Source: Candidatus Nezhaarchaeota archaeon (lineage in GTDB: Archaea > Thermoproteota > Methanomethylicia > Nezhaarchaeales > WYZ-LMO8). From it: a stretch of DNA of 64,000 nucleotides. The stretch covers positions 412,097 to 476,096 of the forward strand of contig JANXDO010000001.1 in the NCBI GenBank assembly GCA_025059375.1, read 5' to 3'. A model generated the notes under the pieces. The model searched no databases. It had not been told where the DNA came from and saw only the letters and a list, made by a program, of their open reading frames with translations. Below, one piece after another: positions 1 through 64,000 of the stretch (its first letter is position 1; the number at the start of each line of letters is the position of its first letter). Made by a program: the position numbers and the translations under genes.

Positions 1-1
1 A

Positions 2-619
2 TCGAGATCATATGTCAGGGCTAGGGGGAGTATAGTCTTTGAGAGTAGAATTGAGAGATCTGATACCGCAAGCTTCGAGCCTTGCATCATTATAGGCAAG
101 GCATGGGCTTTACGAGGTAAGCTTAATGGTCGCATAGAGTCGATAAAAGCTGTGGGAGCATCCGTTGAGGGCATGACTGCCTGTCCATGCGCACTGGAGT
201 ACGTGAGGGAGAGGGTCAAGATGGCGACTTCCAGACCCTCAAATAATGAGCTTCCTCTAGCAACTCACATGCAGAGAGTTATTGGGACCATCATAATAGA
301 GGTCCCTAGAGGAGTTGACATGGATGTAATGAGGCTTGTAAGGATAATTCAAGACTCCATGAGCTCACCCACTTACGGGCTGCTCAAGAGGAGTGATGAG
401 GTGGAGGTCATATGCAGAGCCGTCTATAACCCTAAGTTTGCTGAGGACGTTGTAAGGTCGATGGCGAGAGGACTTATTGAAGAATTTAAAGAGTATCCCG
501 ACTCTGCGTTCTTCACATGCTATGTTAGGAGCAAGGAGAGCATACATAAGCATGACTTAGTAGCAAAGCATAGAGGGACAATTGGTGAATTGAGAGCTTA
601 CCTGGAGTCAAGTGGATGA
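2..619 (+). CDS. mptA: GTP cyclohydrolase MptA, 5'-truncated by the window edge
   Basis: Converts GTP to 7,8-dihydro-D-neopterin 2',3'-cyclic phosphate, the first committed step towards the tetrahydromethanopterin pterin. The reading frame is open from base 2, so the gene begins upstream of the window; the GTG at 152 is internal, not the start. The motif GASVEGMTACPCA is the conserved metal-site region of the FolE2/MptA family, and the C-terminal His-rich stretch (ESIHKHD) also fits. About 205 residues are visible of a usual 300 or so. The stop overlaps the start of mptE by 4 bases, so the two are co-transcribed and consecutive in the pathway apart from MptB. Family identification is firm. 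Confidence 0.9.
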   Translation, partial: SRSYVRARGSIVFESRIERSDTASFEPCIIIGKAWALRGKLNGRIESIKAVGASVEGMTACPCALEYVRERVKMATSRPSNNELPLATHMQRVIGTIIIEVPRGVDMDVMRLVRIIQDSMSSPTYGLLKRSDEVEVICRAVYNPKFAEDVVRSMARGLIEEFKEYPDSAFFTCYVRSKESIHKHDLVAKHRGTIGELRAYLESSG

Positions 620-1422
620 GGGGTTGGCCCGTGGACTGGAGCCTGTGGGAGCCATGGTACCTATGGATTGCAGGGGCACTAAACATAAGCACATCCATGG
701 ACTATAAAGCTGCAGAAATCTTGAACTTAATACTTAAGAGTAAAGTTAGTAGCGCATCCTTAATTGAGGAGGAGACAAGAGGTAGGCCAGTGATAGTCGT
801 TGGTGCTGGCCCCTCAATCGAGAGGAGTGTAGATCTCGTCTTGAAGGGACTAAACGCCGTAGTGTATGCTGCTGATGGATCTTGCAGTAAGCTACTTGAG
901 GTTGGGGTGGCCCCTCACGTTGTAGTAACAGACCTAGATGGTAACATTAACGACATATATGAGTGCTGGCGTAGAGGATCCTATGTAGTTATCCACGCTC
1001 ATGGAGATAACATTCCGGCAGTCAGCGAGCATGCGCCGAAGTTCAATGCGAGAATCATAGGTACGACTCAAGTTAAGCCCATTGGGTGCCTCCACAACTT
1101 TGGAGGCTTCACTGATGGTGATAGAGCTGTATTTATGGCTTTAGAGCTTGGTTGCAAGTCTATCATTATGATAGGCATGGATCTCTCAAGCAAAGTTGGT
1201 AAATACTCAAAGCCTTGGCTTAAGAGGGACGAGGAGGCATGGTCTACTAAGCGCGCTAAGTTCACAATTGCTAGGAAGCTCTTATCGTGGGCTTCAAGAT
1301 TATACTCGAGGCGAGTCATTAGGGTGATTGTGGATGGCTATGACCACGGTCAACCAATAGATGATGTAATCGATGTGAACTTAAGAGAGATCAAAGAACA
1401 ATTAAGTTCATTAACTTGCTAA
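616..1422 (+). CDS. mptE: 6-hydroxymethyl-7,8-dihydropterin pyrophosphokinase, archaeal MptE type
   Basis: Transfers diphosphate from ATP to 6-hydroxymethyl-7,8-dihydropterin, giving the activated pterin used in tetrahydromethanopterin (or folate) synthesis. The 268-residue protein has the DUF115/MptE core: a glycine-rich VVGAGPSIE segment near residue 60, then AADGS and VTDLDGN acidic motifs around residues 90-115 and GMDLSS near residue 190. Its ATG overlaps the mptA stop (ATGA). Together the two genes indicate a methanopterin-type C1 carrier, in line with fae at 33 kb and the F430 genes. Confidence 0.88.
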   Translation: MRGWPVDWSLWEPWYLWIAGALNISTSMDYKAAEILNLILKSKVSSASLIEEETRGRPVIVVGAGPSIERSVDLVLKGLNAVVYAADGSCSKLLEVGVAPHVVVTDLDGNINDIYECWRRGSYVVIHAHGDNIPAVSEHAPKFNARIIGTTQVKPIGCLHNFGGFTDGDRAVFMALELGCKSIIMIGMDLSSKVGKYSKPWLKRDEEAWSTKRAKFTIARKLLSWASRLYSRRVIRVIVDGYDHGQPIDDVIDVNLREIKEQLSSLTC

Positions 1423-1499
1423 AATTTATCTTCAAGCCTTAAGCCCCAGCAATGTTCTCAGCAATTAATAGAATTCATCATTTAAATTGGGGGCTCATC

Positions 1500-2276
1500 C
1501 TAAAGTACTATTTGAACGCCCTTATCCCTTAACTCTAAGAGTCTGTGAACTATGTGATCTAAGACTTCGCGCAACACCACGTTGTTATCATAGGACTTAA
1601 TGATGCTCTCCAGCTCCTGTCTTGGCATGCTCTTGAGCTTAGAAGCCTCCTCTACGAGCTTCGGCATTGCTCTCACGATGTTATCGACTATTGTTACTGA
1701 GGCGGTCCTAGCTGTTCGAGAGAGAGGGTTTAGATCTATGGCTATGACGGTCTTACCCATCCTCCTAAGAGCTTCAGTCCTATCACCGTCCTCCAATGGA
1801 ACAAGGACCACGTCGGCTATCAGGATGCCCCTAGAATCAACTTTCCTCCTCTCACTCATTAGTTCAGGTATCGTTGTCAAGGCACTATCATCGACCCCTA
1901 GCACCTCTCTAGCACCAAGGCTCCTCAATAGAGACTCTATGGCCTTCTCCCTCTCCTTAGTCCTATAGAACAGATTAATCTCAATCTTTGCATTCACTAA
2001 GTCTGCAAGTTGAACTAACCACTTTCCAGTCAGCACAGCTGTGTTGCCGTTAACTGATATCACTGGATGTCTGGCAAGCAGGAGCATAGCGGCTGCAGCC
2101 CTTATGGCCTTCATTGCTGGCCCTATAGTCTCTTCTCCTATTAAGTAGTCGAAAGCTTCCCCCCTACCGTGAGCTATGAGCCCTGCTCCAGCTACTATGC
2201 CCATTTCAAATCCTTTTATGAGCTCCTCCCTAATCAGTAGCGACGTGTATCGCGGATGACTCTTTGGTATTCGCAT
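1500..2276 (-). CDS. 4-phosphopantoate--beta-alanine ligase (archaeal phosphopantothenate synthetase)
   Basis: Joins 4-phosphopantoate and beta-alanine with ATP to make 4'-phosphopantothenate in the archaeal coenzyme A route. The N-terminus ([20 protein letters not shown]) and the [17 protein letters not shown] segment around residues 33-49 are the hallmark of COG1701; NGN near residue 77 and DLNPLSRTA near residue 200 also fit. Length 258 aa is normal for the family. It is the last gene of a minus-strand set after the E1-like and CooT-like genes (10-base spacing to the latter), and ends convergently to mptE with an 80-base spacer. Confidence 0.9.
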
Positions 2277-2286
2277 TATTTAACCC

Positions 2287-2478
2287 CTAGAGCTTAACTA
2301 ACACCATTCTCTCATTTGGAACGTCAACCGACTCTATGATGACGCCATCGATCTTCTTGACTTCGCCCAGGATCGTTATCAACTTTATGCTCTTACCCTC
2401 CATCATCGCCTTAACAACTCCTCTAGCCACCTCTTCAAGTTTGCCCTCCACCCTCGTGTAGACTTTAAACTCGCACAT
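2287..2478 (-). CDS. CooT-family small nickel-binding protein
   Basis: A 63-residue protein starting Met-Cys-Glu-Phe. An in-frame ATG three codons upstream (2487) is possible, but the start at 2478 places cysteine at position 2, which is the nickel ligand of CooT, the small accessory protein linked to carbon monoxide dehydrogenase maturation. The remainder (short beta-rich chain with LGEVKKIDGVIIESVD and a hydrophobic C-terminus) follows the CooT pattern. It lies between the E1-like gene and phosphopantothenate synthetase on the same strand. A nickel role is inferred from the family; the host clearly handles nickel heavily (F430 island at 10-26 kb). Confidence 0.62.
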   Translation of the reverse strand: MCEFKVYTRVEGKLEEVARGVVKAMMEGKSIKLITILGEVKKIDGVIIESVDVPNERMVLVKL

Positions 2479-2541
2479 ACTAATCATGATAGCTGCTATG
2501 ACTTCATTAATAAACCTATTTCTTAGTGGAGAATATCTCAG

Positions 2542-3318
2542 TCAACTGCTCAGATCACCGCTTGAGTTCTGAAGGTCCCGCGCTCGTGCCCCACACACCG
2601 AACAGTTAGTGGACACTTCAACCTTAATCTGGTAGAATGTCATTGTCAAGCCATCAAATATTATCATCTTATCGATGCACGGCTTACCGATACCGGTGAT
2701 TAACTTCATTGCCTCAATGACCTCTAACGCTGCCATGACTCCAGGTGTTGCTCCAAACACAGGAACTGGGGTTACTTCGGGTGGCTCTGATGGTATGACG
2801 CACCTTAGACATGGCCCCTTGCCAGGTAAAATGGTCATAAGCTGGCCTTCAAGCCCATAGATTGCTGCATGCACAAAAGGTTTGTTCTGGAGGACGCAAG
2901 CCTCATTAATGATGAACCTCGTCTTATAGTTATCCATGCCATCTACTACTACATCAACCTCCTTGACCAAGGCTTCCACGTTATCCTCTCTTATCTCTTC
3001 AGCTAGCCCTTCAACTTCAACGTTTGGGTTAAGCTCTTTTATCTTCTTCGCAGCTGACTCTACCTTAAGCTTGCCAACATCGCTGGTCCAGTGGAGTATC
3101 TGCCTATTCAAATTGCTTAACTCAACCTTTTCTCTATCTACTAACAATAGCTTTCCAGTGCCGACTGCTGCCAAATACATCGCTGCTGGGCATCCCAGAC
3201 CACCTAAACCGGCTATGAGGACCTTAGCTGACTTTAACTTCCTCTGTCCCTCAACACCAAAGTATGAGATGCGTATTTGCCTATCGTAACGTTTAAGCTC
3301 CTCAAGGCTTAAGCTCAT
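2542..3318 (-). CDS. E1-like adenylyltransferase of the MoeB/ThiF/HesA family
   Basis: Likely adenylates the C-terminal glycine of a ThiS/MoaD/SAMP-type ubiquitin-like protein for sulfur transfer or protein conjugation. Visible: RYDRQIRISYFG at the N-terminus, the nucleotide-binding GLGGLGCPAA loop, DREKVELSNLNRQ, the Asp-containing DGMDNYKTRF segment, and two zinc CxxC pairs (CLRC and CSVC). The start at 3318 gives the usual family N-terminus and has GGTG upstream; an ATG at 3345 would add nine residues. Where ThiF/E1 enzymes carry a catalytic cysteine this protein reads VPVFGATPGV, a variant common in archaeal members. Which small modifier it serves cannot be told here. Confidence 0.82.
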   Translation of the reverse strand: MSLSLEELKRYDRQIRISYFGVEGQRKLKSAKVLIAGLGGLGCPAAMYLAAVGTGKLLLVDREKVELSNLNRQILHWTSDVGKLKVESAAKKIKELNPNVEVEGLAEEIREDNVEALVKEVDVVVDGMDNYKTRFIINEACVLQNKPFVHAAIYGLEGQLMTILPGKGPCLRCVIPSEPPEVTPVPVFGATPGVMAALEVIEAMKLITGIGKPCIDKMIIFDGLTMTFYQIKVEVSTNCSVCGARARDLQNSSGDLSS

Positions 3319-3449
3319 GTCGGGGCACCTACAAGCCCTCGCCATACCATCTCATCCTCATTGCTTAAATGTTTCAGGTCCTCTACAACTTCACTTGATA
3401 GCGCGCTCATCGATAGCTTTTTATAGCTTGAGGTCAACACGATTTAGCC

Positions 3450-4031
3450 ATGAAGGTCTTAGTTTCAGATTTTGATGGGACGCTAGCACAAGTTCCAATT
3501 AATTGGCTCGAGGTAAAGGTGAAGCTGTCTAATGTGCTAGGTTATGAGGTTACATCCATCTTTGAGGCGTTAAGGTCAACAAGGGCTAGGGATGAGGAGC
3601 TCTATGCTAAGATAAGCAGGTTGATAGAGGAGTACGAGGTCAATGCAGCAAATAAAGCTGAAGAGATGAGGGGGGCTAGAGAACTATTGAAATTATTCAA
3701 GTCTAAGGGGGTTAAGATAGCCATAGTAACTCTTCAAAGCAAGAGGGGCTTAAACATACTTTTAGAAGCTTGCGGTCTAAAGCCCTACATTGATGTCTAC
3801 GTAACTAGAGACGAGGAGCTCTATAGAGCTGAACAAATAAGGATTGCGCTTAGAAAACTTGGAGCTGAAATAGGTCGAGACCTTGTGGTCTTCATGGGGG
3901 ATAGACCCACAGATCTTGAGGCTGGCAGGAGCTTAGGAATACCAACGATAATAATTGGCTCCACGGTGCCAACCCCTCTTGATGCTATAAGCTTAATAGC
4001 TAGAGAGTTAAAGCTTGATGAAGGTCCTTGA
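3450..4031 (+). CDS. HAD-superfamily hydrolase (phosphoglycolate-phosphatase-like)
   Basis: A 193-residue haloacid-dehalogenase-type phosphatase. Motif I is SDFDGTL at residues 6-12 (nucleophile Asp and general acid Asp); a helical cap follows; motif II is the VTLQSK segment near residue 92; motif IV is GDRPTDLEAGRSLG around residue 150. Substrate is unknown; the architecture fits small phosphoglycolate phosphatase-like enzymes. It has its own promoter (TTTTTATAGC about 30 bases upstream of the ATG) and stands alone, divergent from the E1-like gene. Confidence 0.8.
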   Translation: MKVLVSDFDGTLAQVPINWLEVKVKLSNVLGYEVTSIFEALRSTRARDEELYAKISRLIEEYEVNAANKAEEMRGARELLKLFKSKGVKIAIVTLQSKRGLNILLEACGLKPYIDVYVTRDEELYRAEQIRIALRKLGAEIGRDLVVFMGDRPTDLEAGRSLGIPTIIIGSTVPTPLDAISLIARELKLDEGP

Positions 4032-4111
4032 TGTTGAAGATTGCTTCAAGCACACGATCTCCGTTTATAGCTTCAATCGACATGATGTAAAGTAATTCAC
4101 GTGAATCGATC

Positions 4112-4678
4112 TTAACTTTGCCTATGCAAATTGTGATTGTTCGAGCTAACTTCATTCTGTGACGGTCTGACCTGCTTGAAGTACTGCTCTATTTTCTTCT
4201 TAATTCTCTCTAAATCCTCCATTATGTCTTTTGGCAAGGGCTTTCCAACACCAAACTCATCCAGGTAAACAACCCTCCCTTCAAGCCTTCCAAAGTTTGA
4301 TGGCTTTATGTCGAGAGTAAATCCTTTAACTTGAGCCTGAGCTATCATACTCAAGATCTCCCACAAATCCTTTAGCGAAGGCATGACTATCGGTTCAGCG
4401 TAGGAGTGAAAGCTCATAACCGCCGGTTTTATCTTTCCATCTACTTCAATCCCTCCAACAACCACTCCTAAGAAGTAAGGTATGAAATTGAAGGTTTCTG
4501 CGATCATCTTTATATGCTCCTTAATCTTACTTGCTGATTTTATGTCGAAGCTCTTTACTTTTACCACCAAGTCATCCACCCTACAAACCGTTGAGTGCCA
4601 ACTTCTCAATGTTCGTCCTGCTGATATGATGTCGAAGTCCTTCGATAGAAACGTTATACTCATACTTCTAGGCTTCAA
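4112..4678 (-). CDS. Protein-kinase-like (RIO/lipopolysaccharide-kinase-fold) protein, function unknown
   Basis: About 188 residues (183 if the ATG at 4663 is used). It has fragments of a kinase fold: a VVKVKSFD segment resembling the ATP-anchoring lysine strand, GFTLDIKPSNFG near residue 118, which matches the catalytic-loop pattern (D-x-K-x-x-N) of small-molecule and RIO-type kinases, and VYLDEFGVGK, which stands where the metal-binding DFG is expected (here DEFG). No glycine loop is obvious. The protein is short for a kinase, and a shortened N-lobe is likely. Substrate cannot be inferred; neighbours (HAD phosphatase, tungstate transporter) give no clue. The last 20 residues are polar and probably disordered. 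Confidence 0.5.
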   Translation of the reverse strand: MKPRSMSITFLSKDFDIISAGRTLRSWHSTVCRVDDLVVKVKSFDIKSASKIKEHIKMIAETFNFIPYFLGVVVGGIEVDGKIKPAVMSFHSYAEPIVMPSLKDLWEILSMIAQAQVKGFTLDIKPSNFGRLEGRVVYLDEFGVGKPLPKDIMEDLERIKKKIEQYFKQVRPSQNEVSSNNHNLHRQS

Positions 4679-4938
4679 TGATCAAGACACACCCCCAAAT
4701 AAGGCCACTATCTTGGGGTTATCGGGCTTGTTATCACCCATAATATTCTTAACAACTCATCTCAAGTTACCACTATACTATATCTTATCAGGGTTAAATT
4801 TATGGTTTCGTACAACTAAAGCAACAGTGCTCGCTTACGTGGCGCCATTACCATCAGAATTAGAACTCTGTTATTCGCATTGATGGATGATCTGATGTTT
4901 ACCAAAGCCCATGTAAATCATAACTTCTGATTCAGCAT

Positions 4939-5766
4939 TTACCTCGGTGTTAATCGTGGTACCTCAGCATAAGGAGCATAGTTCCTCACTTCCTCCAGTG
5001 TTAAGTAGCCGTACCTCCTCATAATTTCCTTGGAGACCTCAGAGTTCGCTATGAAGTCTAGGAACAATTCTGCTAAGACCTTATTACGACAATACTTAGT
5101 TAATGCGGCACATATAAACGATATTTTAGGTATTTGGTGCGGCTCAAGCCATACTATATCAGTTTTATCGGGGTTCCAGTAGTGGAAAACGTGCCAGCCT
5201 ATTACAGCATCAACCGAGCCGATCGCTACTAATGCTGCGAGCCCTTCACAGCTATCGGCGTGCACAACTATGTTTGGCGACACCTCATCCCATAATCCAT
5301 TATGTTCTAGCACCTCCCTAGCGTAGATACCTATACAAACGTAATCTGGATCTGCCATCCCAACTCTCACACCGGGCTTTGCAAAATCTTTAAGACAAGT
5401 TATGTTCTTTGGGTTTCCCTTGGGAACAATTATTGCTGGGACTAAGTAGGCTATAACCTTAACATTGGAGCTCACGACCCCATCATTTATTGCCATCAAC
5501 ATGAAGTCATGAGAGCCTGACAAGAATATATCTCCATACTTCGAAATTTTTAGGCTTGAGAGAACCCTACCAGAGCCTCCCCACTGCACCTCAATTTTAA
5601 CTCCCGTAGCTTCTTCAAACAACTCAATTATCTCTCTACCCGGAGTTGCAAAAGCTGTCCCAGCGAATATAGCTAAGCTCTTGGACTCGACGTTCATGGA
5701 TCCAAGTAAGTAGCCAAGATAGCCAGAGACGATAACTAGTAGCACAATAAGCACAGCCTTCTTCAT
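4939..5766 (-). CDS. wtpA: Tungstate/molybdate ABC transporter, substrate-binding lipoprotein/anchored protein
   Basis: Extracellular oxyanion-binding subunit. After a short basic N-terminus there is a hydrophobic anchor/signal (KKAVLIVLLVIVSGYLGYLLG), then the ModA/WtpA fold: IFAGTAFATPGREIIELFE, WGGSGR near residue 60, and GDIFLSGSHDFM, the loop that holds the oxyanion. The ATG at 5766 is preceded by a strong GGAGGAGG site and is preferred over a TTG at 5781. It follows wtpB by 30 bases on the same strand. Tungsten is plausible because anaerobic archaea use W in formylmethanofuran dehydrogenase and aldehyde oxidoreductases, but Mo versus W cannot be settled from the sequence. Confidence 0.83.
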   Translation of the reverse strand: MKKAVLIVLLVIVSGYLGYLLGSMNVESKSLAIFAGTAFATPGREIIELFEEATGVKIEVQWGGSGRVLSSLKISKYGDIFLSGSHDFMLMAINDGVVSSNVKVIAYLVPAIIVPKGNPKNITCLKDFAKPGVRVGMADPDYVCIGIYAREVLEHNGLWDEVSPNIVVHADSCEGLAALVAIGSVDAVIGWHVFHYWNPDKTDIVWLEPHQIPKISFICAALTKYCRNKVLAELFLDFIANSEVSKEIMRRYGYLTLEEVRNYAPYAEVPRLTPR

Positions 5767-5796
5767 AATTTCCTCCTCCAATGCTGAACTTCTAAG

Positions 5797-6585
5797 TCAT
5801 GATATTCTCTGCGCCCCCTTCTGAATCGCTATGAGGGCTATAAATGATGTTGCTATGAGGATTAATATTACTGCGCATGCTTTAGGGATATCTGCACCAG
5901 CTAACGCTAAATATATCGCTATTGGTAGGGTCTCTGTCTTCATTGGTGTTGCGCCAGCAAGCATAATTGATGCACCAAACTCCCCCATAGCCCTAGCCCA
6001 CGCCAGCACCACAGCACTTAAGAGACCACTCTTAGCCATTGGCAGCACTATTTTAAAGAATATCGAGAAGTTGCTTAACCCAAGAGTCTTAGCTACATCC
6101 TCATACTTTGGATCTATGCCGTCGAACGTGGCCCTTAAGGCCCATATCGCCAATGGTGTTATGACAACCGTTTGAGCAACTATGATCCCAGGCACCTCAA
6201 AGATTATCCTAATAACCCTTTGGATTAGCTCGCCGATCGAGGTGTTCGCGAAGAACATTAAGAGGCTAGCGCCTATTGCTACTGGTGGTAGCACTATTGG
6301 TAAGCTCAGGAGCGTGGTTATAACGTTCTTACCGGGCACACTATATCGGGAGAGCACATAGGCTGAAGGTACGGCTATCACCATGCATATGATGGTCGAG
6401 ATGGTTGACGTCAACAGGCTAAGGCTCAAGGCGAGCAGTACCCTCCTAGATGAAATGGCCTCTGCAAGCTCACGAAGCTCTACGTGGAGTAGAGGTGATG
6501 CTACCACCACTATGCACATGATGACTGCGAGTCCAAGAGTCACAAGGAACGTCGATCCAAAAACTCTGTCTGAAAATCTTCCCAC
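5797..6585 (-). CDS. wtpB: Tungstate/molybdate ABC transporter permease
   Basis: 262-residue integral membrane permease with about six hydrophobic helices. The EAA-type cytoplasmic loop that docks the ATPase is visible as AKTLGLSNFSIFFKIVLPMA around residues 165-185, and the segment RAMGEFGASIMLAGATPMKTETLP near residues 200-222 is characteristic of ModB/WtpB/CysT permeases. The start is GTG. It is the first gene of the minus-strand wtpBA operon, diverging from wtpC across a 141-base regulatory spacer. Confidence 0.88.
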   Translation of the reverse strand: MGRFSDRVFGSTFLVTLGLAVIMCIVVVASPLLHVELRELAEAISSRRVLLALSLSLLTSTISTIICMVIAVPSAYVLSRYSVPGKNVITTLLSLPIVLPPVAIGASLLMFFANTSIGELIQRVIRIIFEVPGIIVAQTVVITPLAIWALRATFDGIDPKYEDVAKTLGLSNFSIFFKIVLPMAKSGLLSAVVLAWARAMGEFGASIMLAGATPMKTETLPIAIYLALAGADIPKACAVILILIATSFIALIAIQKGAQRIS

Positions 6586-6644
6586 CTAAACCCCTAAGGC
6601 TTGCTAGAAAGCAGAGATAAGTTAGAGAAAGTTTTCTACTGCAC

Positions 6645-6668
6645 CTATTAACTACGCTTAGTTAATAG
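6645..6668. promoter_or_regulatory. Perfect inverted repeat in the wtpB/wtpC divergent spacer
   Basis: Arms CTATTAACTA (6645-6654) and TAGTTAATAG (6659-6668) are exact reverse complements around a 4-base centre (CGCT). It lies 59 bases upstream of wtpB and about 20 bases upstream of the wtpC TATA box, a position suited to a regulator of both transcription units. The protein that binds is unknown; a molybdate/tungstate-responsive factor is inference. Confidence 0.6.
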
Positions 6669-6687
6669 AAAAACCTCAGTTAAACGC

Positions 6688-6715
6688 TTTTATAAGTACA
6701 TCAGCAATAGTGTAC
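6688..6715 (+). promoter_or_regulatory. wtpC promoter with overlapping inverted repeat
   Basis: A TATA box (CTTTTATAAG, 6687-6696) is followed directly by the inverted repeat GTACA-N10-TGTAC (6696-6715). The repeat ends about 12 bases before the wtpC ATG, so it covers the expected transcription start. A protein bound there would block initiation. Short or leaderless transcript expected. Confidence 0.5.
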
Positions 6716-6726
6716 GGATTCTAGCG

Positions 6727-7854
6727 ATGACGATATCCTCAGTAGTCGAGGAGAAGCATGGCTTAGAGGTTAAGGGTTCTAGTCTAGAGATTCTGTCCTT
6801 ATCTAAGAGGCTTGACAGGTTCAAGGTCTTAGATGAGGTTACAATGAGTATAGAGCCTGCCGAGATCATAGTGGTCGTGGGTCCAAGCGGATCGGGCAAG
6901 ACCACACTACTAAAGCTCATAGCAGGACTTTTGAAGGTTGACTCAGGGCGCATACTGATAGATGGTGTTGAGGTTGCTTCGCCAACAAGACACGTACCAC
7001 CACAAGCTAGGCATGTTGGTTATCTACCTCAAGACTATGCTCTATTCCCAAATCTTACGGTCTATGAGAATGTAGCAATCGCTTTGAGGGTTAAGAGCTC
7101 TAAAAGTAGTTTGAGGGAGAGAGCTTTAGAACTCATAGAGTTTGTGGGCTTAAGCGGCTATGAGGATAAGTATCCAAACCAATTGAGTGGTGGTCAACAG
7201 CAAAGAGCTGCACTAGCTCGAGCCTTGGCTGCAGACCCCAAGGTACTTCTACTCGATGAACCGATGAGCTCCCTTGACGTCAAAACTCGAGAGAGATTGC
7301 GAGGGGAACTTAGATGCATGTTAAAGAGGCTCGGAATAACGACGGTGTACGTGACCCACGACCTTAACGATGCCACTGCCATTAGTGATAAGATTGCACT
7401 CTTGATACATGGGAGGCTACTCCAATACGGCCTTATCGATGAAGTACTAGCCTGCCCTGCAACACCAGAGATCGGGGACTTCCTGGGGACCAATTGCTAC
7501 GATGGTGTCGTCGTGTCAGAAGACACTGTAGTATTATCTCATGGCATAGTAATGAAAATCGGGGTTAAGACCAACCAACGTAGAGGGTCTAAGTTGCTAG
7601 TATCATTTAGACCTGATGAACCATCCATCTTAAAGGAGAGGCCATCAATTAGAGATAATGTCTATAGAGGGGTTGTAGTAAACTTGATGAGGACTAAGTG
7701 CAACATGAAGGTAGTGGTTGATATAGGGGTTTGTGTCAACATTGAGCTATCTAGGAGGGAGTATGAAAGCTTGAATATTAAAGTTGGAGATCAAGTCTAT
7801 GTACACATACCCAAAGAGGCCATAAATGCATACAGCATAAAGTCCTCTCTCTAA
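6727..7854 (+). CDS. wtpC: Tungstate/molybdate ABC transporter, ATP-binding subunit
   Basis: 375-residue ATPase that energises WtpB. Walker A is GPSGSGKTT near residue 55, Q-loop LPQDYALFPNLTV, ABC signature LSGGQQQRAALA, Walker B VLLLDEPMS, and the switch His in VTHD. The C-terminal 110 residues form a TOBE/mop-like oxyanion-sensing region (SFRPDEPSI then beta strands), as in ModC/WtpC. Separated from wtpBA by divergence rather than being the third gene of the operon. The CDS may begin at the first ATG, though the first ten residues are not typical of the family. Confidence 0.87.
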   Translation: MTISSVVEEKHGLEVKGSSLEILSLSKRLDRFKVLDEVTMSIEPAEIIVVVGPSGSGKTTLLKLIAGLLKVDSGRILIDGVEVASPTRHVPPQARHVGYLPQDYALFPNLTVYENVAIALRVKSSKSSLRERALELIEFVGLSGYEDKYPNQLSGGQQQRAALARALAADPKVLLLDEPMSSLDVKTRERLRGELRCMLKRLGITTVYVTHDLNDATAISDKIALLIHGRLLQYGLIDEVLACPATPEIGDFLGTNCYDGVVVSEDTVVLSHGIVMKIGVKTNQRRGSKLLVSFRPDEPSILKERPSIRDNVYRGVVVNLMRTKCNMKVVVDIGVCVNIELSRREYESLNIKVGDQVYVHIPKEAINAYSIKSSL

Positions 7855-7955
7855 CAGCTTGCTAGAGTCCCTAACATAAGGGCTTTAAAGCTCGCAGATC
7901 TTAGGACGAGAGAAGCCGTTAAAGCTTAGCCTCCTCTATATTAACACTGTGCTTA

Positions 7956-9023
7956 GTGGTGACACCAATGAGTAGCCTTCTAAACATTTTGAGAAGGCTG
8001 TCAGAGGCTCATGGTCCCCCAGGTCTTGAGGATGAGGTGGCTGAGATCATAACGAATGAGCTCAAAGGCCATGTCGATGAGATAGTTAGGGACCCGCTAG
8101 GAAACATAGTTGCTCGTAAAGGCTCTGGGAACAAGACGTTGATGATAGCCGCTCACATGGATGAAATAGCACTAATTGTTAAGAGCATCACGGATAAAGG
8201 CTTCATAAAGTTCGCTAAGCTTGGAGGAATGTGGGACCAGCTCATCACAGGACAGCATGTCGTGATCCACGGGAGTAAGGGTAGGGTCAGGGGGATCATT
8301 GGCAGCAAAGCCGTGCACGTAATGAAGGAGGATGAGAGGAAGCAGCTATTGACTTATGAAAAGATGTTTGTTGATGTTGGGGCTAAGAGCCTTGAGGAAG
8401 TTAAGGAGATGGGTATAGAGATTGGCAACTTCATAACAATAGACAAGAAGCTTATTGAGCTAGCTAATGACCTTGTTGCTGGTAAAGCATTTGATGACAG
8501 AGCTGGTTGTGCTGCACTAATTCAAGCAATTAAGGAGGCTAGGCCCAAGTGCAAGGTTTACGCTGCCTTCACGACACAAGAGGAGGTGGGGCTAAGAGGA
8601 GCTACTGTTGCTGGCTACTCCATTAAGCCGACAGTCGCCATAGCTGTGGACACAACTATAGCTGGCGACCATCCAGGCATGGAGCCACATGAAGCTCCTA
8701 CCAAGGTTAATGGTGGGCCAGTAATAGTCGCCGCAGATGGAAGGAGGGATTCGCTTGGTGGAGGACTCATCTTAAACCCCAAGGTTAAACACTGGATAAT
8801 AAGTGTTGCCGAGGAACTGAAAATACCATATCAACTTGAGGTCTTCGAAGGAGGTACAACAGATGCAACAGCCATACAGTTATCAAGGGAAGGGGTTCCA
8901 AGTGGCGTCATAGCCTTCCCAACGAGATACGTTCACACATTTCAAGAGGTTCTAAGTCTAAAGGACTTAGAGAGAGTAGTGATGCTGCTTAAAGGCCTCA
9001 TGGAGAGTGAAATGCCTTTTTAA
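7956..9023 (+). CDS. M42-family metallo-aminopeptidase (TET-type)
   Basis: Cytoplasmic dodecameric aminopeptidase type that trims peptides downstream of the proteasome. The binuclear metal site is visible: AAHMDEIA near residue 66, the bridging Asp in KAFDDRAG, the catalytic glutamate pair TTQEEVGLRG around residue 210, AVDTT, and the C-terminal YVHTFQE. FEGGTTDATAI is also family-typical. Start is GTG at 7956 or ATG at 7968; both leave a complete N-terminus. Its 3' end overlaps the convergent gene at 8998 by 26 bases. Confidence 0.9.
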   Translation: MVTPMSSLLNILRRLSEAHGPPGLEDEVAEIITNELKGHVDEIVRDPLGNIVARKGSGNKTLMIAAHMDEIALIVKSITDKGFIKFAKLGGMWDQLITGQHVVIHGSKGRVRGIIGSKAVHVMKEDERKQLLTYEKMFVDVGAKSLEEVKEMGIEIGNFITIDKKLIELANDLVAGKAFDDRAGCAALIQAIKEARPKCKVYAAFTTQEEVGLRGATVAGYSIKPTVAIAVDTTIAGDHPGMEPHEAPTKVNGGPVIVAADGRRDSLGGGLILNPKVKHWIISVAEELKIPYQLEVFEGGTTDATAIQLSREGVPSGVIAFPTRYVHTFQEVLSLKDLERVVMLLKGLMESEMPF

Positions 9024-9495
9024 CCTCATTAAAGCCCCTTTTTCTTATGGATCTCACTTCATACCAGTCCTTAAGATAATTTATTATCTCTAAGATCCCT
9101 TCAAGCTTTTCAGGAAACCACACAGAGTCCCTACATAAGTAAATGGGTTTATGCTTATTCAAGGCTTGCTCTATGAAGCCCCTGATGCCCTTCCTCCTGA
9201 GGATGTATATCGGCTTTATCTTTGCTTTGCGGCAGAAATCAAAGTCGATATCGGATAAGTGAGCTAGGGTAAGTCCAAACCTCTTTTCAAACACTTTGAC
9301 CGGAAAGTTAGCTGCGAACGACTCAATGGAGTCGAGCGTAAAAGCAAGCTCGGGCATTGCTACTCCAATATAGATCTCCTCATTACGCTTGCAGTAACCG
9401 ATTAAGCTAAGCCCCATAGCTTCAATCCTACCAGTTAGCTTCGGTGACGCCATCCCCCTTAAGTAAGGGGTTAAGTGAAAGTTAAACTTATTCAT
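8998..9495 (-). CDS. Conserved-looking hypothetical protein, 165 aa
   Basis: Not recognised. Soluble, mixed alpha/beta, with a basic C-terminus (VRSIRKRGFNEVKKAFHSP). Segments such as IEAMGLSLIGYCKRN, IDFDFCRKAKIKPIYILRRKGIRG and KPIYLCRDSVWFPEKLEG suggest alternating strands and helices, as in a Rossmann-like or TIM-barrel fragment, perhaps related to RNase P Rpp30-type PHP folds, but no diagnostic motif supports this. The 3' end lies inside the tail of the M42 peptidase gene in the opposite orientation. Confidence 0.6.
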   Translation of the reverse strand: MNKFNFHLTPYLRGMASPKLTGRIEAMGLSLIGYCKRNEEIYIGVAMPELAFTLDSIESFAANFPVKVFEKRFGLTLAHLSDIDFDFCRKAKIKPIYILRRKGIRGFIEQALNKHKPIYLCRDSVWFPEKLEGILEIINYLKDWYEVRSIRKRGFNEVKKAFHSP

Positions 9496-9839
9496 GATAG
9501 ACTCTCACTAAGTCTCAACGCCTCATTCGACATAGTTCCTCAGTTGACTTAAGCTTAGTTACCTTGTGAGAGACTTAAGCATCCATCAGTTATGTCATGC
9601 CCCCATCTCTAAGTTTTGCTTATTCCCAGCTAAAATCATCAGTGATTGACGTAAGAAGTGAGCAGAAAGCGTTTATTTGTACTTGCAATGGTCAACTTCA
9701 TTCTCCTACAACTCTTAGCAAAAATAGGGGCTGTTGAGGAAGGTTGTAAGTAGGTCATTAAGCAGATTCTAAGTAGCTTCCTCCTTAAAAATGAAAAATT
9801 TCAAATTCTCACCAATTAAGTACTCTCTCCTTGATATCT
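9496..9839. other. Intergenic spacer before the tetrapyrrole island
   Basis: No open reading frame or RNA gene recognised in these 340 bases. The last 60 bases are AT-rich (AAAAATGAAAAATTTCAAATT around 9788-9808) and probably hold the promoter of cfbA. A short inverted sequence, TCTCACTAAG near 9502 and CTTGTGAGAG near 9566, is the only structure noticed. Confidence 0.4.
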
Positions 9840-10250
9840 ATGAGTGGTGTAGCAGCACTACTAGTGGGTCATGGAAGTACTAACCCCTCGCAGAAAGAGG
9901 TTGTTGAGGGGCTTGCAAGAATCGTTAAAAGTAAGGATGTCTTCGCTGATGTTTTCTACGCCTTCATAAGGGTAAATGGGCCTAAACCTGGTGAAGCTCT
10001 TCGTGAAATAGTTAAGAGGGGGTACAGAAGAGTTATTGTGATACCTGTATTCGTATCTGAAGGTTCACACACTCTTGAGGATATTCCTGATGCTCTTGAA
10101 ATACCTCGAGGCGTAAGATACTATAAAAAGAGATTGGGTGAGGTAGAATTAGAAATCTTCTATGCTAAGCCTCTAGGTGTAGATGATAGAATAGCAGAAG
10201 TCATTATTGAAAGGGGTCTGGAAGCATTAAAGGAGTACAAGGCAATATAG
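9840..10250 (+). CDS. cfbA: Sirohydrochlorin nickelochelatase (CbiX-small type)
   Basis: Inserts Ni(II) into sirohydrochlorin, the first committed step to coenzyme F430; small CbiX proteins can also insert cobalt. 136 residues, the size of single-domain archaeal CbiX(S)/CfbA, which act as homodimers. Metal-ligand histidines are seen in LLVGHGSTNP near the N-terminus and SEGSHTLEDIP near residue 72. The ATG at 9840 is chosen over a TTG at 9831. It abuts hemA (stop 10248-10250, hemA GTG at 10251) and leads the operon cfbA-hemA-hemL-met8. The presence of cfbB-E nearby makes nickel the likely metal. Confidence 0.88.
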   Translation: MSGVAALLVGHGSTNPSQKEVVEGLARIVKSKDVFADVFYAFIRVNGPKPGEALREIVKRGYRRVIVIPVFVSEGSHTLEDIPDALEIPRGVRYYKKRLGEVELEIFYAKPLGVDDRIAEVIIERGLEALKEYKAI

Positions 10251-11543
10251 GTGACTGCAATGGAAGTGAAGGACCCTCAACAGGTCCTTGTAGGACTCTA
10301 CTGCTACGCTATAACACATAGGAAAGCAGGAATGAAGATTTTAGATAAGTGTCAAATTCATGAATTAGTTGAACTTAAAAATCATATAAAGGCAGAAGAA
10401 CTCATAGCTCTGCAGACTTGCAATAGAGTTGAAGTCTACTTTATCGGAAGAGATGATAGCTTAAGTGCACTTAAAGAATTTTTGTCGAGAAGGGCTGGCT
10501 TCGATATTAATGATTACGCTGAGCTATATACTGGACTTGATGCTGCAAGACACCTATATCGAGTTGCTTGCGGCCTAGAATCCATGTTCGTGGGCGAAGA
10601 AGAGATACTTGGACAAGTTAAGAGGGCCTTCTCGGAGGCTGAAGCGCTGGGAACAATAGGTTATAGGCTAAGAGCTCTATTCGAAGGTGCGATATTAGCT
10701 GGAAAAAGAGCTAGAGAGGAAACTGCGATAAGTAAAGGTGCGGTTAGCGTTCCATCGGTTGCAGTTAAGAGAGCTGAGAAGCTCCTCAAAGGTCTTGAAG
10801 ATAAGGTAGCGTTAGTTGTAGGGGCTGGAGAAGCTGGTGAGCTAATAGTAAAGGAGCTAGTCAAGAGGAAATCTCACATAGTCTTGATAGCTAATAGGAC
10901 GTTTGAGCGAGCTGTAAAGTTAGCTGAAAAGTTTCACGGTCACCCAGTTAAGCTCGATGAACTTGAACTCCCAGCTCACTTAGCAAAAGCCGATGTGGTC
11001 TTTGTGGCCACAAAAGCTCCTCACTTAATAATTAAAAGTAAGCATGTAGAGGAGGCTCTTAAAATAGGTAATCATAAACTGCTAATCTTTGACTTAGCTG
11101 TCCCTAGAAACGTTGATGAGAGTATAGAGTCGCTACCTCTAGTAGAAGTCTATACAATTGAAGAGCTTAAAGCAGAGGCGGAAGAGAACTTGAAAATGAG
11201 GATTGGAGAGATTCCTCGCGTCGAGAGGATAATTGAAGAGGAGTTAATGAAGCTTCAAGCCAAGTTCTTTAAGTTGATTAAGTTGCAGGAGGTGAGGGAG
11301 GTTATGAAAGGCCTCGAGGAGGTGAGGAGAGGGGAAGTTGAGAGAGCCTTGCATAAACTTAAAGCAGGATGTAGTGTTGAGAAGGTTATCGATCTCCTCT
11401 CTAGGTCTCTCACAAAGAAGGTGGCAAGGAAGCTAGTCAGCGAGATATATCGAAGAGGGGTGAGCAACAACGAGATCCTCTCTCAATTGATGAAAATTTT
11501 AGGGGGCCAGCAGATCAATGGAGAAGTCAAGAAGACTCTTTGA
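10251..11543 (+). CDS. hemA: Glutamyl-tRNA reductase
   Basis: Reduces glutamyl-tRNA(Glu) to glutamate-1-semialdehyde with NADPH, entry point of the C5 route to tetrapyrroles. 430 residues. The nucleophilic cysteine is in LQTCNRVEVYF near residue 60; GLESMFVGEEEILGQVK is the conserved catalytic-domain signature; the NADPH domain has VVGAGEAGELI near residue 190; the C-terminal third is the helical dimerisation arm. Starts with GTG immediately after cfbA; an ATG at 10260 is an alternative. Its 3' end overlaps hemL by 26 bases. Confidence 0.95.
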   Translation: MTAMEVKDPQQVLVGLYCYAITHRKAGMKILDKCQIHELVELKNHIKAEELIALQTCNRVEVYFIGRDDSLSALKEFLSRRAGFDINDYAELYTGLDAARHLYRVACGLESMFVGEEEILGQVKRAFSEAEALGTIGYRLRALFEGAILAGKRAREETAISKGAVSVPSVAVKRAEKLLKGLEDKVALVVGAGEAGELIVKELVKRKSHIVLIANRTFERAVKLAEKFHGHPVKLDELELPAHLAKADVVFVATKAPHLIIKSKHVEEALKIGNHKLLIFDLAVPRNVDESIESLPLVEVYTIEELKAEAEENLKMRIGEIPRVERIIEEELMKLQAKFFKLIKLQEVREVMKGLEEVRRGEVERALHKLKAGCSVEKVIDLLSRSLTKKVARKLVSEIYRRGVSNNEILSQLMKILGGQQINGEVKKTL

Positions 11544-12768
11544 AGAAGCCTTAACCATTTTCCCTGGTGGTGTTCATAGTCCTGTAAGAGGTAGAGTCAA
11601 GCCATACCCCTTTTACGTTGATAGGGCTAAGGGCGCTAGGCTTCATACGGTTGATGACCTCGTACTCACGGACTACTGTATGGCTTATGGTGCTCTAATG
11701 TTAGGTCACGGAGATCTAAGAGTTCAAGAGTTCATTAAGTCACAACTGGAGAAGGGGTGGATATATGGCGCGCCCACTGAGCTTGAATTAGAGTTAGCTA
11801 AGCTTATAATGAGGCACTTTAAGTCAATAGAGAAGATACGCTTCGTGAATTCAGGTTGCGAGGCAACAATGCTGGCAGTTAGGATCGCTAGGGCCTACAC
11901 TGAGCGAGATTATGTGGTAAAGTTCGATGGCTGCTATCATGGCGCTAATGACGTCTTACTAGCTTCGAGGCACTTAAAGCCTAAGGGCGTATTGAGTGAG
12001 GTCTCGGATAAGGTTCTAATAGCAAGGTACAATGACTATGATGATGTCGAGTCGCTATTCAAGAAATTTGGTGATCAGATAGCATGCATAATAGTGGAGC
12101 CAGTGGCAGCTAACATGGGGCTAGTAATACCATCAATTGATTTCATTAAGGGGTTAAGAGAGCTTTGCAACCATTATGGTAGCTTGCTTTTATTTGATGA
12201 GATAGTCACAGGTTTCAGAGTATGCTTGGGTGGAGCTCAGAACCTCTATGGTATTGAACCTGACATAACTACGCTTGGTAAGATCATTGGGGGAGGCTTC
12301 CCAATAGGGGCTGTTGGTGGCCGAAGAGACTTACTTTCACTCATAAGCCCTGAAGGCCCTGTATTTAATGCTGGGACCTTCAATGCTCACCCGATATCTA
12401 TGGCTGCTGGCATAGCCACATTGAAGATCCTTGAGGAGGGGGGCCCACATGTGGTGGCCAATAAGGCAGCCAAGACCATAGCTGATGAAGTTGAGAACTA
12501 CGTTAACCAACTCCACTTGAACGTTCAAGTTACTTGTTTGGCGTCAATGTTCCACTTCTTCTTCGCAGAGAAGCCGGTTAAGAACTACGATGATGCGCAG
12601 AAATCCAACACAATCCTCTACGATAAGTTTCACGAAAAGCTGCTAAGGGAAGGCGTCTTTATACCACCATCACAATTTGAGGTCTGCTTCACATCGTCAT
12701 CGCATGACGATGAAGTAGTAACCTCAAGCTTGGAGAAAATGAAGAATGTATTGAGGTCTTTAAGGTGA
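11518..12768 (+). CDS. hemL: Glutamate-1-semialdehyde 2,1-aminomutase
   Basis: PLP enzyme making 5-aminolevulinate from glutamate-1-semialdehyde. 416 residues. Signatures: FPGGVHSPVR at the N-terminus, the SGCEATMLAVR cofactor loop, LLFDEIVTGFR, and the PLP lysine in LGKIIGGGFPIGAVGG near residue 260; GTFNAHP follows. Starts inside the end of hemA, and its own stop overlaps the met8 GTG by 4 bases, so the three are translationally linked. Confidence 0.95.
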   Translation: MEKSRRLFEEALTIFPGGVHSPVRGRVKPYPFYVDRAKGARLHTVDDLVLTDYCMAYGALMLGHGDLRVQEFIKSQLEKGWIYGAPTELELELAKLIMRHFKSIEKIRFVNSGCEATMLAVRIARAYTERDYVVKFDGCYHGANDVLLASRHLKPKGVLSEVSDKVLIARYNDYDDVESLFKKFGDQIACIIVEPVAANMGLVIPSIDFIKGLRELCNHYGSLLLFDEIVTGFRVCLGGAQNLYGIEPDITTLGKIIGGGFPIGAVGGRRDLLSLISPEGPVFNAGTFNAHPISMAAGIATLKILEEGGPHVVANKAAKTIADEVENYVNQLHLNVQVTCLASMFHFFFAEKPVKNYDDAQKSNTILYDKFHEKLLREGVFIPPSQFEVCFTSSSHDDEVVTSSLEKMKNVLRSLR

Positions 12769-13481
12769 GTAAGCTACCAATCCTCCTAGACTTAAAGGGG
12801 AAACTGGTTGTGGTCATAGGGGGAGGTAAGGTAGCTCAAAGGAAGATAGTGACTCTGCTCCGTTATGGAGCTAGAGTTAGGGTTTACGAGCCCAGTCCAT
12901 CATGTGATCTTCTCTCACTGGTAGAGCAGGGAGTCGAAGTTGTCATGAAGAGGGTGAGCATGAACGATTTAGATGAAGTAACTGATGGTGCAGCTATGGT
13001 TATAGTAGCCACGGGTGATGAAGACCTTAATCAGAGAATTGGTGATGCTTTGAGGAGTAAGGGTATGCTAGTCAATGTAGTTACATCGTACGAATTGTCC
13101 TCAGCTGTATTTCCGGCGATACTTGAGCTGGGTGACATCACCATAGCTATAAGTACGAGAGGCTCATCACCATTTCTAGCTTCGTACATAAAGAGTAGGG
13201 TGAGGGACGTCTTAGAGAATGAAATTGGAATGTTGATTGAGGTCTTAGCTTACGTCCGAGCTAGATTAAGGAGGATTAACGTGCCCCTTGAAGTTAAGAG
13301 GGCTATCTACTCCTCCATAGTCCGCGATGATGTAACCATTAAGCTAGTGCAACAGCGTTCGATTGATGAAGCTAGGGGGAGAGCCATGAAGGTAGCCTTA
13401 GAGATCTTGAGTAAGGCAGGTTTTGAGAACATAATTAAACGGTTGGGGCTCTATAATGCTGCTCATAGAGCCCGTCAATGA
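12765..13481 (+). CDS. Precorrin-2 dehydrogenase (Met8/CysG-N type)
   Basis: Oxidises precorrin-2 to sirohydrochlorin using NAD+, feeding CfbA. 238 residues. The N-terminal Rossmann domain is clear (PILLDLKGKLVVVIGGGKVAQRK, residues 5-27, then VVTSYELSSAVFPA near residue 105), followed by a dimerisation/helical domain with STRGSSPFLASYIKSRV. No SUMT domain is fused; that activity is in cobA at 14446. Final gene of the cfbA operon. Confidence 0.88.
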   Translation: MSKLPILLDLKGKLVVVIGGGKVAQRKIVTLLRYGARVRVYEPSPSCDLLSLVEQGVEVVMKRVSMNDLDEVTDGAAMVIVATGDEDLNQRIGDALRSKGMLVNVVTSYELSSAVFPAILELGDITIAISTRGSSPFLASYIKSRVRDVLENEIGMLIEVLAYVRARLRRINVPLEVKRAIYSSIVRDDVTIKLVQQRSIDEARGRAMKVALEILSKAGFENIIKRLGLYNAAHRARQ

Positions 13482-13717
13482 AGTCTTAAGGCTGCACTGA
13501 TATCTTGACTTAATAACTTTATAGACGTTCCTTACTGACTTCATACATTTGAGAATTTAACGACCCCCACAACTAGCTTTTCAAAACTTCCTTACCGTGC
13601 AACCAGTGGTAACGATTGTGGTTTATTGAGATCGCGACGATCGTGGCATTGAATTAGAGTCACGCAGAATGAAACGCCAACATTGCTTGTAACCTAAAGT
13701 GGTATTTAAGCTGGGCA

Positions 13718-14464
13718 TTACTTTATTATGGCTAGAATGGAATTTACATCCGGTCTTTGAGCGATGCGGTGGGGGATACCATGTAACTTTAATGCTTTAC
13801 TCACATTCTCGCCTAATGCTACTATGAACATTCTCCTCAAGGTATGGACGACATTAACGTCGGAGCGGATTAACGCCTCAATAGCTGTTCTAGCCAGGAA
13901 CACTATGGCTACTGAGCTACTTCGCTTCATTGATTTAAGGAGTTCTTGTAGCTTCTCATCATCAACGGTTATGTCGTATAGAGCGTAGCTGTGGGCTCTA
14001 GCTCCAAGCCCCTCAAGCCCATCAATAAGTTCCCTATTGACTTTAGTTGAATGGAAGATCGCTATGGATTTGCCCTCTACACCATCTCTCTTTAATCTCT
14101 CAAGAAGCCCCTTCGACGACTCCTCTACAGGTACTATCACTTCACTGAAACCATAAAACTCAAGCTCCCTCCTCGTCCTCTCACCTATAGCATAGATCCT
14201 ACAGTTCCTCATGACATGCTTTAGCTGTTGAGATGAGAACATCAAGAGTAACCTAACAGCATTCTTACTGGTGAATATTAGGATGTCGAAGTTAGAGCTT
14301 TCTATCCGTCTAATTAAGTCCTCGCTAATCTTTGGCTTTACTTCAAGAACTCCATACCCTTCTGCATTAAAGCCGTATCTTCTAAGCTGCTCAGCAAACC
14401 TGCTAGAAGTTTCTTGAGTGCCGACAACTAGGACCTGCAATACCTTCACCTCAATATCTTGCAC
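13718..14464 (-). CDS. hemD: Uroporphyrinogen-III synthase
   Basis: Closes hydroxymethylbilane to uroporphyrinogen III with inversion of ring D. The family is poorly conserved, but the 248-residue length, two-lobed alternation, the segment FDILIFTSKNAVRLLL around residue 58, and IFLARTAIEALI in the second lobe fit, and the place at the end of hemB-hemC-cobA is decisive. GTG start lies within the end of cobA (19-base overlap). Transcription converges with met8 over a 236-base spacer with no visible gene. Confidence 0.85.
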   Translation of the reverse strand: MQDIEVKVLQVLVVGTQETSSRFAEQLRRYGFNAEGYGVLEVKPKISEDLIRRIESSNFDILIFTSKNAVRLLLMFSSQQLKHVMRNCRIYAIGERTRRELEFYGFSEVIVPVEESSKGLLERLKRDGVEGKSIAIFHSTKVNRELIDGLEGLGARAHSYALYDITVDDEKLQELLKSMKRSSSVAIVFLARTAIEALIRSDVNVVHTLRRMFIVALGENVSKALKLHGIPHRIAQRPDVNSILAIIK

Positions 14465-15210
14465 TTAAACCATGGTCTACGAGGCATGTGGGCTACTGCT
14501 TTGCCCACAAATATTACAGCTGGTGGTCCTAACTTCACTCTCTCGGCCTTGTCAACTATGTCGCTCAAGACACCATTAACTATTAATTGATCTCTAAGCG
14601 TCGCATTTCGTATTATAGCCACAGGCGTATCCGCCTTAACACCGTGACTTAAAAGCTCTTCAACTAAATCCCTTAACTTCGAAACACCCATAAAGATCAC
14701 GAGTGTATCCGATGCCTTAGCTAGAGGACCTAACTTCACCCTCCTTTTCCTCCTCCCACCCTCTTCATGACCTGTGGCTATCGACACCGAGGACGAGAAA
14801 CGTCTATGTGTTATGTATATCTCTGAGTATGCTGCGGCTGCTTGAAATACGGATACCCCTGGGACTATTTCGTAGGGTATCTTAGCTCTTCTAAGAGCCT
14901 CACACTCTTCGCCAATCCTTCCATAAATCATTGGGTCTCCGCCCTTTAACCTAACGACGGTCAGTCCTTGACGAGCCTTTTCCACCATCAATCTATTTAT
15001 GTACTCTTGAAGGTGAGCTTCCCCTTTACCTTTTCCCACGCATATGATCTCCTTAGCCTTAGCAGCGTACTTCAAAAGCTTGGGATTAACAAGCCTATCA
15101 TAGATGACTACATCGCTCCTCTTAAGCACCTTGAGCCCCTTAATGGTTATCAAGCCAGGATCTCCAGGTCCAGCACCTACTATGTAGACCTTACCCACAC
15201 TTCCACTCAA
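14446..15210 (-). CDS. cobA: Uroporphyrinogen-III C-methyltransferase (SUMT)
   Basis: Uses two SAM to methylate uroporphyrinogen III at C-2 and C-7, giving precorrin-2. 254 residues with the tetrapyrrole methylase core: VYIVGAGPGDPGLITIKG at residues 8-25, VIYDRLV, RLKGGDPMIYGR near residue 85, and EIVPGVSVFQAAAAY. TTG start, overlapping the end of hemC by 4 bases. This branch point commits flux to siro-type tetrapyrroles; no protoheme gene is seen in the window. Confidence 0.93.
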   Translation of the reverse strand: MSGSVGKVYIVGAGPGDPGLITIKGLKVLKRSDVVIYDRLVNPKLLKYAAKAKEIICVGKGKGEAHLQEYINRLMVEKARQGLTVVRLKGGDPMIYGRIGEECEALRRAKIPYEIVPGVSVFQAAAAYSEIYITHRRFSSSVSIATGHEEGGRRKRRVKLGPLAKASDTLVIFMGVSKLRDLVEELLSHGVKADTPVAIIRNATLRDQLIVNGVLSDIVDKAERVKLGPPAVIFVGKAVAHMPRRPWFKCKILR

Positions 15211-16163
15211 ACTTCCTCACCTATCTGAGATACCTCAAACTCTCTCCATGATCTTACGATCTCTAATCCACCCGCGCTCTTGAACTTAGCACACACTAAG
15301 TATGCAAGCTCATCTACTGAACAGGGGTATTCATGTTCCTCGATGACGTAGACCTTAGACTTAAAGTCGGGGGAAACCGTTGATACTGAAGCTGTAGCTT
15401 TAGGTATCTGGACTTTAACGTTAACCCCCAAGGGCGTTCTACATCCAGCACCCAATAGTCTAAGGATTCTTCTCTCAACCTCAACCTCAAATCGAGATAC
15501 TGGGTCCTCAATGGACTTTAGCAGGCTTATAAGCTCTGAGTCTCCCTTCCTGCAGACGACTGCTAATGCGCCTTGACCGGCAGCTGGAACCATTACCTCA
15601 AAGCTTAAAACTTCGTAATTCAAGTTTAAGCTTAGCCTTTGAAGTCCAGCTTCAGCTACAATTATGGCATCGCAATCCCCACGTTTTAGCTTGCGTATCC
15701 TGGTGTCAACGTTGCCCCTTATCGCTATAACATTTAAATCGGGTCTATAGTTCTTGATGTGTGCTATTCTTCTCAAGCTGCTCGTGCCTACTCTACTACC
15801 ACTTGGTAAATCACTTAACCCTCCACATCCTCTACATAGAAGTACGTCGTAAGGGCTCTTTCTCCTCGGCACTGAAGCTAGTATTAACTGTGGATCCACC
15901 ATTGTTGGATAGTCCTTTAAGCTATGAACCACGAAGTCCACTTCGCCTTCTATTAAAGCCAAGTCCACTTCCTTCTCAAAGATTCCTTTGACTGGGATCT
16001 TGTATAGAGGAGTTTTTCTATCGATATCCCCTCTCGTCTTGATCTTAATTACTTCAAACTCTAAGTTGACGTGCTTCAAGCGAAGAGAGTCAATAACTTC
16101 AAGAGCTTGTCTTATCGATAGCTCGCTTGGTCTAGTTCCCACCTTCAGCTTCATGCTCGGCAC
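15207..16163 (-). CDS. hemC: Porphobilinogen deaminase (hydroxymethylbilane synthase)
   Basis: Polymerises four porphobilinogens into hydroxymethylbilane. 318 residues. Signatures: VGTRPSELSIRQA at the N-terminus, VHSLKDYP with the catalytic-domain Asp/Lys, VGTSSLRR, IRGNVDTR, and the cofactor cysteine in GAGCRTPLGV near residue 245 that holds the dipyrromethane. ATG start lies one base from the end of hemB. Confidence 0.95.
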   Translation of the reverse strand: MPSMKLKVGTRPSELSIRQALEVIDSLRLKHVNLEFEVIKIKTRGDIDRKTPLYKIPVKGIFEKEVDLALIEGEVDFVVHSLKDYPTMVDPQLILASVPRRKSPYDVLLCRGCGGLSDLPSGSRVGTSSLRRIAHIKNYRPDLNVIAIRGNVDTRIRKLKRGDCDAIIVAEAGLQRLSLNLNYEVLSFEVMVPAAGQGALAVVCRKGDSELISLLKSIEDPVSRFEVEVERRILRLLGAGCRTPLGVNVKVQIPKATASVSTVSPDFKSKVYVIEEHEYPCSVDELAYLVCAKFKSAGGLEIVRSWREFEVSQIGEEV

Positions 16164-17189
16164 CTAAAAGAGCTCATTTGCTACACCATCCCTTATCATG
16201 GACGCTATTAATGGTGCATAATACGTTATAATTATGTCAGCTCCAGCCCTCCTTATTGCAAAGGTTGCCTCAGCAACTAATCTCCTCTCGTCTCCAAGCC
16301 CCCTCTCAGCTAATAGCTTAATCATGGCATACTCGCCACTTGTGCTATAGGCAGCTACCGGAACCTTGAATGTCTCCTTAACCATCTTTACAATGTCTAA
16401 GTACCAGAGGGCCGGCTTAACCATAACTATGTCTGCCCCCTCCATGATGTCGAGGTAGACCTCTCTAAGAGCCTCCACAGCATTGCGAGGATCCATTTGG
16501 TAACCTCGCCTATCACCAAATTTAGGTGCTGAGTCTACTGCTTCCCTAAATGGACCATATAGAGCTGAAGCATACTTAGCTGAGTAAGCCATTATGGCAA
16601 CATCCTTGAACCCTGCATCGTCCAAAGCTTGCCTAATCACTTTGACCCTCCCATCCATCATGTCTGATGGAGCAACCATGTCAACTCCATATCTTGCGTG
16701 GCTAACAGCAATTCTAGCTAAGTAACTTAGTGTTAAGTCATTGTCGACACTGTTACCTCTTACTATGCCGCAATGACCATGGCTCGTGTACTCACATAGG
16801 CATACATCCGTTATTAACACTACCTTGTCATCAAACCTCTCTCTTATTAGAGATAAAGCCCTCTGAATAACGCCATTATCAGAGTAAGCTTCAGAGCCCA
16901 GCTCATCCTTCCTTGATGGGATGCCGAAGAGCAGGAAGGACCTTACTCCTAAGCTAAATAGCTCATCAATTCTAGCTACCAGCTCCTCACTCACTGGATA
17001 CCTGTACTGACCTGGTAAGGAGGGGATTTCTTGCTTGCTTTCACTTGATGCTGAAATGAATAATGGGTAGACCAGTTTACTTGAATCTAAGAGCGCTTCT
17101 GAAGTTAGGGCCCTAATGGTACTCTTCAATCTAAGTCTTCGAGGTCTCATAATCGGAAAACTTGGAAAGCTCAAAGGGATGCCGCTCAT
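16164..17189 (-). CDS. hemB: Porphobilinogen synthase (ALA dehydratase), zinc type
   Basis: Condenses two 5-aminolevulinates to porphobilinogen. 341 residues. The zinc-cysteine cluster DVCLCEYTSHGHCG (three Cys) shows the Zn-dependent form; Schiff-base lysines lie in MAYSAKYASALYGPFREA near residue 197 and VKPALWYLD near residue 250. First gene of hemB-hemC-cobA-hemD, all with overlaps or abutting ends, and so a tight operon. Confidence 0.95.
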   Translation of the reverse strand: MSGIPLSFPSFPIMRPRRLRLKSTIRALTSEALLDSSKLVYPLFISASSESKQEIPSLPGQYRYPVSEELVARIDELFSLGVRSFLLFGIPSRKDELGSEAYSDNGVIQRALSLIRERFDDKVVLITDVCLCEYTSHGHCGIVRGNSVDNDLTLSYLARIAVSHARYGVDMVAPSDMMDGRVKVIRQALDDAGFKDVAIMAYSAKYASALYGPFREAVDSAPKFGDRRGYQMDPRNAVEALREVYLDIMEGADIVMVKPALWYLDIVKMVKETFKVPVAAYSTSGEYAMIKLLAERGLGDERRLVAEATFAIRRAGADIIITYYAPLIASMIRDGVANELF

Positions 17190-17290
17190 TTTTTACCTCC
17201 AATACATAATTGAGCTCTACTATATGAAAAGACTCACTTAACTTAAGCTAAATTGTTGATGTTGCCCTCGGTACGCCACCGACTCTCTCC

Positions 17291-17357
17291 AAGCGTGCAC
17301 GAGAAAAGCACAAGTCTTATAACCCTCTTGATCTTTAAAGCCAGCCTTAAGCGTGCA
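17291..17357. repeat. Nine-base direct repeat flanking a TATA box
   Basis: AAGCGTGCA occurs at 17291-17299 and 17349-17357, either side of a TATA-like TCTTATAA (17316-17323). It sits in the 355-base spacer between hemB and the MFS gene. Could be a regulator half-site pair or chance; nothing else supports it. Confidence 0.3.
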
Positions 17358-17370
17358 AGCCGCTTGACAG

Positions 17371-17517
17371 GTGATTGTCGTGCGAGATGTTAGTACCACT
17401 TTAAGTGCTAACATGAATTGTGAGCATGACTTCATCATTGCCGGTGACAAACTACCATTAATTGAGGGGAAAATCTCATTCCATTACCACTCAACTATGT
17501 TCGATACCAGATTGTAA
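17371..17517 (+). CDS. Possible small ORF (48 codons) upstream of the MFS transporter
   Basis: A GTG-started frame of 48 codons ending TAA at 17515-17517, 27 bases before the MFS ATG. A TATA-like element lies about 50 bases upstream, leaving room for a short leader. The product would hold DFIIAGDKLPLIEGKISFHY, which reads like folded protein rather than noise. Not recognised. It could be a genuine small protein, a leader peptide, or a fragment of a lost gene. The rest of the 17190-17544 spacer shows nothing further. Confidence 0.3.
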   Translation: MIVVRDVSTTLSANMNCEHDFIIAGDKLPLIEGKISFHYHSTMFDTRL

Positions 17518-17544
17518 GCATGGATTTGATCTAGGTCGACTAAT

Positions 17545-18702
17545 ATGAACAACAGTGTAGAAGTCTTCATTATGAGTTTCATAGCATTCGCTACCCTTTT
17601 CGACTCAGCTTTCATGATCCCGATCATGGCGTTATACGCCATGGAGCTTGGAGCTAATGAAATCTTAGCCGGCCTAATCTTGGGACTATTCAGCATCACC
17701 ATCATACCTGCCAGCTTACTCTCTGGCATTCTAGTTGATAGGTTTGGTAAAAGAAGAATTCTGACGCTTGGATTACTATTAGACGCCTTCCTCGTCTTCA
17801 TGTACGGCTACGTTACCAACTACAATGAGTTAATCATTATTAGAGTCCTCCATGCTATTGGAAGCAGCCTTACTCCTCCAGCATTCATAGCTAGAGTTAG
17901 GGAGATGAGTGGGGATGGAAGGCTAGGTTTTAGCTTGGGAAGGTTCTTGGCCCCCATGTCCCTATCAATAGCCTTAGGGTCTATGAGTGCGGGGGTCCTA
18001 ACTGCAACACTTGGTTACAGGTTATCATTTACAATAGCGTCAATAGCACTATTCGTGGCATTTGTGTTGTCAGTAAGACTCCCCGAGACCGTTGAGAGGA
18101 GGGAGTGGAGGGGATTGAGGGGGCTCATTGAAGCCATGAAGGAGAAGGGTTTAAAGCTGATTGCTGGCTTATGGTTGACATTCTTCCTCTACATCGTCAT
18201 GGGGCTAATAGGAGGGGGGCTTGCAGCCAGCTTAGTGAAGTATGGAATTGTAATGGAGATGAAGGAGGCGAGATTAATAGCTGGCATCGGTACGGGTTTA
18301 GCATCATTTGTAGCAACAGCATTTTACATAATTAATGGTTTGCTAGCCGATCGTAGAGGGTTAAGGTTTGTAGTTCTATTCTCGGCCGCAACCTCCATTT
18401 GTGGCTTCACGCTAGCAGCAGCAACGCTTAAGCCTATAACGATAATCTTGGGCTTAGGATTATTCGGTGTAGGCATTGCAGGCATATTCTTAGTCAGCAC
18501 AATCCTAGTAACAGCCCCAGTTAGAGCCAGAGGTACTGCTGCTGGTCTACAACAAGTTTTAATGGCATTAGGTATAGGCTTGGGGGCTCCTCTAGGAGGC
18601 TTCTTATCAGTAGTGGGTCCAACATCACTATTCATGGGGGCATCAATAGCAGTGCTCTTGGCAGCATCAGCTATAAAGCTCTATAAGCTCGAAATTCGCT
18701 AA
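17545..18702 (+). CDS. Major facilitator superfamily transporter
   Basis: 385 residues with about 12 hydrophobic helices in two halves. The loop 2-3 motif is visible as GILVDRFGKRRILTLG near residues 55-72, and the equivalent in the second half as GLLADRRGLRF near residue 265. Substrate unknown. It lies between the hem genes and the nickel transporter and points the same way as cfbA-met8, which suggests a role in this pathway, but position is the only evidence. Confidence 0.82.
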   Translation: MNNSVEVFIMSFIAFATLFDSAFMIPIMALYAMELGANEILAGLILGLFSITIIPASLLSGILVDRFGKRRILTLGLLLDAFLVFMYGYVTNYNELIIIRVLHAIGSSLTPPAFIARVREMSGDGRLGFSLGRFLAPMSLSIALGSMSAGVLTATLGYRLSFTIASIALFVAFVLSVRLPETVERREWRGLRGLIEAMKEKGLKLIAGLWLTFFLYIVMGLIGGGLAASLVKYGIVMEMKEARLIAGIGTGLASFVATAFYIINGLLADRRGLRFVVLFSAATSICGFTLAAATLKPITIILGLGLFGVGIAGIFLVSTILVTAPVRARGTAAGLQQVLMALGIGLGAPLGGFLSVVGPTSLFMGASIAVLLAASAIKLYKLEIR

Positions 18703-18755
18703 GCAGCTTTAACACTTCTTCAACAGGGTCCACGATTTGAATGTGGCAATCCCAA

Positions 18756-19622
18756 CTACCTTATCGTGCTTGCATGGCGAGTGAAGTAGTAAAGCCTTTT
18801 TAGCATCGATAGAGCCTCAGACATTCTTATTGGATACTTTCCATTATTATAACTGCCCACTAGCTCTCTGTATATGATGGCAGCTGTTGGCGGTTTCAAC
18901 TCAGCCCTGCTTAGTACATCATCATCGCACAAGACTTCTTCAGGCCTTCCTTGAGCTATTACTCGACCTTTCGCCATGACACAGACGTAATCTGATAGCT
19001 CGGCGACTAAGTCTACGTCGTGACTAGTGAATACAACAGTCTTACCTTCATCCTTTAACTTGACAATCAGGTTAGCTAGCTGTTCAATCATTTGAGGCGT
19101 TAAATCAGAGAAGGGCTCGTCGAGAAGTAGTATTGAGGGGTTTAAGATCAGCGTTGTGGCGAGAGCAGCTCTACGCTTCTCACCGCCGCTAAGCCTGTAT
19201 GGAGGTTTATTTAGCAAGTGCTCTACACCCAACTCGCATGCTATCCTTTGCACATGAACCCTTATCTCATCTTCACTCAACTTTAAGAGCCTCAGGCCGA
19301 AAGCTATATCGTCGTAGATTGTTGGTGCAAATAACTGATCATCAGGGTCTTGGAAGACTATACCAAGCTCACGTCTAACTTCATGCTTAATCTTCTTAAT
19401 GTTTACGCCTCTAAACTTAACTTGACCTTCTTGAGGGTCAAGCAGCCCGGCCATCAACATGAGCAAGGTGCTTTTACCAGCTCCATTAGCTCCAGTTATC
19501 GCGACAATACTTCCCTCCAGGATCTTAATGTTCACACTCCTAAGTGCAGGGGTTCCATCAGGGTAAGTGTATGATGCATTCTCAATCTCTATTACCGGCC
19601 TAGCTAGTTCTCGTCCACTCAT
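18756..19622 (-). CDS. nikO: Energy-coupling-factor type nickel/cobalt transporter ATPase
   Basis: 288-residue ATPase of a CbiMNQO/NikMNQO importer. Walker A GANGAGKST near residue 42, Q-loop VFQDPDDQLFAPTIYDDIAFG (typical of ECF ATPases), signature LSGGEKRRAALA, Walker B ILLLDEPFSDL and switch HD. It is the last gene of the minus-strand operon nikM-nikN-nikQ-nikO. The metal is inferred to be nickel from the F430 context; cobalt is possible. Confidence 0.88.
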   Translation of the reverse strand: MSGRELARPVIEIENASYTYPDGTPALRSVNIKILEGSIVAITGANGAGKSTLLMLMAGLLDPQEGQVKFRGVNIKKIKHEVRRELGIVFQDPDDQLFAPTIYDDIAFGLRLLKLSEDEIRVHVQRIACELGVEHLLNKPPYRLSGGEKRRAALATTLILNPSILLLDEPFSDLTPQMIEQLANLIVKLKDEGKTVVFTSHDVDLVAELSDYVCVMAKGRVIAQGRPEEVLCDDDVLSRAELKPPTAAIIYRELVGSYNNGKYPIRMSEALSMLKRLYYFTRHASTIR

Positions 19623-19623
19623 T

Positions 19624-20418
19624 TCACATCAACACCAGCGCACAAGCCAAGATTAGTGATGACGCTATGAGCGTAAAGTCTAGCAGGCTCATTCTATTAG
19701 TGGGTCCAGGTATGAGTTCAAAATCTAATCCTCTAGCTTTAAAAGTCATTTGAAGCCTGTAAGCTCTATCAAACCCTCTAGTAAACAAGCTCCCTATTAC
19801 AGTTGACAGTATTAACCAAGAACTTTTCACCCTATTGACTTTAGACACCAAGCGAGCTTCACGCGCAGAAATAATCTTTGCTGCTTGCCTAAGCATTAAA
19901 GGTATATACCTCATGTAAACCATAATCACGAAGAGCAAACTCGAGGGAAACCTTAAGCCCTTAAGACCCTTAATTAAACCCGTCAACCCCAGACTTTGAA
20001 CCATGAGAGTTACTATTGTGATTGCGGCAACACTCCTCAGTAGCAGTGGGATTACGTTGCTAGCTATCGTCGTTGTGATGACGGTGATGAAATCCATCCG
20101 TACTGCATAAGTTAAATATGCTTGGTAGAGTGCCATGGGGAGGGTTATGGCTATTACGAAACCCGTCATGGCGACCATTACCTTAAGCAAACTTCTAATT
20201 TTAACCTTCAAGGCCCACGCAATGAGGAGGCCTACAGATAGAGCTATCAACGGTGCGTGCATCGTCCTAGAGAAGGAGACAGCTACAGTTAAAGCTAGAA
20301 ATGAAATGAGTATAGCTCGATTATCAAGGAATACCCTCCCCTCGCCCCTTTCAATTAAGAGAACTTCGAGTACGTCAGCTATACCATTTAGGAACGACGA
20401 CACCAAGCTCCTTGTCAA
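19624..20418 (-). CDS. nikQ: ECF transporter transmembrane subunit (CbiQ/NikQ)
   Basis: 264-residue membrane coupling protein (T component). Several hydrophobic helices, and the two Ala-Arg-Gly-type coupling motifs are seen as ISAREARLVSK near residue 183 and FKARGLDFE near residue 228. TTG start, 3 bases after the end of nikN; one base before nikO. Confidence 0.85.
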   Translation of the reverse strand: MTRSLVSSFLNGIADVLEVLLIERGEGRVFLDNRAILISFLALTVAVSFSRTMHAPLIALSVGLLIAWALKVKIRSLLKVMVAMTGFVIAITLPMALYQAYLTYAVRMDFITVITTTIASNVIPLLLRSVAAITIVTLMVQSLGLTGLIKGLKGLRFPSSLLFVIMVYMRYIPLMLRQAAKIISAREARLVSKVNRVKSSWLILSTVIGSLFTRGFDRAYRLQMTFKARGLDFELIPGPTNRMSLLDFTLIASSLILACALVLM

Positions 20419-20421
20419 CGC

Positions 20422-20739
20422 TCACACCTTCTTACCCCTCTCAACAATCTTTAACATTGCATAGCCAACTCCAAGTATGGTGAGCACCCCTATAGCCCCA
20501 GCAACAGCATAACCCAATTCAGCTGGCAAACCAGGAACACTGTAATCGAAGAGAGGAGTCCAGTTTATCTGCTCACTTATATCACGTTCACTGAGACCTA
20601 TAGCTTCCGAAGCTATATCTAAAGGTTCATGATATCCAACCAAGTCAGATAGGATTACGCCGAAGATTGGGCTTAATGCTATTAGTATTATTATTGCGGT
20701 CCAAGCCTTCTTATTTTTAAGGATGTCTGCAGCCTTCAT
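20422..20739 (-). CDS. nikN: Nickel/cobalt transporter accessory membrane protein (PDGLE/NikN type)
   Basis: 105-residue protein with an N-terminal and a C-terminal membrane helix and an extracytoplasmic middle. The middle segment (HEPLDIASEAIGLSE, then PLFDYSVPG) matches the PDGLE-domain pattern of NikN-type subunits, not CbiN. Such proteins gate metal delivery to the M subunit. Overlaps the end of nikM by 4 bases. Confidence 0.78.
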   Translation of the reverse strand: MKAADILKNKKAWTAIIILIALSPIFGVILSDLVGYHEPLDIASEAIGLSERDISEQINWTPLFDYSVPGLPAELGYAVAGAIGVLTILGVGYAMLKIVERGKKV

Positions 20740-21383
20740 GATCTCCCCCCTCCATAGACTACCATGGACAGCTTGGTATAGACGTAATTAACTACAAGTG
20801 CTGTTATTACTCCCTCAACTACGCCTAATAGCGCATGCCAGCTAACCATTATTGGAACCGTGATGTCCACGTAGAAGCCAAATGAAGGTGATAAACCTAT
20901 TTCAAGCCCACATGCAAGGCCAGCCAGTGTTATACTTAACCAGCCACCCAAGAAGGCGCCCAGGAACCTCGATGCCCTGTTATCACCAATCAATTTTGTT
21001 GTGAGCTTAAATGCTCCATAGCCGATGAGAACGCCTATTACTGCCATGTTTAGTAGGTTAGCGCCCAGGGTTGTTATCCCACCATCGTGGAAGACGAGGG
21101 TCTGGACAGTGACAACTAGCGTTAGTGACATGAAGCCAAGTAGCGGTCCAAGTAGGACTCCCGCTAATGCTCCGCCTAAGAAGTGCAAGCTTGTGCCACC
21201 TGGTATTGGCCAGTCCAACATTTGAGCCACGAATATTGCCGCAGAGAGCACTATCAGTAGTGATACTCTCTCGGGCGTAAGCAAAGCTTTAAGCTTCCTC
21301 CCAATCGCAATGCCATAGCCAACAGCCAACAGGTAGGTTATCGTCGCTGTAGTAACGTCTAGAAAGCCGTCAGGTATGTGCAT
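20736..21383 (-). CDS. nikM: Nickel/cobalt ECF transporter substrate-specific subunit (CbiM/NikM)
   Basis: 215-residue S component. The N-terminus Met-His-Ile-Pro-Asp-Gly-Phe supplies the metal ligands of this family (the amino terminus and His2), so the start is fixed at 21383. About seven helices follow, with HFLGGALAGVLLGP near residue 67 and a second conserved His in QTLVFHDGG. First gene of the operon. Confidence 0.9.
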   Translation of the reverse strand: MHIPDGFLDVTTATITYLLAVGYGIAIGRKLKALLTPERVSLLIVLSAAIFVAQMLDWPIPGGTSLHFLGGALAGVLLGPLLGFMSLTLVVTVQTLVFHDGGITTLGANLLNMAVIGVLIGYGAFKLTTKLIGDNRASRFLGAFLGGWLSITLAGLACGLEIGLSPSFGFYVDITVPIMVSWHALLGVVEGVITALVVNYVYTKLSMVVYGGGRS

Positions 21384-21423
21384 AGTAACACCTCTACTTT
21401 AGATTCGTAGTATTATCCGGCTC

Positions 21424-21439
21424 AACGCTTATAAGTGTT
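21424..21439 (-). promoter_or_regulatory. nikM promoter: TATA box inside a 16-base quasi-palindrome
   Basis: AACGCTTATAAGTGTT reads AACACTTATAAGCGTT on the minus strand; 14 of 16 positions are symmetric and the TATA box forms the centre. It lies about 41 bases upstream of the nikM ATG. Similar CGCTT(TT)ATAAGT wording at the wtpC promoter suggests it is partly the local BRE/TATA consensus rather than a dedicated operator. Confidence 0.4.
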
Positions 21440-21482
21440 ACCCAGACTCTTTAGCAGTGCACTTAAACTATGAGCCTAAAGC

Positions 21483-22277
21483 TTAAGCAACTTTAATCAT
21501 TGAGATTAGCTCTTCATCACTAACTTCTCTAACCTCCTCCCTAGGCTCATTAGTTATGATCGCTTCAGCCAGCTCCTTAAATATCCTTGAGCCCCTAGAC
21601 CTTGGGCTAACCTGAAATATAGTCTTACCCTCCAAACTACACTTCTTAAGCGTAGGTAGCCTGGGAATTACCCCAACAATCTTTGAGTTTAATGCGCTAG
21701 CAAAAACGCTCACCACTTTAAGCTCCTCGCCAATTGATCCTCTTGAATTTAGTATTAAGCCTCCAAGCCTCGCCTTCATCCTTCTTACTGCTCTACTTAT
21801 CCCATTTGCTGCATACAGGGATAGGTACTCTCCAGATGTGATTATGTAAACTTCACTGTTCATCCTCTTCATTGGTATCGCAAATCCTCCACACACCACA
21901 TCGCCTGGAACATCGTAGACTACAACATCTAGCTCTTCAAAAACTCCAAGCTTATCTAAATGCTCAAATGCTATTAAGAGTCCTCGACCAGCACATCCAA
22001 CTCCTGGCTCTGGACCGCCAACCTCAATACATAGTACATTAGCATAGCCCCTAGCTATGCAATTTTCGATCGACTCACCACATCTTAAAGCTTCAAGTAC
22101 TGGTTTTGGAGTATTATTCCCGGTCAAGAGCATGCACGTATCCTTCTTGGGGTCACACCCTATAAGAGCTACTTTAAGCCCACTTAACCCCCATGAAGCT
22201 GCTAAGTGACAAGCTATCGTAGACTTGCCTATACCTCCTTTACCATAAATTGCTATGTTTCTCACTAGACTCACCAC
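21483..22277 (-). CDS. cfbC: Ni-sirohydrochlorin a,c-diamide reductive cyclase, NifH-like reductase CfbC
   Basis: Nitrogenase-reductase homologue that passes electrons to CfbD with ATP hydrolysis in the multi-electron reduction and ring closure of F430 synthesis. 264 residues: P-loop GKGGIGKST near residue 13, the two cluster cysteines in VGCAGRG near residue 97 and DVVCGGFAIPM near residue 132, and the switch region DVPGDV. The absence of any nif gene around it and the linkage to cfbB, cfbD and cfbE distinguish it from nitrogenase NifH. Divergent from cfbE across 115 bases. GTG start; a second GTG four codons in is possible. Confidence 0.9.
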   Translation of the reverse strand: MVSLVRNIAIYGKGGIGKSTIACHLAASWGLSGLKVALIGCDPKKDTCMLLTGNNTPKPVLEALRCGESIENCIARGYANVLCIEVGGPEPGVGCAGRGLLIAFEHLDKLGVFEELDVVVYDVPGDVVCGGFAIPMKRMNSEVYIITSGEYLSLYAANGISRAVRRMKARLGGLILNSRGSIGEELKVVSVFASALNSKIVGVIPRLPTLKKCSLEGKTIFQVSPRSRGSRIFKELAEAIITNEPREEVREVSDEELISMIKVA

Positions 22278-22392
22278 GTAACCACGAATTAAGTTTGAAG
22301 TTGCTGCTTAGCAGTGAGCACTTACGCCTATAACTTTCTTAAGATTTATCTATCGACAGTTTTCATACGCTTATCGTTAAGAGAGGGCTAAT

Positions 22393-23817
22393 ATGATGAG
22401 TGGCTTACGGCACTGTAATGCCTTGATTGTGGACATGACACATGGAGGGCAAGTGCTTTGTAGAGAACTCCTTAAGAGAAAGTGTGTTGTTCATTGCCTC
22501 GACAACCACAGGACTTTATCAGAGGATAGCGTGAAGGAGTTGAAGTCCATTGGGGCTGAAGTGTATAGGACTGAAATTGAGGTCCCAGCCCTAAGCAACT
22601 TCGACGTCGTGATAGTTCAACATGCTGATCCCAAGCTTAAGATATTCTCAGAGGCACTTGAAGATGGTGTACCAATAATAACTCACGCAAGAGCTGTAGG
22701 GATAATTCTAAGTGAGGAGAAGGGGTCAACTAAGATAATTGAGGTTACAGGGACTAACGGTAAGACCACGGTGTGTAACATGTTGGCTAAAGTTGCCTCA
22801 AATCATGGTTTCAACACGCTAGTTCACGATAGCATCAGTACAAGGCTCTTGGGGGGCGAGAACAAGGTTCTAGCTGAGGGCTTCAGCATAACTCCAGCCA
22901 ACATCTTAAGAGCTTGGAGGTTGGCTGAGGAGCAGGGGGTTAGACCTGACTTATGCATCTTTGAGGTCTCGCTTGGTGGTACAGGTGCAGCAGACATAGG
23001 TGTCGTCACTGGAATCTATGACAACTACAGGGTTTCATTCATGGTAAACGCTTTCAACAGTAAGTTACAAATGGCAGTGAACATGAGCGGTGGTGGGGTC
23101 TTAGTGCTTAATGGAGATAACCCACCAACACGCAAGTTCATTCACGTCTTTAGGGGGCCATGCAATGTCTACGGCTTAGAGAATGGACTTCAAGTTAAGG
23201 GCAGGCCATCAAGTTACGATGTTAACGAAGGCACGGCGATTGAGGGTGACGTTGTTGGATTAAGTACAATAAGCTTAAAGAAATTGGACTGTCGGTTCAG
23301 CTTTAAGCTTAAGCCTCAAGTTTTTGGTAGGTATCAAGCTTTAAATGCTCTCGCAGCCCTAACAGCCATGCTAAGCTTAGAGATTAGTATTGATGAAGTT
23401 TGTAGATCTCTGTCAGAGTTTGGAGGGGTTGATGGGAGGTCTAAGGCTAGCGTTGAGGACTGGGGCTTAATAGTTGAGTGTAGGAATCGAGGAATGAATA
23501 TCCCAGCCATGACCTTAGCTTTAAGTGAAGCTGTCGGCTTAAAGAAGCTTAGACTTATTAAGAGAGTCATTGCCATTGTGGGTGGATCAGAGAGGGCTGC
23601 CTGCGAGATCATAGATGTTAACAGATTAGCTGCTGAGCTTAAGATGATGGAAGGGGTTGATCTCTACGTTCTATATGGTGCTCTGGGTGTTAGATTAAGT
23701 GAAATGGGGGTTAAGGGTCAAGTCTTCAAAACTCTTGAAGAATCTATGCTCTATGCTAAAAGTGAGGTATTAAGCACTCCAGGGTCTATGATCTTGGTGT
23801 GCAGCAATGAAGCTTAA
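22393..23817 (+). CDS. cfbE: Coenzyme F430 synthetase, MurF-like ligase CfbE
   Basis: ATP-dependent ligase of the Mur family that catalyses the last step, closing the seco-F430 side chain to F430. 474 residues. The Mur P-loop VTGTNGKTTVCNML lies near residue 120; LCIFEVSLGG is the acidic metal segment; GRYQALNALAALTAML is the central-domain hinge motif; GGVDGRSKA matches the Mur C-terminal domain entry. The first 110 residues form a Rossmann-like N-domain. No peptidoglycan genes are nearby. Overlaps cfbD by 11 bases. Confidence 0.9.
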   Translation: MMSGLRHCNALIVDMTHGGQVLCRELLKRKCVVHCLDNHRTLSEDSVKELKSIGAEVYRTEIEVPALSNFDVVIVQHADPKLKIFSEALEDGVPIITHARAVGIILSEEKGSTKIIEVTGTNGKTTVCNMLAKVASNHGFNTLVHDSISTRLLGGENKVLAEGFSITPANILRAWRLAEEQGVRPDLCIFEVSLGGTGAADIGVVTGIYDNYRVSFMVNAFNSKLQMAVNMSGGGVLVLNGDNPPTRKFIHVFRGPCNVYGLENGLQVKGRPSSYDVNEGTAIEGDVVGLSTISLKKLDCRFSFKLKPQVFGRYQALNALAALTAMLSLEISIDEVCRSLSEFGGVDGRSKASVEDWGLIVECRNRGMNIPAMTLALSEAVGLKKLRLIKRVIAIVGGSERAACEIIDVNRLAAELKMMEGVDLYVLYGALGVRLSEMGVKGQVFKTLEESMLYAKSEVLSTPGSMILVCSNEA

Positions 23818-24925
23818 GTCAGAGTTAAAGAGGCTTAAATACTCAATCCACCCAAGACCTAACCCCATAGCTGCTGCTCTCTACACGCTTAGGGACTTGG
23901 GCTGCGATGTGATAGTTCTTCACGGCCCTTCGGGCTGCAACTTCAGGGCCTTAAGGTTATTGGAGAGGGATGGGATCAAGGTGTTTACGACGTCCTTAAA
24001 TGACATGGACGTCGTCATGGGGGGCAAGAACAAGCTAATTGAAGTGTTGGAGGTCGTATGCGAGCTATTTAATCCAAAGCTTTTAGGTGTTATTGGGAGT
24101 TGCTGTACATCAATAATAGGTGAGGACATCGAGTCTGAAGTTAGGGAAGCAAACCTGCCAGTAAAAATTGTAGCTGCAAATGTCTCAGCCTGCATTGGAG
24201 ATAATGTTGAAGGGGCTCTAAAAGTCTTAGAAGCTTCAGTTAAAGTTGGAGTTATAGATCAGAGGGAGTATGAGAGGCAGAAGGTGATACTAAAAAAGGC
24301 AGCTGAGGTTGAGAAGCTTCGTGGAGTAGCTTTACCTGGCTACATAGAGCCATCAGAGGGGGATGACGTGGATGAAGTGGCTAAAACAATACTTGATGAG
24401 CTTAGTGAACATAGAAGGATCGCAGTTATACTGAATGCTAAAAAGGAGACGGCGTACTTGTATTCAGACATCATGTTGGCGATTAAGGAAGTCTTGGATT
24501 ATACGCGAGTTAAAGCAAATGTAACCTTTATAGCTAACTTGATGCAGGATCGCGGTCTCCCAAAAGTTAGAGCTGATGCAAGCACAATACTACGTGAGCT
24601 TAACGAGAGGGGGATCAAGATTAACCATTTCACTGGGGGGCTTGACGAGTATGCATTAACAAATGAGGCCATTCAAGAACTAGTTGAGAGGATTGGAGGC
24701 TTTGACCTCTCCATAATCCTAGGGGTACCTCAAGCAATCGATGTCAATCATTTGGGTAAAGCTATAGGGGTCTCTTCTGGTAACAGGACCATGAGTAGGT
24801 TAAGGTCTCTAGGGTACTTCAAGGTTGTTAATGAGGAAGGTGCCCACGTCAGCGTATTAGGTTCAAGGAGGATAGTGAAATCAGAGCTAGGTGAAGCGAT
24901 AAGGAGAGAGGTTAAGAGGTCATGA
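23807..24925 (+). CDS. cfbD: Ni-sirohydrochlorin a,c-diamide reductive cyclase, NifD-like component CfbD
   Basis: Catalytic partner of CfbC; single-subunit NifD/NifK homologue that works as a homodimer. 372 residues. Cysteines in HGPSGCNF (Cys44) and IGSCCTSIIGEDI (Cys99, Cys100) are the likely [4Fe-4S] ligands between subunits; NVSACIGDN near residue 126 is a further one. Shorter than nitrogenase subunits, as expected. Stop overlaps cfbB start by 4 bases. Confidence 0.9.
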   Translation: MKLKSELKRLKYSIHPRPNPIAAALYTLRDLGCDVIVLHGPSGCNFRALRLLERDGIKVFTTSLNDMDVVMGGKNKLIEVLEVVCELFNPKLLGVIGSCCTSIIGEDIESEVREANLPVKIVAANVSACIGDNVEGALKVLEASVKVGVIDQREYERQKVILKKAAEVEKLRGVALPGYIEPSEGDDVDEVAKTILDELSEHRRIAVILNAKKETAYLYSDIMLAIKEVLDYTRVKANVTFIANLMQDRGLPKVRADASTILRELNERGIKINHFTGGLDEYALTNEAIQELVERIGGFDLSIILGVPQAIDVNHLGKAIGVSSGNRTMSRLRSLGYFKVVNEEGAHVSVLGSRRIVKSELGEAIRREVKRS

Positions 24926-26316
24926 TTGAGAAGTTGGAGATCCCAAGAGTTGTAATAGCTGCATCTGGTAGCAGTGCAGGCAAAACGATGATCACTGCAG
25001 GTTTAGCTAGATGCCTATCTAGGAGGGGGCTTAAAGTCCAAACTTTCAAGGTTGGGCCAGACTTCATAGACCCTCAATACCTAGCTCTAGCTTCTGGAAG
25101 GCCTTGCGTCAACTTAGACTCTTGGCTCATGAGCGGGGAAGACGTGCTCAGAGACTTCGAGCATTACACTAGAGATGCTGATTTAGCGTTAATTGAGGGT
25201 GTTAGAAGCCTTTACGATTCAGCTGAGCCACTAGATATTAGAGGTAGCACTTGGTCCATAGCCGATATGACCAAGTCACCAATCATGCTGGTAATCGATA
25301 TAAGCGGCATAAACATGGGGGCCGCAGCAATAGCCAAGGGCTTCTCAACATTGATGGAGGGAGTCGAAGTGAGAGGCATCATCCTAAATAAGGCTCGAGG
25401 GAAGACCCACGCCATTAAGGCTAAGGCCGCTGTTGAGAATATGGTCAAACTAAAGGTTCTAGGAGTGATACCAAAACTTCAGAGCCTAGAAGTTGAAATG
25501 AGGCATTTAGGTTTAGTGCCAGCGATGGAGAGAAGAAGTATTGCTGATGAGGTTATTGACCTGTGGAGTGATGTAGTCGAAGAGAGGGTTAATGTCGATA
25601 AAGTAATTGAGATAGCCAAGGAGGCACCGCCCTTAACTTCAATAAAAAGCCGCCTCCCCGATGAAGGGGGAGCCCATCAAAGAGTTAAAATAGCAATCGC
25701 GATCGATGAGGCGTTCAATTTCTACTACAAGCAGAACATAGATTTATTGAAGCGTTTTGGAGCTGATCTAGTAGCTTTCAGCCCATTAAGAGATAGCTCA
25801 TTAAGGGATGTTTCGGGCTTAATCCTGGGTGGAGGTTACCCTCAACTGTTCCTGGCTAAGCTTCAAGAGAACAACTCAATCATGCTTGAACTGAGGAAGC
25901 TTATTGAAGATGAGTGTCCAACTTATGCTGAGTGTGGAGGGCTTATGTACCTATGTGAGGAGATCGTAGATTTCAATGGATTTAAGGTTAAGGGTGTATC
26001 CATCATACCAGCCACATGCAAGATTAGCAAGACAACTAGGTTTCTAGGTTACACTCTTCATAGGGTCATTCATGACAATGTATTATCAAGAGTTGGCGAT
26101 AGCGTGAGAGGACATGAATTTCACTATTCAAGCATTGAGCTTAAGAGCGACGTAAAGTATGCATATGAAGTTTTGAGGGGTTGTGGCGTAAATAAGCAGC
26201 ATGACGGCATAGTCGTCCATAACGCATTAGCTTCATACACACATATACTTGCCTCAAGCCAAGAACATTTACTCAAAAGGTTTATTGAGAACTGCTTAAG
26301 CTTCTTGAAGCGCTAA
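24922..26316 (+). CDS. cfbB: Ni-sirohydrochlorin a,c-diamide synthase (CbiA/CobB paralogue)
   Basis: Glutamine-dependent amidation of the a and c acetate side chains of Ni-sirohydrochlorin. 464 residues: N-terminal dethiobiotin-synthetase-like domain with SGSSAGKTMITAGL near residue 13 and VGPDFIDPQYL near residue 48; C-terminal class I glutamine amidotransferase with LILGGGYPQLF, the nucleophile Cys in YAECGGLMYL near residue 337, and the distal GHEFHYSS. It could also act in cobamide synthesis, since CbiA is very similar; the cfbE-cfbD-cfbB operon favours F430. Confidence 0.9.
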   Translation: MIEKLEIPRVVIAASGSSAGKTMITAGLARCLSRRGLKVQTFKVGPDFIDPQYLALASGRPCVNLDSWLMSGEDVLRDFEHYTRDADLALIEGVRSLYDSAEPLDIRGSTWSIADMTKSPIMLVIDISGINMGAAAIAKGFSTLMEGVEVRGIILNKARGKTHAIKAKAAVENMVKLKVLGVIPKLQSLEVEMRHLGLVPAMERRSIADEVIDLWSDVVEERVNVDKVIEIAKEAPPLTSIKSRLPDEGGAHQRVKIAIAIDEAFNFYYKQNIDLLKRFGADLVAFSPLRDSSLRDVSGLILGGGYPQLFLAKLQENNSIMLELRKLIEDECPTYAECGGLMYLCEEIVDFNGFKVKGVSIIPATCKISKTTRFLGYTLHRVIHDNVLSRVGDSVRGHEFHYSSIELKSDVKYAYEVLRGCGVNKQHDGIVVHNALASYTHILASSQEHLLKRFIENCLSFLKR

Positions 26317-26613
26317 TAAATCATGGATTGCAAGTCCTAGCTCTCATCCCAAAACTGTTTTATAGTGAAAAGTACGGCTTTGAGCTCTATAGCCCACACC
26401 CCCTCACTAATCCTTTCATGTCATGATTTTCGGTGCTATCTTCACTGCTCTAACCAATAACCAATAACGTTCGGTGACACAATATCCAATTGATTTGAGC
26501 ATGTAGACGAGGTTGTAGCAGACTTCGTGCCAAATTAGTTATTGATGTACCCGCTAAACACCTAGAATTACACACGACATTGAATTATGTAAAAGCTCGG
26601 ATGGAGACATATC

Positions 26614-28335
26614 TTAAGCCTCGCCTTCCCGTATGAGGGCCATCCTCTTCAACTTAGAGAGTATTGTCATCATTGCTATTACTATTAACACTAATATTAT
26701 GGTGATAGCCACACTTCGACCAATTTCAAATCCAACCATCCTATCAATAAGTGAGGCTATGTATTGACTTGCAGTCAACAGTGCTGTGAGGGCAGTTAGG
26801 GTTATGAGCCCTAAGAATATTAAGCTCCTTAAAACTCCCTTCATAGCTGGATTAATCCGTTCTTTGCATAGGAAGGCTATACACAAGCCATCTGCGTGCA
26901 CGTAAAGCCTCTTCGCTGCTAAGATTATCACTACCATCGCTATAGAGATTATTAGTAGGGAGGCAATTATGTTATGAGGATATACAAGTGAGACATCAAC
27001 TACGTAAAGCATGAAAGATGATAAGAAGGCAGCAAGTACTACGATGGCTGCCTCCTTAACGATCTTCATAAAGAGGTCACGAATCATCTTGCCCACTCCT
27101 CCTTCAAGTGCTCTATTTACGTATCCGGACAGCCTATCTCCAAAGAGCTTGACTTGATTGGGGATCATAGACGAAAACTTGACAGTATACTCCTCTAGCC
27201 TCCTAGTTAGGAGGGATGCTGAGAACACTGAGACTATCATGACTGTGGAGGCAATCACGAGCAATGGTAGCGACGATATGCCTAGCCTACTTGCCTCGTA
27301 AGCTATTACGAGTCCAAACTCGCTCACCGTTATTATTGAGAAGCCAGCTTCTAATGCCTTCTCAAGGCTAAGACCTCCAAAGATCCAGAACGATGAAGAG
27401 AGCGCCAGCATCCTAGCTGGGATTAGGAGGAGTGTTAGCAACACGATCAAGGCGACGTGTTGAGTTGAAACCATCATTATGTTTGTGTTGAGGCCCATAG
27501 TCACGAAGAATAGTACCAAGAATATCTCTCTCATGGGCCTCATGTGTAGACCTATTTTACTAGACTCTGGATGAGCTGAAAGAGCTAATCCAGCTGCGAA
27601 AGCTCCCAGCGCTGGTGATAGACCAGCTTCTCTGGAAATTAGGGCATAGGCGAAACCGAGGGAGATGGACACCGCCATGCCAAACTCGTCGGCTTTAACT
27701 ATCTTGGCAAATATCTTTCTCACTAATGTGACCCCCACGAGTATGAGGATAGCAGCAGTAACTAATGATAGTGCAGTGAGCTTGAGGGCATCAAAGAACT
27801 CCACGTGACCGTGACTAATTTGTGGAAGTAGCGTTAATGCTATTATAGCAACCACGTCATCTGTCATCGCAACTGAGAAGACGAGCCTCTTTGCATGTTC
27901 ATCTATGTTCCTCTCCTCAAGCAATTTTGCAGTTACAGCAGTACTGCATGAAGTCGTTATAAATGTTAATACTACTACTTCGCTCCAGCTAAGCTTGAAA
28001 GCGAGGCTAACAATCACCGTGATTGTGAATGCTGCCAGAACCTCGCTTAAAACTATGATGATGGCTGCGGGGCCTATGCGCCTTATGTTACTCAACCCTA
28101 CTTCTCTGCCTATTTCAAATGACAAGAGGGCTATGGCTATGTCCGAGAATACCTCTAATAACGGCTCCACATCACCTCTAAGTGCTGGAAGCAAGTAGCT
28201 AAGAGCCATGCCCGCGACTATATAGCCGATAACGTATGATAAGCCCAACCTCCTAGTAACCCAAGCTAATGCTGCTGCAGAAGCCAATAACACCGTTAAT
28301 AACAGGTAGATGTCTACCAACTTCGTCTGCACCAC
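26614..28335 (-). CDS. Monovalent cation:proton antiporter, CPA2/KefB type
   Basis: 573 residues, 12 or more membrane helices in the first 390 and a further set of four in the C-terminal 180. The Na+/H+ exchanger domain is visible: GYIVAGMALSYLLP, LLSFEIGRE, the TDDVVAI aspartate pair near residue 160, and LSPALGAFAAGLALS near residue 240. No cytosolic TrkA-N domain; instead a membrane-embedded C-terminal extension (four helices), which is unusual. Operon with marC (7-base spacing). Confidence 0.82.
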   Translation of the reverse strand: MVQTKLVDIYLLLTVLLASAAALAWVTRRLGLSYVIGYIVAGMALSYLLPALRGDVEPLLEVFSDIAIALLSFEIGREVGLSNIRRIGPAAIIIVLSEVLAAFTITVIVSLAFKLSWSEVVVLTFITTSCSTAVTAKLLEERNIDEHAKRLVFSVAMTDDVVAIIALTLLPQISHGHVEFFDALKLTALSLVTAAILILVGVTLVRKIFAKIVKADEFGMAVSISLGFAYALISREAGLSPALGAFAAGLALSAHPESSKIGLHMRPMREIFLVLFFVTMGLNTNIMMVSTQHVALIVLLTLLLIPARMLALSSSFWIFGGLSLEKALEAGFSIITVSEFGLVIAYEASRLGISSLPLLVIASTVMIVSVFSASLLTRRLEEYTVKFSSMIPNQVKLFGDRLSGYVNRALEGGVGKMIRDLFMKIVKEAAIVVLAAFLSSFMLYVVDVSLVYPHNIIASLLIISIAMVVIILAAKRLYVHADGLCIAFLCKERINPAMKGVLRSLIFLGLITLTALTALLTASQYIASLIDRMVGFEIGRSVAITIILVLIVIAMMTILSKLKRMALIREGEA

Positions 28336-28342
28336 TCGTGAT

Positions 28343-28921
28343 TCATGGAGCTCCTAGTATAGATTGAAAACCAGATATTACAAGTTCTGTCGCTGTAGCT
28401 GTGAGCAGTAGGCCCATGACCCTAGACACTATGTCGACCGCATTTTCTCCAGCGAACTTGTATATGTACTCTGAAGTTCTAAGTATGATCCAACTTAAAG
28501 TTAAGGAGACGATAGATGCTAATGCAGTTATTAAGTGGCCATAGGTCTCAACGAGTATCATGCTCATCGTTATGACGCCGGGTCCAGTAAGCATCGGAGT
28601 CCCTATGAGGGTTAAAGCTGGCGTATACTTCCTCTCCTTCTCAAAAATTGAACGACCCAGTACAAGTTGAATACCTAGTATCCCTAATATGATGCCCCCG
28701 CCGACTTTCAAGGAGTGAAGGGTTATGCCGAAGGCCATTAATATGAACCTACCAAAGAACAGGAAGGAGAAGAGAACTCCAGCTGCAACACTTATAGCTT
28801 GAGTTGCAGCCTTGCTCTTGTACCTTGAATCCTTAGTCACTCCTAAGAATATTGGAATGCTGGCAAAGGGGTTCATTATCACGAACAGCGAGGCAAAAGA
28901 CCTTATCAACTCATCAAACAC
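28343..28921 (-). CDS. MarC-family integral membrane protein
   Basis: 192 residues, six helices. IMNPFASIPIFLGVTKD near the N-terminus and PMLTGPGVITMSMI near residue 110 are diagnostic of MarC/UPF0056. Function of the family is unsettled; once linked to multiple antibiotic resistance, a claim since withdrawn. It lies upstream of the antiporter in one operon. Confidence 0.88.
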   Translation of the reverse strand: MFDELIRSFASLFVIMNPFASIPIFLGVTKDSRYKSKAATQAISVAAGVLFSFLFFGRFILMAFGITLHSLKVGGGIILGILGIQLVLGRSIFEKERKYTPALTLIGTPMLTGPGVITMSMILVETYGHLITALASIVSLTLSWIILRTSEYIYKFAGENAVDIVSRVMGLLLTATATELVISGFQSILGAP

Positions 28922-29161
28922 ACAGCTTCACCACTAATGCCTCATAACCTTGAGACTAGAGCTCTGAAAGTACTTATAAAACGTTCTTAAATGTACTGCT
29001 GCCTTCAAGCCAATAAGCTGAAATGTAGAAAGCTAAGGAGCGGCACAATAGAGGCTAAGAACCTTCACTCTTAGATATCATGGACTATGCTGAGTAATAG
29101 TGAAATCCTCCTAAAATACCACTACCCTTAGGACTCCACAGGAAGCTAGTTGGTGTTTGAA

Positions 29162-29989
29162 ATGAAGTTGATGCTGCTACATGGTGGAGCTGGGAAGTGG
29201 GATGTCAACGAGGTTGATAGAGCTCTAGAAGTTCTAATACATGCAGCAGAGACTGGTCTAAGTGTACTCGATAATGATGGCTCATCTCTAGACGCAGTTG
29301 TTGAAGCGGTTACTTACATGGAGTACAGTGGGGTCCTAAATGCTGGTCGAGGTGCATGCAGAGACTTGTCGGGTGAGGTTAGCCTAGACGCAGGAGTAAT
29401 GTGGATGGATAGAGCTGGTGCAGTAGCCTACATTAAGGCAACTTGGAATGCGATTAAGCTAGCTAGGGTGGTCATGGAGGAGACACCACACATACTTATA
29501 GTTGGGGATGGAGCTGATAGACTAGCTGAAGTCAAGGGCTTACCTCCATTAGAAGTCATTCCCGGTAAAGCTAATGGCGATACTGTTGGTGCTGTAGCTC
29601 TAGATGAGAAGGGTAGGTTAGCTTCAGCCGTCAGTACAGGCGGCATTAAGGGGAAGATGCGTGGGAGAGTTGGTGACACACCGATACCAGGGGCTGGCTT
29701 CTGGACATCAAAGCTCGTAGCCTCGTGTGCCACGGGTTATGGGGAGGCAATAATAATGGCTCAACCATGTAGATTAATATCAACCTTATACGAAGAAGCC
29801 AAGTTACCACTAGGCAAGGCCCTAATGACCTCGTGCGGGTTCGTTAAAGCTCCATGTGGTCTAATAGCACTAACAGTTAATGGTGAGGCTGCAGCAGCAA
29901 CGACGGCCGAGATGATGCCAGTCGCCATCATGCGAGATGGGAGGATTGAGGGCCACCTGGTCAAGAAGGGGCTTGCAATAGAGTTCTAG
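29162..29989 (+). CDS. Plant-type L-asparaginase / isoaspartyl peptidase
   Basis: Ntn-hydrolase precursor of about 275 residues that cuts itself before the nucleophilic Thr in NGDTVGAVALD (near residue 140). Other markers: HGGAGKW at the N-terminus, VVEAVTYMEYSG, NAGRGACRD, and the substrate-site STGGIKGKMRGRVGDTPIPGAG. It hydrolyses asparagine or removes isoaspartyl damage. The ATG at 29162 is chosen because MKLMLLHGGAG is the usual start and GGTG lies upstream; a GTG at 29150 would add four residues. Confidence 0.9.
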   Translation: MKLMLLHGGAGKWDVNEVDRALEVLIHAAETGLSVLDNDGSSLDAVVEAVTYMEYSGVLNAGRGACRDLSGEVSLDAGVMWMDRAGAVAYIKATWNAIKLARVVMEETPHILIVGDGADRLAEVKGLPPLEVIPGKANGDTVGAVALDEKGRLASAVSTGGIKGKMRGRVGDTPIPGAGFWTSKLVASCATGYGEAIIMAQPCRLISTLYEEAKLPLGKALMTSCGFVKAPCGLIALTVNGEAAAATTAEMMPVAIMRDGRIEGHLVKKGLAIEF

Positions 29990-30112
29990 TGTCGATTATG
30001 AGGTCACGGTCACACTGTGAATAACCGTGTTCTTAGACCCGATAGCAAGCTTGCAGTCTAAGCCATTTACCTCATAGGAGGTTTTAAGCCTCTTAACCCC
30101 TCCTCTTATCTG

Positions 30113-30865
30113 GTGACTTTGTTGACCTTGATAACTTTACTGGGTACAGGTGCCTCTGAAGGAGTTCCAGCATTGAACTGTAGGTGTGAGAGCTGTCAAG
30201 AGGCTAGGAGGGTGCCTCACGCTAAGAGAATGTTGACATCAATATTAGTGTTGAGCAAGACCTCATTCTTAATCGATGCAGGCTTTGATGTGATGGATAG
30301 ACTCGGAGACTATGACCTAAACTTTATCTTGTTGACGCATTGGCACATGGATCACATTGCAGGCCTATTTAGGCTTAGGTGGTCTGCGAGTCCTGTGACC
30401 ATCTATGCACCTGAAGGTGGATTAAACAGTGAAATTAAGCGTGAACCTCGTAACCTTAGAGTCAAGCTCGTAAAGCCATATGAGAGTTTTGAGATTGAAG
30501 GAGTCAAGATATCGACTATACCATTAATCCACAGCATCGAGTGCCTCGGCTATCTAATAGATGATGGAGACTCAAGGGTAGTAACGATGTTTGACTGTAA
30601 AGGCATTGCTGAGAGAGATATCAACACCTTGAGAAGCTTCAAGGCTAATCTAGCTCTCATAGATGCCACAGAGCCGCCAGGCTTCCAAGGATCAAACCAC
30701 AATAATGTTGATGAAGCCGTCAATATAGGCTATAAGATAGAGGCTGAGCACATAATCTTAACTCACATAGCCCACCACAACATGTCATTAACAAAGCTCA
30801 CATCTTACGTCAGGAGATTTAAGGGGGTCACAGTAGCACACGACAACATGGTTCTAACAGCTTAG
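30113..30865 (+). CDS. Metallo-beta-lactamase-fold hydrolase, PhnP-like
   Basis: 250 residues. LLGTGASEGVPALNCRCESC at the N-terminus is typical of PhnP/RNase Z-like phosphodiesterases, with cysteines that bind a structural zinc in PhnP. The metal motif is THWHMDHIAG near residue 76; further ligands are in FDCKG and THIAHH. Likely a cyclic phosphodiesterase (for example phosphoribosyl 1,2-cyclic phosphate), but the substrate is not proven. No phn genes are nearby. TTG or GTG start near 30113. Confidence 0.78.
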   Translation: MTLLTLITLLGTGASEGVPALNCRCESCQEARRVPHAKRMLTSILVLSKTSFLIDAGFDVMDRLGDYDLNFILLTHWHMDHIAGLFRLRWSASPVTIYAPEGGLNSEIKREPRNLRVKLVKPYESFEIEGVKISTIPLIHSIECLGYLIDDGDSRVVTMFDCKGIAERDINTLRSFKANLALIDATEPPGFQGSNHNNVDEAVNIGYKIEAEHIILTHIAHHNMSLTKLTSYVRRFKGVTVAHDNMVLTA

Positions 30866-31504
30866 TCAGTTACAACATCAAGTGGTCACTTGGACTTCAT
30901 AAAACACTAGAAGATAAGAAGCTGACTTCCGTGAAGCTTCACTTTCACTACCTATTTCTCAAGCGGCATACCATAAATCAAAGTCCTAACTGAAAGTAAA
31001 GCTAGCAAGTTTAAAGTGCTCAGCATGGGCAATTAGACTGTAGTGCAACATAAGAATGCCTGTAACTTCTAGCGAGTTAACTGAAATGAGCACTGTGTAG
31101 CTGACTGATCATATTGAATTGAGTTTAAAATACCTCTTAAGGCACAAGCTGTCGATTACGACCTTATAGCGCTTATGTAACCTAATGTTGACCTTGAAAC
31201 GAAGTAAACAGTTCACTAACTAAGCATGCAAGTCCAGGCGCGACATCATGCTAGATTGCTGAACTCCACATTCTCTCAAATTAGAGTCTTACCTCTACTT
31301 CAACACTCCTCTTCAGATTAATATCTTCAGAGGAAATTAAGGGTCTGTTTCCGCCGACGGTTAAAACGCTATGTGTATTGTCTAGGACCTCCTACTCAAT
31401 AACAACTTTAATGTTACAAACTTGAAGTCAACAATGTCGAATCACGCATCCCAGCGAGTAAGTGTTATAGGCTTGGGCGTTAGGCTATTCTAGGGGCTGT
31501 AGCT
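30866..31504. other. 639-base spacer without recognised gene
   Basis: Stops are frequent in all frames and I see no tRNA or rRNA signature. The final 45 bases carry a TATA-like GTGTTATAGG (31461-31470) that should drive the AsnC-domain genes. The long stretch may be decayed sequence or hold an unrecognised non-coding RNA. Confidence 0.4.
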
Positions 31505-31735
31505 ATGATAAATGCATGCATCTTAGTTAGGACTGAAAGAGGTAGAAGTGATGATGTTGTTGCTAAGATAAGGCAGATTAAGGAGGCTAAGGTAGTGTTT
31601 CCAACACTTGGTCGATATGACGTGGTCGTCGACTTAGAGGCTGAGGACTTCAAGACTCTTGGTCAAGTCGTTCAAAGGATTAGTAGACTTTCAGGTGTCG
31701 TCTTCACAGAGACCCTTGTTGAGCTTCAGGCTTGA
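31505..31735 (+). CDS. Stand-alone Lrp/AsnC ligand-binding (RAM) domain protein
   Basis: 76 residues forming the alpha-beta sandwich of Lrp/AsnC effector domains without the DNA-binding helix-turn-helix. ACILVRTERGR, FPTLGRYDVVVDLEAED and VFTETLVELQA mark the strands and the effector loop. Such proteins assemble into octamer-type rings and bind amino acids, probably modulating full-length regulators. First of a tandem pair; stop overlaps the alternative start of the second. Confidence 0.85.
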   Translation: MINACILVRTERGRSDDVVAKIRQIKEAKVVFPTLGRYDVVVDLEAEDFKTLGQVVQRISRLSGVVFTETLVELQA

Positions 31736-31746
31736 GGTGTGTATTG

Positions 31747-31971
31747 ATGGTCAATGCTGTCGTATTAATTAAGAGCGTAGCTACTAAGCAGGATGAGCTT
31801 ATAAGTAAGCTGAAGGTCATGGAGCAAGTTAGAAAAGTGTATCCATGTTATGGTAGGTTCGACTTAGTGGTCTTTATCGACGTACCGGATGTTAATGCTG
31901 TTAAACTGCTTTCATTGAAGATAAACTCTCTGGATGGTGTCAGGAGCACCGAAACACTTCTTGAAGCCTAG
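31747..31971 (+). CDS. Second stand-alone Lrp/AsnC ligand-binding domain protein
   Basis: About 74 residues from the ATG at 31747 (a TTG at 31732 would overlap the upstream stop by 4). Same fold as its neighbour: VNAVVLIKSVATKQDELI, VYPCYGRFDLVVFIDVPD, STETLLEA. Sequence divergence between the two is large enough that they are old paralogues and may form a hetero-oligomer. Followed after 23 bases by hisIE. Confidence 0.84.
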   Translation: MVNAVVLIKSVATKQDELISKLKVMEQVRKVYPCYGRFDLVVFIDVPDVNAVKLLSLKINSLDGVRSTETLLEA

Positions 31972-31994
31972 CCCTCCTTATTTTGGTGGGGATC

Positions 31995-32663
31995 ATGGGC
32001 TCGATGTTCAACGTTCATGCGTTACTTGATAAGCTCGACTTCAACAAGCTTAACGGGCTAATACCTGTTGTGGCTGCTGACGTGGCAACTGGCAGGATCC
32101 TAATGCAAGCTTTCATGAACCGTGAAGCTTTGGTGAGGACGGCAGAAACAGGTCTAATGCACTACTGGAGTAGGAGTAAAGGTAGGTTGTGGCTTAAAGG
32201 TGAGGAATCTGGACACTATCAGAAGGTTAAAGCCGTGTACGTAGATTGCGACATGGACTCCATACTCTTCTTAGTTGAGCAGGTTAAAGTTGCATGCCAC
32301 ACAGGCAAGTTATCATGCTTCCACAATAAGGTAGAAGATCAAATTAAAGTTGAGGAGCTAGGTGGTGGAGGATCAATACTATCACAACTTCAAGAAGTAA
32401 TTAATCAGAGATTGAGAGATAAACCTCAAGACTCATACACTTGGAGACTTGCATCAAAAGGTATTCAATTCGTGTTGAAGAAGGTTTATGAGGAGCTCTT
32501 TGAGTTCGCCCATGCGTGTCTTCTCGAGGACAAGAATAGAGCTCTAGCTGAGGGGGCTGACCTCATGTATCACTTCATATTAGCATTAACTCTAAAGGGA
32601 TTGTCAATAGAAGACGTTATGTATGAGTTAACTAGAAGAAGGTATGGAGAAGGCAGCAGTTAA
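31995..32663 (+). CDS. hisI: Bifunctional phosphoribosyl-AMP cyclohydrolase / phosphoribosyl-ATP pyrophosphatase
   Basis: Steps 2 and 3 of histidine synthesis. Residues to about 115 are the HisI domain: QAFMNREAL, HYWSRSKGRLWLKGEESGH, then VDCDMDSILFLVEQ and CHTGKLSCF with metal-binding Cys/Asp. Residues from about 135 are the HisE all-alpha domain, with KEVYEELFEF-like acidic motif (KVYEELFEFAHA) and EGADLMYHFI. The ATG at 31995 has GGTGGGGAT ahead of it. It is the only histidine gene in the window, and sits in an operon with two amino-acid-sensor domains. Confidence 0.92.
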   Translation: MGSMFNVHALLDKLDFNKLNGLIPVVAADVATGRILMQAFMNREALVRTAETGLMHYWSRSKGRLWLKGEESGHYQKVKAVYVDCDMDSILFLVEQVKVACHTGKLSCFHNKVEDQIKVEELGGGGSILSQLQEVINQRLRDKPQDSYTWRLASKGIQFVLKKVYEELFEFAHACLLEDKNRALAEGADLMYHFILALTLKGLSIEDVMYELTRRRYGEGSS

Positions 32664-32745
32664 TGGGTAGCTTTTACCATTTCTCAGCTTGTTTCGTGAG
32701 ACTAGCCTCCACCTGAAGACTTCAATCTAAAAAGATGGGTGATGG

Positions 32746-33258
32746 TTAGGGTTTAGGTTTGTAGAATGGATGCTCAATCTTATCCTTCTTTTCTAATATT
32801 TCACTTATCTTAGGCTCCATGCTCATTGCTCTTTTAATGGCTAACTTTGTTGCTTCATAGTTGTACTTGTAGACCTTATCTTTGTCTCTAGCTGCTGGGT
32901 GAATGAAGATCCCGCATATTATGACGACATCATCAACCACGTCCTTTGGTATGACGCCTTCAGCAACACTATCAGCTACAGCTTTTGCTACAGCATACTG
33001 TGCTGGACCAAACATTAGTTCAGCTTGACTCATGTTCTTTATCGTCACCTTAGGTACCATTAGTGTTACGGGTTTAACGAGCAGGTTAGGTGTTAGAACG
33101 GCAAAGAGCTTTATGTGACCAGCTGACTGATGTGCTAGACCAAACGAAAAGCCTATGCCTGCTGGTCCATCCTTATCCCCAATTATCATGTCTATGTGAG
33201 CGACTTCGTTCCCTTCACCTACAAGAGCCTCACCAAACCTTATCCCTATCTTACCCAT
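32746..33258 (-). CDS. fae: Formaldehyde-activating enzyme (Fae)
   Basis: Catalyses condensation of formaldehyde with tetrahydromethanopterin to methylene-H4MPT. 170 residues, full family length. GEALVGEGNEVAHIDMIIGDKDGPAG holds the catalytic histidine (near residue 21), and HQSAGHIKLFAVLTPNLLVKP, TLMVPKVTIKN and FGPAQYAVAKAVADSV are near-invariant. In archaea Fae may serve detoxification or link to ribulose-monophosphate chemistry; no hps is adjacent. Supports use of methanopterin as C1 carrier. Confidence 0.94.
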   Translation of the reverse strand: MGKIGIRFGEALVGEGNEVAHIDMIIGDKDGPAGIGFSFGLAHQSAGHIKLFAVLTPNLLVKPVTLMVPKVTIKNMSQAELMFGPAQYAVAKAVADSVAEGVIPKDVVDDVVIICGIFIHPAARDKDKVYKYNYEATKLAIKRAMSMEPKISEILEKKDKIEHPFYKPKP

Positions 33259-33450
33259 GTTACCACCACAAAGAATATTGCTAACAGCTTCTAGTTAATT
33301 TAATCTCGTCTTTTCAGCTCTAAGCGTATGCGTCAAGTTCAAGCTAAGTGGGTCTTAGATTAAGGGTAACCCATGCACGCTACTTATCGAGTTTCATTAC
33401 TCTATGGTTAAGCAGGAGGGTTAAATAAATAGTTGTTCCTTGTGAAGCTC

Positions 33451-33789
33451 CTAGCATGTGAGGTGCAGCGCTGCTACAACTCTTTTCTCTCTAACCTTCT
33501 CATTGTATAGACGGCATGCTTCCCTTGTCGGTAGCACGATTAGCTCAATACCTCTACCTTTAGCCCACCCTCTAACTTCATCTAGCACCTCAACTACTCC
33601 ATAGTATCCAGTGCCTATTATTAGCACCTCAAAGCTCTCATTCTTGATGGGCTCTAGATCCTTCACGCAGACCTTATGCCCCTCCACCCTCCACCAACTC
33701 TTAACTTCACTTGGTGTTATGATGACGTCCCTATCGTACCTCTTACCGTCTATCACTATCCTCCCAAAATCATAACTAACAATTTGCAC
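33451..33789 (-). CDS. MTH938/NDUFAF3-domain protein (DUF498)
   Basis: 112 residues. IVIDGKRYDRDVIITPSEVKSWWR near the N-terminus, then LIIGTGYYGVVEVLDEV and IELIVLPTREACRLYNE match the Mth938-like fold also present in the mitochondrial complex I factor NDUFAF3. Biochemical role unknown. Independent transcription unit between fae and the SSF operon. Confidence 0.82.
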   Translation of the reverse strand: MQIVSYDFGRIVIDGKRYDRDVIITPSEVKSWWRVEGHKVCVKDLEPIKNESFEVLIIGTGYYGVVEVLDEVRGWAKGRGIELIVLPTREACRLYNEKVREKRVVAALHLTC

Positions 33790-33868
33790 TTAAAGCCCCT
33801 CCTACAATCTATAAGTGAATTATTCTTGTTGAAGTAAATAAAGGGTTGGTTGCATGCACTAGCTTGGT

Positions 33869-35383
33869 TTATTGACGTAGTTTAACGCTCTTCTCTAACG
33901 CTCTTCCCAACAAACTAAAGCCAAAGTACGCTACTGCACAGCCTACGAACGTGGCCCACCACCAGTAACCCCAACCCCACTGCCTTACTGTGTAGACGTA
34001 GTATCCTCCGAGCACGCACATTGTTAAACCGTAGATCATGCACGCTATCGCTCCATACTTGTGAGCTCCACGCCAATAGAGGGTTAGTGCTAGCGTGAAG
34101 AAGAAGATGCATCCAAGCCCAACAGCAGCACCAGCCATTAGATACGCCAACAGAGGAGGGGGCTCAATCATAATCCACGTTAATGGTATCAAGGCGAAGA
34201 CCACTGTTAGTCCTCTAACTAATGTTAAAAGTGCTCTATCACTTAGGTTTGGCTTTAACATTTGAATTACATCCCTGGTTAAGCTTCCAGCCATGACGAG
34301 CACCATAGTTGCTAAAGTTGATATTGCAGCAGCGAAGACAGCTGCGACATACATCCCCGACACTAAGGATCCACTCATTAAGGCCATGTAGGGGGCGGCT
34401 GCATCACCTCCAACAGGCCTCAAATTAAGTAGAACAGGCCCAAGGATCGCTCTTGCTGATAGGCCCGTCAATATGTTGGCCCATGGTATGGCTGACGTGA
34501 CGAACACTACTAGAGTCATTACTGCCAAGTCTCTCCTTGTTATTGGCCTCATGCCTAGGAACCTGGCAACGTTATGTGGAAATCCTACAGCCATAGTTAT
34601 GAACAAGCCCAATGTAGCGGTCAGCCCTATAATGTCAGCTGCAAACTGTAGATTTGGCATATGAGATAGGTCTGGCCTTAAGGGCATAACGAGGTTGGGG
34701 TTTTGCCTGGCTAAGACCTCATTAAGGGTTAGTGGACCTCCAACCATTGTTATTGACGTGTATGCCAGGACATAGCATGTAAACGTCATAATCACTCCTT
34801 GAATTGCCAAGGCCCACTGAGTTCCAGTGAAGCCTCCAAGGACCATGTAGAGCACCATGATCAGAGCGCTAATTATAACTGAGAGTTCCCAAGGAGTTCC
34901 AGTAACGACGCTCCACACCGTCGCTGCAGCCTTGTATTGACCCACCGAGTAGACTACCAGTAGTACGATGTACACTATGCTTGCTACAGCAGCCACTAGT
35001 TTACTATTGTAGAGGGAGCCCACGAGTTGAGGTACAGTCGTAGCGTTAAGTTTGCTAAACATGCTCCTAAGCTTGGGCCCGAAGATTGTTGCACAAGGTA
35101 TTATGCCTACAAGGGTCCATACGCCAGCTAACCACATTCCAGCCCAGCCGAATGTGTATGTTATGCCCATTAGCCCGAGGCAAGCCCAACCACTCATCCA
35201 AGTTGCGCTGAGAGCCAGACCAGTAATCACAGGTCCAAAACTTCTGTAGCCCACAAGCCATAAATTGAAGGTGTTGCTCTTCTTCTTGGCCATAAAGCCA
35301 ACGATCGCGCAAGATACTAGAAGTAATGAGAGCCAGGCAATCGATGATAAGAGGTCCAAGTTGCTTGGCCTTGGTAATTCCAC
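33869..35383 (-). CDS. Sodium:solute symporter (SSF family)
   Basis: 504 residues with about 13 helices. FNLWLVGYRSFGPVITGLALSATWMSGWACLG near residues 38-70 is the SSF sodium-site entry, and the GFPHNVARFLGMR and FAAAISTLATMVLVMAGSLTRD segments near residues 265 and 345 are family signatures. Substrate unknown (candidates: monocarboxylates, pantothenate, amino acids). GTG start, 4 bases after a small membrane protein gene; last gene of an operon that begins with a winged-helix regulator. Confidence 0.88.
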   Translation of the reverse strand: MELPRPSNLDLLSSIAWLSLLLVSCAIVGFMAKKKSNTFNLWLVGYRSFGPVITGLALSATWMSGWACLGLMGITYTFGWAGMWLAGVWTLVGIIPCATIFGPKLRSMFSKLNATTVPQLVGSLYNSKLVAAVASIVYIVLLVVYSVGQYKAAATVWSVVTGTPWELSVIISALIMVLYMVLGGFTGTQWALAIQGVIMTFTCYVLAYTSITMVGGPLTLNEVLARQNPNLVMPLRPDLSHMPNLQFAADIIGLTATLGLFITMAVGFPHNVARFLGMRPITRRDLAVMTLVVFVTSAIPWANILTGLSARAILGPVLLNLRPVGGDAAAPYMALMSGSLVSGMYVAAVFAAAISTLATMVLVMAGSLTRDVIQMLKPNLSDRALLTLVRGLTVVFALIPLTWIMIEPPPLLAYLMAGAAVGLGCIFFFTLALTLYWRGAHKYGAIACMIYGLTMCVLGGYYVYTVRQWGWGYWWWATFVGCAVAYFGFSLLGRALEKSVKLRQ

Positions 35384-35387
35384 GACG

Positions 35388-35510
35388 TCAACCCTCCACC
35401 TTGCTCTTAATCACGGTTACTACAGCTATCACAACACTAGCCAACACAACCCCAATGAAGCACAGCCATGGAACCATTAGGTTGAGGTCTGTCACTTTCC
35501 ACAGCCCCAT
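35388..35510 (-). CDS. Small single-helix membrane protein, likely symporter accessory subunit
   Basis: A 40-residue ORF starting ATG at 35508-35510 and ending TGA at 35388-35390. It has a polar N-terminus (MGLWKVTDLN), one hydrophobic helix of about 24 residues (MVPWLCFIGVVLASVVIAVV) and a basic end. It overlaps the regulator gene by 19 bases and ends 4 bases before the symporter. SSF symporters in many anaerobes have a similarly placed short one- or two-helix partner, so I infer the same role. Confidence 0.65.
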   Translation of the reverse strand: MGLWKVTDLNLMVPWLCFIGVVLASVVIAVVTVIKSKVEG

Positions 35511-35878
35511 TCTGCCATGTATCTAGCAACAACAACTCCAGCGTAGGTTAACGATACCGGAAGACCTTTGGTTTTAGCGCTACCCGAGACTATTAAGCCT
35601 ACATCTCTAAGGCCCCTTAAGTTCCACTTCAACGTTGACTCTGATACCCTCAGTTCTGTTGAGAGCATCCTAACGAGGCTTGAAAGTGTATGCTCACCGT
35701 TTCCCTTACGATAGAGTATCAACAGTATCCTCTTTTGAAGTTCAGTGAGCTTAGAGATAGCCATTTTAGTTAGAGCCTGTTCAAGCTCAAGGAGGGGGAG
35801 GCTCTCGCGCCTTAAGCTCTCAGCTCTAGTGTCCGTTAAAACAGCTCTAGTGGCATTCTTTCTCGAAAAGGTGGACAC
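35492..35878 (-). CDS. Winged-helix transcriptional regulator upstream of the symporter
   Basis: 128 residues. A polar N-terminus of about 40 residues precedes a wHTH: KLTELQKRILLILYRKGNGEHTL, the recognition helix LRVSESTLKWNLRGLRDVGLIVSG, and wing. No ligand domain. Likely controls its own operon, which ends in the SSF transporter. The family resembles MarR/ArsR-type archaeal regulators; no named subfamily recognised. Confidence 0.72.
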   Translation of the reverse strand: MSTFSRKNATRAVLTDTRAESLRRESLPLLELEQALTKMAISKLTELQKRILLILYRKGNGEHTLSSLVRMLSTELRVSESTLKWNLRGLRDVGLIVSGSAKTKGLPVSLTYAGVVVARYMAEWGCGK

Positions 35879-36004
35879 CTTTACTCAATGTTCACCCCAC
35901 CACTCCCACCACTTCCACTCCTAGGTATTTAAGTTTTGAGGGCAATAATATTTGTCCAGCTCATTAATTTAACTCATAAACCTTATTTCGCGTTAACTAC
36001 TTAA

Positions 36005-36865
36005 TTGAGATTAAACGCTTTTCAAGTGAGGGTTGAGAGCTTGATTAATGAGGCAGACCTTTACAAGGTGTACCGAGCGCTTGGCAACCCTCATAGAAGG
36101 AGGATAATACTGCTGTTGGGTGATAACCCTGATGGTTTAGTCTTCTCTGAGCTGAGGAGGGAACTTAATCTAAGTGTGGGCTCTCTCTATTATAATCTCG
36201 ATCAACTTAAAGGGTTGGTACATCAGAAGAGCGATAAGCGATACGTCTTGACTGAGAAGGGGGTCATTGCCTATAAAATGCTTAAGAGTGACGTCGAGAG
36301 AGTGAAGAGAGGAGAAGTTAGAAGCGAATCCATCGACTTAACAGACAATCTTCGCAAAATCTTCTTTCCGAGATGGTTCTTCAACCTTCTGGAGTCGAGG
36401 AGGAATCTCACACCAATAATCGCCATAATCACGCTACTTACAGGTTCTCTAGCATCTTGGTACAACTGCCTGGTTTTATATATCACTTGGATTTCTTACT
36501 CTTCAATCCAGGCTCTATGTTTATTAAGCTTCTTGTGGACTTGGCTTATTGTGGGGACAGCATCATTCCTCATCGTGCCTCCTTATAGTCTTGAAAAGTT
36601 GAAAAAGTTGCCTCTTTATCTTATTGAAGTTGGGGCGTCGATGTTCCCCTTGGCTCTATTCGTAGTCTTAGAACCATTTCTACGGCCAGTAATAGTGTTA
36701 AAGGCTGTGGTTCAAGTGGTGTTATGGCTGCTTTCATTGCTGCTAATATCGTCAGCTTTAAGTCATGTGACAGGATGTAGGGGTGAGACAGCTCTCTTAG
36801 TGACGGCAATGATGATGCTCGCTACTTCTATAATAATTCCACAAATGCTTTCACCTCCACCATAA
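36005..36865 (+). CDS. ArsR-type winged-helix protein with C-terminal membrane helices
   Basis: 286 residues. Residues 15-110 form an ArsR-like HTH: YKVYRALGNPHRRRIILLLGDNP, FSELRRELNLSVGSLYYNLDQL, YVLTEKGVIAYKML. Then four hydrophobic segments (about 135-160, 165-185, 210-235, 255-280). This is an archaeal membrane-tethered regulator, probably sensing the membrane or an external signal. TTG start is assumed; a GTG at 36026 is possible. Confidence 0.75.
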   Translation: MRLNAFQVRVESLINEADLYKVYRALGNPHRRRIILLLGDNPDGLVFSELRRELNLSVGSLYYNLDQLKGLVHQKSDKRYVLTEKGVIAYKMLKSDVERVKRGEVRSESIDLTDNLRKIFFPRWFFNLLESRRNLTPIIAIITLLTGSLASWYNCLVLYITWISYSSIQALCLLSFLWTWLIVGTASFLIVPPYSLEKLKKLPLYLIEVGASMFPLALFVVLEPFLRPVIVLKAVVQVVLWLLSLLLISSALSHVTGCRGETALLVTAMMMLATSIIIPQMLSPPP

Positions 36866-36960
36866 TTTAAGCTTCCCTCAGCTGTGCTAGAGGCATGGAG
36901 CAATGTTTAAAGTCTTCGTGAAAGAAGTTTCTATTGCAATTAAGCTCCTCGGTGTTGGTA

Positions 36961-37764
36961 ATGGCTACTTTCATATGTTTCGTAGGCCATGACTTCATGA
37001 GGATAGTTGATGGGATAAACTACTGGAGGAGTAAAGAGGTCATAGACGACATATATTTGGTTCAAGATAAGAAGAAGGACAAATATGGTTATGCGTCGAG
37101 GCTTAATGTTAAGGAGCTTCGAAGCGTACTTACATTCGCTGGCAAGGAGCCTTACGTTATCTCTGTTAATCCTCAAAGTTATGAAGACGTCTTTGCAGTC
37201 ATCTACTCTGTGGTTCGAAAAGAGGTTGAGGATTTGAATAGGTCAGTCTACATAGATGCAACTTCAACAACTAAAGAGGCGTACGGTGCAGTCGTAACTG
37301 TTGCCTTAATGTTTCAAGGAGTTAAGCTATACGTAGTCCCTCCAGCTGAGAGAGGATGGTACGTTCCAGATGTTGAATCCCCCGAATTCCAGTCTTGGTT
37401 TAGTAAGGTCAGAAGCGTTAGGGGGCTACAGCCACAAGAAATATTTCTTCCTGGCTTCAGGCTCGAGAAGCTATCTTATGAGGAGGAGAAGGCTTTAATG
37501 GTGCTTGAACGCATGGGTTGTGGAGCTGACTCAATTAAGACACTCATAAAGTGGTGTGGAGAGGATCCAAACGACTCTAGAGTTAAGAACAAGTTTAGTA
37601 GACTTGTGAACAAGCTGGTCTCGAAAGGCTTACTCACAGAAGAAACTGGAGCTAGAGCCAAGGCGATAAGTCTAACAGATTTTGGGAAGGTTTATGCCAA
37701 AGCTTTAAAGTATCATTATGAACAGAAGAGAAAGGAAGAGACAGCTCCATACCCAGCCATATGA
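36961..37764 (+). CDS. CARF-like (Csa3/HFX_2341-type) winged-helix regulator
   Basis: About 267 residues from the ATG at 36961 (TTG at 36934 possible). The N-terminal half is a Rossmann-like ligand domain: TFICFVGHDFMRIVDGI, IDDIYLVQDKKK, and YIDATSTTKEAYGAVVTVALMFQG, which occupies the place of the nucleotide-binding glycine/threonine loop of CARF proteins. The C-terminal half (from about residue 180) is a winged helix with MVLERMGCGADSIKTL and SRLVNKLVSKGLLTEE. Closest known type is the HFX_2341 (DUF6293) regulators. No CRISPR locus in the window, so the ligand and targets are unknown. Confidence 0.65.
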   Translation: MATFICFVGHDFMRIVDGINYWRSKEVIDDIYLVQDKKKDKYGYASRLNVKELRSVLTFAGKEPYVISVNPQSYEDVFAVIYSVVRKEVEDLNRSVYIDATSTTKEAYGAVVTVALMFQGVKLYVVPPAERGWYVPDVESPEFQSWFSKVRSVRGLQPQEIFLPGFRLEKLSYEEEKALMVLERMGCGADSIKTLIKWCGEDPNDSRVKNKFSRLVNKLVSKGLLTEETGARAKAISLTDFGKVYAKALKYHYEQKRKEETAPYPAI

Positions 37765-37777
37765 AGGTGCTCTACTG

Positions 37778-38617
37778 ATGGGATTTGAGCTCCCACCACT
37801 AGACAACTCCAAGGTTGAGCATGAAATATGCCGCTTCATAAGAAGGATGGTTGAAGAGGTTAAGTCCAAAGGTCTTGTACTCGGGCTAAGTGGGGGCTTA
37901 GATTCTTCAGTCACAGCGTATTTGGCTGTCAAGGCCCTCGGTTCTGAGAGGGTTAAGGCCTTAATAATGCCGCATAATAGGGTAACACCTAGATTTGATG
38001 TGGAGGATGCATGGATGATAGCCGATAGACTCGGTATAGAGGCTAAGGAAATCGACATAGCTCCAATGTGCGATGCCATAATTGAGAGGCATCCATACAA
38101 GGTCGGGGACAATGTTGTTGCCATTGGTAATGTGATGGCTAGAGTTAGGATGATTCTATTATACTACATGGCCAACACTATGAACATGCTCGTATGCGGA
38201 TCTGGAGATAAATCAGAAATTATGATAGGCTACTTCACCAAGTATGGTGATGGAGGGGTCGACATACTACCAATAGGGGATCTCTATAAGACCGATGTTA
38301 AGCGGATTGCTAGATACCTAGGTGTTCCAGATAGGATAATATTGAAGCCTAGCAGTCCAAGGTTATGGCCTGGACAGACAGCTGAAGAGGAGCTTGGCTT
38401 AAGCTACGATTTCATAGACCCAATACTGTATCTAGTGTATGAGAAGGGACTTTCGCCAGAGGATGCTGCCTCAAGAATTGGTGTAGACCTAGAGGCAGTA
38501 ATGATGGTTATAAGGAGGGTTGAAGGCTCTAGGCATAAGAGGTTAATGCCACCTTCACCTGCAGTCTCACATTTGAGAACCTCGTTGAGTCATGGCGCCT
38601 CTTTAAGTCTTCATTAA
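37778..38617 (+). CDS. nadE: NAD+ synthetase (ammonia-dependent)
   Basis: Amidates deamido-NAD to NAD. About 279 residues from the ATG at 37778, preceded by GAAGGTG; an ATG at 37718 inside the upstream gene is less likely. The ATP P-loop LGLSGGLDSSVTAYLA is near residue 50; GNVMARVRMILLYYMAN, GSGDKSEIMIGYFTKYGDGGVDILPIGDLYK and LKPSSPRLWPGQTAEEELG are diagnostic. No glutaminase domain. Confidence 0.93.
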   Translation: MGFELPPLDNSKVEHEICRFIRRMVEEVKSKGLVLGLSGGLDSSVTAYLAVKALGSERVKALIMPHNRVTPRFDVEDAWMIADRLGIEAKEIDIAPMCDAIIERHPYKVGDNVVAIGNVMARVRMILLYYMANTMNMLVCGSGDKSEIMIGYFTKYGDGGVDILPIGDLYKTDVKRIARYLGVPDRIILKPSSPRLWPGQTAEEELGLSYDFIDPILYLVYEKGLSPEDAASRIGVDLEAVMMVIRRVEGSRHKRLMPPSPAVSHLRTSLSHGASLSLH

Positions 38618-38668
38618 ATCTGTTTTGTTAAATTTAGGGAAAGTTTTAAAGCTCTTTGCTAGTAGTTA

Positions 38669-39076
38669 GTGGCGGTGCTTAGCTTGAAGTGTGCTAAGTG
38701 CGGCAAGTGTTGTTCAAGGAACGAGATACTCCTATCGACTGAGGATATATCTAAGATAGTGTCACTCGGTTATGATAAGAAAGAATTCGCCATCAAGTCT
38801 GGGCCGTACATCAAGCTAAGAATGGTTGATGGTTACTGCTTCTTCTTCGACCCCTACGATAAGACGTGTGAGATATATCCATATAGACCAACCAGCTGTA
38901 GGCTATATCCAGTAATCTATGTACTAGGCAAGGGACCTCTTGTTGACTCCAACTGTCCAATGGCCTATACGGTGTCTAGGGCTGAACTCACGAGAAAAGG
39001 TAAGCTTCTTGAGCAGCATTTAAGCAAGGTGTTTAAGAGAGCTAGGAGAATATATCTAGCAAGCTTGCAAAAATAG
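38669..39076 (+). CDS. YkgJ-family cysteine-cluster protein
   Basis: 135 residues. Cysteine pattern LKCAKCGKCC near the N-terminus and CEIYPYRPTSCRLYP in the middle is the CxxCxxCC...C...C YkgJ signature thought to bind zinc or an iron-sulfur cluster. Function unknown. GTG start; ends 4 bases before the translin-like gene, so the two are co-transcribed. Confidence 0.85.
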   Translation: MAVLSLKCAKCGKCCSRNEILLSTEDISKIVSLGYDKKEFAIKSGPYIKLRMVDGYCFFFDPYDKTCEIYPYRPTSCRLYPVIYVLGKGPLVDSNCPMAYTVSRAELTRKGKLLEQHLSKVFKRARRIYLASLQK

Positions 39077-39080
39077 TAAC

Positions 39081-39674
39081 ATGTCTTTCGATTATCTTCA
39101 AAAAGCGAGGTCCTCAATAGAGGGTGCCTCCCATAGATTAATTAGTAAGATTGAGGCAAGAGATAACGCTTCAATTATAGCTCGAAAGATCATAAAACTC
39201 TGTGGTGAGGCAATTTCACTCACACATAGAGGGAGAAATGCTGAAGCTAGAGGAAAACTCAACGAGGCTAAGTTGGCACTTAGTGAAATTGGGGTCTTAA
39301 TGAAGGATTTGGGCGTAGACATCTTTGAAGTAGCGCTTCAAGAGTATGTTGAGGCTGAGTCCCTACTAAGGATCGTTGAGGGTAGGGAGCTTCCATCTAT
39401 TGAGGAGCTTCAAGTGACTGATGAAGCCTATATACTTGGGTTAGCTGATTTAATAGGTGAATTGAGGAGAAGAGTTCTTGAGGAGATCAGGAAGGGGGAT
39501 GGATTAAGAGCTGAAGAACTTTATCAAGTTATGAGGGATCTCTACGAGATTCTATGGCCTCTTGAGTACCCTCGATCACTCGTACCGGGTCTTAGAAGCA
39601 AGATAGACGCTATGAGGAGAGTCATAGATGAGACCCTGCACGATATTACACTAATGAAGTTAATGCGTAGTTAA
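39081..39674 (+). CDS. Translin-family protein
   Basis: 197 residues, all-helical, matching archaeal translin/TRAX: RKIIKLCGEAISLTHRGR near residue 32, ALQEYVEAESLLRIVEGRELPS near residue 90, YILGLADLIGELRRRVLEEIRKGD near residue 117. Archaeal translins form octameric RNA/ssDNA-binding shells; the TRAX-type acidic RNase residues (glutamates in the EYVEAE and GELRR helices) are present, so RNase activity is possible. Sits directly behind the YkgJ-type gene. Confidence 0.85.
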   Translation: MSFDYLQKARSSIEGASHRLISKIEARDNASIIARKIIKLCGEAISLTHRGRNAEARGKLNEAKLALSEIGVLMKDLGVDIFEVALQEYVEAESLLRIVEGRELPSIEELQVTDEAYILGLADLIGELRRRVLEEIRKGDGLRAEELYQVMRDLYEILWPLEYPRSLVPGLRSKIDAMRRVIDETLHDITLMKLMRS

Positions 39675-40004
39675 CTATCAATCATCACTTAACATTAAGT
39701 GTTGAGCGTCCTTAACCATTTATGCTAGATCGTGGAGAGCCTCATCACCACATCTTACCACTGCCGAGAATTGATGATTAACTATGATACCGCATGTGGC
39801 AGATAAAGGAGGGCTAGCGAGTTAGCGCGTGATAGGTATTATAAAAGCCATAAAAGTTAATTAGCAGTCGGGAGTTAGGCGTTAATGCCCTTTACTGGCA
39901 CATCAGCTTTAAAGTGATGTTTAGTTTAAGGAGTGATAATTTTACAGCTTGTTGCCACGTCTATTTGAGGTAGCGCATTACTTGGCTGATGACAGGTAAA
40001 GAGG
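39675..40004. other. 330-base spacer between translin and iorB
   Basis: No gene recognised. It holds a strong TATA-like sequence on the plus strand (TATTATAAAAG, 39838-39848) with no ORF behind it, so a short non-coding transcript of roughly 39870-39990 is possible. Confidence 0.35.
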
Positions 40005-40628
40005 TTATTGACGCTTTTCTCTAATTGCTTTGAAGCCTAGGTCAAATGCCATCAAGTTTACCTCTACTTCCCTTGGGACCCTCTCTTTGACAGCCTCTCT
40101 AAGGTCCTCAGGTTCAAGTGGTAGTTTATCAAGTGCAGCAAGCGCACCTAACATAACTATGTTCGTCGCTATCGGATTCCCAGCCTTTATGGCTAGGCTC
40201 GTTGCATCTAAGGTCACGACATCACTTGTAAGGCTCCTTAGTGCTTCAAGTATTTTATCTAACTTAGGATACTTCGCATCCCCTCTATTGACCTCTACCG
40301 GATATATCACTCTAGTGTTGACTATGACGCTGCCTCCTCTTACCAGAAACTTGAGAGCTGCTCTAAGTGCTTCAAGGGGTTCGAAGCCGACCACCACGTC
40401 AGCAGTCATTAGCGGTATTAGTGGACTGTATACATTCTTAGCTATACGAATGTGACTAACTACAGGTCCCCCTCTTTGAGACATACCGAAAGTCTCCGAT
40501 ATCCTAACACTGAAGCCACGCTTCACGGCTGCATGGCCTATGATTTGTGATGCTACCAACGTTCCTTGACCACCAACTCCAGCTATGGCGACTGTTATCT
40601 CATCTCTTTTAGAGGTCTGCAACACCAT
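40005..40628 (-). CDS. iorB: Indolepyruvate:ferredoxin oxidoreductase, beta subunit
   Basis: 207 residues of the 2-oxoacid oxidoreductase gamma-type fold: AGVGGQGTLVASQIIGHAA at the N-terminus, ISETFGMSQRGGPVVSHIR near residue 42, and DATSLAIKAGNPIATNIVMLGALA near residue 140. Works with IorA in the oxidative decarboxylation of aryl pyruvates. The ATG lies 20 bases inside the 3' end of iorA. Confidence 0.93.
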   Translation of the reverse strand: MVLQTSKRDEITVAIAGVGGQGTLVASQIIGHAAVKRGFSVRISETFGMSQRGGPVVSHIRIAKNVYSPLIPLMTADVVVGFEPLEALRAALKFLVRGGSVIVNTRVIYPVEVNRGDAKYPKLDKILEALRSLTSDVVTLDATSLAIKAGNPIATNIVMLGALAALDKLPLEPEDLREAVKERVPREVEVNLMAFDLGFKAIREKRQ

Positions 40629-42510
40629 TACCTCCCGTTATGGCTTTCTGTGGACATATCTGATTACAAACCCTACAACCAACGCACAGCAACGGATCTA
40701 TATCAGCTTTCCTCTCCTCCTCTCTCCATATCAAGGCTGGACATAGCAGTTGCGTTATGCAGTACTTACATCCATTGCACTTCATCTTGTCAATTGTGGG
40801 AGGAACAATTTGAATGCCCTTTCTTCTTGCTTGCCTCCTAGCTAGCTCAGCACATAATCTCCTAGCAACTATCATTGCTGGCCCAGGAGTCCTTATAGCC
40901 TCCCTTATGGTCTCTATGAGCTCATCAACCTTGTAAGCATCCACAACCCTCACAAATGGTACTTTAAACGCTTTTGCAACATCCTCAACAAGTACTATTG
41001 GAGCCGGCTTGCCCATGGCCGTGTAGCCCACAGCTGGATTCGGTTGATGCCCGGTCATAGCCGTCGTGATATTGTCTTGAACGACAACCTTTACGTTAGC
41101 CCCATTATAAACTGCGTTCAGTAATGGTGGCATTCCAGCATGGAAGAATGTTGACTCACCGAGATAAGCTATTACTGGCTGGTTTATTCCAGTTTGAGCG
41201 AAACCATTAGCACACCCTATGCTGGCCCCCATGCATATGTGGGTGTTGAACATATTATATGGATGGAATAGGCCAAGACCGTAGCACCCAATGTCACCGC
41301 ATACTATCGAAGTTTTCCTTGGATCCCCCTTCATTTCCCTCCTAACAGCCTGCTTAATTGCGTAGAACGTCGCTAAGTGAGCACAGCCAGCACACATTGA
41401 TAGCGTTCTTCTGGGTAACTCTATGTCTCCACGAACCTTTATTTCAGGGACCTTGTAGTCTATTCCCAAAACTCTAGCTAAGCCTACTACCACTTTCTCA
41501 GGATCTATTTCACCCTCCATTGGGAGGTGCCCGGTCAGCTTCCCTAGAATTGTTGGGCGTATTTGAAGATCGTAGCATAAGATCTTTAGTTGCTCCTCCA
41601 TAAACGGGAAACCATCCTCAACGACGTATATGCGATCGTATGACCTCAGAAAGCTAGACACGAGCTTCTTAGGTAGTGGGTATGGTACTCCAAGCTTCAA
41701 TATGGCTACATCATCCTCCCTCAGCTTTAGGAGCTTAATGGCTTCCTTCGCGTAATTGTAGCCCACACCACAAGCTACTATGCCTACCTTCTCTCCACCC
41801 TTAGCTTCAACCTTATTGAATGGAACCCTCTCTAGATCTTCCTCTATATTCATGAGCCTATCATGAAGCAGCTTGTGGTGATCTGGTGCGGGGAACCCGG
41901 TATACGTTATGTCTCTCCTCAAGTTAGGTCTCTTCTTCTCCTTCGGTAATGGCCCAAGCTCTACATCACCTCTGACGTGACTTAGTCTAGTTAAACTTCT
42001 AACCATCACTGGGAGCTTACACTTCTCTGAAAGCTCGCAAGCTATGACAACAGAGTCTTTAGCCTCTTGCGGTGTTGCAGGCTCTAAGCATGGTATTTCC
42101 GCAAACTTAGCAAACATTCTATTGTCTTGCTCATTTTGGGAGCTATGACCAGCAGGGTCATCAGCTGATATTATTACCATTCCCCCCTCAACGCCAGCAT
42201 AGTTTGCAACCATTAATGCATCGGAGGCTACGTTCACACCAACGTGCTTCATTGAGCATAGAGATCTTAAGCCGGCAACAGCTGCTGCATAAGCAACTTC
42301 AAATGCCACCTTCTCATTGATGCTCCATTCAGCATATATGCCTGCCTCTTCAGCTACGGCGGCTAGTGCCTCCATGATCTCGGATGATGGCGTCCCTGGG
42401 TATGCAGCAGCAACCTGGACATTAGCTTCAAGGGCCCCTCTAGCAAAGGCCTCATTCCCCAGTAACAGTACCTTCTTTCCCGGAGCGTCAAGCAACAACT
42501 CTCTTAGCAT
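40609..42510 (-). CDS. iorA: Indolepyruvate:ferredoxin oxidoreductase, alpha subunit
   Basis: 633 residues. Converts aryl pyruvates from Trp, Tyr and Phe to aryl-acetyl-CoA with ferredoxin reduction (or the reverse for amino acid synthesis from aryl acetates). The pyrimidine domain has AAYPGTPSSEIMEALA; the TPP domain has GDIGCYGLG and MGASIGCANGFAQ; the C-terminus carries two [4Fe-4S] motifs, CNGCKYCITQLLC and CVGCRVCNQICPQ. The first cluster has an irregular last spacing, which is usual in IorA. Confidence 0.94.
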   Translation of the reverse strand: MLRELLLDAPGKKVLLLGNEAFARGALEANVQVAAAYPGTPSSEIMEALAAVAEEAGIYAEWSINEKVAFEVAYAAAVAGLRSLCSMKHVGVNVASDALMVANYAGVEGGMVIISADDPAGHSSQNEQDNRMFAKFAEIPCLEPATPQEAKDSVVIACELSEKCKLPVMVRSLTRLSHVRGDVELGPLPKEKKRPNLRRDITYTGFPAPDHHKLLHDRLMNIEEDLERVPFNKVEAKGGEKVGIVACGVGYNYAKEAIKLLKLREDDVAILKLGVPYPLPKKLVSSFLRSYDRIYVVEDGFPFMEEQLKILCYDLQIRPTILGKLTGHLPMEGEIDPEKVVVGLARVLGIDYKVPEIKVRGDIELPRRTLSMCAGCAHLATFYAIKQAVRREMKGDPRKTSIVCGDIGCYGLGLFHPYNMFNTHICMGASIGCANGFAQTGINQPVIAYLGESTFFHAGMPPLLNAVYNGANVKVVVQDNITTAMTGHQPNPAVGYTAMGKPAPIVLVEDVAKAFKVPFVRVVDAYKVDELIETIREAIRTPGPAMIVARRLCAELARRQARRKGIQIVPPTIDKMKCNGCKYCITQLLCPALIWREEERKADIDPLLCVGCRVCNQICPQKAITGGNGVADL

Positions 42511-42647
42511 GACTTGGTCCCTACCTCAAGCTTAGAATTGTACATATAAAGCTTAAGGTGTTTCTTAAGTTTAATTGTAAAGTTCAGTGGTAAGGTGTTT
42601 CTAGCAAAGACCTCAACATGATGTAGCCGGCGCAACCATTCGGAAAC

Positions 42648-42672
42648 TTTATATAAATTAGGTTAACCTAAT
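42648..42672 (+). promoter_or_regulatory. feoAB promoter with DtxR/IdeR-like palindrome
   Basis: TATA box CTTTATATAAAT (42647-42658) runs directly into the perfect 16-base palindrome ATTAGGTTAACCTAAT (42657-42672). The half-site TTAGGTTA with its complement is the core of the DtxR/IdeR iron-box consensus. The position, over the expected start site and 22 bases before the TTG codon, suits iron-dependent repression. Confidence 0.65.
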
Positions 42673-42694
42673 CTCCTCAGCGGAGGCTCATTGT

Positions 42695-43306
42695 TTGAGT
42701 ACAACCGACATACTATCATGCGCCTTAGAGATAGTCCTAGTGTTGAACAGGAGGGGGGTCTACCCTGATGAGGCGATGATAGCTAAGGAGCTTAATGAGG
42801 ATCCTCATAGGGTAAAGCAGGTTCTAGATGAAGCTGTTAAAAATGGCTTGGTCACGAAGAGGAATGGCCTCTATGAACTTACTAAAGAGGGTCTTAAAAG
42901 TGTATTAAAGCATAGAGAGCTTTACGTTCATGACTTCTTTGTTCACAGGGATAGTAGGTGGAGTAAAGGTATAGTTGATTGGAGTAAGCACTGGAGGCTT
43001 AGACATGGATTAACAAAGGCCATTCTGGACAACTTCTATGATACTCTAGCTGACTTGGACGGTATAGTTGAGGAGTTAGTGCCGCTAATTGAGTTGAAGC
43101 CTGGTGAGAGAGGTATAGTTGTATCAACAATTGGTGAGCGTGGTGTAGTGAGAAGATTAGCTGAGATGGGATTGACGCCTGGAGCATGCATTGAGGTTGT
43201 GAGGAAGGCCCCCCTAAAGGGACCCATAGAAATTGAGGTTAGAGGTACTAGGCTGGCCATAGGCTCTGGCCTTGCATCCAAGATAGCGATAAAGAAGCTT
43301 AAGTGA
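42695..43306 (+). CDS. feoA: Winged-helix/FeoA fusion protein of the iron transport operon
   Basis: 203 residues. The first 75 form a wHTH (YPDEAMIAKELNEDPHRVKQVLDEAVKNGLV, then LTKEGLKSVLKHRELY), the middle 40 are a helical linker, and the last 75 are a FeoA/SH3-like domain (ERGVVRRLAEMGLTPGACIEVVRKAPLKGPIEIEVRGTRLAIG). Domain order is that of DtxR/MntR regulators without the full metal-binding dimer domain, so it could be FeoA partner, repressor or both. TTG start at 42695; 6 bases before feoB. Confidence 0.8.
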   Translation: MSTTDILSCALEIVLVLNRRGVYPDEAMIAKELNEDPHRVKQVLDEAVKNGLVTKRNGLYELTKEGLKSVLKHRELYVHDFFVHRDSRWSKGIVDWSKHWRLRHGLTKAILDNFYDTLADLDGIVEELVPLIELKPGERGIVVSTIGERGVVRRLAEMGLTPGACIEVVRKAPLKGPIEIEVRGTRLAIGSGLASKIAIKKLK

Positions 43307-43312
43307 ACGCTT

Positions 43313-45271
43313 ATGAAGCGTAGCTTAACGATAGCATTAGCCGGGAATGCCAATGTAGGTAAAAGCTGCATCTTTAACCAATTGACTGGGTTAAGTCAGA
43401 CCGTAGGTAATTGGCCTGGCAAAACAGTTGAGAAAGCTGAAGGGACCTTGTACTTTCAAGGCTACAAGATCAAGATCATAGACCTGCCGGGAACGTACTC
43501 TCTATCAGCCTACTCAGCTGAGGAGGTCATAGCGAGGGACTTCATAGCTTCACGTAGAGCCGACGTCATAATAGATGTCGTAGACGCCTCAGCTCTAGAG
43601 CGGAACTTGTACTTAACGCTTCAACTCATAGAGCTTGAAGTACCAATGATAATAGCTCTAAACCAAGTCGATATGGCTGAGAAGAAGGGGATCCTCATCG
43701 ATCATAGGAAACTATCTGAAGTTTTAGGGGTCAAGGTCATCCCGACCGTGGCCATTACCGGTAGGGGGCTCAATGAGCTACTGAGGGAGACCGTGAAGTA
43801 TCTCGAGGAGGGCGCCGTCAAGCCCAGGCTCATAACCTATGGTAGGGAGGTTGAGGAGAGGCTCAAGATCCTCGAAGATAAGATCAGGGAGTTGAAGCTA
43901 GACGTAGAGTACCCTGCACGGTGGATTGGGATCAAGCTGCTAGAACGAGACCCACTAGTAATTGAGTACATGTCTAGGAGAGGGGGCTTAGAGGTAGTAC
44001 ATCTCGCTGAGAGGCTTTCACTAGAGCTTGAAGATATTCATGGCGAGCCTTCACCAGTCATAGTAGCAACTGAGAGGTACGCTAAGATAACCAGCATAGT
44101 ATCGAGTGTTCAGAGGATCGTGGCGCAACCGATGGTTAGGTGGGAGATCATACTTGATTACTTGACGACGCACTCCATCCTTGGATACGTGATATTGGGC
44201 TCTACATTGATTGGCATGTTGATCTTCGTCTTTTACGTGGGGGGCCTAATCTCGAAGGCTGTGGAGGAGGTTTTTGGTGCACCAATACTTGAAATGCTTC
44301 AAGGGTCCTTGAAGCTAATACTGCCAAGTGGAGCTGTCAGCATATTAGTGAATGGAGTTATCTTGGGCATCATGGCTGGCTTAACGATAGTCTTACCGTA
44401 CATAATCCCCTTCCACGTGATCCTATCCTTGTTAGAAGATTCAGGTTACTTGCCTAGAGCTGCATACCTCACTGATGCATTAATGCACAAGGCTGGCCTC
44501 CACGGCAAGGCATTAATACCAATAACTCTAGGCTTTGGGTGTAATGTTCCTGCTTGCATAGGATGCAGGATCCTTGAAACTGATAGGGAGAGGACGATAT
44601 GCGGGGTGGTCACTGTCTTCGTCCCATGCGCTGCCAGGACCATAGTCATTCTAGGCGTTGTAGCTACGTTCGTCGGCATAGCCCATGCACTATCGATCTA
44701 CTTGATAGCTATTGGTCTAGGCCTCTTAATGGCTAGGTTAGCCTACAAGGTCATGCCAGGCGAACCGATCGACCTAATCATGGAGGTGCCACCCTATAGG
44801 GCTCCAAGCTTAAGGAGCATACTAATCAAGACTTGGAGCAGGACTAAGGAGTTCGTAGTCATAGCATTTCCAATAATCATAGCTGCTAGTGCCTTCTTGG
44901 AGGCTCTAAGTGTGCTGGGGTTAATTGAGCCGCTCATCTCCATCGCAGAGCCGCTAACTGTGGGGGTATTGGGGCTACCAGCTCAAGCACTCATCCCAAT
45001 CCTATTCGGATTCTTGAGGAAGGAGCTGGCACTGGTAATGTTGGCTGAGTCTTTAGGCACAACAGACTTCTCAACGATAATGACTGCTAGCCAGATGTAC
45101 ACTTTCGCCTTAGTCGTAGCGATATACATCCCTTGTGTGGCAACATTCTCGACATTAGTTAAAGAGTTTGGATTGAAGAAGGCGGTAATGATATCATTAA
45201 CAACAGTGATCGTCGCATTGATCGTTGGAGCGCTGGCTAATGCCATTCTAAGCTCCATTCAACTAATCTAG
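43313..45271 (+). CDS. feoB: Ferrous iron transporter FeoB
   Basis: 652 residues. G domain: GNANVGKSCIFNQLTG (G1, residues 11-26), G2 around TVGNWPGKTVEKAEG, DLPGTYSL (G3), NQVDMAEK (G4). Helical spacer follows, then about eight to ten membrane helices with the gate segments PFHVILSLLEDSGYLPRAA and GCNVPACIGCR (Cys pair). KELALVMLAE and FVPCAART also family-typical. Ferrous uptake under anoxia. Confidence 0.95.
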   Translation: MKRSLTIALAGNANVGKSCIFNQLTGLSQTVGNWPGKTVEKAEGTLYFQGYKIKIIDLPGTYSLSAYSAEEVIARDFIASRRADVIIDVVDASALERNLYLTLQLIELEVPMIIALNQVDMAEKKGILIDHRKLSEVLGVKVIPTVAITGRGLNELLRETVKYLEEGAVKPRLITYGREVEERLKILEDKIRELKLDVEYPARWIGIKLLERDPLVIEYMSRRGGLEVVHLAERLSLELEDIHGEPSPVIVATERYAKITSIVSSVQRIVAQPMVRWEIILDYLTTHSILGYVILGSTLIGMLIFVFYVGGLISKAVEEVFGAPILEMLQGSLKLILPSGAVSILVNGVILGIMAGLTIVLPYIIPFHVILSLLEDSGYLPRAAYLTDALMHKAGLHGKALIPITLGFGCNVPACIGCRILETDRERTICGVVTVFVPCAARTIVILGVVATFVGIAHALSIYLIAIGLGLLMARLAYKVMPGEPIDLIMEVPPYRAPSLRSILIKTWSRTKEFVVIAFPIIIAASAFLEALSVLGLIEPLISIAEPLTVGVLGLPAQALIPILFGFLRKELALVMLAESLGTTDFSTIMTASQMYTFALVVAIYIPCVATFSTLVKEFGLKKAVMISLTTVIVALIVGALANAILSSIQLI

Positions 45272-45310
45272 ATTAGTTGATTTATCAAGTAGCATTCAAA
45301 ACTCACGCGA

Positions 45311-47182
45311 TCAAGACTTAGCGCTATATCGCTTTCTGGTCCTCCTCTTCTTATTGTGCTTCTCAGCTTCAATTATGCTTCTCCAAGATACCTCAGCTAT
45401 GGCCTGCACGACATCGTAAATCCTTTCCTCTAGCTTTAAGTATTGAGCGTAGAAGTACTCCTTAGCCTTCGAGACCATCGACTCCATGCTCTCCTCTCCA
45501 CGAGCTATCTTGGCTAGCTCTCTCTCCATCATCCCCCTGACCTCTGGTTTGACTAGCTCTGGGACATACTTCTCGAGCTGCATTATCAGCCTCTTACCCA
45601 GCTCAGTGGGTATGCACCTCTTGGACTCTATGTACATGTACCCTCTATCGATGTTAGTCTGTATGTGATCCTGCATTGTTGCGTCAGTGCCAATGCCATA
45701 CATCTCCATCAACTTCAGAAGCTCGCTCTCAGATAGGTATGGTGGAGGCTCTGTTCGACCCTCCTTGATCTCCACGGTCAACACATGGACCTTCGCCCCA
45801 ACATTGACTAGCAAGTGTTGGTTTTCTCTGGGGTGCTCGTAGTCGTAGATCTCGAGGAAGCCCTTATTGATGACCTCGAGCGTGCTGTACGTGAACTTCT
45901 CGCTAGCTAAATTAAAGATGTATTTCTTACTCTCTAATTGAGCTGGCTTACTGAAGGTTGCTATGAAGTGCCTTACTACTAGCTCATAGAGCCTCCAACC
46001 ATCAATTCCGAGGACGCGCTGGACCTCCTCCTTCACCGCAGCTTTAATCGGGTGGATTGGCGGATGGGCCTTGTCGTCCTTAGTGCCAGCTGTAGGCTTG
46101 GCTCCACCCTCTATGAGGTGCTTGACGTAACCCCCTAAGCCAGGGTAATTGATGAAGGCTTTGAGCCTATCAATGATTGCTGGAGGGTAAATTTCAGTCT
46201 CAGTCCTTGGATAGCTTATGAAGCCTCTCCGATAAAGCTCTTCAGCTATGTCTAGAGCCCTCTTAGCCCTTATGTTGAGGTACTTGCTTGCAAGGCTCTC
46301 AAGCTCAACAGTGTTGAGGGGGGTTGGAGGCCTCTTCATGCTCCTCGTCCTCTTAATATCTTCAACGACAGCTTCCCTAACTGTTTCAATCTTAGCTTTC
46401 ACCTTCTCAGCCTCCTCTCTAGAGCTAAACCTACCCCTAACATGCTCAGCCTCTATTACTCTATCACCAACCTTCAGCTTGGCCACGACCCTATAGAACT
46501 TCTGACTTTGAAACTTCTCTCTTTCAAGCGCTCTTTGAATGACTAAGTATAGTGTTGGGCTTTGACATGGACCATAACTTATGAAGTGCCCTCTAGGTAG
46601 GGCTGTTGATTTGCCCTCTCTAAGCTTCAAGGTTAAGAGCCTGGTGAACGAGGCACCGACCACCAAGTCTATCATTGACCTGGCGAAGCACTTATCAGCT
46701 AATGGTTTAAGTGGAGGCTTTAAGTCTTTGAAGGCCTTTGAAAGCTCATTCTCATCCAAGCTTGAGAACAAAGCTCTCTTGAACTCGGCATGAGGGTTCA
46801 CGCTCCTTATAACCTCCATGACTTCAAAGGCTATTCCTTCACCCTCAACGTCAGCGTCCAGGGCTAAAATTACCTCCTCAGCGTTTCTTCCAAGCATCTT
46901 CAGCGCCTCAACGTACCTGACAGATTCATCTCGAATGACCCTGATTGGCTGCACCTTGAATAGCTCTCTCGGATCCACGAGATCCCAGTTATTGAAACTT
47001 TGTGGGAAGTCAAAGTCCATGAGGTGGCCTCTAACACCAACAACTATCCACTTCCTATCATCTCTATTAAAGGCATAGCATGGCACGTTGTAGATGCTGA
47101 AGATCTTGTACCCATCATTGCCCAAGAAGGACGCGACAGCTTTCGCCACTGAGTTCTTCTCACAGACTACTAATACGTCCAC
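45311..47182 (-). CDS. Type IA DNA topoisomerase (topoisomerase III-like)
   Basis: About 623 residues from the GTG at 47182, which has AGGAGGT just upstream; a start at 47233 would add an untypical His-rich leader. TOPRIM: VVCEKNSVAKAVASFL and ALDADVEGEG; active-site tyrosine in GFISYPRTETEIYP near residue 325; GTKDDKAHPPIHP, and GIGTDATMQDHI near residue 500. No C-terminal zinc fingers; ends in a basic tail (KKRRTRKRYSAKS). Relaxes negative supercoils; not reverse gyrase. Divergent from eL33. Confidence 0.9.
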   Translation of the reverse strand: MDVLVVCEKNSVAKAVASFLGNDGYKIFSIYNVPCYAFNRDDRKWIVVGVRGHLMDFDFPQSFNNWDLVDPRELFKVQPIRVIRDESVRYVEALKMLGRNAEEVILALDADVEGEGIAFEVMEVIRSVNPHAEFKRALFSSLDENELSKAFKDLKPPLKPLADKCFARSMIDLVVGASFTRLLTLKLREGKSTALPRGHFISYGPCQSPTLYLVIQRALEREKFQSQKFYRVVAKLKVGDRVIEAEHVRGRFSSREEAEKVKAKIETVREAVVEDIKRTRSMKRPPTPLNTVELESLASKYLNIRAKRALDIAEELYRRGFISYPRTETEIYPPAIIDRLKAFINYPGLGGYVKHLIEGGAKPTAGTKDDKAHPPIHPIKAAVKEEVQRVLGIDGWRLYELVVRHFIATFSKPAQLESKKYIFNLASEKFTYSTLEVINKGFLEIYDYEHPRENQHLLVNVGAKVHVLTVEIKEGRTEPPPYLSESELLKLMEMYGIGTDATMQDHIQTNIDRGYMYIESKRCIPTELGKRLIMQLEKYVPELVKPEVRGMMERELAKIARGEESMESMVSKAKEYFYAQYLKLEERIYDVVQAIAEVSWRSIIEAEKHNKKRRTRKRYSAKS

Positions 47183-47284
47183 ACTTACCTCCTGCGCGTA
47201 ACTGTGAGTGCGTGTATGTTGCTGGAAGTGCATAGCTTTAAAGCACCCCTAAATACTTATCACCAACCGCTAAGAGTGAGCGGT

Positions 47285-47545
47285 ATGATTGTTGGGCGCG
47301 TGCTTAGCTTTAGGCTCGGCATGAATAGAAGGTATCCAAGGGAGCTATTAGTTAAGCTTGGAGAGAGCGAAGTTGATGTAGCTAAGCTCGTGGGCAAGAA
47401 GGTTGTGATAGAGGACCAGCATGGAAACAAATACATAGGTAAAGTATTGAAGCCGCATGGAGGGAAGGGGGTAGCTGTTGTAAGGTTTAGGAAGGACTTG
47501 CCCGGGCAAGTCATAGGTCTCGAAGCTAAGGTCATTGAGAGCTAG
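47285..47545 (+). CDS. Ribosomal protein eL33 (L35Ae)
   Basis: 86 residues of the archaeal/eukaryotic large-subunit protein L35Ae: MIVGRVLSFRLGMNRRYPRE, then AKLVGKKVVIEDQHGNKYIGK and VVRFRKDLPGQVIGLEAKVI. The ATG at 47285 gives the right N-terminus; an upstream frame of 27 residues is spurious. Overlaps the convergent CBS gene by 14 bases at its 3' end. Confidence 0.85.
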   Translation: MIVGRVLSFRLGMNRRYPRELLVKLGESEVDVAKLVGKKVVIEDQHGNKYIGKVLKPHGGKGVAVVRFRKDLPGQVIGLEAKVIES

Positions 47546-48350
47546 TCTGCGCCACAATGAACTTGGCTAACTCGAAAATCGACACGAAACCCATTAGCTC
47601 ACCTGCGGCTCCCACAAGTGGTACACCTTTAACTGGTTTCTCAACAATCAGCTTCGCTACATCAGCAACAGTAGCCTCGAGGCTAGCTTTCACGTGTCTT
47701 GGACCTAAGTCAGCTACAAGGATCCTCCTCACATGAGCTTTCTGCTTCTCCATAGGCACTCCTAAAACTAAATTAACATAAGCATCTACCATCTGATCGT
47801 CACTCACAACTCCGACAACAACACCATCACTAAGTACAGCTAAACTCCTAGACATCGAGTTCATCATTAGCCTCCTCGCGTGGACAATTCTATCAGAGAT
47901 GTTGACTGTGGGCGCATTCCTCAAGGATACGTTAATGGCTGGAACCTCATCATTAAGTAAGGCTTTGGCTATATCTCGAGGTTCAATAATGCCTACCACC
48001 TCTCCAGAATCAATGATTGGGATCATGTGGTTAGGATCCTCAACCATCGTACGTGCAGCATCTACAATAGTGGACTTGGGAGTTAAAGTTGTTCTAACTG
48101 GCTCCATCACGCTTGAAGCAAATAAGCTTGAAACATTAACTTCCCTAACCCTCAAGCTTCCAAGCCTAACCATTAAGTCCCAGTATGTAGCTAAACCAAT
48201 GAGCTTACCACCCTCGACTACGAGGAAGCCATCAGCATCAGTCCTCCTCATAGACCTCAAAACATGCGTTATTGGCTTGTCTGTATCCGCTACAACAAAG
48301 TCCCTCCTCATGACCTCCTCAACCAACATGCCCTTTCTCATCATCAACAC
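47532..48350 (-). CDS. Four-CBS-domain protein
   Basis: 272 residues, two Bateman modules: repeats at about 10-65 (VEEVMRRDFVVADTDKPITHVLR), 85-135 (VMEPVRTTLTPKSTIVDAARTMVED), 145-200 and 215-270. CBS pairs bind adenine nucleotides (AMP, ATP, SAM). No catalytic domain. Regulatory target unknown. The first seven residues may be a long leader, since MLVEEVM at residue 8 is also a plausible start. Confidence 0.88.
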   Translation of the reverse strand: MLMMRKGMLVEEVMRRDFVVADTDKPITHVLRSMRRTDADGFLVVEGGKLIGLATYWDLMVRLGSLRVREVNVSSLFASSVMEPVRTTLTPKSTIVDAARTMVEDPNHMIPIIDSGEVVGIIEPRDIAKALLNDEVPAINVSLRNAPTVNISDRIVHARRLMMNSMSRSLAVLSDGVVVGVVSDDQMVDAYVNLVLGVPMEKQKAHVRRILVADLGPRHVKASLEATVADVAKLIVEKPVKGVPLVGAAGELMGFVSIFELAKFIVAQTSSQ

Positions 48351-48422
48351 AGCCCCTTCGCATGAAGTCGATCTTAAACATTGCGAGTATTAATAAGTTA
48401 AGCGCTAACCCCATCAATATTA

Positions 48423-49085
48423 CTACGAGCTGATCCTAAATCGCTTAGCTTGAGCTGTCCATAAGATCCTTGTTGGTGTTAATATCAAGTCGACGGGTAC
48501 ATCCCACTCATCCCTAGGCACGTAATAGACAACTTGGATGTCGTGGACTGTGGTGACCCTTAAAGTCTCATCCGTTATAGAGCCCGCATTGCTCCAAAGC
48601 TTGTACTCAATGTCAGAGAAACCTGTCCCCTTACCTAGCCTGTGACCCTCTAAGCTAACTGCGACGGAGCCCGCGACGAAGACGTCGACTCGGTAGTCAC
48701 CTGGCTTTACTGGTCTCCCGAGCTCCATGAACCCCTTTATGGTCGAGGCGTAGGCAGCATCCTTCGGCTTGTGAAGGGCCACGAAGCCCCTCGAGAGCCT
48801 CGGGGTCGCGACGATCAGTATCTTGCCGTCCCTCAAGACCATCTCTCTTAGGGCCCTCTGAGGAGAGTCTGGATTGCATAGCACAACCTCAGCTTCAACG
48901 TACTCGTCGATCGACCTCAGCTTGAGGGCAGCCTCCTCTGCACCCTTAAAGTTCGGGATCCTGCCGTAGATCGGGAATGGCGGGAGAGCTACATTCTTCT
49001 CCATCATGGCCCTCCAGACATCCATCCTAATCTTGTCCTTCAAGCTAATCGATGTCAAGCAAAACACCAAGAAATGACAGTACAA
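48423..49085 (-). CDS. 5-formyltetrahydrofolate cyclo-ligase-like protein
   Basis: 220 residues related to MTHFS/MTHFSD: DKIRMDVWRAMMEKNVALPPFPIYGRIPNFKGAEEAA at the start, LRDGKILIVATPRLSRGF in the centre, and GHRLGKGTGFSDIEYKLW near residue 150, which is the nucleotide/folate-site signature. Archaeal members probably do not act on folate; role unsettled. True start may be the TTG at 49043 (LKDKIRM) because the first 14 residues look non-native. GC content is visibly higher than in the left half of the window. Confidence 0.78.
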   Translation of the reverse strand: MYCHFLVFCLTSISLKDKIRMDVWRAMMEKNVALPPFPIYGRIPNFKGAEEAALKLRSIDEYVEAEVVLCNPDSPQRALREMVLRDGKILIVATPRLSRGFVALHKPKDAAYASTIKGFMELGRPVKPGDYRVDVFVAGSVAVSLEGHRLGKGTGFSDIEYKLWSNAGSITDETLRVTTVHDIQVVYYVPRDEWDVPVDLILTPTRILWTAQAKRFRISS

Positions 49086-49225
49086 TTCCTAGTAAAAAGT
49101 TTAGAGCTGAAGAGCTTCAACATCTAGGGGCTTCATGACCCACGAGCGTGTTAGCTAATCATGACCTTGGATATGACGATCACGTAGGCAAAAAGTTTCT
49201 TAGATTGACTGCTTACGTAATCTTG

Positions 49226-50077
49226 ATGGTTAAGGTCGCGCTCTTTAGAGGCTCGGACCCTATCGAGGTGACAGTTAAGGCCCTCGAGGCCATAGAGAGC
49301 GATCTCAGCATATTGGTGCACAGCAATAACCCCATACTAATAAAGCCGAACTACATAACCGCTGACCATCCATCCACGGGCATAACCACTGATGCGAGGG
49401 TGATAGAGGGGGTAGTCAAGTTCCTCAAGGAGAGGGGCGTGAGCGACATAGTCATAGGTGAAGGGAGTGGACTTGCGGACACCTTCGAGGCATTTAGGGT
49501 CGCTGGCGTAGATGAGGTGGCTGAGAGGTGGAACGTCAAGCTAGTGGACCTTAACAAGGACGTCTTCATCGAGGTCTGCCCTCCAAACCCCTTAGCGTTG
49601 AAGAGGGTCAAGGTGGCTAAGATCGCACTTGAAAGGGTCATAATCAGCGTCCCTAAGCTGAAGGTTCACAGGCTAGCCACGGTTAGCCTGAGCCTCAAGA
49701 ACATGATGGGGGCCTTGGCGTCCAAGGGGGGCATGCATAATGGGAGGCTTCATGAGAACATAGCCGACCTCGCGTCAGTCCTAAAACCAAGCTTGGCAGT
49801 GATAGACGGCATAGTGGCTGGAGAAGTGCATGAGACGAGTGGGAGCCCTGTCCAGATGAACGTTGTAATAGCTAGTGCAGACCCAGTAGCAGCGGATGCT
49901 GTTGGAGCAATGGTGATGGGCGTTAAGCCGGATGAAGTCAAGCACCTGGTTTTGGCTGAAAAGAAGGGGCTTGGGACGACTCGTCTAGAGGAGATAGAGA
50001 TCGTGGGGGAGCCAATAGAGAAGGTTGCGAGGAGATTTCGTAGATCCCTCTTGTCGAAGTTGCTGTCATGGATTTAG
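49226..50077 (+). CDS. DUF362-domain protein
   Basis: About 283 residues from the ATG at 49226; a GTG at 49148 would add 26 unlikely residues. IKPNYITADHPSTGITTDARVIEGVVKFLKERG, VIGEGSG, and SVPKLKVHRLATVSLSLKNMMG mark the DUF362 family; the LAVIDGIVAGE and VIASADPVAADAVGA segments follow. Often fused to or adjacent to ferredoxin domains; here no cluster cysteines. Function unknown. Confidence 0.86.
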   Translation: MVKVALFRGSDPIEVTVKALEAIESDLSILVHSNNPILIKPNYITADHPSTGITTDARVIEGVVKFLKERGVSDIVIGEGSGLADTFEAFRVAGVDEVAERWNVKLVDLNKDVFIEVCPPNPLALKRVKVAKIALERVIISVPKLKVHRLATVSLSLKNMMGALASKGGMHNGRLHENIADLASVLKPSLAVIDGIVAGEVHETSGSPVQMNVVIASADPVAADAVGAMVMGVKPDEVKHLVLAEKKGLGTTRLEEIEIVGEPIEKVARRFRRSLLSKLLSWI

Positions 50078-50107
50078 AGGTCGCAGACGAGCTTGTGAGG
50101 TGAGGGC

Positions 50108-51331
50108 TTAAAGTCGACTCGAGATGAGCTTCTCCAGGTTCCTCTTGACTGCGTCTATGAAGTCTTCAGTTGTCAGAACTGCCTTCACGGGCCCCTCACA
50201 TACTCTAGCTACATCCTGAGTCACCATCCCATCCTCTATAGTGAACTTCGTGGCCTCTTCAAGCGTCTCTGCGAACTTGACCAGATCGCTTATACCGTCG
50301 AGCTCACCTCTCCTCCTCAGGGCTCTGGACCAAGTGAATATTATCGCTGTGGGGTTCGTGGAGGTCTTCTCGCCCTTAAGGTACCGATAGTAGTGTCTTT
50401 GAACTGTGCCGTGAGCTGCCTCAGACATGTAGTAGCCCTCGGGGGACATGAGCTCCGACGTCATTAATGCGAGGGAGCCCGAGAAGGCTGATGCAACCAT
50501 GTCGGAGATGACGTCTCCATCGTAGTTCTTCGTTGCCCAAACGAAGCCTCCCTCGGATCTCATTGCTCTAGAGTAGGCATCGTCTATTAGGTAATACTCG
50601 TACTTTAACCCCCTCCTCTCGAACCCCTCCTTGAACTCACCTTCGTACACCTTATAGAATATCTCCTTGAACCTAGCATCGTAGACCTTCGATATCGTCT
50701 CCTTAGCTGCAAACCACACGTCTAAGCTATTGAGTAGGGCGTACTTGAAGACCGACCTTGCAAAGGACTCTATCGACTTATCCAGGTTGTAGTATGCCTG
50801 TAGAACCCCAGAGCCTACGAGCTTGGGCAACTTCAGCTTAACCTCCTTGCCCGACTTCGACCTATATACTAATTCAACTTCGCCCGGCTCATCGAACTTC
50901 AACCCTACGCCTGAGTAGATGTCTCCAAACGCATGTCGAGCAACGACTATTGGCTTACTCCAGAACCTAACTGCTGGCGTAATGTTCTTGACTAGAATGG
51001 GAGCTCTAAATATCGTTCCATCCAAGATCTCCCTTATGGTCGCATTTGGGCTCCTCCACTCCTTCTTCAAGTTGTACTCCTTCACCCTTTCAGCGTTAGG
51101 CGTTATCGTGGCGCACTTAGCTCCAACGCCCCACCTCTTTATGGCTTCAGCAGCTCTTATCGTCACCTCATCATTCGTCTCGTCTCTAACCTTTATGCCT
51201 AAGTCGTAGTACTCGACCTTAAGCTCCACGTATGGCTCAATAAGCCTCTCCTTAACCCAGTGCCACATGACCCTAGTCATTTCATCTCCATCTATCTCGA
51301 CTATAGGGTTCAACATTGATATCTTCTTCAT
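50108..51331 (-). CDS. icd: NADP-dependent isocitrate dehydrogenase, eukaryote-like (IDP) type
   Basis: About 407 residues from the ATG at 51331 with GGTG upstream. Oxidatively decarboxylates isocitrate to 2-oxoglutarate. Signatures: VEIDGDEMTRVMW, SPNATIREILDGTIFRAPI (substrate-binding Ser/Asn/Arg), KNYDGDVISDMVASAF, and AAHGTVQRHYYRYLKGEKTSTNPTAIIF. This is the subfamily of eukaryotic mitochondrial enzymes and of some bacteria (Thermotoga), not the usual archaeal type. Convergent with DUF362. Confidence 0.92.
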   Translation of the reverse strand: MKKISMLNPIVEIDGDEMTRVMWHWVKERLIEPYVELKVEYYDLGIKVRDETNDEVTIRAAEAIKRWGVGAKCATITPNAERVKEYNLKKEWRSPNATIREILDGTIFRAPILVKNITPAVRFWSKPIVVARHAFGDIYSGVGLKFDEPGEVELVYRSKSGKEVKLKLPKLVGSGVLQAYYNLDKSIESFARSVFKYALLNSLDVWFAAKETISKVYDARFKEIFYKVYEGEFKEGFERRGLKYEYYLIDDAYSRAMRSEGGFVWATKNYDGDVISDMVASAFSGSLALMTSELMSPEGYYMSEAAHGTVQRHYYRYLKGEKTSTNPTAIIFTWSRALRRRGELDGISDLVKFAETLEEATKFTIEDGMVTQDVARVCEGPVKAVLTTEDFIDAVKRNLEKLISSRL

Positions 51332-51487
51332 GCTCGACACCTCAAATGAAATTTAAGAAAGGAGGTTATAAAGCTGGTCACTCAACTGTCTTTAGACGAA
51401 CTCTAAGTGTGTAGTTAAAAAATGCTTGAGGAGGATAATTTAGGGTATTCTTGACGCGATGAATAGTTCAAGTCAAGGACAACATAA

Positions 51488-51511
51488 CATATATATTATG
51501 AACTTAAAGTT
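51488..51511 (+). promoter_or_regulatory. hcp promoter region
   Basis: TATA box ACATATATATTATG (51488-51500) followed by AACTTAAAGTT (51501-51511), an 11-base palindrome with one central base. Located about 38 bases upstream of the hcp ATG, overlapping the expected start site. A regulator of nitrosative or redox stress is inference. Confidence 0.45.
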
Positions 51512-51548
51512 GCAGTAGCGGGGTTTAGGAAGCTTGTCTGTCATCGAG

Positions 51549-53189
51549 ATGTTCTGTTATCAATGTGAGCAGACAGCTGGTGGGAAGGGTTGCACAAAAG
51601 TTGGAGTTTGTGGTAAGAATCATGAGGTTGCAGCTTTGCAGGATTTGCTCGTTTACTTACTTAGAGGTCTTTCACAGGTAGCTATTGAGGCTAGGAAAGC
51701 TAGTGTTCACGATGAGAATGTAGATTTCTTCATATGCGAGGCTTTGTTTAGCACAAAGACTAACGTTAATTTTGATCCTGAGAGGATAATTGGCTACATC
51801 AATAAAGCCGCAGTTTTGAGGAATGAGATGAAAAGAAAGGTTAGGAAGGTTGGAGGTAATGCTGATTTACCTGGACCTGCAAGCCTTGAGATAGCTAAAT
51901 CACGTGAAGAGCTCTTAAAGCAAGCTAAACAGTATGCAGTAAGGGCTCCACCGGAGGGCGGCTTAGAAGCAGATCTCTTTGGTCTTCAAAGCCTGATAAC
52001 CATAGCTGTCAAGGGTATAGCTGCCTACACATATCATGCATATCGTTTAGGCAAGAAAGATGATAGGATCTTTAAGTTCATTGAGGAGGCGCTTATAGCG
52101 TCCTTAAATGAGAAGCTTGGATTAGAAGATTACCTGAAGCTAGCGTTAAAGTGTGGAGAAATAAACCTTTTGACGATGGAGCTCTTAGATGCTGCCAACA
52201 CAGAGGCATATGGTCATCCAGTGCCCACAGACGTCCCTTTAGGTGTAAAGAAGGGTAAAGCAATACTGGTCTCAGGTCACGACCTCAAAGACTTGGAGGA
52301 CCTCTTGAAGCAAACTCAAGGCATGGGTATATACGTCTACACGCATGGAGAGATGCTTCCGGCACATGGCTACCCTAAGCTTAAAGCTTATCCACAGCTG
52401 TATGGACATTATGGAACCTCCTGGACAAATCAACGCAAAGAGTTCGCTAATTTTCCAGGCGCTATACTCATAACTACAAACTGCCTTCAAATACCTCTTG
52501 AAAGCTACAGAGATAGAATCTTCACAACAGGCCCTGTTGGAGCTCCTGGAGTAACTCACATCTCCAATGGTGACTTCACCCCCGTGATCAAGAAAGCTCT
52601 TGAGCTGCCAGGTTTTCAAGAGGATGTGCCGGGCAAGATCATTAAGGTAGGCTTTGCAAGGAATGCTGTAATATCCATTCTAGACAAGATTGTGAGGCTC
52701 ATCAGGGAGGGGAAGATATCCTATGTATTCCTTGTTGGCGGCTGTGATGGAGCAAGACCTGAAAGAAACTACTATACAAAGTTTGTCGGGATGTTGCCGA
52801 AGGACACCATGATCCTGACCTTAGCTTGTGGCAAGTTTAAGTTCTTTGACAAAGACTTGGGGGAGATAGAAGGAATACCACGACTACTTGATGCTGGACA
52901 ATGTAATGATGCGTACTCAGCCATAAAGATTGCTCAAGCTCTAGCTCAAGCACTTAAGGTAGACGTAAATGAGCTGCCACTCTCGCTGGTGCTATCATGG
53001 TATGAGCAGAAAGCTGTAGCCATACTACTATCGCTATTGTACCTTGGCATTAGAAACATCCGTCTTGGACCTACCCTACCTGCATTCATAACGCCAAACA
53101 TCATGAGGGTTCTTGCAGATAAATACAACGTCATGCCAATTAAAACTCCAGAAGAAGACTTAAAGAGCATTTTGAAGCAGACACGATAA
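51549..53189 (+). CDS. hcp: Hybrid-cluster protein (hydroxylamine reductase / NO reductase)
   Basis: 546 residues. The ATG at 51549 gives the canonical MFCYQCEQTA start; a TTG at 51534 is rejected. The proximal [4Fe-4S] ligands are C-x2-C-x8-C-x5-C in residues 3-21, the pattern of strict anaerobe Hcp types. Hybrid cluster ligands visible later: GHD (His), THGEMLPAHGYPK (Glu), TTNCLQIP, VGGCDGARPERNYYTKF, LACGKFKF and DAGQCNDAYSA. Reduces NO or hydroxylamine; a nitrosative stress function. Confidence 0.94.
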   Translation: MFCYQCEQTAGGKGCTKVGVCGKNHEVAALQDLLVYLLRGLSQVAIEARKASVHDENVDFFICEALFSTKTNVNFDPERIIGYINKAAVLRNEMKRKVRKVGGNADLPGPASLEIAKSREELLKQAKQYAVRAPPEGGLEADLFGLQSLITIAVKGIAAYTYHAYRLGKKDDRIFKFIEEALIASLNEKLGLEDYLKLALKCGEINLLTMELLDAANTEAYGHPVPTDVPLGVKKGKAILVSGHDLKDLEDLLKQTQGMGIYVYTHGEMLPAHGYPKLKAYPQLYGHYGTSWTNQRKEFANFPGAILITTNCLQIPLESYRDRIFTTGPVGAPGVTHISNGDFTPVIKKALELPGFQEDVPGKIIKVGFARNAVISILDKIVRLIREGKISYVFLVGGCDGARPERNYYTKFVGMLPKDTMILTLACGKFKFFDKDLGEIEGIPRLLDAGQCNDAYSAIKIAQALAQALKVDVNELPLSLVLSWYEQKAVAILLSLLYLGIRNIRLGPTLPAFITPNIMRVLADKYNVMPIKTPEEDLKSILKQTR

Positions 53190-53398
53190 CAATTTAACCT
53201 TAGGTAGCTGGTGGCATTAAGTGAGCTTTAAGCCATTTGAAGGCAACAAATGCTGAGCTTCTATTAGGGAAAGCTCTACGATGAGGACACATTTTAGGCT
53301 CTTAAGCTATTGAATTGATGAGCCAGGAGTGGCGCTTACCGCACTGTGACCTGACACCTTAAGTTAACTTCAAATAACTTGTTATTTAGGGCGTTAAA

Positions 53399-55000
53399 TT
53401 ATGCGTGGAGGACTTGGTACATCTGTATCCATGCGAGAGCTGATAGGACTTGAACTGTTGTGGTGATGGAAGATATCTTTAGCCATGACCTCCAGCTAAC
53501 ATAAACCCCTCTCCTCTCAGCTATTGACACAGCAACTATGTTAGCCGTGGAGCCTATGGGCGTGTAGTTTCCACCAAGAACTCCCCCTGCAAGTAGGGCG
53601 AAGTATATGATCTCAGTGCTCAGCCCCGTCGTGTACATTAGGATTGCCATGGGTGTAAACGCTACAATCACTGAAAGGTTATCGAGAACAGCACTTAAGT
53701 ACGTTGAGCTGATCAGCATGATTGGTAGTATGAGCCAAGCAAAGTGGGAGAAGACGTAGGCAATCTTCACCATAGCTCCACAGTACAATAACGAGTAACC
53801 GAGTATGAATAGACCTATGAAGAACATTATGGCTGGCCACTCAACACTCTTCTCAATGTGTTTTGGTATATCCTCCATCGGGATTACTGAGATCCCGAGG
53901 ATGACGAAGATGTACGGGATGAAGGCAATGAGTGAGTGCGAATCAACTGGTGCATGGAACATGCTCTCCATTAAGTGGCTTATGGGCTCGTTCAGAGAGA
54001 TCATAGCTATGAAGGCGATAAGCAACGCTAATCCAAACCTAACGTTCTTGAAGGATCTCTTGTCTAAGCTCCTATAGTATCGCTCAACAAAGCTCTTTAA
54101 CTCGGAGGCCTTGCTCTTGACAGCCATGTCCATCTCGGCAATAAACTTTCTTTCAACGATCAGCAAGACCAGGAAGAGCACAACAAGCTCCATAAGTGCT
54201 AGCGGTAGAGCATAGCTTACATACGTTGAGAATGGCATCTTAGTGACAAAGAATAGATATATCCCAATTGGATTGCCGATGGGTAGCGCTAGGCTACCAG
54301 TGTTAGTGGCTAAGACAGCTATGATTAGGAGGCGCATCACGTCTACACCAAGAATGGAGGCCAGCTCGAAGACTAGTAGCGTGATGTAAACGATGCTCGT
54401 AACCTCATCAAGTATTGCTGCAGTAGTGAAGGATAAGAGCACTAGCAGTAAAAGCATGAATATAGAGTTGCCCCTACTTACCCTCACAATGTTTGCAGCC
54501 AAGAGCCTAAAAACACCCAATTCCCTCAGTATCCCTGCAAATATCATTGAGCCTATCAAGAAGAGTATCAGGTTCCACTCTATAGCCTCCTTAATAAGGA
54601 TTTGAGGCGGGGTGACAAAGAAGGTAGCCACAAGAAGACCCATAACTGCTAAGCCAACTCTCCACTCCATCCTCATTACTGTTCCAGCAACCACGAATAG
54701 GAATGTAGCCAACATAACTGCTTGAAGCAAAGCCATTTGCGTTGAATTTATGTCTACGTAGCCGGCATGATCGTGGTAGCCCCTGCCAGAGAGCCAGGCA
54801 TTTATGAGGGCCCTACCAATAGGGCTGCTCTCCTCAATCTTTATCGCCGACATCACGATGAAGGAGATAGTGAAAAGAGCAATGAATATCAGTAGCATCC
54901 TGTACACAGCTCTCAAACGCTTACACCTCCCCTCATCTTTCTCAGCGCTGTGACCCCTGTGACCCAGTTCACCAATAAATATTGATACTTCTCTCCACAT
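53399..55000 (-). CDS. ArsB/NhaD-type ion transporter
   Basis: 533 residues, 12-13 helices, ion transporter superfamily. FFVTPPQILIKEAIEWNLILFLIGSMIFAGILRELGVF near residue 130 and the two LDEVTSIVYITLLVF and LDNLSVIVAFTPMAILMYTTGL segments (aspartate re-entrant repeats) are diagnostic. NYTPIGSTANIVAVSIAERRG near the C-terminus. Could export arsenite or exchange Na+/H+; no ars genes adjacent. First 60 residues hydrophilic. Confidence 0.84.
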   Translation of the reverse strand: MWREVSIFIGELGHRGHSAEKDEGRCKRLRAVYRMLLIFIALFTISFIVMSAIKIEESSPIGRALINAWLSGRGYHDHAGYVDINSTQMALLQAVMLATFLFVVAGTVMRMEWRVGLAVMGLLVATFFVTPPQILIKEAIEWNLILFLIGSMIFAGILRELGVFRLLAANIVRVSRGNSIFMLLLLVLLSFTTAAILDEVTSIVYITLLVFELASILGVDVMRLLIIAVLATNTGSLALPIGNPIGIYLFFVTKMPFSTYVSYALPLALMELVVLFLVLLIVERKFIAEMDMAVKSKASELKSFVERYYRSLDKRSFKNVRFGLALLIAFIAMISLNEPISHLMESMFHAPVDSHSLIAFIPYIFVILGISVIPMEDIPKHIEKSVEWPAIMFFIGLFILGYSLLYCGAMVKIAYVFSHFAWLILPIMLISSTYLSAVLDNLSVIVAFTPMAILMYTTGLSTEIIYFALLAGGVLGGNYTPIGSTANIVAVSIAERRGVYVSWRSWLKISSITTTVQVLSALAWIQMYQVLHA

Positions 55001-55898
55001 CTAGAGGCTTATAAGGATTATCTACACTCAAAGCCCATTACGAACTGCAGCCAAAACAGAGGCTAAATTCGCAGAGAGTACTTAAACCACAAATACGCTC
55101 TCGCAATACCTCGCATGCCCTCTCAGCTAAGACATCATCATTAAAGCTAATAATCATAGCCAGAAGCGTCAGAAACCTGCCAATTATCATCAAGAAAAAG
55201 CCAAACAAACGTTAAAGCTGGTAACGAGAAAGCCAACAACTAACCCCCAGAGAACCTCAACCCATCTCAACTTCAAGTTATTAATGAGATTATTAAGAGT
55301 ATTATTATGACGATCAGCGAGCAGCGATGTTATGCCATGAATCTTTATGATGCTCGCTAACCGAATACTATGAAGTTCTCGTAACTCAACACACCTCTAA
55401 AACTTGAGAGGCTCATCGATCGCTAATGATCATCGTCGACCATATTATTAACTATTATTATAATGTTTTAAGTTGAGTCAATCAAGCTAACCTCCACCTC
55501 TATGATAAAGATCGTAACGCTACAACATAGTTAAACACTTAATCGTGATAACCACAATAACCCATTAAAAACAGTAAACCATGGGTCAAGCCAGCATCAA
55601 TACTACATCAATGACGACCTGCACTAATGGCATCATTAAATTAGAACCATGTATTATTACAATTATAAATCAAACACTAGATACATTACATAACACTAAT
55701 ATAAATTACTTCAAGGCACACAAACGTGTCAACTAATTTCAAGCAGCCTATGTAAAAGCTAGTATGTAAACCAGTAATATATGAGACATTAATATCGATT
55801 ATTTACAAGCCATACAATCAAAACCGTTTATAACATTTATTGTGGCAACCTCACAGCAGCAATTAGCTCTCCAAGTTAGTGTTTGAGTAGCTAGTATT

Positions 55899-55986
55899 CA
55901 AACATGTAGCCTTGTAGAACATGTTTGCGGGGACCTCCCCACAAACATATTCCCTGATGAGACCCCATGGTGTGCAACATGTTTGT
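55899..55986. repeat. Four inverted copies of an ACATGTTTG element, two with G-strings
   Basis: Copy 1 (minus) 55899-55907 CAAACATGT; copy 2 (plus) 55918-55933 AACATGTTTGCGGGGA; copy 3 (minus) 55936-55951, reading AATATGTTTGTGGGGA on the minus strand; copy 4 (plus) 55976-55986 AACATGTTTGT without the G-string. Copies 2 and 3 agree at 14 of 16 positions and face each other over a 2-base centre, so a long hairpin or cruciform is possible. Motif plus G-string resembles the layout of archaeal origin recognition boxes, though not their exact consensus. Confidence 0.7.
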
Positions 55987-56422
55987 TCGCAAAATAAAAG
56001 ATCAATTAATGCGGTTGTTTTATTTCTGATTATAAATAACTTGTATATAACGATTTACTTAATGTATATCAGTTATACATAATGTGTGAATACTTTGCAC
56101 GCTAATTTGTTAGTGTTTAACATTAGACATTATTGTTTCACGTCTTGATTGATTAGGTTTTTTATCAAAGTTTAATGACTAGGTTTTACGTGTAAGACTT
56201 GCTTTAATACTTTTGGCGATTATTTAGGGTTTAAGTTAATGAGTTCCTACACTTATCGCTTAATGATTACTATCAATGAGTTTTTAAACCTCCTTTTCAT
56301 TAATGTTTATGTTGGCTCAAGGCATTCAGCTGTGATGTGGCATGATGTACTGCGTGGTGGAGCTTAACTACACCACCCTTGCCTAGATTTCAGTTTATGG
56401 AGTCAGTGATGCGTTGTGATGA

Positions 56423-56451
56423 TATTAATAATAATCATTGTATTATTAATA
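56423..56451. repeat. AT-only inverted repeat
   Basis: TATTAATAATA (56423-56433) and TATTATTAATA (56441-56451) are exact reverse complements across seven bases. Lies in the right half of the gene-free region, about 470 bases from the G-string repeats and 230 bases from the end of the DUF917 gene. Could be an unwinding element or a transcription end. Confidence 0.5.
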
Positions 56452-56682
56452 ATACTCATGTTTGCGATGCAGCATCAAGATCTAGGTGCTAAGTTTGTGA
56501 TGAGTTCACTTAAAGGTTTACAGCATAAGGAGGTGTGAGATTGCCTAATAAGTTATGGCTAATGATGTTGTGCTTGCATGGGCATTCCAGTAATCTATCA
56601 GTTTAGATTTCGTTGAGCTTACCGCCCCCTCATGAGTGTAGTGATAAAAAGTGTAAAGAAGGTGGTGTTGGTTTTAATTGGT

Positions 56683-57798
56683 TTAGGGGTTCAGCTTCTC
56701 TATGGGTATGTAGTCTCGCGTATAGCCCATTCTCTCTAAGATGTGTCTCCAAACATCGAATGCTTTGGGATGCTTCCTCCATCTCTCAGAAGCAGGTAAC
56801 CCTAAGATAGCTATCTTCATTCCCTCGGATAGGTCGGCATTAGTTATTGCCTCTCCACCTAGTGTGAGTAGGCATATTAGGTCGGGGACCATGGCTGCGG
56901 GCTCACCTGGCCCCTTCCATGCTATCATGTTTTCGTTCTTAAAGTCAACGTAGAACTCCTTACCCTTAAACTCATTGAGCCCTTCTAGAGTGCTTCTACC
57001 AAAGTCGAAGCCAGCGACAGTTTTTATCTCAACCTTTTTGACTACACCTTTAAAGAGTAGGTAGGCTCCTGTTTGTTTGAGCACAGCATTTACGGGGTCT
57101 TTACCCTGCTCTTTAGCGGTCCTTATGGTTCTCCCAATTTCTAAGGACCTTGATATAACGTTTGGCTCTAAGCACTGCTTTATTTGCCATCCACTTACAA
57201 CCCAAGTTCCTAGACCAGCTAGCATGCCGAAAGCTACGGTTACATGTCTAGCTATTTCTTCAGCTGTGTGGCCATCGAGGGGGTTAGCGAGCCACCCAGC
57301 AACTATGTTGCCCACTTTATCGGCAACGACAAATGGTGATACTGGTAGGCAGTAGAGGTTGTATAGGGTTGTGCCGAGTTCAGGTACAGCTCTACCACCT
57401 GTGCCATCAGCATCGACTATTGTTAACTTCTTGATTGCAGCAACGTATATGGGCGTTATGGTATTGAAGCCTCCAGTTTCACCTGGCATGATGTACCTGA
57501 ACTTGATACCAACCATTGAATAGAGCCTTTCTAAACCTTCAAAGGCGTATAGAGCCTCAGGCCCAAACCCCTTCTCCTTGAGGGCTTTAGGAGCCCCCAT
57601 GCCAGCTATCATAGCGACGTACTCGTTATCTGAGACTTCATCAGGACTTACTAACTTTACCTCTCCAGTTACCTTGGATATCTCGTCGACCAACTTTAAA
57701 CCATTTTCTGGAGAACCTCCACCACCACTTCCAAGGAAAGTAGCCCCAACAACTATATCTCTTAAATCCTGTATGGAGATGATCCTCAACACACTCAC
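56683..57798 (-). CDS. DUF917-family protein (S-methyl thiohydantoin desulfurase-like)
   Basis: 371 residues. LRIISIQDLRDIVVGATFLGSGGGGSPENG at the N-terminus, then YVAMIAGMGAPKALKEKGF, GETGGFNTITPIYVAA, VDADGTGGRAVPELG and PAMVPDLICLLTLGGEAITNADL cover the DUF917 fold, usually found with hydantoinase/hydantoin-racemase systems. Predicted soluble. Divergent from the NCS1 permease by 79 bases; shared function in N-heterocycle use is inferred from that pairing. Confidence 0.85.
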   Translation of the reverse strand: MSVLRIISIQDLRDIVVGATFLGSGGGGSPENGLKLVDEISKVTGEVKLVSPDEVSDNEYVAMIAGMGAPKALKEKGFGPEALYAFEGLERLYSMVGIKFRYIMPGETGGFNTITPIYVAAIKKLTIVDADGTGGRAVPELGTTLYNLYCLPVSPFVVADKVGNIVAGWLANPLDGHTAEEIARHVTVAFGMLAGLGTWVVSGWQIKQCLEPNVISRSLEIGRTIRTAKEQGKDPVNAVLKQTGAYLLFKGVVKKVEIKTVAGFDFGRSTLEGLNEFKGKEFYVDFKNENMIAWKGPGEPAAMVPDLICLLTLGGEAITNADLSEGMKIAILGLPASERWRKHPKAFDVWRHILERMGYTRDYIPIEKLNP

Positions 57799-57877
57799 CC
57801 CTTAACTCCTTCGCCTTACCTATGCTTATATTAGAGAAAATCTTAAAATATTTACCTAAATAAAAGTTAGAGCGGCT

Positions 57878-59260
57878 ATGAGCAATAAAAGTGAGTCTGT
57901 TAAGGATGTATATGGAGACTACGCCACTACAACGATACCTGCTCAGGAGTTGAGGTCTACTCTAAACATGTTCATGGTGTACATGGGGGTCTTAGCAGTA
58001 GTAGCAGCCATATTCGCGGGTTCAGGATTAGCAGTGATGTACGACGTGCCCACCTTGCTATCAGTAGCGATTATAGGCAATTTGATACTAGGTTTCCTAG
58101 GCGCTTTAACGGCATACATAGGTGGTGCATCTAGAGCGAATACCTACATGCTGCTTAGGTATCCATTAGGAAGAATAGGATCTATGATAGGTGCGTTAAT
58201 AGTTTCAGGTATTTCATGTGGTTTACTCTGGTTTGCTGTTGAGACCTGGCTTTTCGGGCTTACTACAAGCGTCATATTTCCAGGTCAAGAATGGGCTAGC
58301 ATAACTGTTGCATCTATATGGGGAGGGCTGTTAATGATGACGACAGCTTACATTGGCTACAAGGGAATTGGAGTTCTAAGCTACTTAACGGTTCCATTCT
58401 GGTATGTGCTATGCGTTTTAGGCTTCTTCGCAGCCCTAGACTACACCGGCATAACTACTCAAGCCATGTGGGGACTAAAACCAGCACGAGTACTAGCAGA
58501 TTGGGGACCAGGGATAACATACGTCGTGGGGCTCTATGCGGCAGGCTGCATTATTACCTCTGACGTGTCACGATACGGAGTTAAGAGATGGTCTGGAAGC
58601 GTGGCTTGGTTCCTTCACGTAACCATATTCATGACAATACTACTATTTATTGGAGCAGTCATGACGTTGGCCACGGGCACCCCCAACGTAATAGTCGCGA
58701 TCGCCCAGATAGGGCTGGGTGTAGGAGCACTTCTACTTGCAATTCTCGGTCAGTGGACGACCAACGACAATAACTTGTGGTCAGGTTCTTTGGCCTTCGT
58801 TAATGTGGTGCCATACTTTAAGAGGAAGACTTGGGTATTGATATTGGGCATCATAGGCACCCTCATTGCCGGTGTATGGGCTGGCTTATTTGGCATGAGC
58901 CTAGATCCGTTCATAACCTTCGGTGTGCTCTTAGGGATAACAATACCACCAATAGGAGGTGTGCTTGTAGCTGACTTCTACATCTTTAGGAGGTACATCC
59001 TAGGCATTAAAGAGGTCGAAAAGAGGTATGCGTTCGGTCCTGGCACAAAGTACTCGTTAATTAATGTGCCGGGTATCGTGGCCGTAATTGTAGGCAGCAT
59101 TGTGGGATACGTGACTACCTACATTTATCCTGCCGGCATACCTGTACTCAATTCATTGATACTCTCAATAGTGCTGTACTTAGCTCTAATAATTCCACTG
59201 TATAAGCTGGGTAAAAGGTACGAAGTAGGCGTATGGATCGAGAGGGAGACAGGTTTCTAG
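57878..59260 (+). CDS. NCS1-family (cytosine/purine/hydantoin) permease
   Basis: 460 residues, 12 helices. PAQELRSTLNMFMVYMGVLAVVA, AYIGGASRANTYMLLRYPLGRIGS near residue 85, GPGITYVVGLYAAGCIITSDVSRYG near residue 215, and WTTNDNNLWSGSLAFVNV near residue 290 are CodB-type signatures. Imports a pyrimidine, purine, hydantoin or related ring. Likely promoter TTAAAATATTTA at 57843. Followed by a small membrane protein (14 bases) and the M29-like gene. Confidence 0.88.
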   Translation: MSNKSESVKDVYGDYATTTIPAQELRSTLNMFMVYMGVLAVVAAIFAGSGLAVMYDVPTLLSVAIIGNLILGFLGALTAYIGGASRANTYMLLRYPLGRIGSMIGALIVSGISCGLLWFAVETWLFGLTTSVIFPGQEWASITVASIWGGLLMMTTAYIGYKGIGVLSYLTVPFWYVLCVLGFFAALDYTGITTQAMWGLKPARVLADWGPGITYVVGLYAAGCIITSDVSRYGVKRWSGSVAWFLHVTIFMTILLFIGAVMTLATGTPNVIVAIAQIGLGVGALLLAILGQWTTNDNNLWSGSLAFVNVVPYFKRKTWVLILGIIGTLIAGVWAGLFGMSLDPFITFGVLLGITIPPIGGVLVADFYIFRRYILGIKEVEKRYAFGPGTKYSLINVPGIVAVIVGSIVGYVTTYIYPAGIPVLNSLILSIVLYLALIIPLYKLGKRYEVGVWIERETGF

Positions 59261-59274
59261 GAGGTTGACATGGC

Positions 59275-59676
59275 TTGAGTGAGCAGGTATTTAAGAGGTG
59301 GGTTAGCCTCCGCATAGTGCTTATGCTAGTACTTGGCGTGATAACCATTGTCGTGGCCCCGATAATAGGTCACTATAGAGGCTTCTACCTCTGCTTGACT
59401 TTAGGGGGCATTATAGTAATCACGTCAATAGTCTACTTAGCAGTGATATACCTTGGAAAGGGGGATGTCAAGTGGATGGCTTCAAAGTCTATACAGTGCT
59501 TGTGGGTATGCACATCAATGGGCATAGGGTACATGGTTACTTCGCTAGCTCCCTACTTTAATATCGCAATACCTATTGGTGTTCTACTGTTCGTAGTGGG
59601 TTTAATAATGACTGTCATTGGCGCATACTACCTGGTCACAATATCTAGGAGAACGGGGATACCATTATCCATTTAG
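59275..59676 (+). CDS. Small four-helix membrane protein, unknown
   Basis: 133 residues from TTG at 59275, with a polar N-terminus and four hydrophobic helices (about 12-32, 38-60, 78-98, 100-125). Not recognised. Position between an NCS1 permease and a hydrolase suggests an accessory of the transport system. Confidence 0.65.
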   Translation: MSEQVFKRWVSLRIVLMLVLGVITIVVAPIIGHYRGFYLCLTLGGIIVITSIVYLAVIYLGKGDVKWMASKSIQCLWVCTSMGIGYMVTSLAPYFNIAIPIGVLLFVVGLIMTVIGAYYLVTISRRTGIPLSI

Positions 59677-59745
59677 TCCACGAATACCCAAACACCCTAC
59701 TTTTTTAAACTTAGAATTTTAAGGAAGCTCTTCAAAAAAATTATT

Positions 59746-60726
59746 GTGGTGTCTACTTTGAAGGGGCTTGAGCAAGACTTAGAGAGAGCTGCTGAGATGG
59801 CTGTGAAAACTTGCTTGGGAGTAAAGCCTCACGAAGTGCTCTTGGTGATAGCTGACACTGAGACTAAGGATATGGGTGAGGCACTTTTCAATGCTGGTCT
59901 TAAAGTTGGTGCCGAGGTAATCTTCATGTTGATGAAGCCCCGCACGAGACATGGTGAGGAGCCTCCTAAGCTTATAGCTGAAGCTTGGCAACATGCTGAT
60001 GTGTTCATAGCTCCAACAAAGTACAGCTTAACGCATACTCAGGCACGTAAGAGGGCTACAGAGAAGGGGGCTCGTGGAGCTACAATGCCAGGGATAACCA
60101 AGGAGTTGTTTGTAAGATCTATGAAGGTGGATTACAATAAAGTTCGTGAGCTAGCTACCAAGATGAAGAGTGTACTTGAGGGGAAGAAGAGCATTAAGAT
60201 TGTGACACGCAAGGGAAGTGATCTTGAGTTTTCAATAGAGGGTAGGCCCATTATCATCGACACAGGAATTCTACATGACAAAGGCTCCTTTGGAAACCTA
60301 CCTGCTGGAGAGGTTTTCGTAGCCCCCATCGAGGGGACGGCACAAGGCACTCTAGTAATCGATGGAGCCATAGCTGGAGTGGGCATAGTTAAGCACCCTG
60401 TAAAGATTGTGGTGAGGGATGGGTTCGTTGTAAGCATAGAGGGGATGGATGAGGCAAGGAAGCTAAATGATCTCCTTGCTTCAGTTGGTAAGAAGGAGGC
60501 TTTCAATGTTGCTGAATTTGGGATAGGATGCAACATGGGTGTTGAGGTTGTGGGCAACATACTCGTAGATGAGAAGGTCTTCGGCACCACGCATGTAGCG
60601 TTTGGAGACAATAGCACTATAGGGGGCAAAACCATCGCTGGAATACACATTGATGGTATAATCTACGAGCCAACAGTCTACGTCGATGGAGCTAAAGTTA
60701 TTGAAGATGGAAAGTGGTTAGTGTAA
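59746..60726 (+). CDS. M29-like metallohydrolase (AmpS/leucyl aminopeptidase-type fold)
   Basis: 326 residues. LIAEAWQHADVFIAPTKYSLTHTQARKRATEKGARGATMPGIT near residue 85, GSFGNLPAGEVFVAPIEGTAQGTLVIDGA near residue 183, EFGIGCNMGVEVVGNILVDEKVFGTTHVAFGDNSTIGG and HIDGIIYEPTVYVDG near the end fit COG2309. The metal ligands (Glu, His, Asp) are in place. The same fold includes 2,5-dihydroxypyridine dioxygenase, so with the NCS1 permease and DUF917 the substrate may be a heterocycle rather than a peptide. Confidence 0.8.
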   Translation: MVSTLKGLEQDLERAAEMAVKTCLGVKPHEVLLVIADTETKDMGEALFNAGLKVGAEVIFMLMKPRTRHGEEPPKLIAEAWQHADVFIAPTKYSLTHTQARKRATEKGARGATMPGITKELFVRSMKVDYNKVRELATKMKSVLEGKKSIKIVTRKGSDLEFSIEGRPIIIDTGILHDKGSFGNLPAGEVFVAPIEGTAQGTLVIDGAIAGVGIVKHPVKIVVRDGFVVSIEGMDEARKLNDLLASVGKKEAFNVAEFGIGCNMGVEVVGNILVDEKVFGTTHVAFGDNSTIGGKTIAGIHIDGIIYEPTVYVDGAKVIEDGKWLV

Positions 60727-60732
60727 TCATCA

Positions 60733-61056
60733 TTAAGCACCCATTAAATTCTTTAACTTCCTGGCAAGATGGAGCACAACAGTGTCCAGCATGTTCTTAT
60801 ATGAGTCGACGTCCACCATCACCTTATACTTATCCCTCTCAACAACTTCGAGTATCTCCCTCATAAACTGCTTCAAGTCCTCGGTTAGGGGTGTAGAGAT
60901 GTAATTGATTAACGCTATGAACCTGGGGATAGCATCAATAAGCCTAAAAGACCCATATGCTAGTGGCTCACTTAGAGCTCCACGTGCACTAGATGCCAAA
61001 TACGACATGAACTCTAACAGCTTAATGGCGACCTCCCTCTCGTTAACGTTCACCAA
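60733..61056 (-). CDS. DUF6092-like helical protein
   Basis: 107 residues, all helical, with LLEFMSYLASSARGALSEPLAYGSFRLIDAIPRFI near residues 12-46. The ASSARGL-EP-YGP-RLLDA pattern is that of small archaeal/actinobacterial proteins grouped as DUF6092. Function unknown. The start (61056) abuts the end of the nitroreductase gene (61057), so the two form an operon. Confidence 0.55.
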   Translation of the reverse strand: MVNVNEREVAIKLLEFMSYLASSARGALSEPLAYGSFRLIDAIPRFIALINYISTPLTEDLKQFMREILEVVERDKYKVMVDVDSYKNMLDTVVLHLARKLKNLMGA

Positions 61057-61599
61057 CTAGCCCCACCTCTGTCCATACTTGTTAAGGAACACAATATCAC
61101 CAAGTCCTTTTCGTGGTGGCGGTGTAGGCCTCTCAGCTGGATATCCCAAGGCTACTATTAACTCGGGGATGAGCGATGGTGGGAGCTCTAAGATCTCCCT
61201 CAACGCAAGCTCATTGAACGATTTAATCACGCAAGCACCAAGACCTAGGGCATGAGCTGCCAGTAGCATGTTTTGGCATGCCATGGCACAGTCCACTACG
61301 CATAAGTAATCCCTACCTAAAACTCCTCCCCTCTCATATGCCTCCTTACGGTCGGAGCACACCACAATTAAGACTGGAGGCTCACTAAACATTCCAGGTG
61401 AGAATGCCTTCACTAGCTTGATGAGCTGCTTATCCTTGATGACTATGAACCTCCATGGCTGAATATTTCCTCCACTTGGAGCCCAACGAGCAGCATCAAG
61501 CACCTTCAATATCTTCTCATCCTCTACCTCAGCACTTAAGAAGCTCCTTATAGATCTACGATCATAAATAGCCTCAAAAAGCTCCAAGACCCTCCCCAA
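61057..61599 (-). CDS. Nitroreductase-family flavoprotein
   Basis: 180 residues. IYDRRSIRSFLSAEVEDEKILKVLDAARWAPSGGNIQPWRFIVIKD at residues 10-56 is the FMN-binding entry, MACQNMLLAAHALGLGACVIKSF near residue 108 and ALGYPAERPTPPPRKGL near the end complete the fold. Reduces nitro or enone groups with NAD(P)H; archaeal members also act in F420 or dehydrogenase roles. Substrate open. Confidence 0.88.
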   Translation of the reverse strand: MGRVLELFEAIYDRRSIRSFLSAEVEDEKILKVLDAARWAPSGGNIQPWRFIVIKDKQLIKLVKAFSPGMFSEPPVLIVVCSDRKEAYERGGVLGRDYLCVVDCAMACQNMLLAAHALGLGACVIKSFNELALREILELPPSLIPELIVALGYPAERPTPPPRKGLGDIVFLNKYGQRWG

Positions 61600-61921
61600 T
61601 AATAAAGGGTGTTAAAGTGGAAATATAGGTTCCTACGTTGAATGTGCTATCATAGCTGATTAGAGAGCTTGAACATAACGTCTAAGCCCATCACAAGCTA
61701 ATGGTTGGGCGAGAAGTCAGCTAATGCGGTTCACATTGGTTAACGTCAACCTCATTGACTCACGTAAACATGCGCGAGAGTGAGAGTAGTATCACGATAT
61801 CCTCAATAGTGCATGCTCAGTCGACATGAGGCAGCAACAATTTAAGCTCTGCGTGCGATTCTCCTAGTTGTGAGCATTAGAAGGGTTTTCGTAGGCTTAA
61901 TTAGGAGCTATAAGACGAAGG
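61600..61921. other. 322-base spacer
   Basis: No gene recognised. A TATA-like GAGCTATAAGACG near 61908-61918 is suitably placed for the gene that follows if that gene starts at 61949. Confidence 0.35.
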
Positions 61922-62377
61922 TTGGCAGGATTAGAGCGGTGGCTCAACGTGGTTGTGAGGGTAAAAATTAGGATTGAAAGTAGCACATCAAGGGTGGAGA
62001 CGGCGGCACTAGCTAATAGTGGCTATGAAGCTGAAACTCCTCAAATCATGGTTCCAATACAACTAGCTAAGTCACTTAATCTATGGCCACCTCATGAAGC
62101 TTTCTGGGAGACAGAATATGAGACAGCTGGCGGCCCTCTAAGAGTGTGGGTTGCCTCGGGGGCTTGTAGGGTAAGGGTTATCACTGAAGATGTGGAGACA
62201 CCGGAAGTGAAGATGGATATTGCTATATCACCCCTTGCAGATGAAGTCCTTCTTAGCGATAAGGCGATAAGTGAGCTTGGAATTGCATTGGAGGACGTTG
62301 GTAGGGGGCTTTGGAGGTTTAGGTGGGAGTCAAGAGAACTGGTTAGAAGAAGTGAGCCTCCAAGGTATTGGAGATAA
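61922..62377 (+). CDS. Retropepsin-fold protein, likely without protease activity
   Basis: 151 residues if TTG at 61922 is used; GTG at 61949 is equally likely and gives a start closer to the core. The strand-loop ETAALANSGYEAETPQIMVPIQLAKSLNLWPP parallels the aspartic-protease pattern A-L-V-D-S-G-A...I-P...A-x-x-L-G-L, but the catalytic aspartate is replaced by asparagine. EVLLSDKAISELGIALEDVGRGLWRF is the usual ending of an archaeal family of this type. Likely a binding protein or dimer with lost protease function. Not in an operon. Confidence 0.6.
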   Translation: MAGLERWLNVVVRVKIRIESSTSRVETAALANSGYEAETPQIMVPIQLAKSLNLWPPHEAFWETEYETAGGPLRVWVASGACRVRVITEDVETPEVKMDIAISPLADEVLLSDKAISELGIALEDVGRGLWRFRWESRELVRRSEPPRYWR

Positions 62378-62511
62378 TGTTAAAGGGGCATCCACTAAGT
62401 GGCTAAATTACTTGGCCGAATGGTTGAGCTATTGATGGCTGCATATTGGATTTAATGCTCCTCACACAACCTTCTTATATCGTCTTTCAGTAGCTCTATA
62501 TAGAGGTTAAA

Positions 62512-63255
62512 GTGAGAGGAGCAAAGCTCACATTGATGTTATTAGCCCTACTACTATTAAGCGTGAGTGTCATTGCTCAAGCATTGAAGCCAGCTTGGGT
62601 TGCTACCGGGAAGTATGCTGAGTATGAGTTGACGATACAGTCCAATTACCCTTACGTGCCATCGGGTAAATACAGTATTCGATGGGAGATAGAGGGGGTT
62701 CACGATGATCACGCTGAGATATCCATAACCTCAAACGTACCTGCTGAAGCACCAATTCACATACCAACAATAACTGAGTGGTACTACAATGAGGACCTGG
62801 GGCTCTTCATCTTATGCTCAGAAACTCTCGATAAATTGGCTCGAGGAGAAAAACCATTCTTTGGCATAGCGTCGGTGACAAGTGAGCTTAAAGGCACATC
62901 AATCGGTATATTTGATTGCTACAAACTCTTGATATCGTTCAGCGTCCTAGGCTACAGCTACCACGGCTACATATGGTTCGACAAGTCAACTGGCATTCTC
63001 ATAACCACTACGTACACCGTTGAGAGGTATCCTCACCAAATTACAATGGATCTTCAACTAATATCAACTAATGTGGCCATGCCCACAATCAATATACTGC
63101 TGTGGGCGGTCATCGGTGTCATCGCGGTAACCTCCGTAGCAATACCATTGGTACTACTAAGAGTGAAGAGGGCAAAGATACGCCATCATGGCGGAAAGAG
63201 AAGAACTCCTCAGCCTCTAAAACACCTATACCTTGATCTACACTCGAAGTTTTAA
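62512..63255 (+). CDS. Secreted protein with C-terminal membrane anchor, unknown
   Basis: 247 residues from GTG at 62512. N-terminal signal peptide (residues 1-24: basic, then LTLMLLALLLLSVSVIAQA), an extracellular beta-rich domain of about 170 residues with several aromatic strands, then a membrane helix (about 195-220, LLWAVIGVIAVTSVAIPLVLL) and a basic cytoplasmic tail. Not recognised; the pattern is common in archaeal surface proteins. Confidence 0.7.
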   Translation: MRGAKLTLMLLALLLLSVSVIAQALKPAWVATGKYAEYELTIQSNYPYVPSGKYSIRWEIEGVHDDHAEISITSNVPAEAPIHIPTITEWYYNEDLGLFILCSETLDKLARGEKPFFGIASVTSELKGTSIGIFDCYKLLISFSVLGYSYHGYIWFDKSTGILITTTYTVERYPHQITMDLQLISTNVAMPTINILLWAVIGVIAVTSVAIPLVLLRVKRAKIRHHGGKRRTPQPLKHLYLDLHSKF

Positions 63256-63354
63256 CATTGAGGTGGAGGACACAAAGGACACAAAGCTTCTCATCTAGGA
63301 AAAACACGGTGTTCAACGGCGACTTAATAGCAAGGGAGGAATGCGCCGTGAAGG

Positions 63355-63633
63355 TTACGTGCGACCTTCACCTTCTACCTCAAAAGTTACAATGAAGCCA
63401 TCAGAAGTCTCCTCCAGCTCTCTAATCCTAGCCTTGACCCCAAGGTCTTCTAGCACGTACTTTAAGTCTTCAAAGTAGTCGTAGAGACCACAAGTCAAGC
63501 AGAAGACCCTAAACATTACTTTAAACTCGTGGTCGCCAATCGATACTAGTGTCGCCTCAGCCTCGGGTACCCTGTACATGTTGTATTCCTTAATGGCCTT
63601 TTCGACGATCTCCTTCATGTCGATCTTAAGCAT
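63355..63633 (-). CDS. Small hypothetical protein with CxxC
   Basis: 92 residues: helical N-terminus (MKEIVEKAIKEYNMYRVPEAEATL), strand, FCLTCGLYDYFEDLKYVLEDLG near residue 43, C-terminal strand. One CxxC-type pair. Not recognised. Divergent from the partial peptidase gene to its right. Confidence 0.6.
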   Translation of the reverse strand: MLKIDMKEIVEKAIKEYNMYRVPEAEATLVSIGDHEFKVMFRVFCLTCGLYDYFEDLKYVLEDLGVKARIRELEETSDGFIVTFEVEGEGRT

Positions 63634-63795
63634 AGGTTAATTACTAACCCTTAATAACGTTTTCTTCAATTAATGAAGCTGCCTCATCCATTAATTAGGA
63701 GGATGAGCAATTTAAAGCTCAAGAACCACTTCTGCAACGTGGCAGCGAGACATTGATATCCTTGCCCTTCTACATATCGTCAAGGGAGTTGCTCA

Positions 63796-64000
63796 GTGAG
63801 TTATGGTCAGAGGGTTTTAGATTTTGTAAGCAAGATTTGTAGAGAGTTTGGTACAAGACTTTCTGGAAGTGAGGGAGAGGTAAGAGCTGGAGAGTACATT
63901 TACGAGGTTTTATCGAAGTTTTGTGATAGGGTTGATAAGGTTTGGTTTTCCTCTCGACCAAGAGGCTTCCTAGACTACATCTGGGTGGTTCTAGCTCTCT
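63796..64000 (+). CDS. M28-like peptidase, N-terminal fragment cut by window end
   Basis: GTG-started frame open to the last base (68 codons visible). The start LDFVSKICREFGTRLSGSEGEVRAGEYIYEVL is the N-terminal helix of M28/PA-type zinc aminopeptidases (the G-R-L-x-G-S-E pattern). Followed by a strand and then a hydrophobic stretch (DYIWVVLAL), which could be a membrane insertion. Only the beginning is seen, so the metal site cannot be checked. Confidence 0.6.
   Translation, partial: MSYGQRVLDFVSKICREFGTRLSGSEGEVRAGEYIYEVLSKFCDRVDKVWFSSRPRGFLDYIWVVLAL

Follow-up and report, generated by a model that had tools for sequence, protein, structure and literature searches.

To our knowledge, replication origins have been mapped in only few archaeal groups, and we found no published work on those of the archaeal group to which the present genome belongs. 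In the canonical oriC1, an inverted pair of ORBs flanks an AT-rich unwinding region and is bound by Orc1-1. Sulfolobus oriC2 (cdc6-3, mini-ORBs) and oriC3 (whiP) are second and third origins of the Thermoproteota, and such origins adjoin their initiator gene (PMC4010727). The oriC of Pyrococcus abyssi lies at the amino-keto peak (PMC4164010), origins of Sulfolobales and Aeropyrum carry the ucm motif (PMC12141716), and the archaeal dif site is built of 11-bp arms around a 6-bp spacer (PMC2958812).

The window, that is, the whole stretch of 64,000 nucleotides analysed here (C1:412097-476096), belongs to a genome of 1.47 Mb in 14 contigs that is 96% complete (G000). For one of its proteins, the closest relatives with a name come from Ca. 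Nezhaarchaeota WYZ-LMO8 and other archaeal MAGs. A sequence-only reading had proposed that a long spacer in this window is a chromosomal replication origin without an adjacent cdc6 gene. The features of the locus are as follows, in window positions.

48423-49085, minus strand: 5-formyltetrahydrofolate cyclo-ligase, 0.7-7 kb from the element in four genera
53399-55000, minus strand: left neighbour, a CitMHS/ArsB-type permease whose start faces the spacer
55001-56682, no strand: AT-rich, gene-free spacer of 1,682 bp, left half C/A-rich, right half G/T-rich
55875-55954, plus strand: conserved four-box element (model R1), 80 bp, one copy in each of four genera
55880-55886, plus strand: box 1, TGTTTGA (TGTTTSA in relatives), 42 bp start-to-start to box 3 in four genera
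55898-55904, minus strand: box 2, inverted copy TCAAACA, invariant in four genera
55922-55928, plus strand: box 3, TGTTTGC followed by a G-string, from the alignment of four genera
55929-55938, no strand: core GGGGACCTCC, G-string/C-string, nearly palindromic, between boxes 3 and 4
55941-55947, minus strand: box 4, inverted copy ACAAACA, from the alignment of four genera
55978-55985, plus strand: extra box-like copy CATGTTTG, genus-specific, without G-string, not conserved in the alignment
55990-56090, no strand: A+T-rich tract, candidate unwinding region, 22% GC (78% A+T)
56683-57798, minus strand: right neighbour, an S-Me-THD (DUF917-type) protein whose end faces the spacer

Gene calling relied on a simple ORF caller with a cut-off of 100 aa, and the skew and spacer statistics of G000 cover its contigs C1 and C4, 752 kb in all. 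Among the 106 spacers of at least 250 bp on these contigs, the one at 55001-56682 is the longest. No ORF of at least 100 aa lies in it (the longest wholly inside has 56 aa), no tRNA was found, no Rfam family and hence no structured RNA of a known family was matched, and its GC content is 0.359 against 0.456 for the contig. The description of a gene-free, AT-rich spacer of 1.68 kb is thus borne out, as is that of an origin candidate without cdc6 beside it, the neighbours being the permease and the S-Me-THD protein.

The left part of the spacer (55001-55916) has a GC skew of -0.23, an A-T skew of +0.19 and a keto content of 0.40, and the right part (55953-56682) shows values of +0.20, -0.16 and 0.59, respectively. 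When a keto-switch statistic was calculated for the same 106 spacers, this one ranked first with 7.9, the next reaching 4.05, and the maxima obtained were 4.7 in 2000 shuffles and 5.8 in 2000 shuffles of 20-bp blocks. The skew switch that had been read at about 55.95 kb therefore holds in its direction, from C/A to G/T, and lies beyond all shuffles, but its statistical point falls at position 55874, near 55.87 kb. A second comparison, of the left-right keto difference in 106 spacers of at least 500 bp from three genomes, again placed the spacer first (0.183; mean 0.013, sd 0.042), and spacers at the same locus of a relative, G005, ranked 2nd and 4th. One spacer of that genome (G005:C1:1317336-1318178), about 1-2 kb from the element described below, has the second-strongest C/A-to-G/T difference among the spacers compared.

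The inverted repeats with G-strings that had been noticed at the switch proved to be part of a larger arrangement at 55875-55954, and the A+T-rich tract to their right is equally confirmed at 55990-56090. The repeats themselves, GAACATGTTTGCGGGGA and TCCCCACAAACATATTC, have 17 nt each with a gap of 2 nt (55917-55952). All four copies of CATGTTTG in the window fall within the spacer, a clustering with a Poisson P of about 2e-7 when the density elsewhere on C1 and C4 is taken as the expectation, for an 8-mer that was itself chosen. Across four genera the element follows the formula TGTTTSA-N11-TCAAACA, then 42 bp on TGTTTGA-GGGGACCTCC-N2-NCAAACA, so that the four boxes form two inverted pairs with an invariant 42-bp phasing. 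The ungapped alignment of 80 bp has 41 invariant columns and identities of 64-71%, and nine of the ten bases of the core do not vary. Several conserved inverted recognition boxes, as a replicator would need, are therefore present in all four genera.

The relatives G005, G001 and G002 each belong to another genus and, together with G000, make up four genera of one family. A BLAST search of the whole spacer in the family gave nothing outside its own genome. The counterpart in G005 was found in the spacer C1:1315921-1316516, after which a pattern search added the two further genera; a control search with the reversed pattern gave no match. With a sequence model, one strong copy per genome was obtained in the four genera (E 1e-20 to 1e-22), and none at E<=0.001 in 394 other genomes of the phylum. 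Model hits outside the family with E of 0.01-0.6 were taken as chance, those inspected lying mostly inside reading frames, and an all-against-all BLAST of the spacers of G000 against those of G005 was uninformative, most of its matches being tRNA genes and coding sequence without annotation. The model did not find the element in G004, nor was it found in G003, where the absence may be a draft gap, since the neighbouring cyclo-ligase gene is missing too.

A block with the 5-formyltetrahydrofolate cyclo-ligase and, both named by eye, a topoisomerase and a CBS-domain protein accompanies the element in the four genera, and the element is oriented in the same way relative to this block in each of them. 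The immediate neighbours vary: a permease in G000 and a similar one, by eye, in G001, other genes in G005, and a VapC-like gene with small ORFs in G002. In the relative L006, the S-Me-THD gene has no long spacer beside it. In G001 the element lies in a region of about 3.4 kb (C1:193.8-197.2 kb) without convincing genes. The 250 bp on either side of the element have 24-37% GC in the four genera, compared with 45-53% for their contigs; together with the tract in the window, these flanks provide the AT-rich region in an intergenic spacer that unwinding at a replicator would call for. Elsewhere in the window (31484-31971), two overlapping frames of about 80 aa, below the ORF cut-off, resemble by eye an Lrp/AsnC effector domain and have 74% DNA identity to G005.

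The four-box element is a conserved, single-copy, non-coding sequence with AT-rich flanks, located at the strongest local composition switch in two genera, and its conservation as a single copy in four genera argues that it is functional. Since its neighbours differ among genera, it is not the promoter of one gene. It could instead be a protein-binding or regulatory site, either an array for a regulator or the start of divergent long non-coding transcripts, with transcription causing the local asymmetry. Operators of regulators, too, typically consist of conserved inverted boxes, transcription running both ways from the element would make its left side C/A-rich and its right side G/T-rich, and the right half of the element matches the reverse strand as well in the sequence model, being nearly palindromic. 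We nevertheless find this reading quite unlikely, given that the flanking genes differ in the four genera, with the nearest gene up to about 1 kb away, that no Rfam family is matched, and that an ordinary regulon would hardly have just one copy in each genome. A relic or mobile-element insertion, such as the decayed origin of a plasmid or virus that no longer has a function, would fit the frequent derivation of archaeal secondary origins from captured elements (PMC4010727). The geometry conserved across four genera, whose 80-bp sequences are 64-71% identical, the lack of an IMG/VR match to the core pattern and the lack of an integrase in the genome make it very improbable.

Three orc1/cdc6 genes were found in G000, at C1:1778, at C1:498288 and on C4 (76k). 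The first (C1:1.7-2.9 kb) is the Orc1-1 ortholog (2qby_A, 436 bits) and is separated from the spacer by about 465 kb, so the link to orc1-1 that characterizes a canonical oriC1 is not seen here. The second (C1:498288-499442) is a diverged Orc1/Cdc6 paralog outside the window, with 1fnn as its best solved relative. It is the nearest to the spacer, which no orc1/cdc6 gene adjoins as an initiator would adjoin its replicator. Seen from the element, the paralog is on the right-hand side and faces away, the distances being 30 kb (G000), 50 kb (G001) and about 17 kb (G005), the last of them assuming that the end of C1 is joined to the start of C2, as synteny indicates. Strand-corrected skew shows no turn at the gene at C1:1778 or at that on C4, and a search for copies of the repeat near cdc6 genes, as the sequence-only reading had advised, found none on C1 and C4. 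Behind the paralog, both G000 (C1:498288-500730, which is locus L004:1492-3949) and G005 (C2:10246-12664) have a small ORF and then a gene that by eye encodes a RadA-like recombinase.

A canonical oriC1 exists elsewhere in these genomes. Scanning with the common ORB motif of Ori-Finder 2 (PMC4164010) revealed an inverted ORB pair at 635.2-635.4 kb in G005 and one in G000 at C3:70712-70905 (L222:1501-1694), on another contig than the window. Such pairs, 150-210 bp apart, recur across the class (also in L221, L223, L224, L218, L219, L228 and others), and in the order of the window they stand beside a tRNA-Met gene. No orc1/cdc6 gene was found beside them in loci of 3 kb, and the orc1-1 gene of G005 is 230 kb away. 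Across the class this oriC1 is flanked by two small proteins of about 137 and 100 aa with weak helix-turn-helix matches (genes at L224:2053-2466, L222:698-1114, L217:540-836 and 1716-2129, L228:1190-1492 and L214:306-620), which may be regulators or initiation factors linked to the origin. At oriC1 the local sign is C/A-to-G/T in seven of seven genomes of the order (G000, G001, G003, G005, G037, G038 and G039), although the seven sequences are related and amount to one line of evidence; it is the same sign as at the spacer, and distant class members have no consistent one. Within the spacer, the best match to the ORB consensus TCCASTKGAAAYRAAGGGGT has 7 mismatches of 20 and no inverted pair of it was seen. 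The element of the spacer is not the canonical oriC1, and the proposal that it is the main chromosomal origin is not supported, given an oriC1 on another contig and the skew of G005 described next.

Because gene strand dominates the plain cumulative GC skew of C1, that curve was uninformative and was replaced by strand-corrected skew at fourfold sites. In G005, which was covered up to the last 59 kb of C2, with the join between the C1 end and the C2 start inferred from synteny, the keto skew has two breakpoints: a maximum at 590-640 kb and a minimum at 1360-1420 kb (90% bootstrap intervals). OriC1 (635.3 kb) falls inside the interval of the maximum, and its antipode (1381 kb) inside that of the minimum. 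The minimum is 45-105 kb away from the element (1316 kb), which lies in the same broad valley; this valley is disturbed by a block at H2 38-75 kb that is inverted and across the element in G000. Skew alone thus places oriC1 at one turning point of G005 and the element in the broad valley on the other side; that the element is the single main origin, as G005 had suggested, was dropped after the ORB scan and the breakpoint bootstrap. Along C1 of G000 a skew of -0.09 dwindles to about zero over the interval 330-468 kb and remains near zero beyond it. A sharp switch of the genome-scale skew, as the sequence-only reading expected at the spacer, is not seen on this contig. In the assembly of G001 the local strand polarity at the element is reversed compared with G000 and G005, and there is no turn within the 380 kb around the element. 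Intergenic-only binned GC skew had the same sign as fourfold sites but was noisy.

These observations bear on a further possibility, namely that forks from oriC1 meet near the element, which would be a fixed replication terminus or a centromere-like chromosome-segregation site. It requires that composition turns at a fixed, protein-bound element and that the leading strand is C/A-rich in this lineage. The maximum on oriC1, the minimum at its antipode with the element in the same valley, the clustering of tRNA and rRNA genes around oriC1, and the fading of skew towards the spacer, as at broad archaeal termination zones (PMC2958812), all agree with it. A C/A-rich leading strand, however, would be the opposite of that in P. 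abyssi (PMC4164010) and of the local sign at oriC1 in all seven genomes of the order, and we consider this possibility unlikely. A Xer/dif version of it is unlikely in particular, since no tyrosine recombinase was found: in the 96%-complete G000 there was no match to PF00589 at E<=1e-5, and 14 of 14 controls matched. As a side observation, G000 has no XerA and no obvious dimer-resolution system. The element resembles dif as a conserved, single-copy, intergenic inverted repeat that is possibly in the terminus half, but its 11-bp arms would have an 11-bp spacer, as between CTCAAACATGT and ACATGATTGAG of G001, and its other box pair differs from the dif geometry as well. That it is a novel type of fixed, protein-bound site for termination or segregation in a Xer-less archaeon, near the antipode of oriC1 and with a polarity reversed relative to other archaea, we regard as rather unlikely. 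If the element is a terminus, we know of no description of such a site in archaea without Xer.

The signals of replication polarity conflict. If the G/T-rich strand is the leading one, as at the oriC of P. abyssi, the valley of G005 is the origin side, and the operons rpoA1-S12-S7-EF1A and L3-L4-L23-L2 of that genome are co-directional with a fork from the side of the element. For the rRNA operon at 688-693 kb this holds only if the terminus is located beyond that operon; with a terminus at 590-640 kb it would be head-on. None of the tRNA genes found in G000 and G005 falls in the roughly 400 kb on the left side of the element.

A second origin is the most likely explanation, likelier than a terminus or segregation site, and we lean, with modest confidence, towards the view that the spacer is a second, lineage-specific replication origin of this Nezhaarchaeota-type archaeon, distinct from oriC1. 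The earlier suggestion, that this is a second origin or one that uses another initiator, is still the best interpretation in the light of the conserved element, the local switch and the AT-rich tract. It is supported by the strength of that switch, by an element that is syntenic and co-oriented, by the linked Orc1/Cdc6 paralog, by a switch sign equal to that of oriC1 and by the co-directional operons of G005. It is weakened by the oriC1 elsewhere, by a G005 minimum that fits the antipode of this oriC1, by the reversed sign and lack of a turn in G001, by the fading skew on the contig of the window, by tRNA and rRNA genes on the oriC1 side and by boxes unlike the common ORB consensus. An initiator of the Orc1/Cdc6 family would bind the boxes, with the G-strings setting polarity, MCM would be loaded, and the AT-rich tract next to the element would be unwound. 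As initiator, the best candidate would be the paralog at C1:498288-499442, whose side and strand with respect to the element are the same in three genera. Since genome-scale skew does not turn exactly at the element, such an origin may be weak, late, or used in some lineages only.

What makes the locus of interest is a precise 80-bp element shared by four genera of an uncultured lineage, and with it an oriC1 that is detached from every orc1/cdc6 gene seen. Like the ucm motif, the element would be a conserved origin motif that is not an ORB, and ucm itself is not enriched in the window (12 matches with up to 2 mismatches, 19 expected). It shares with oriC1 an AT-rich intergenic spacer, inverted boxes ending in G-strings and, within this order, the sign of the local switch, but its boxes read TGTTTGA-GGGG where oriC1 has TCCASTKGAAAYRAAGGGGT, and they form two tight inverted pairs where the ORBs of oriC1 are 150-210 bp apart. 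With oriC2 and oriC3 of Sulfolobus it would have in common the status of an additional origin, a box type of its own and, probably, its own Orc1/Cdc6 paralog; it differs from them in that the nearest orc1/cdc6 gene is 17-50 kb away. If the second origin is real, the element and its initiator would form a replicator-initiator pair 17-50 kb apart, with a new type of box.
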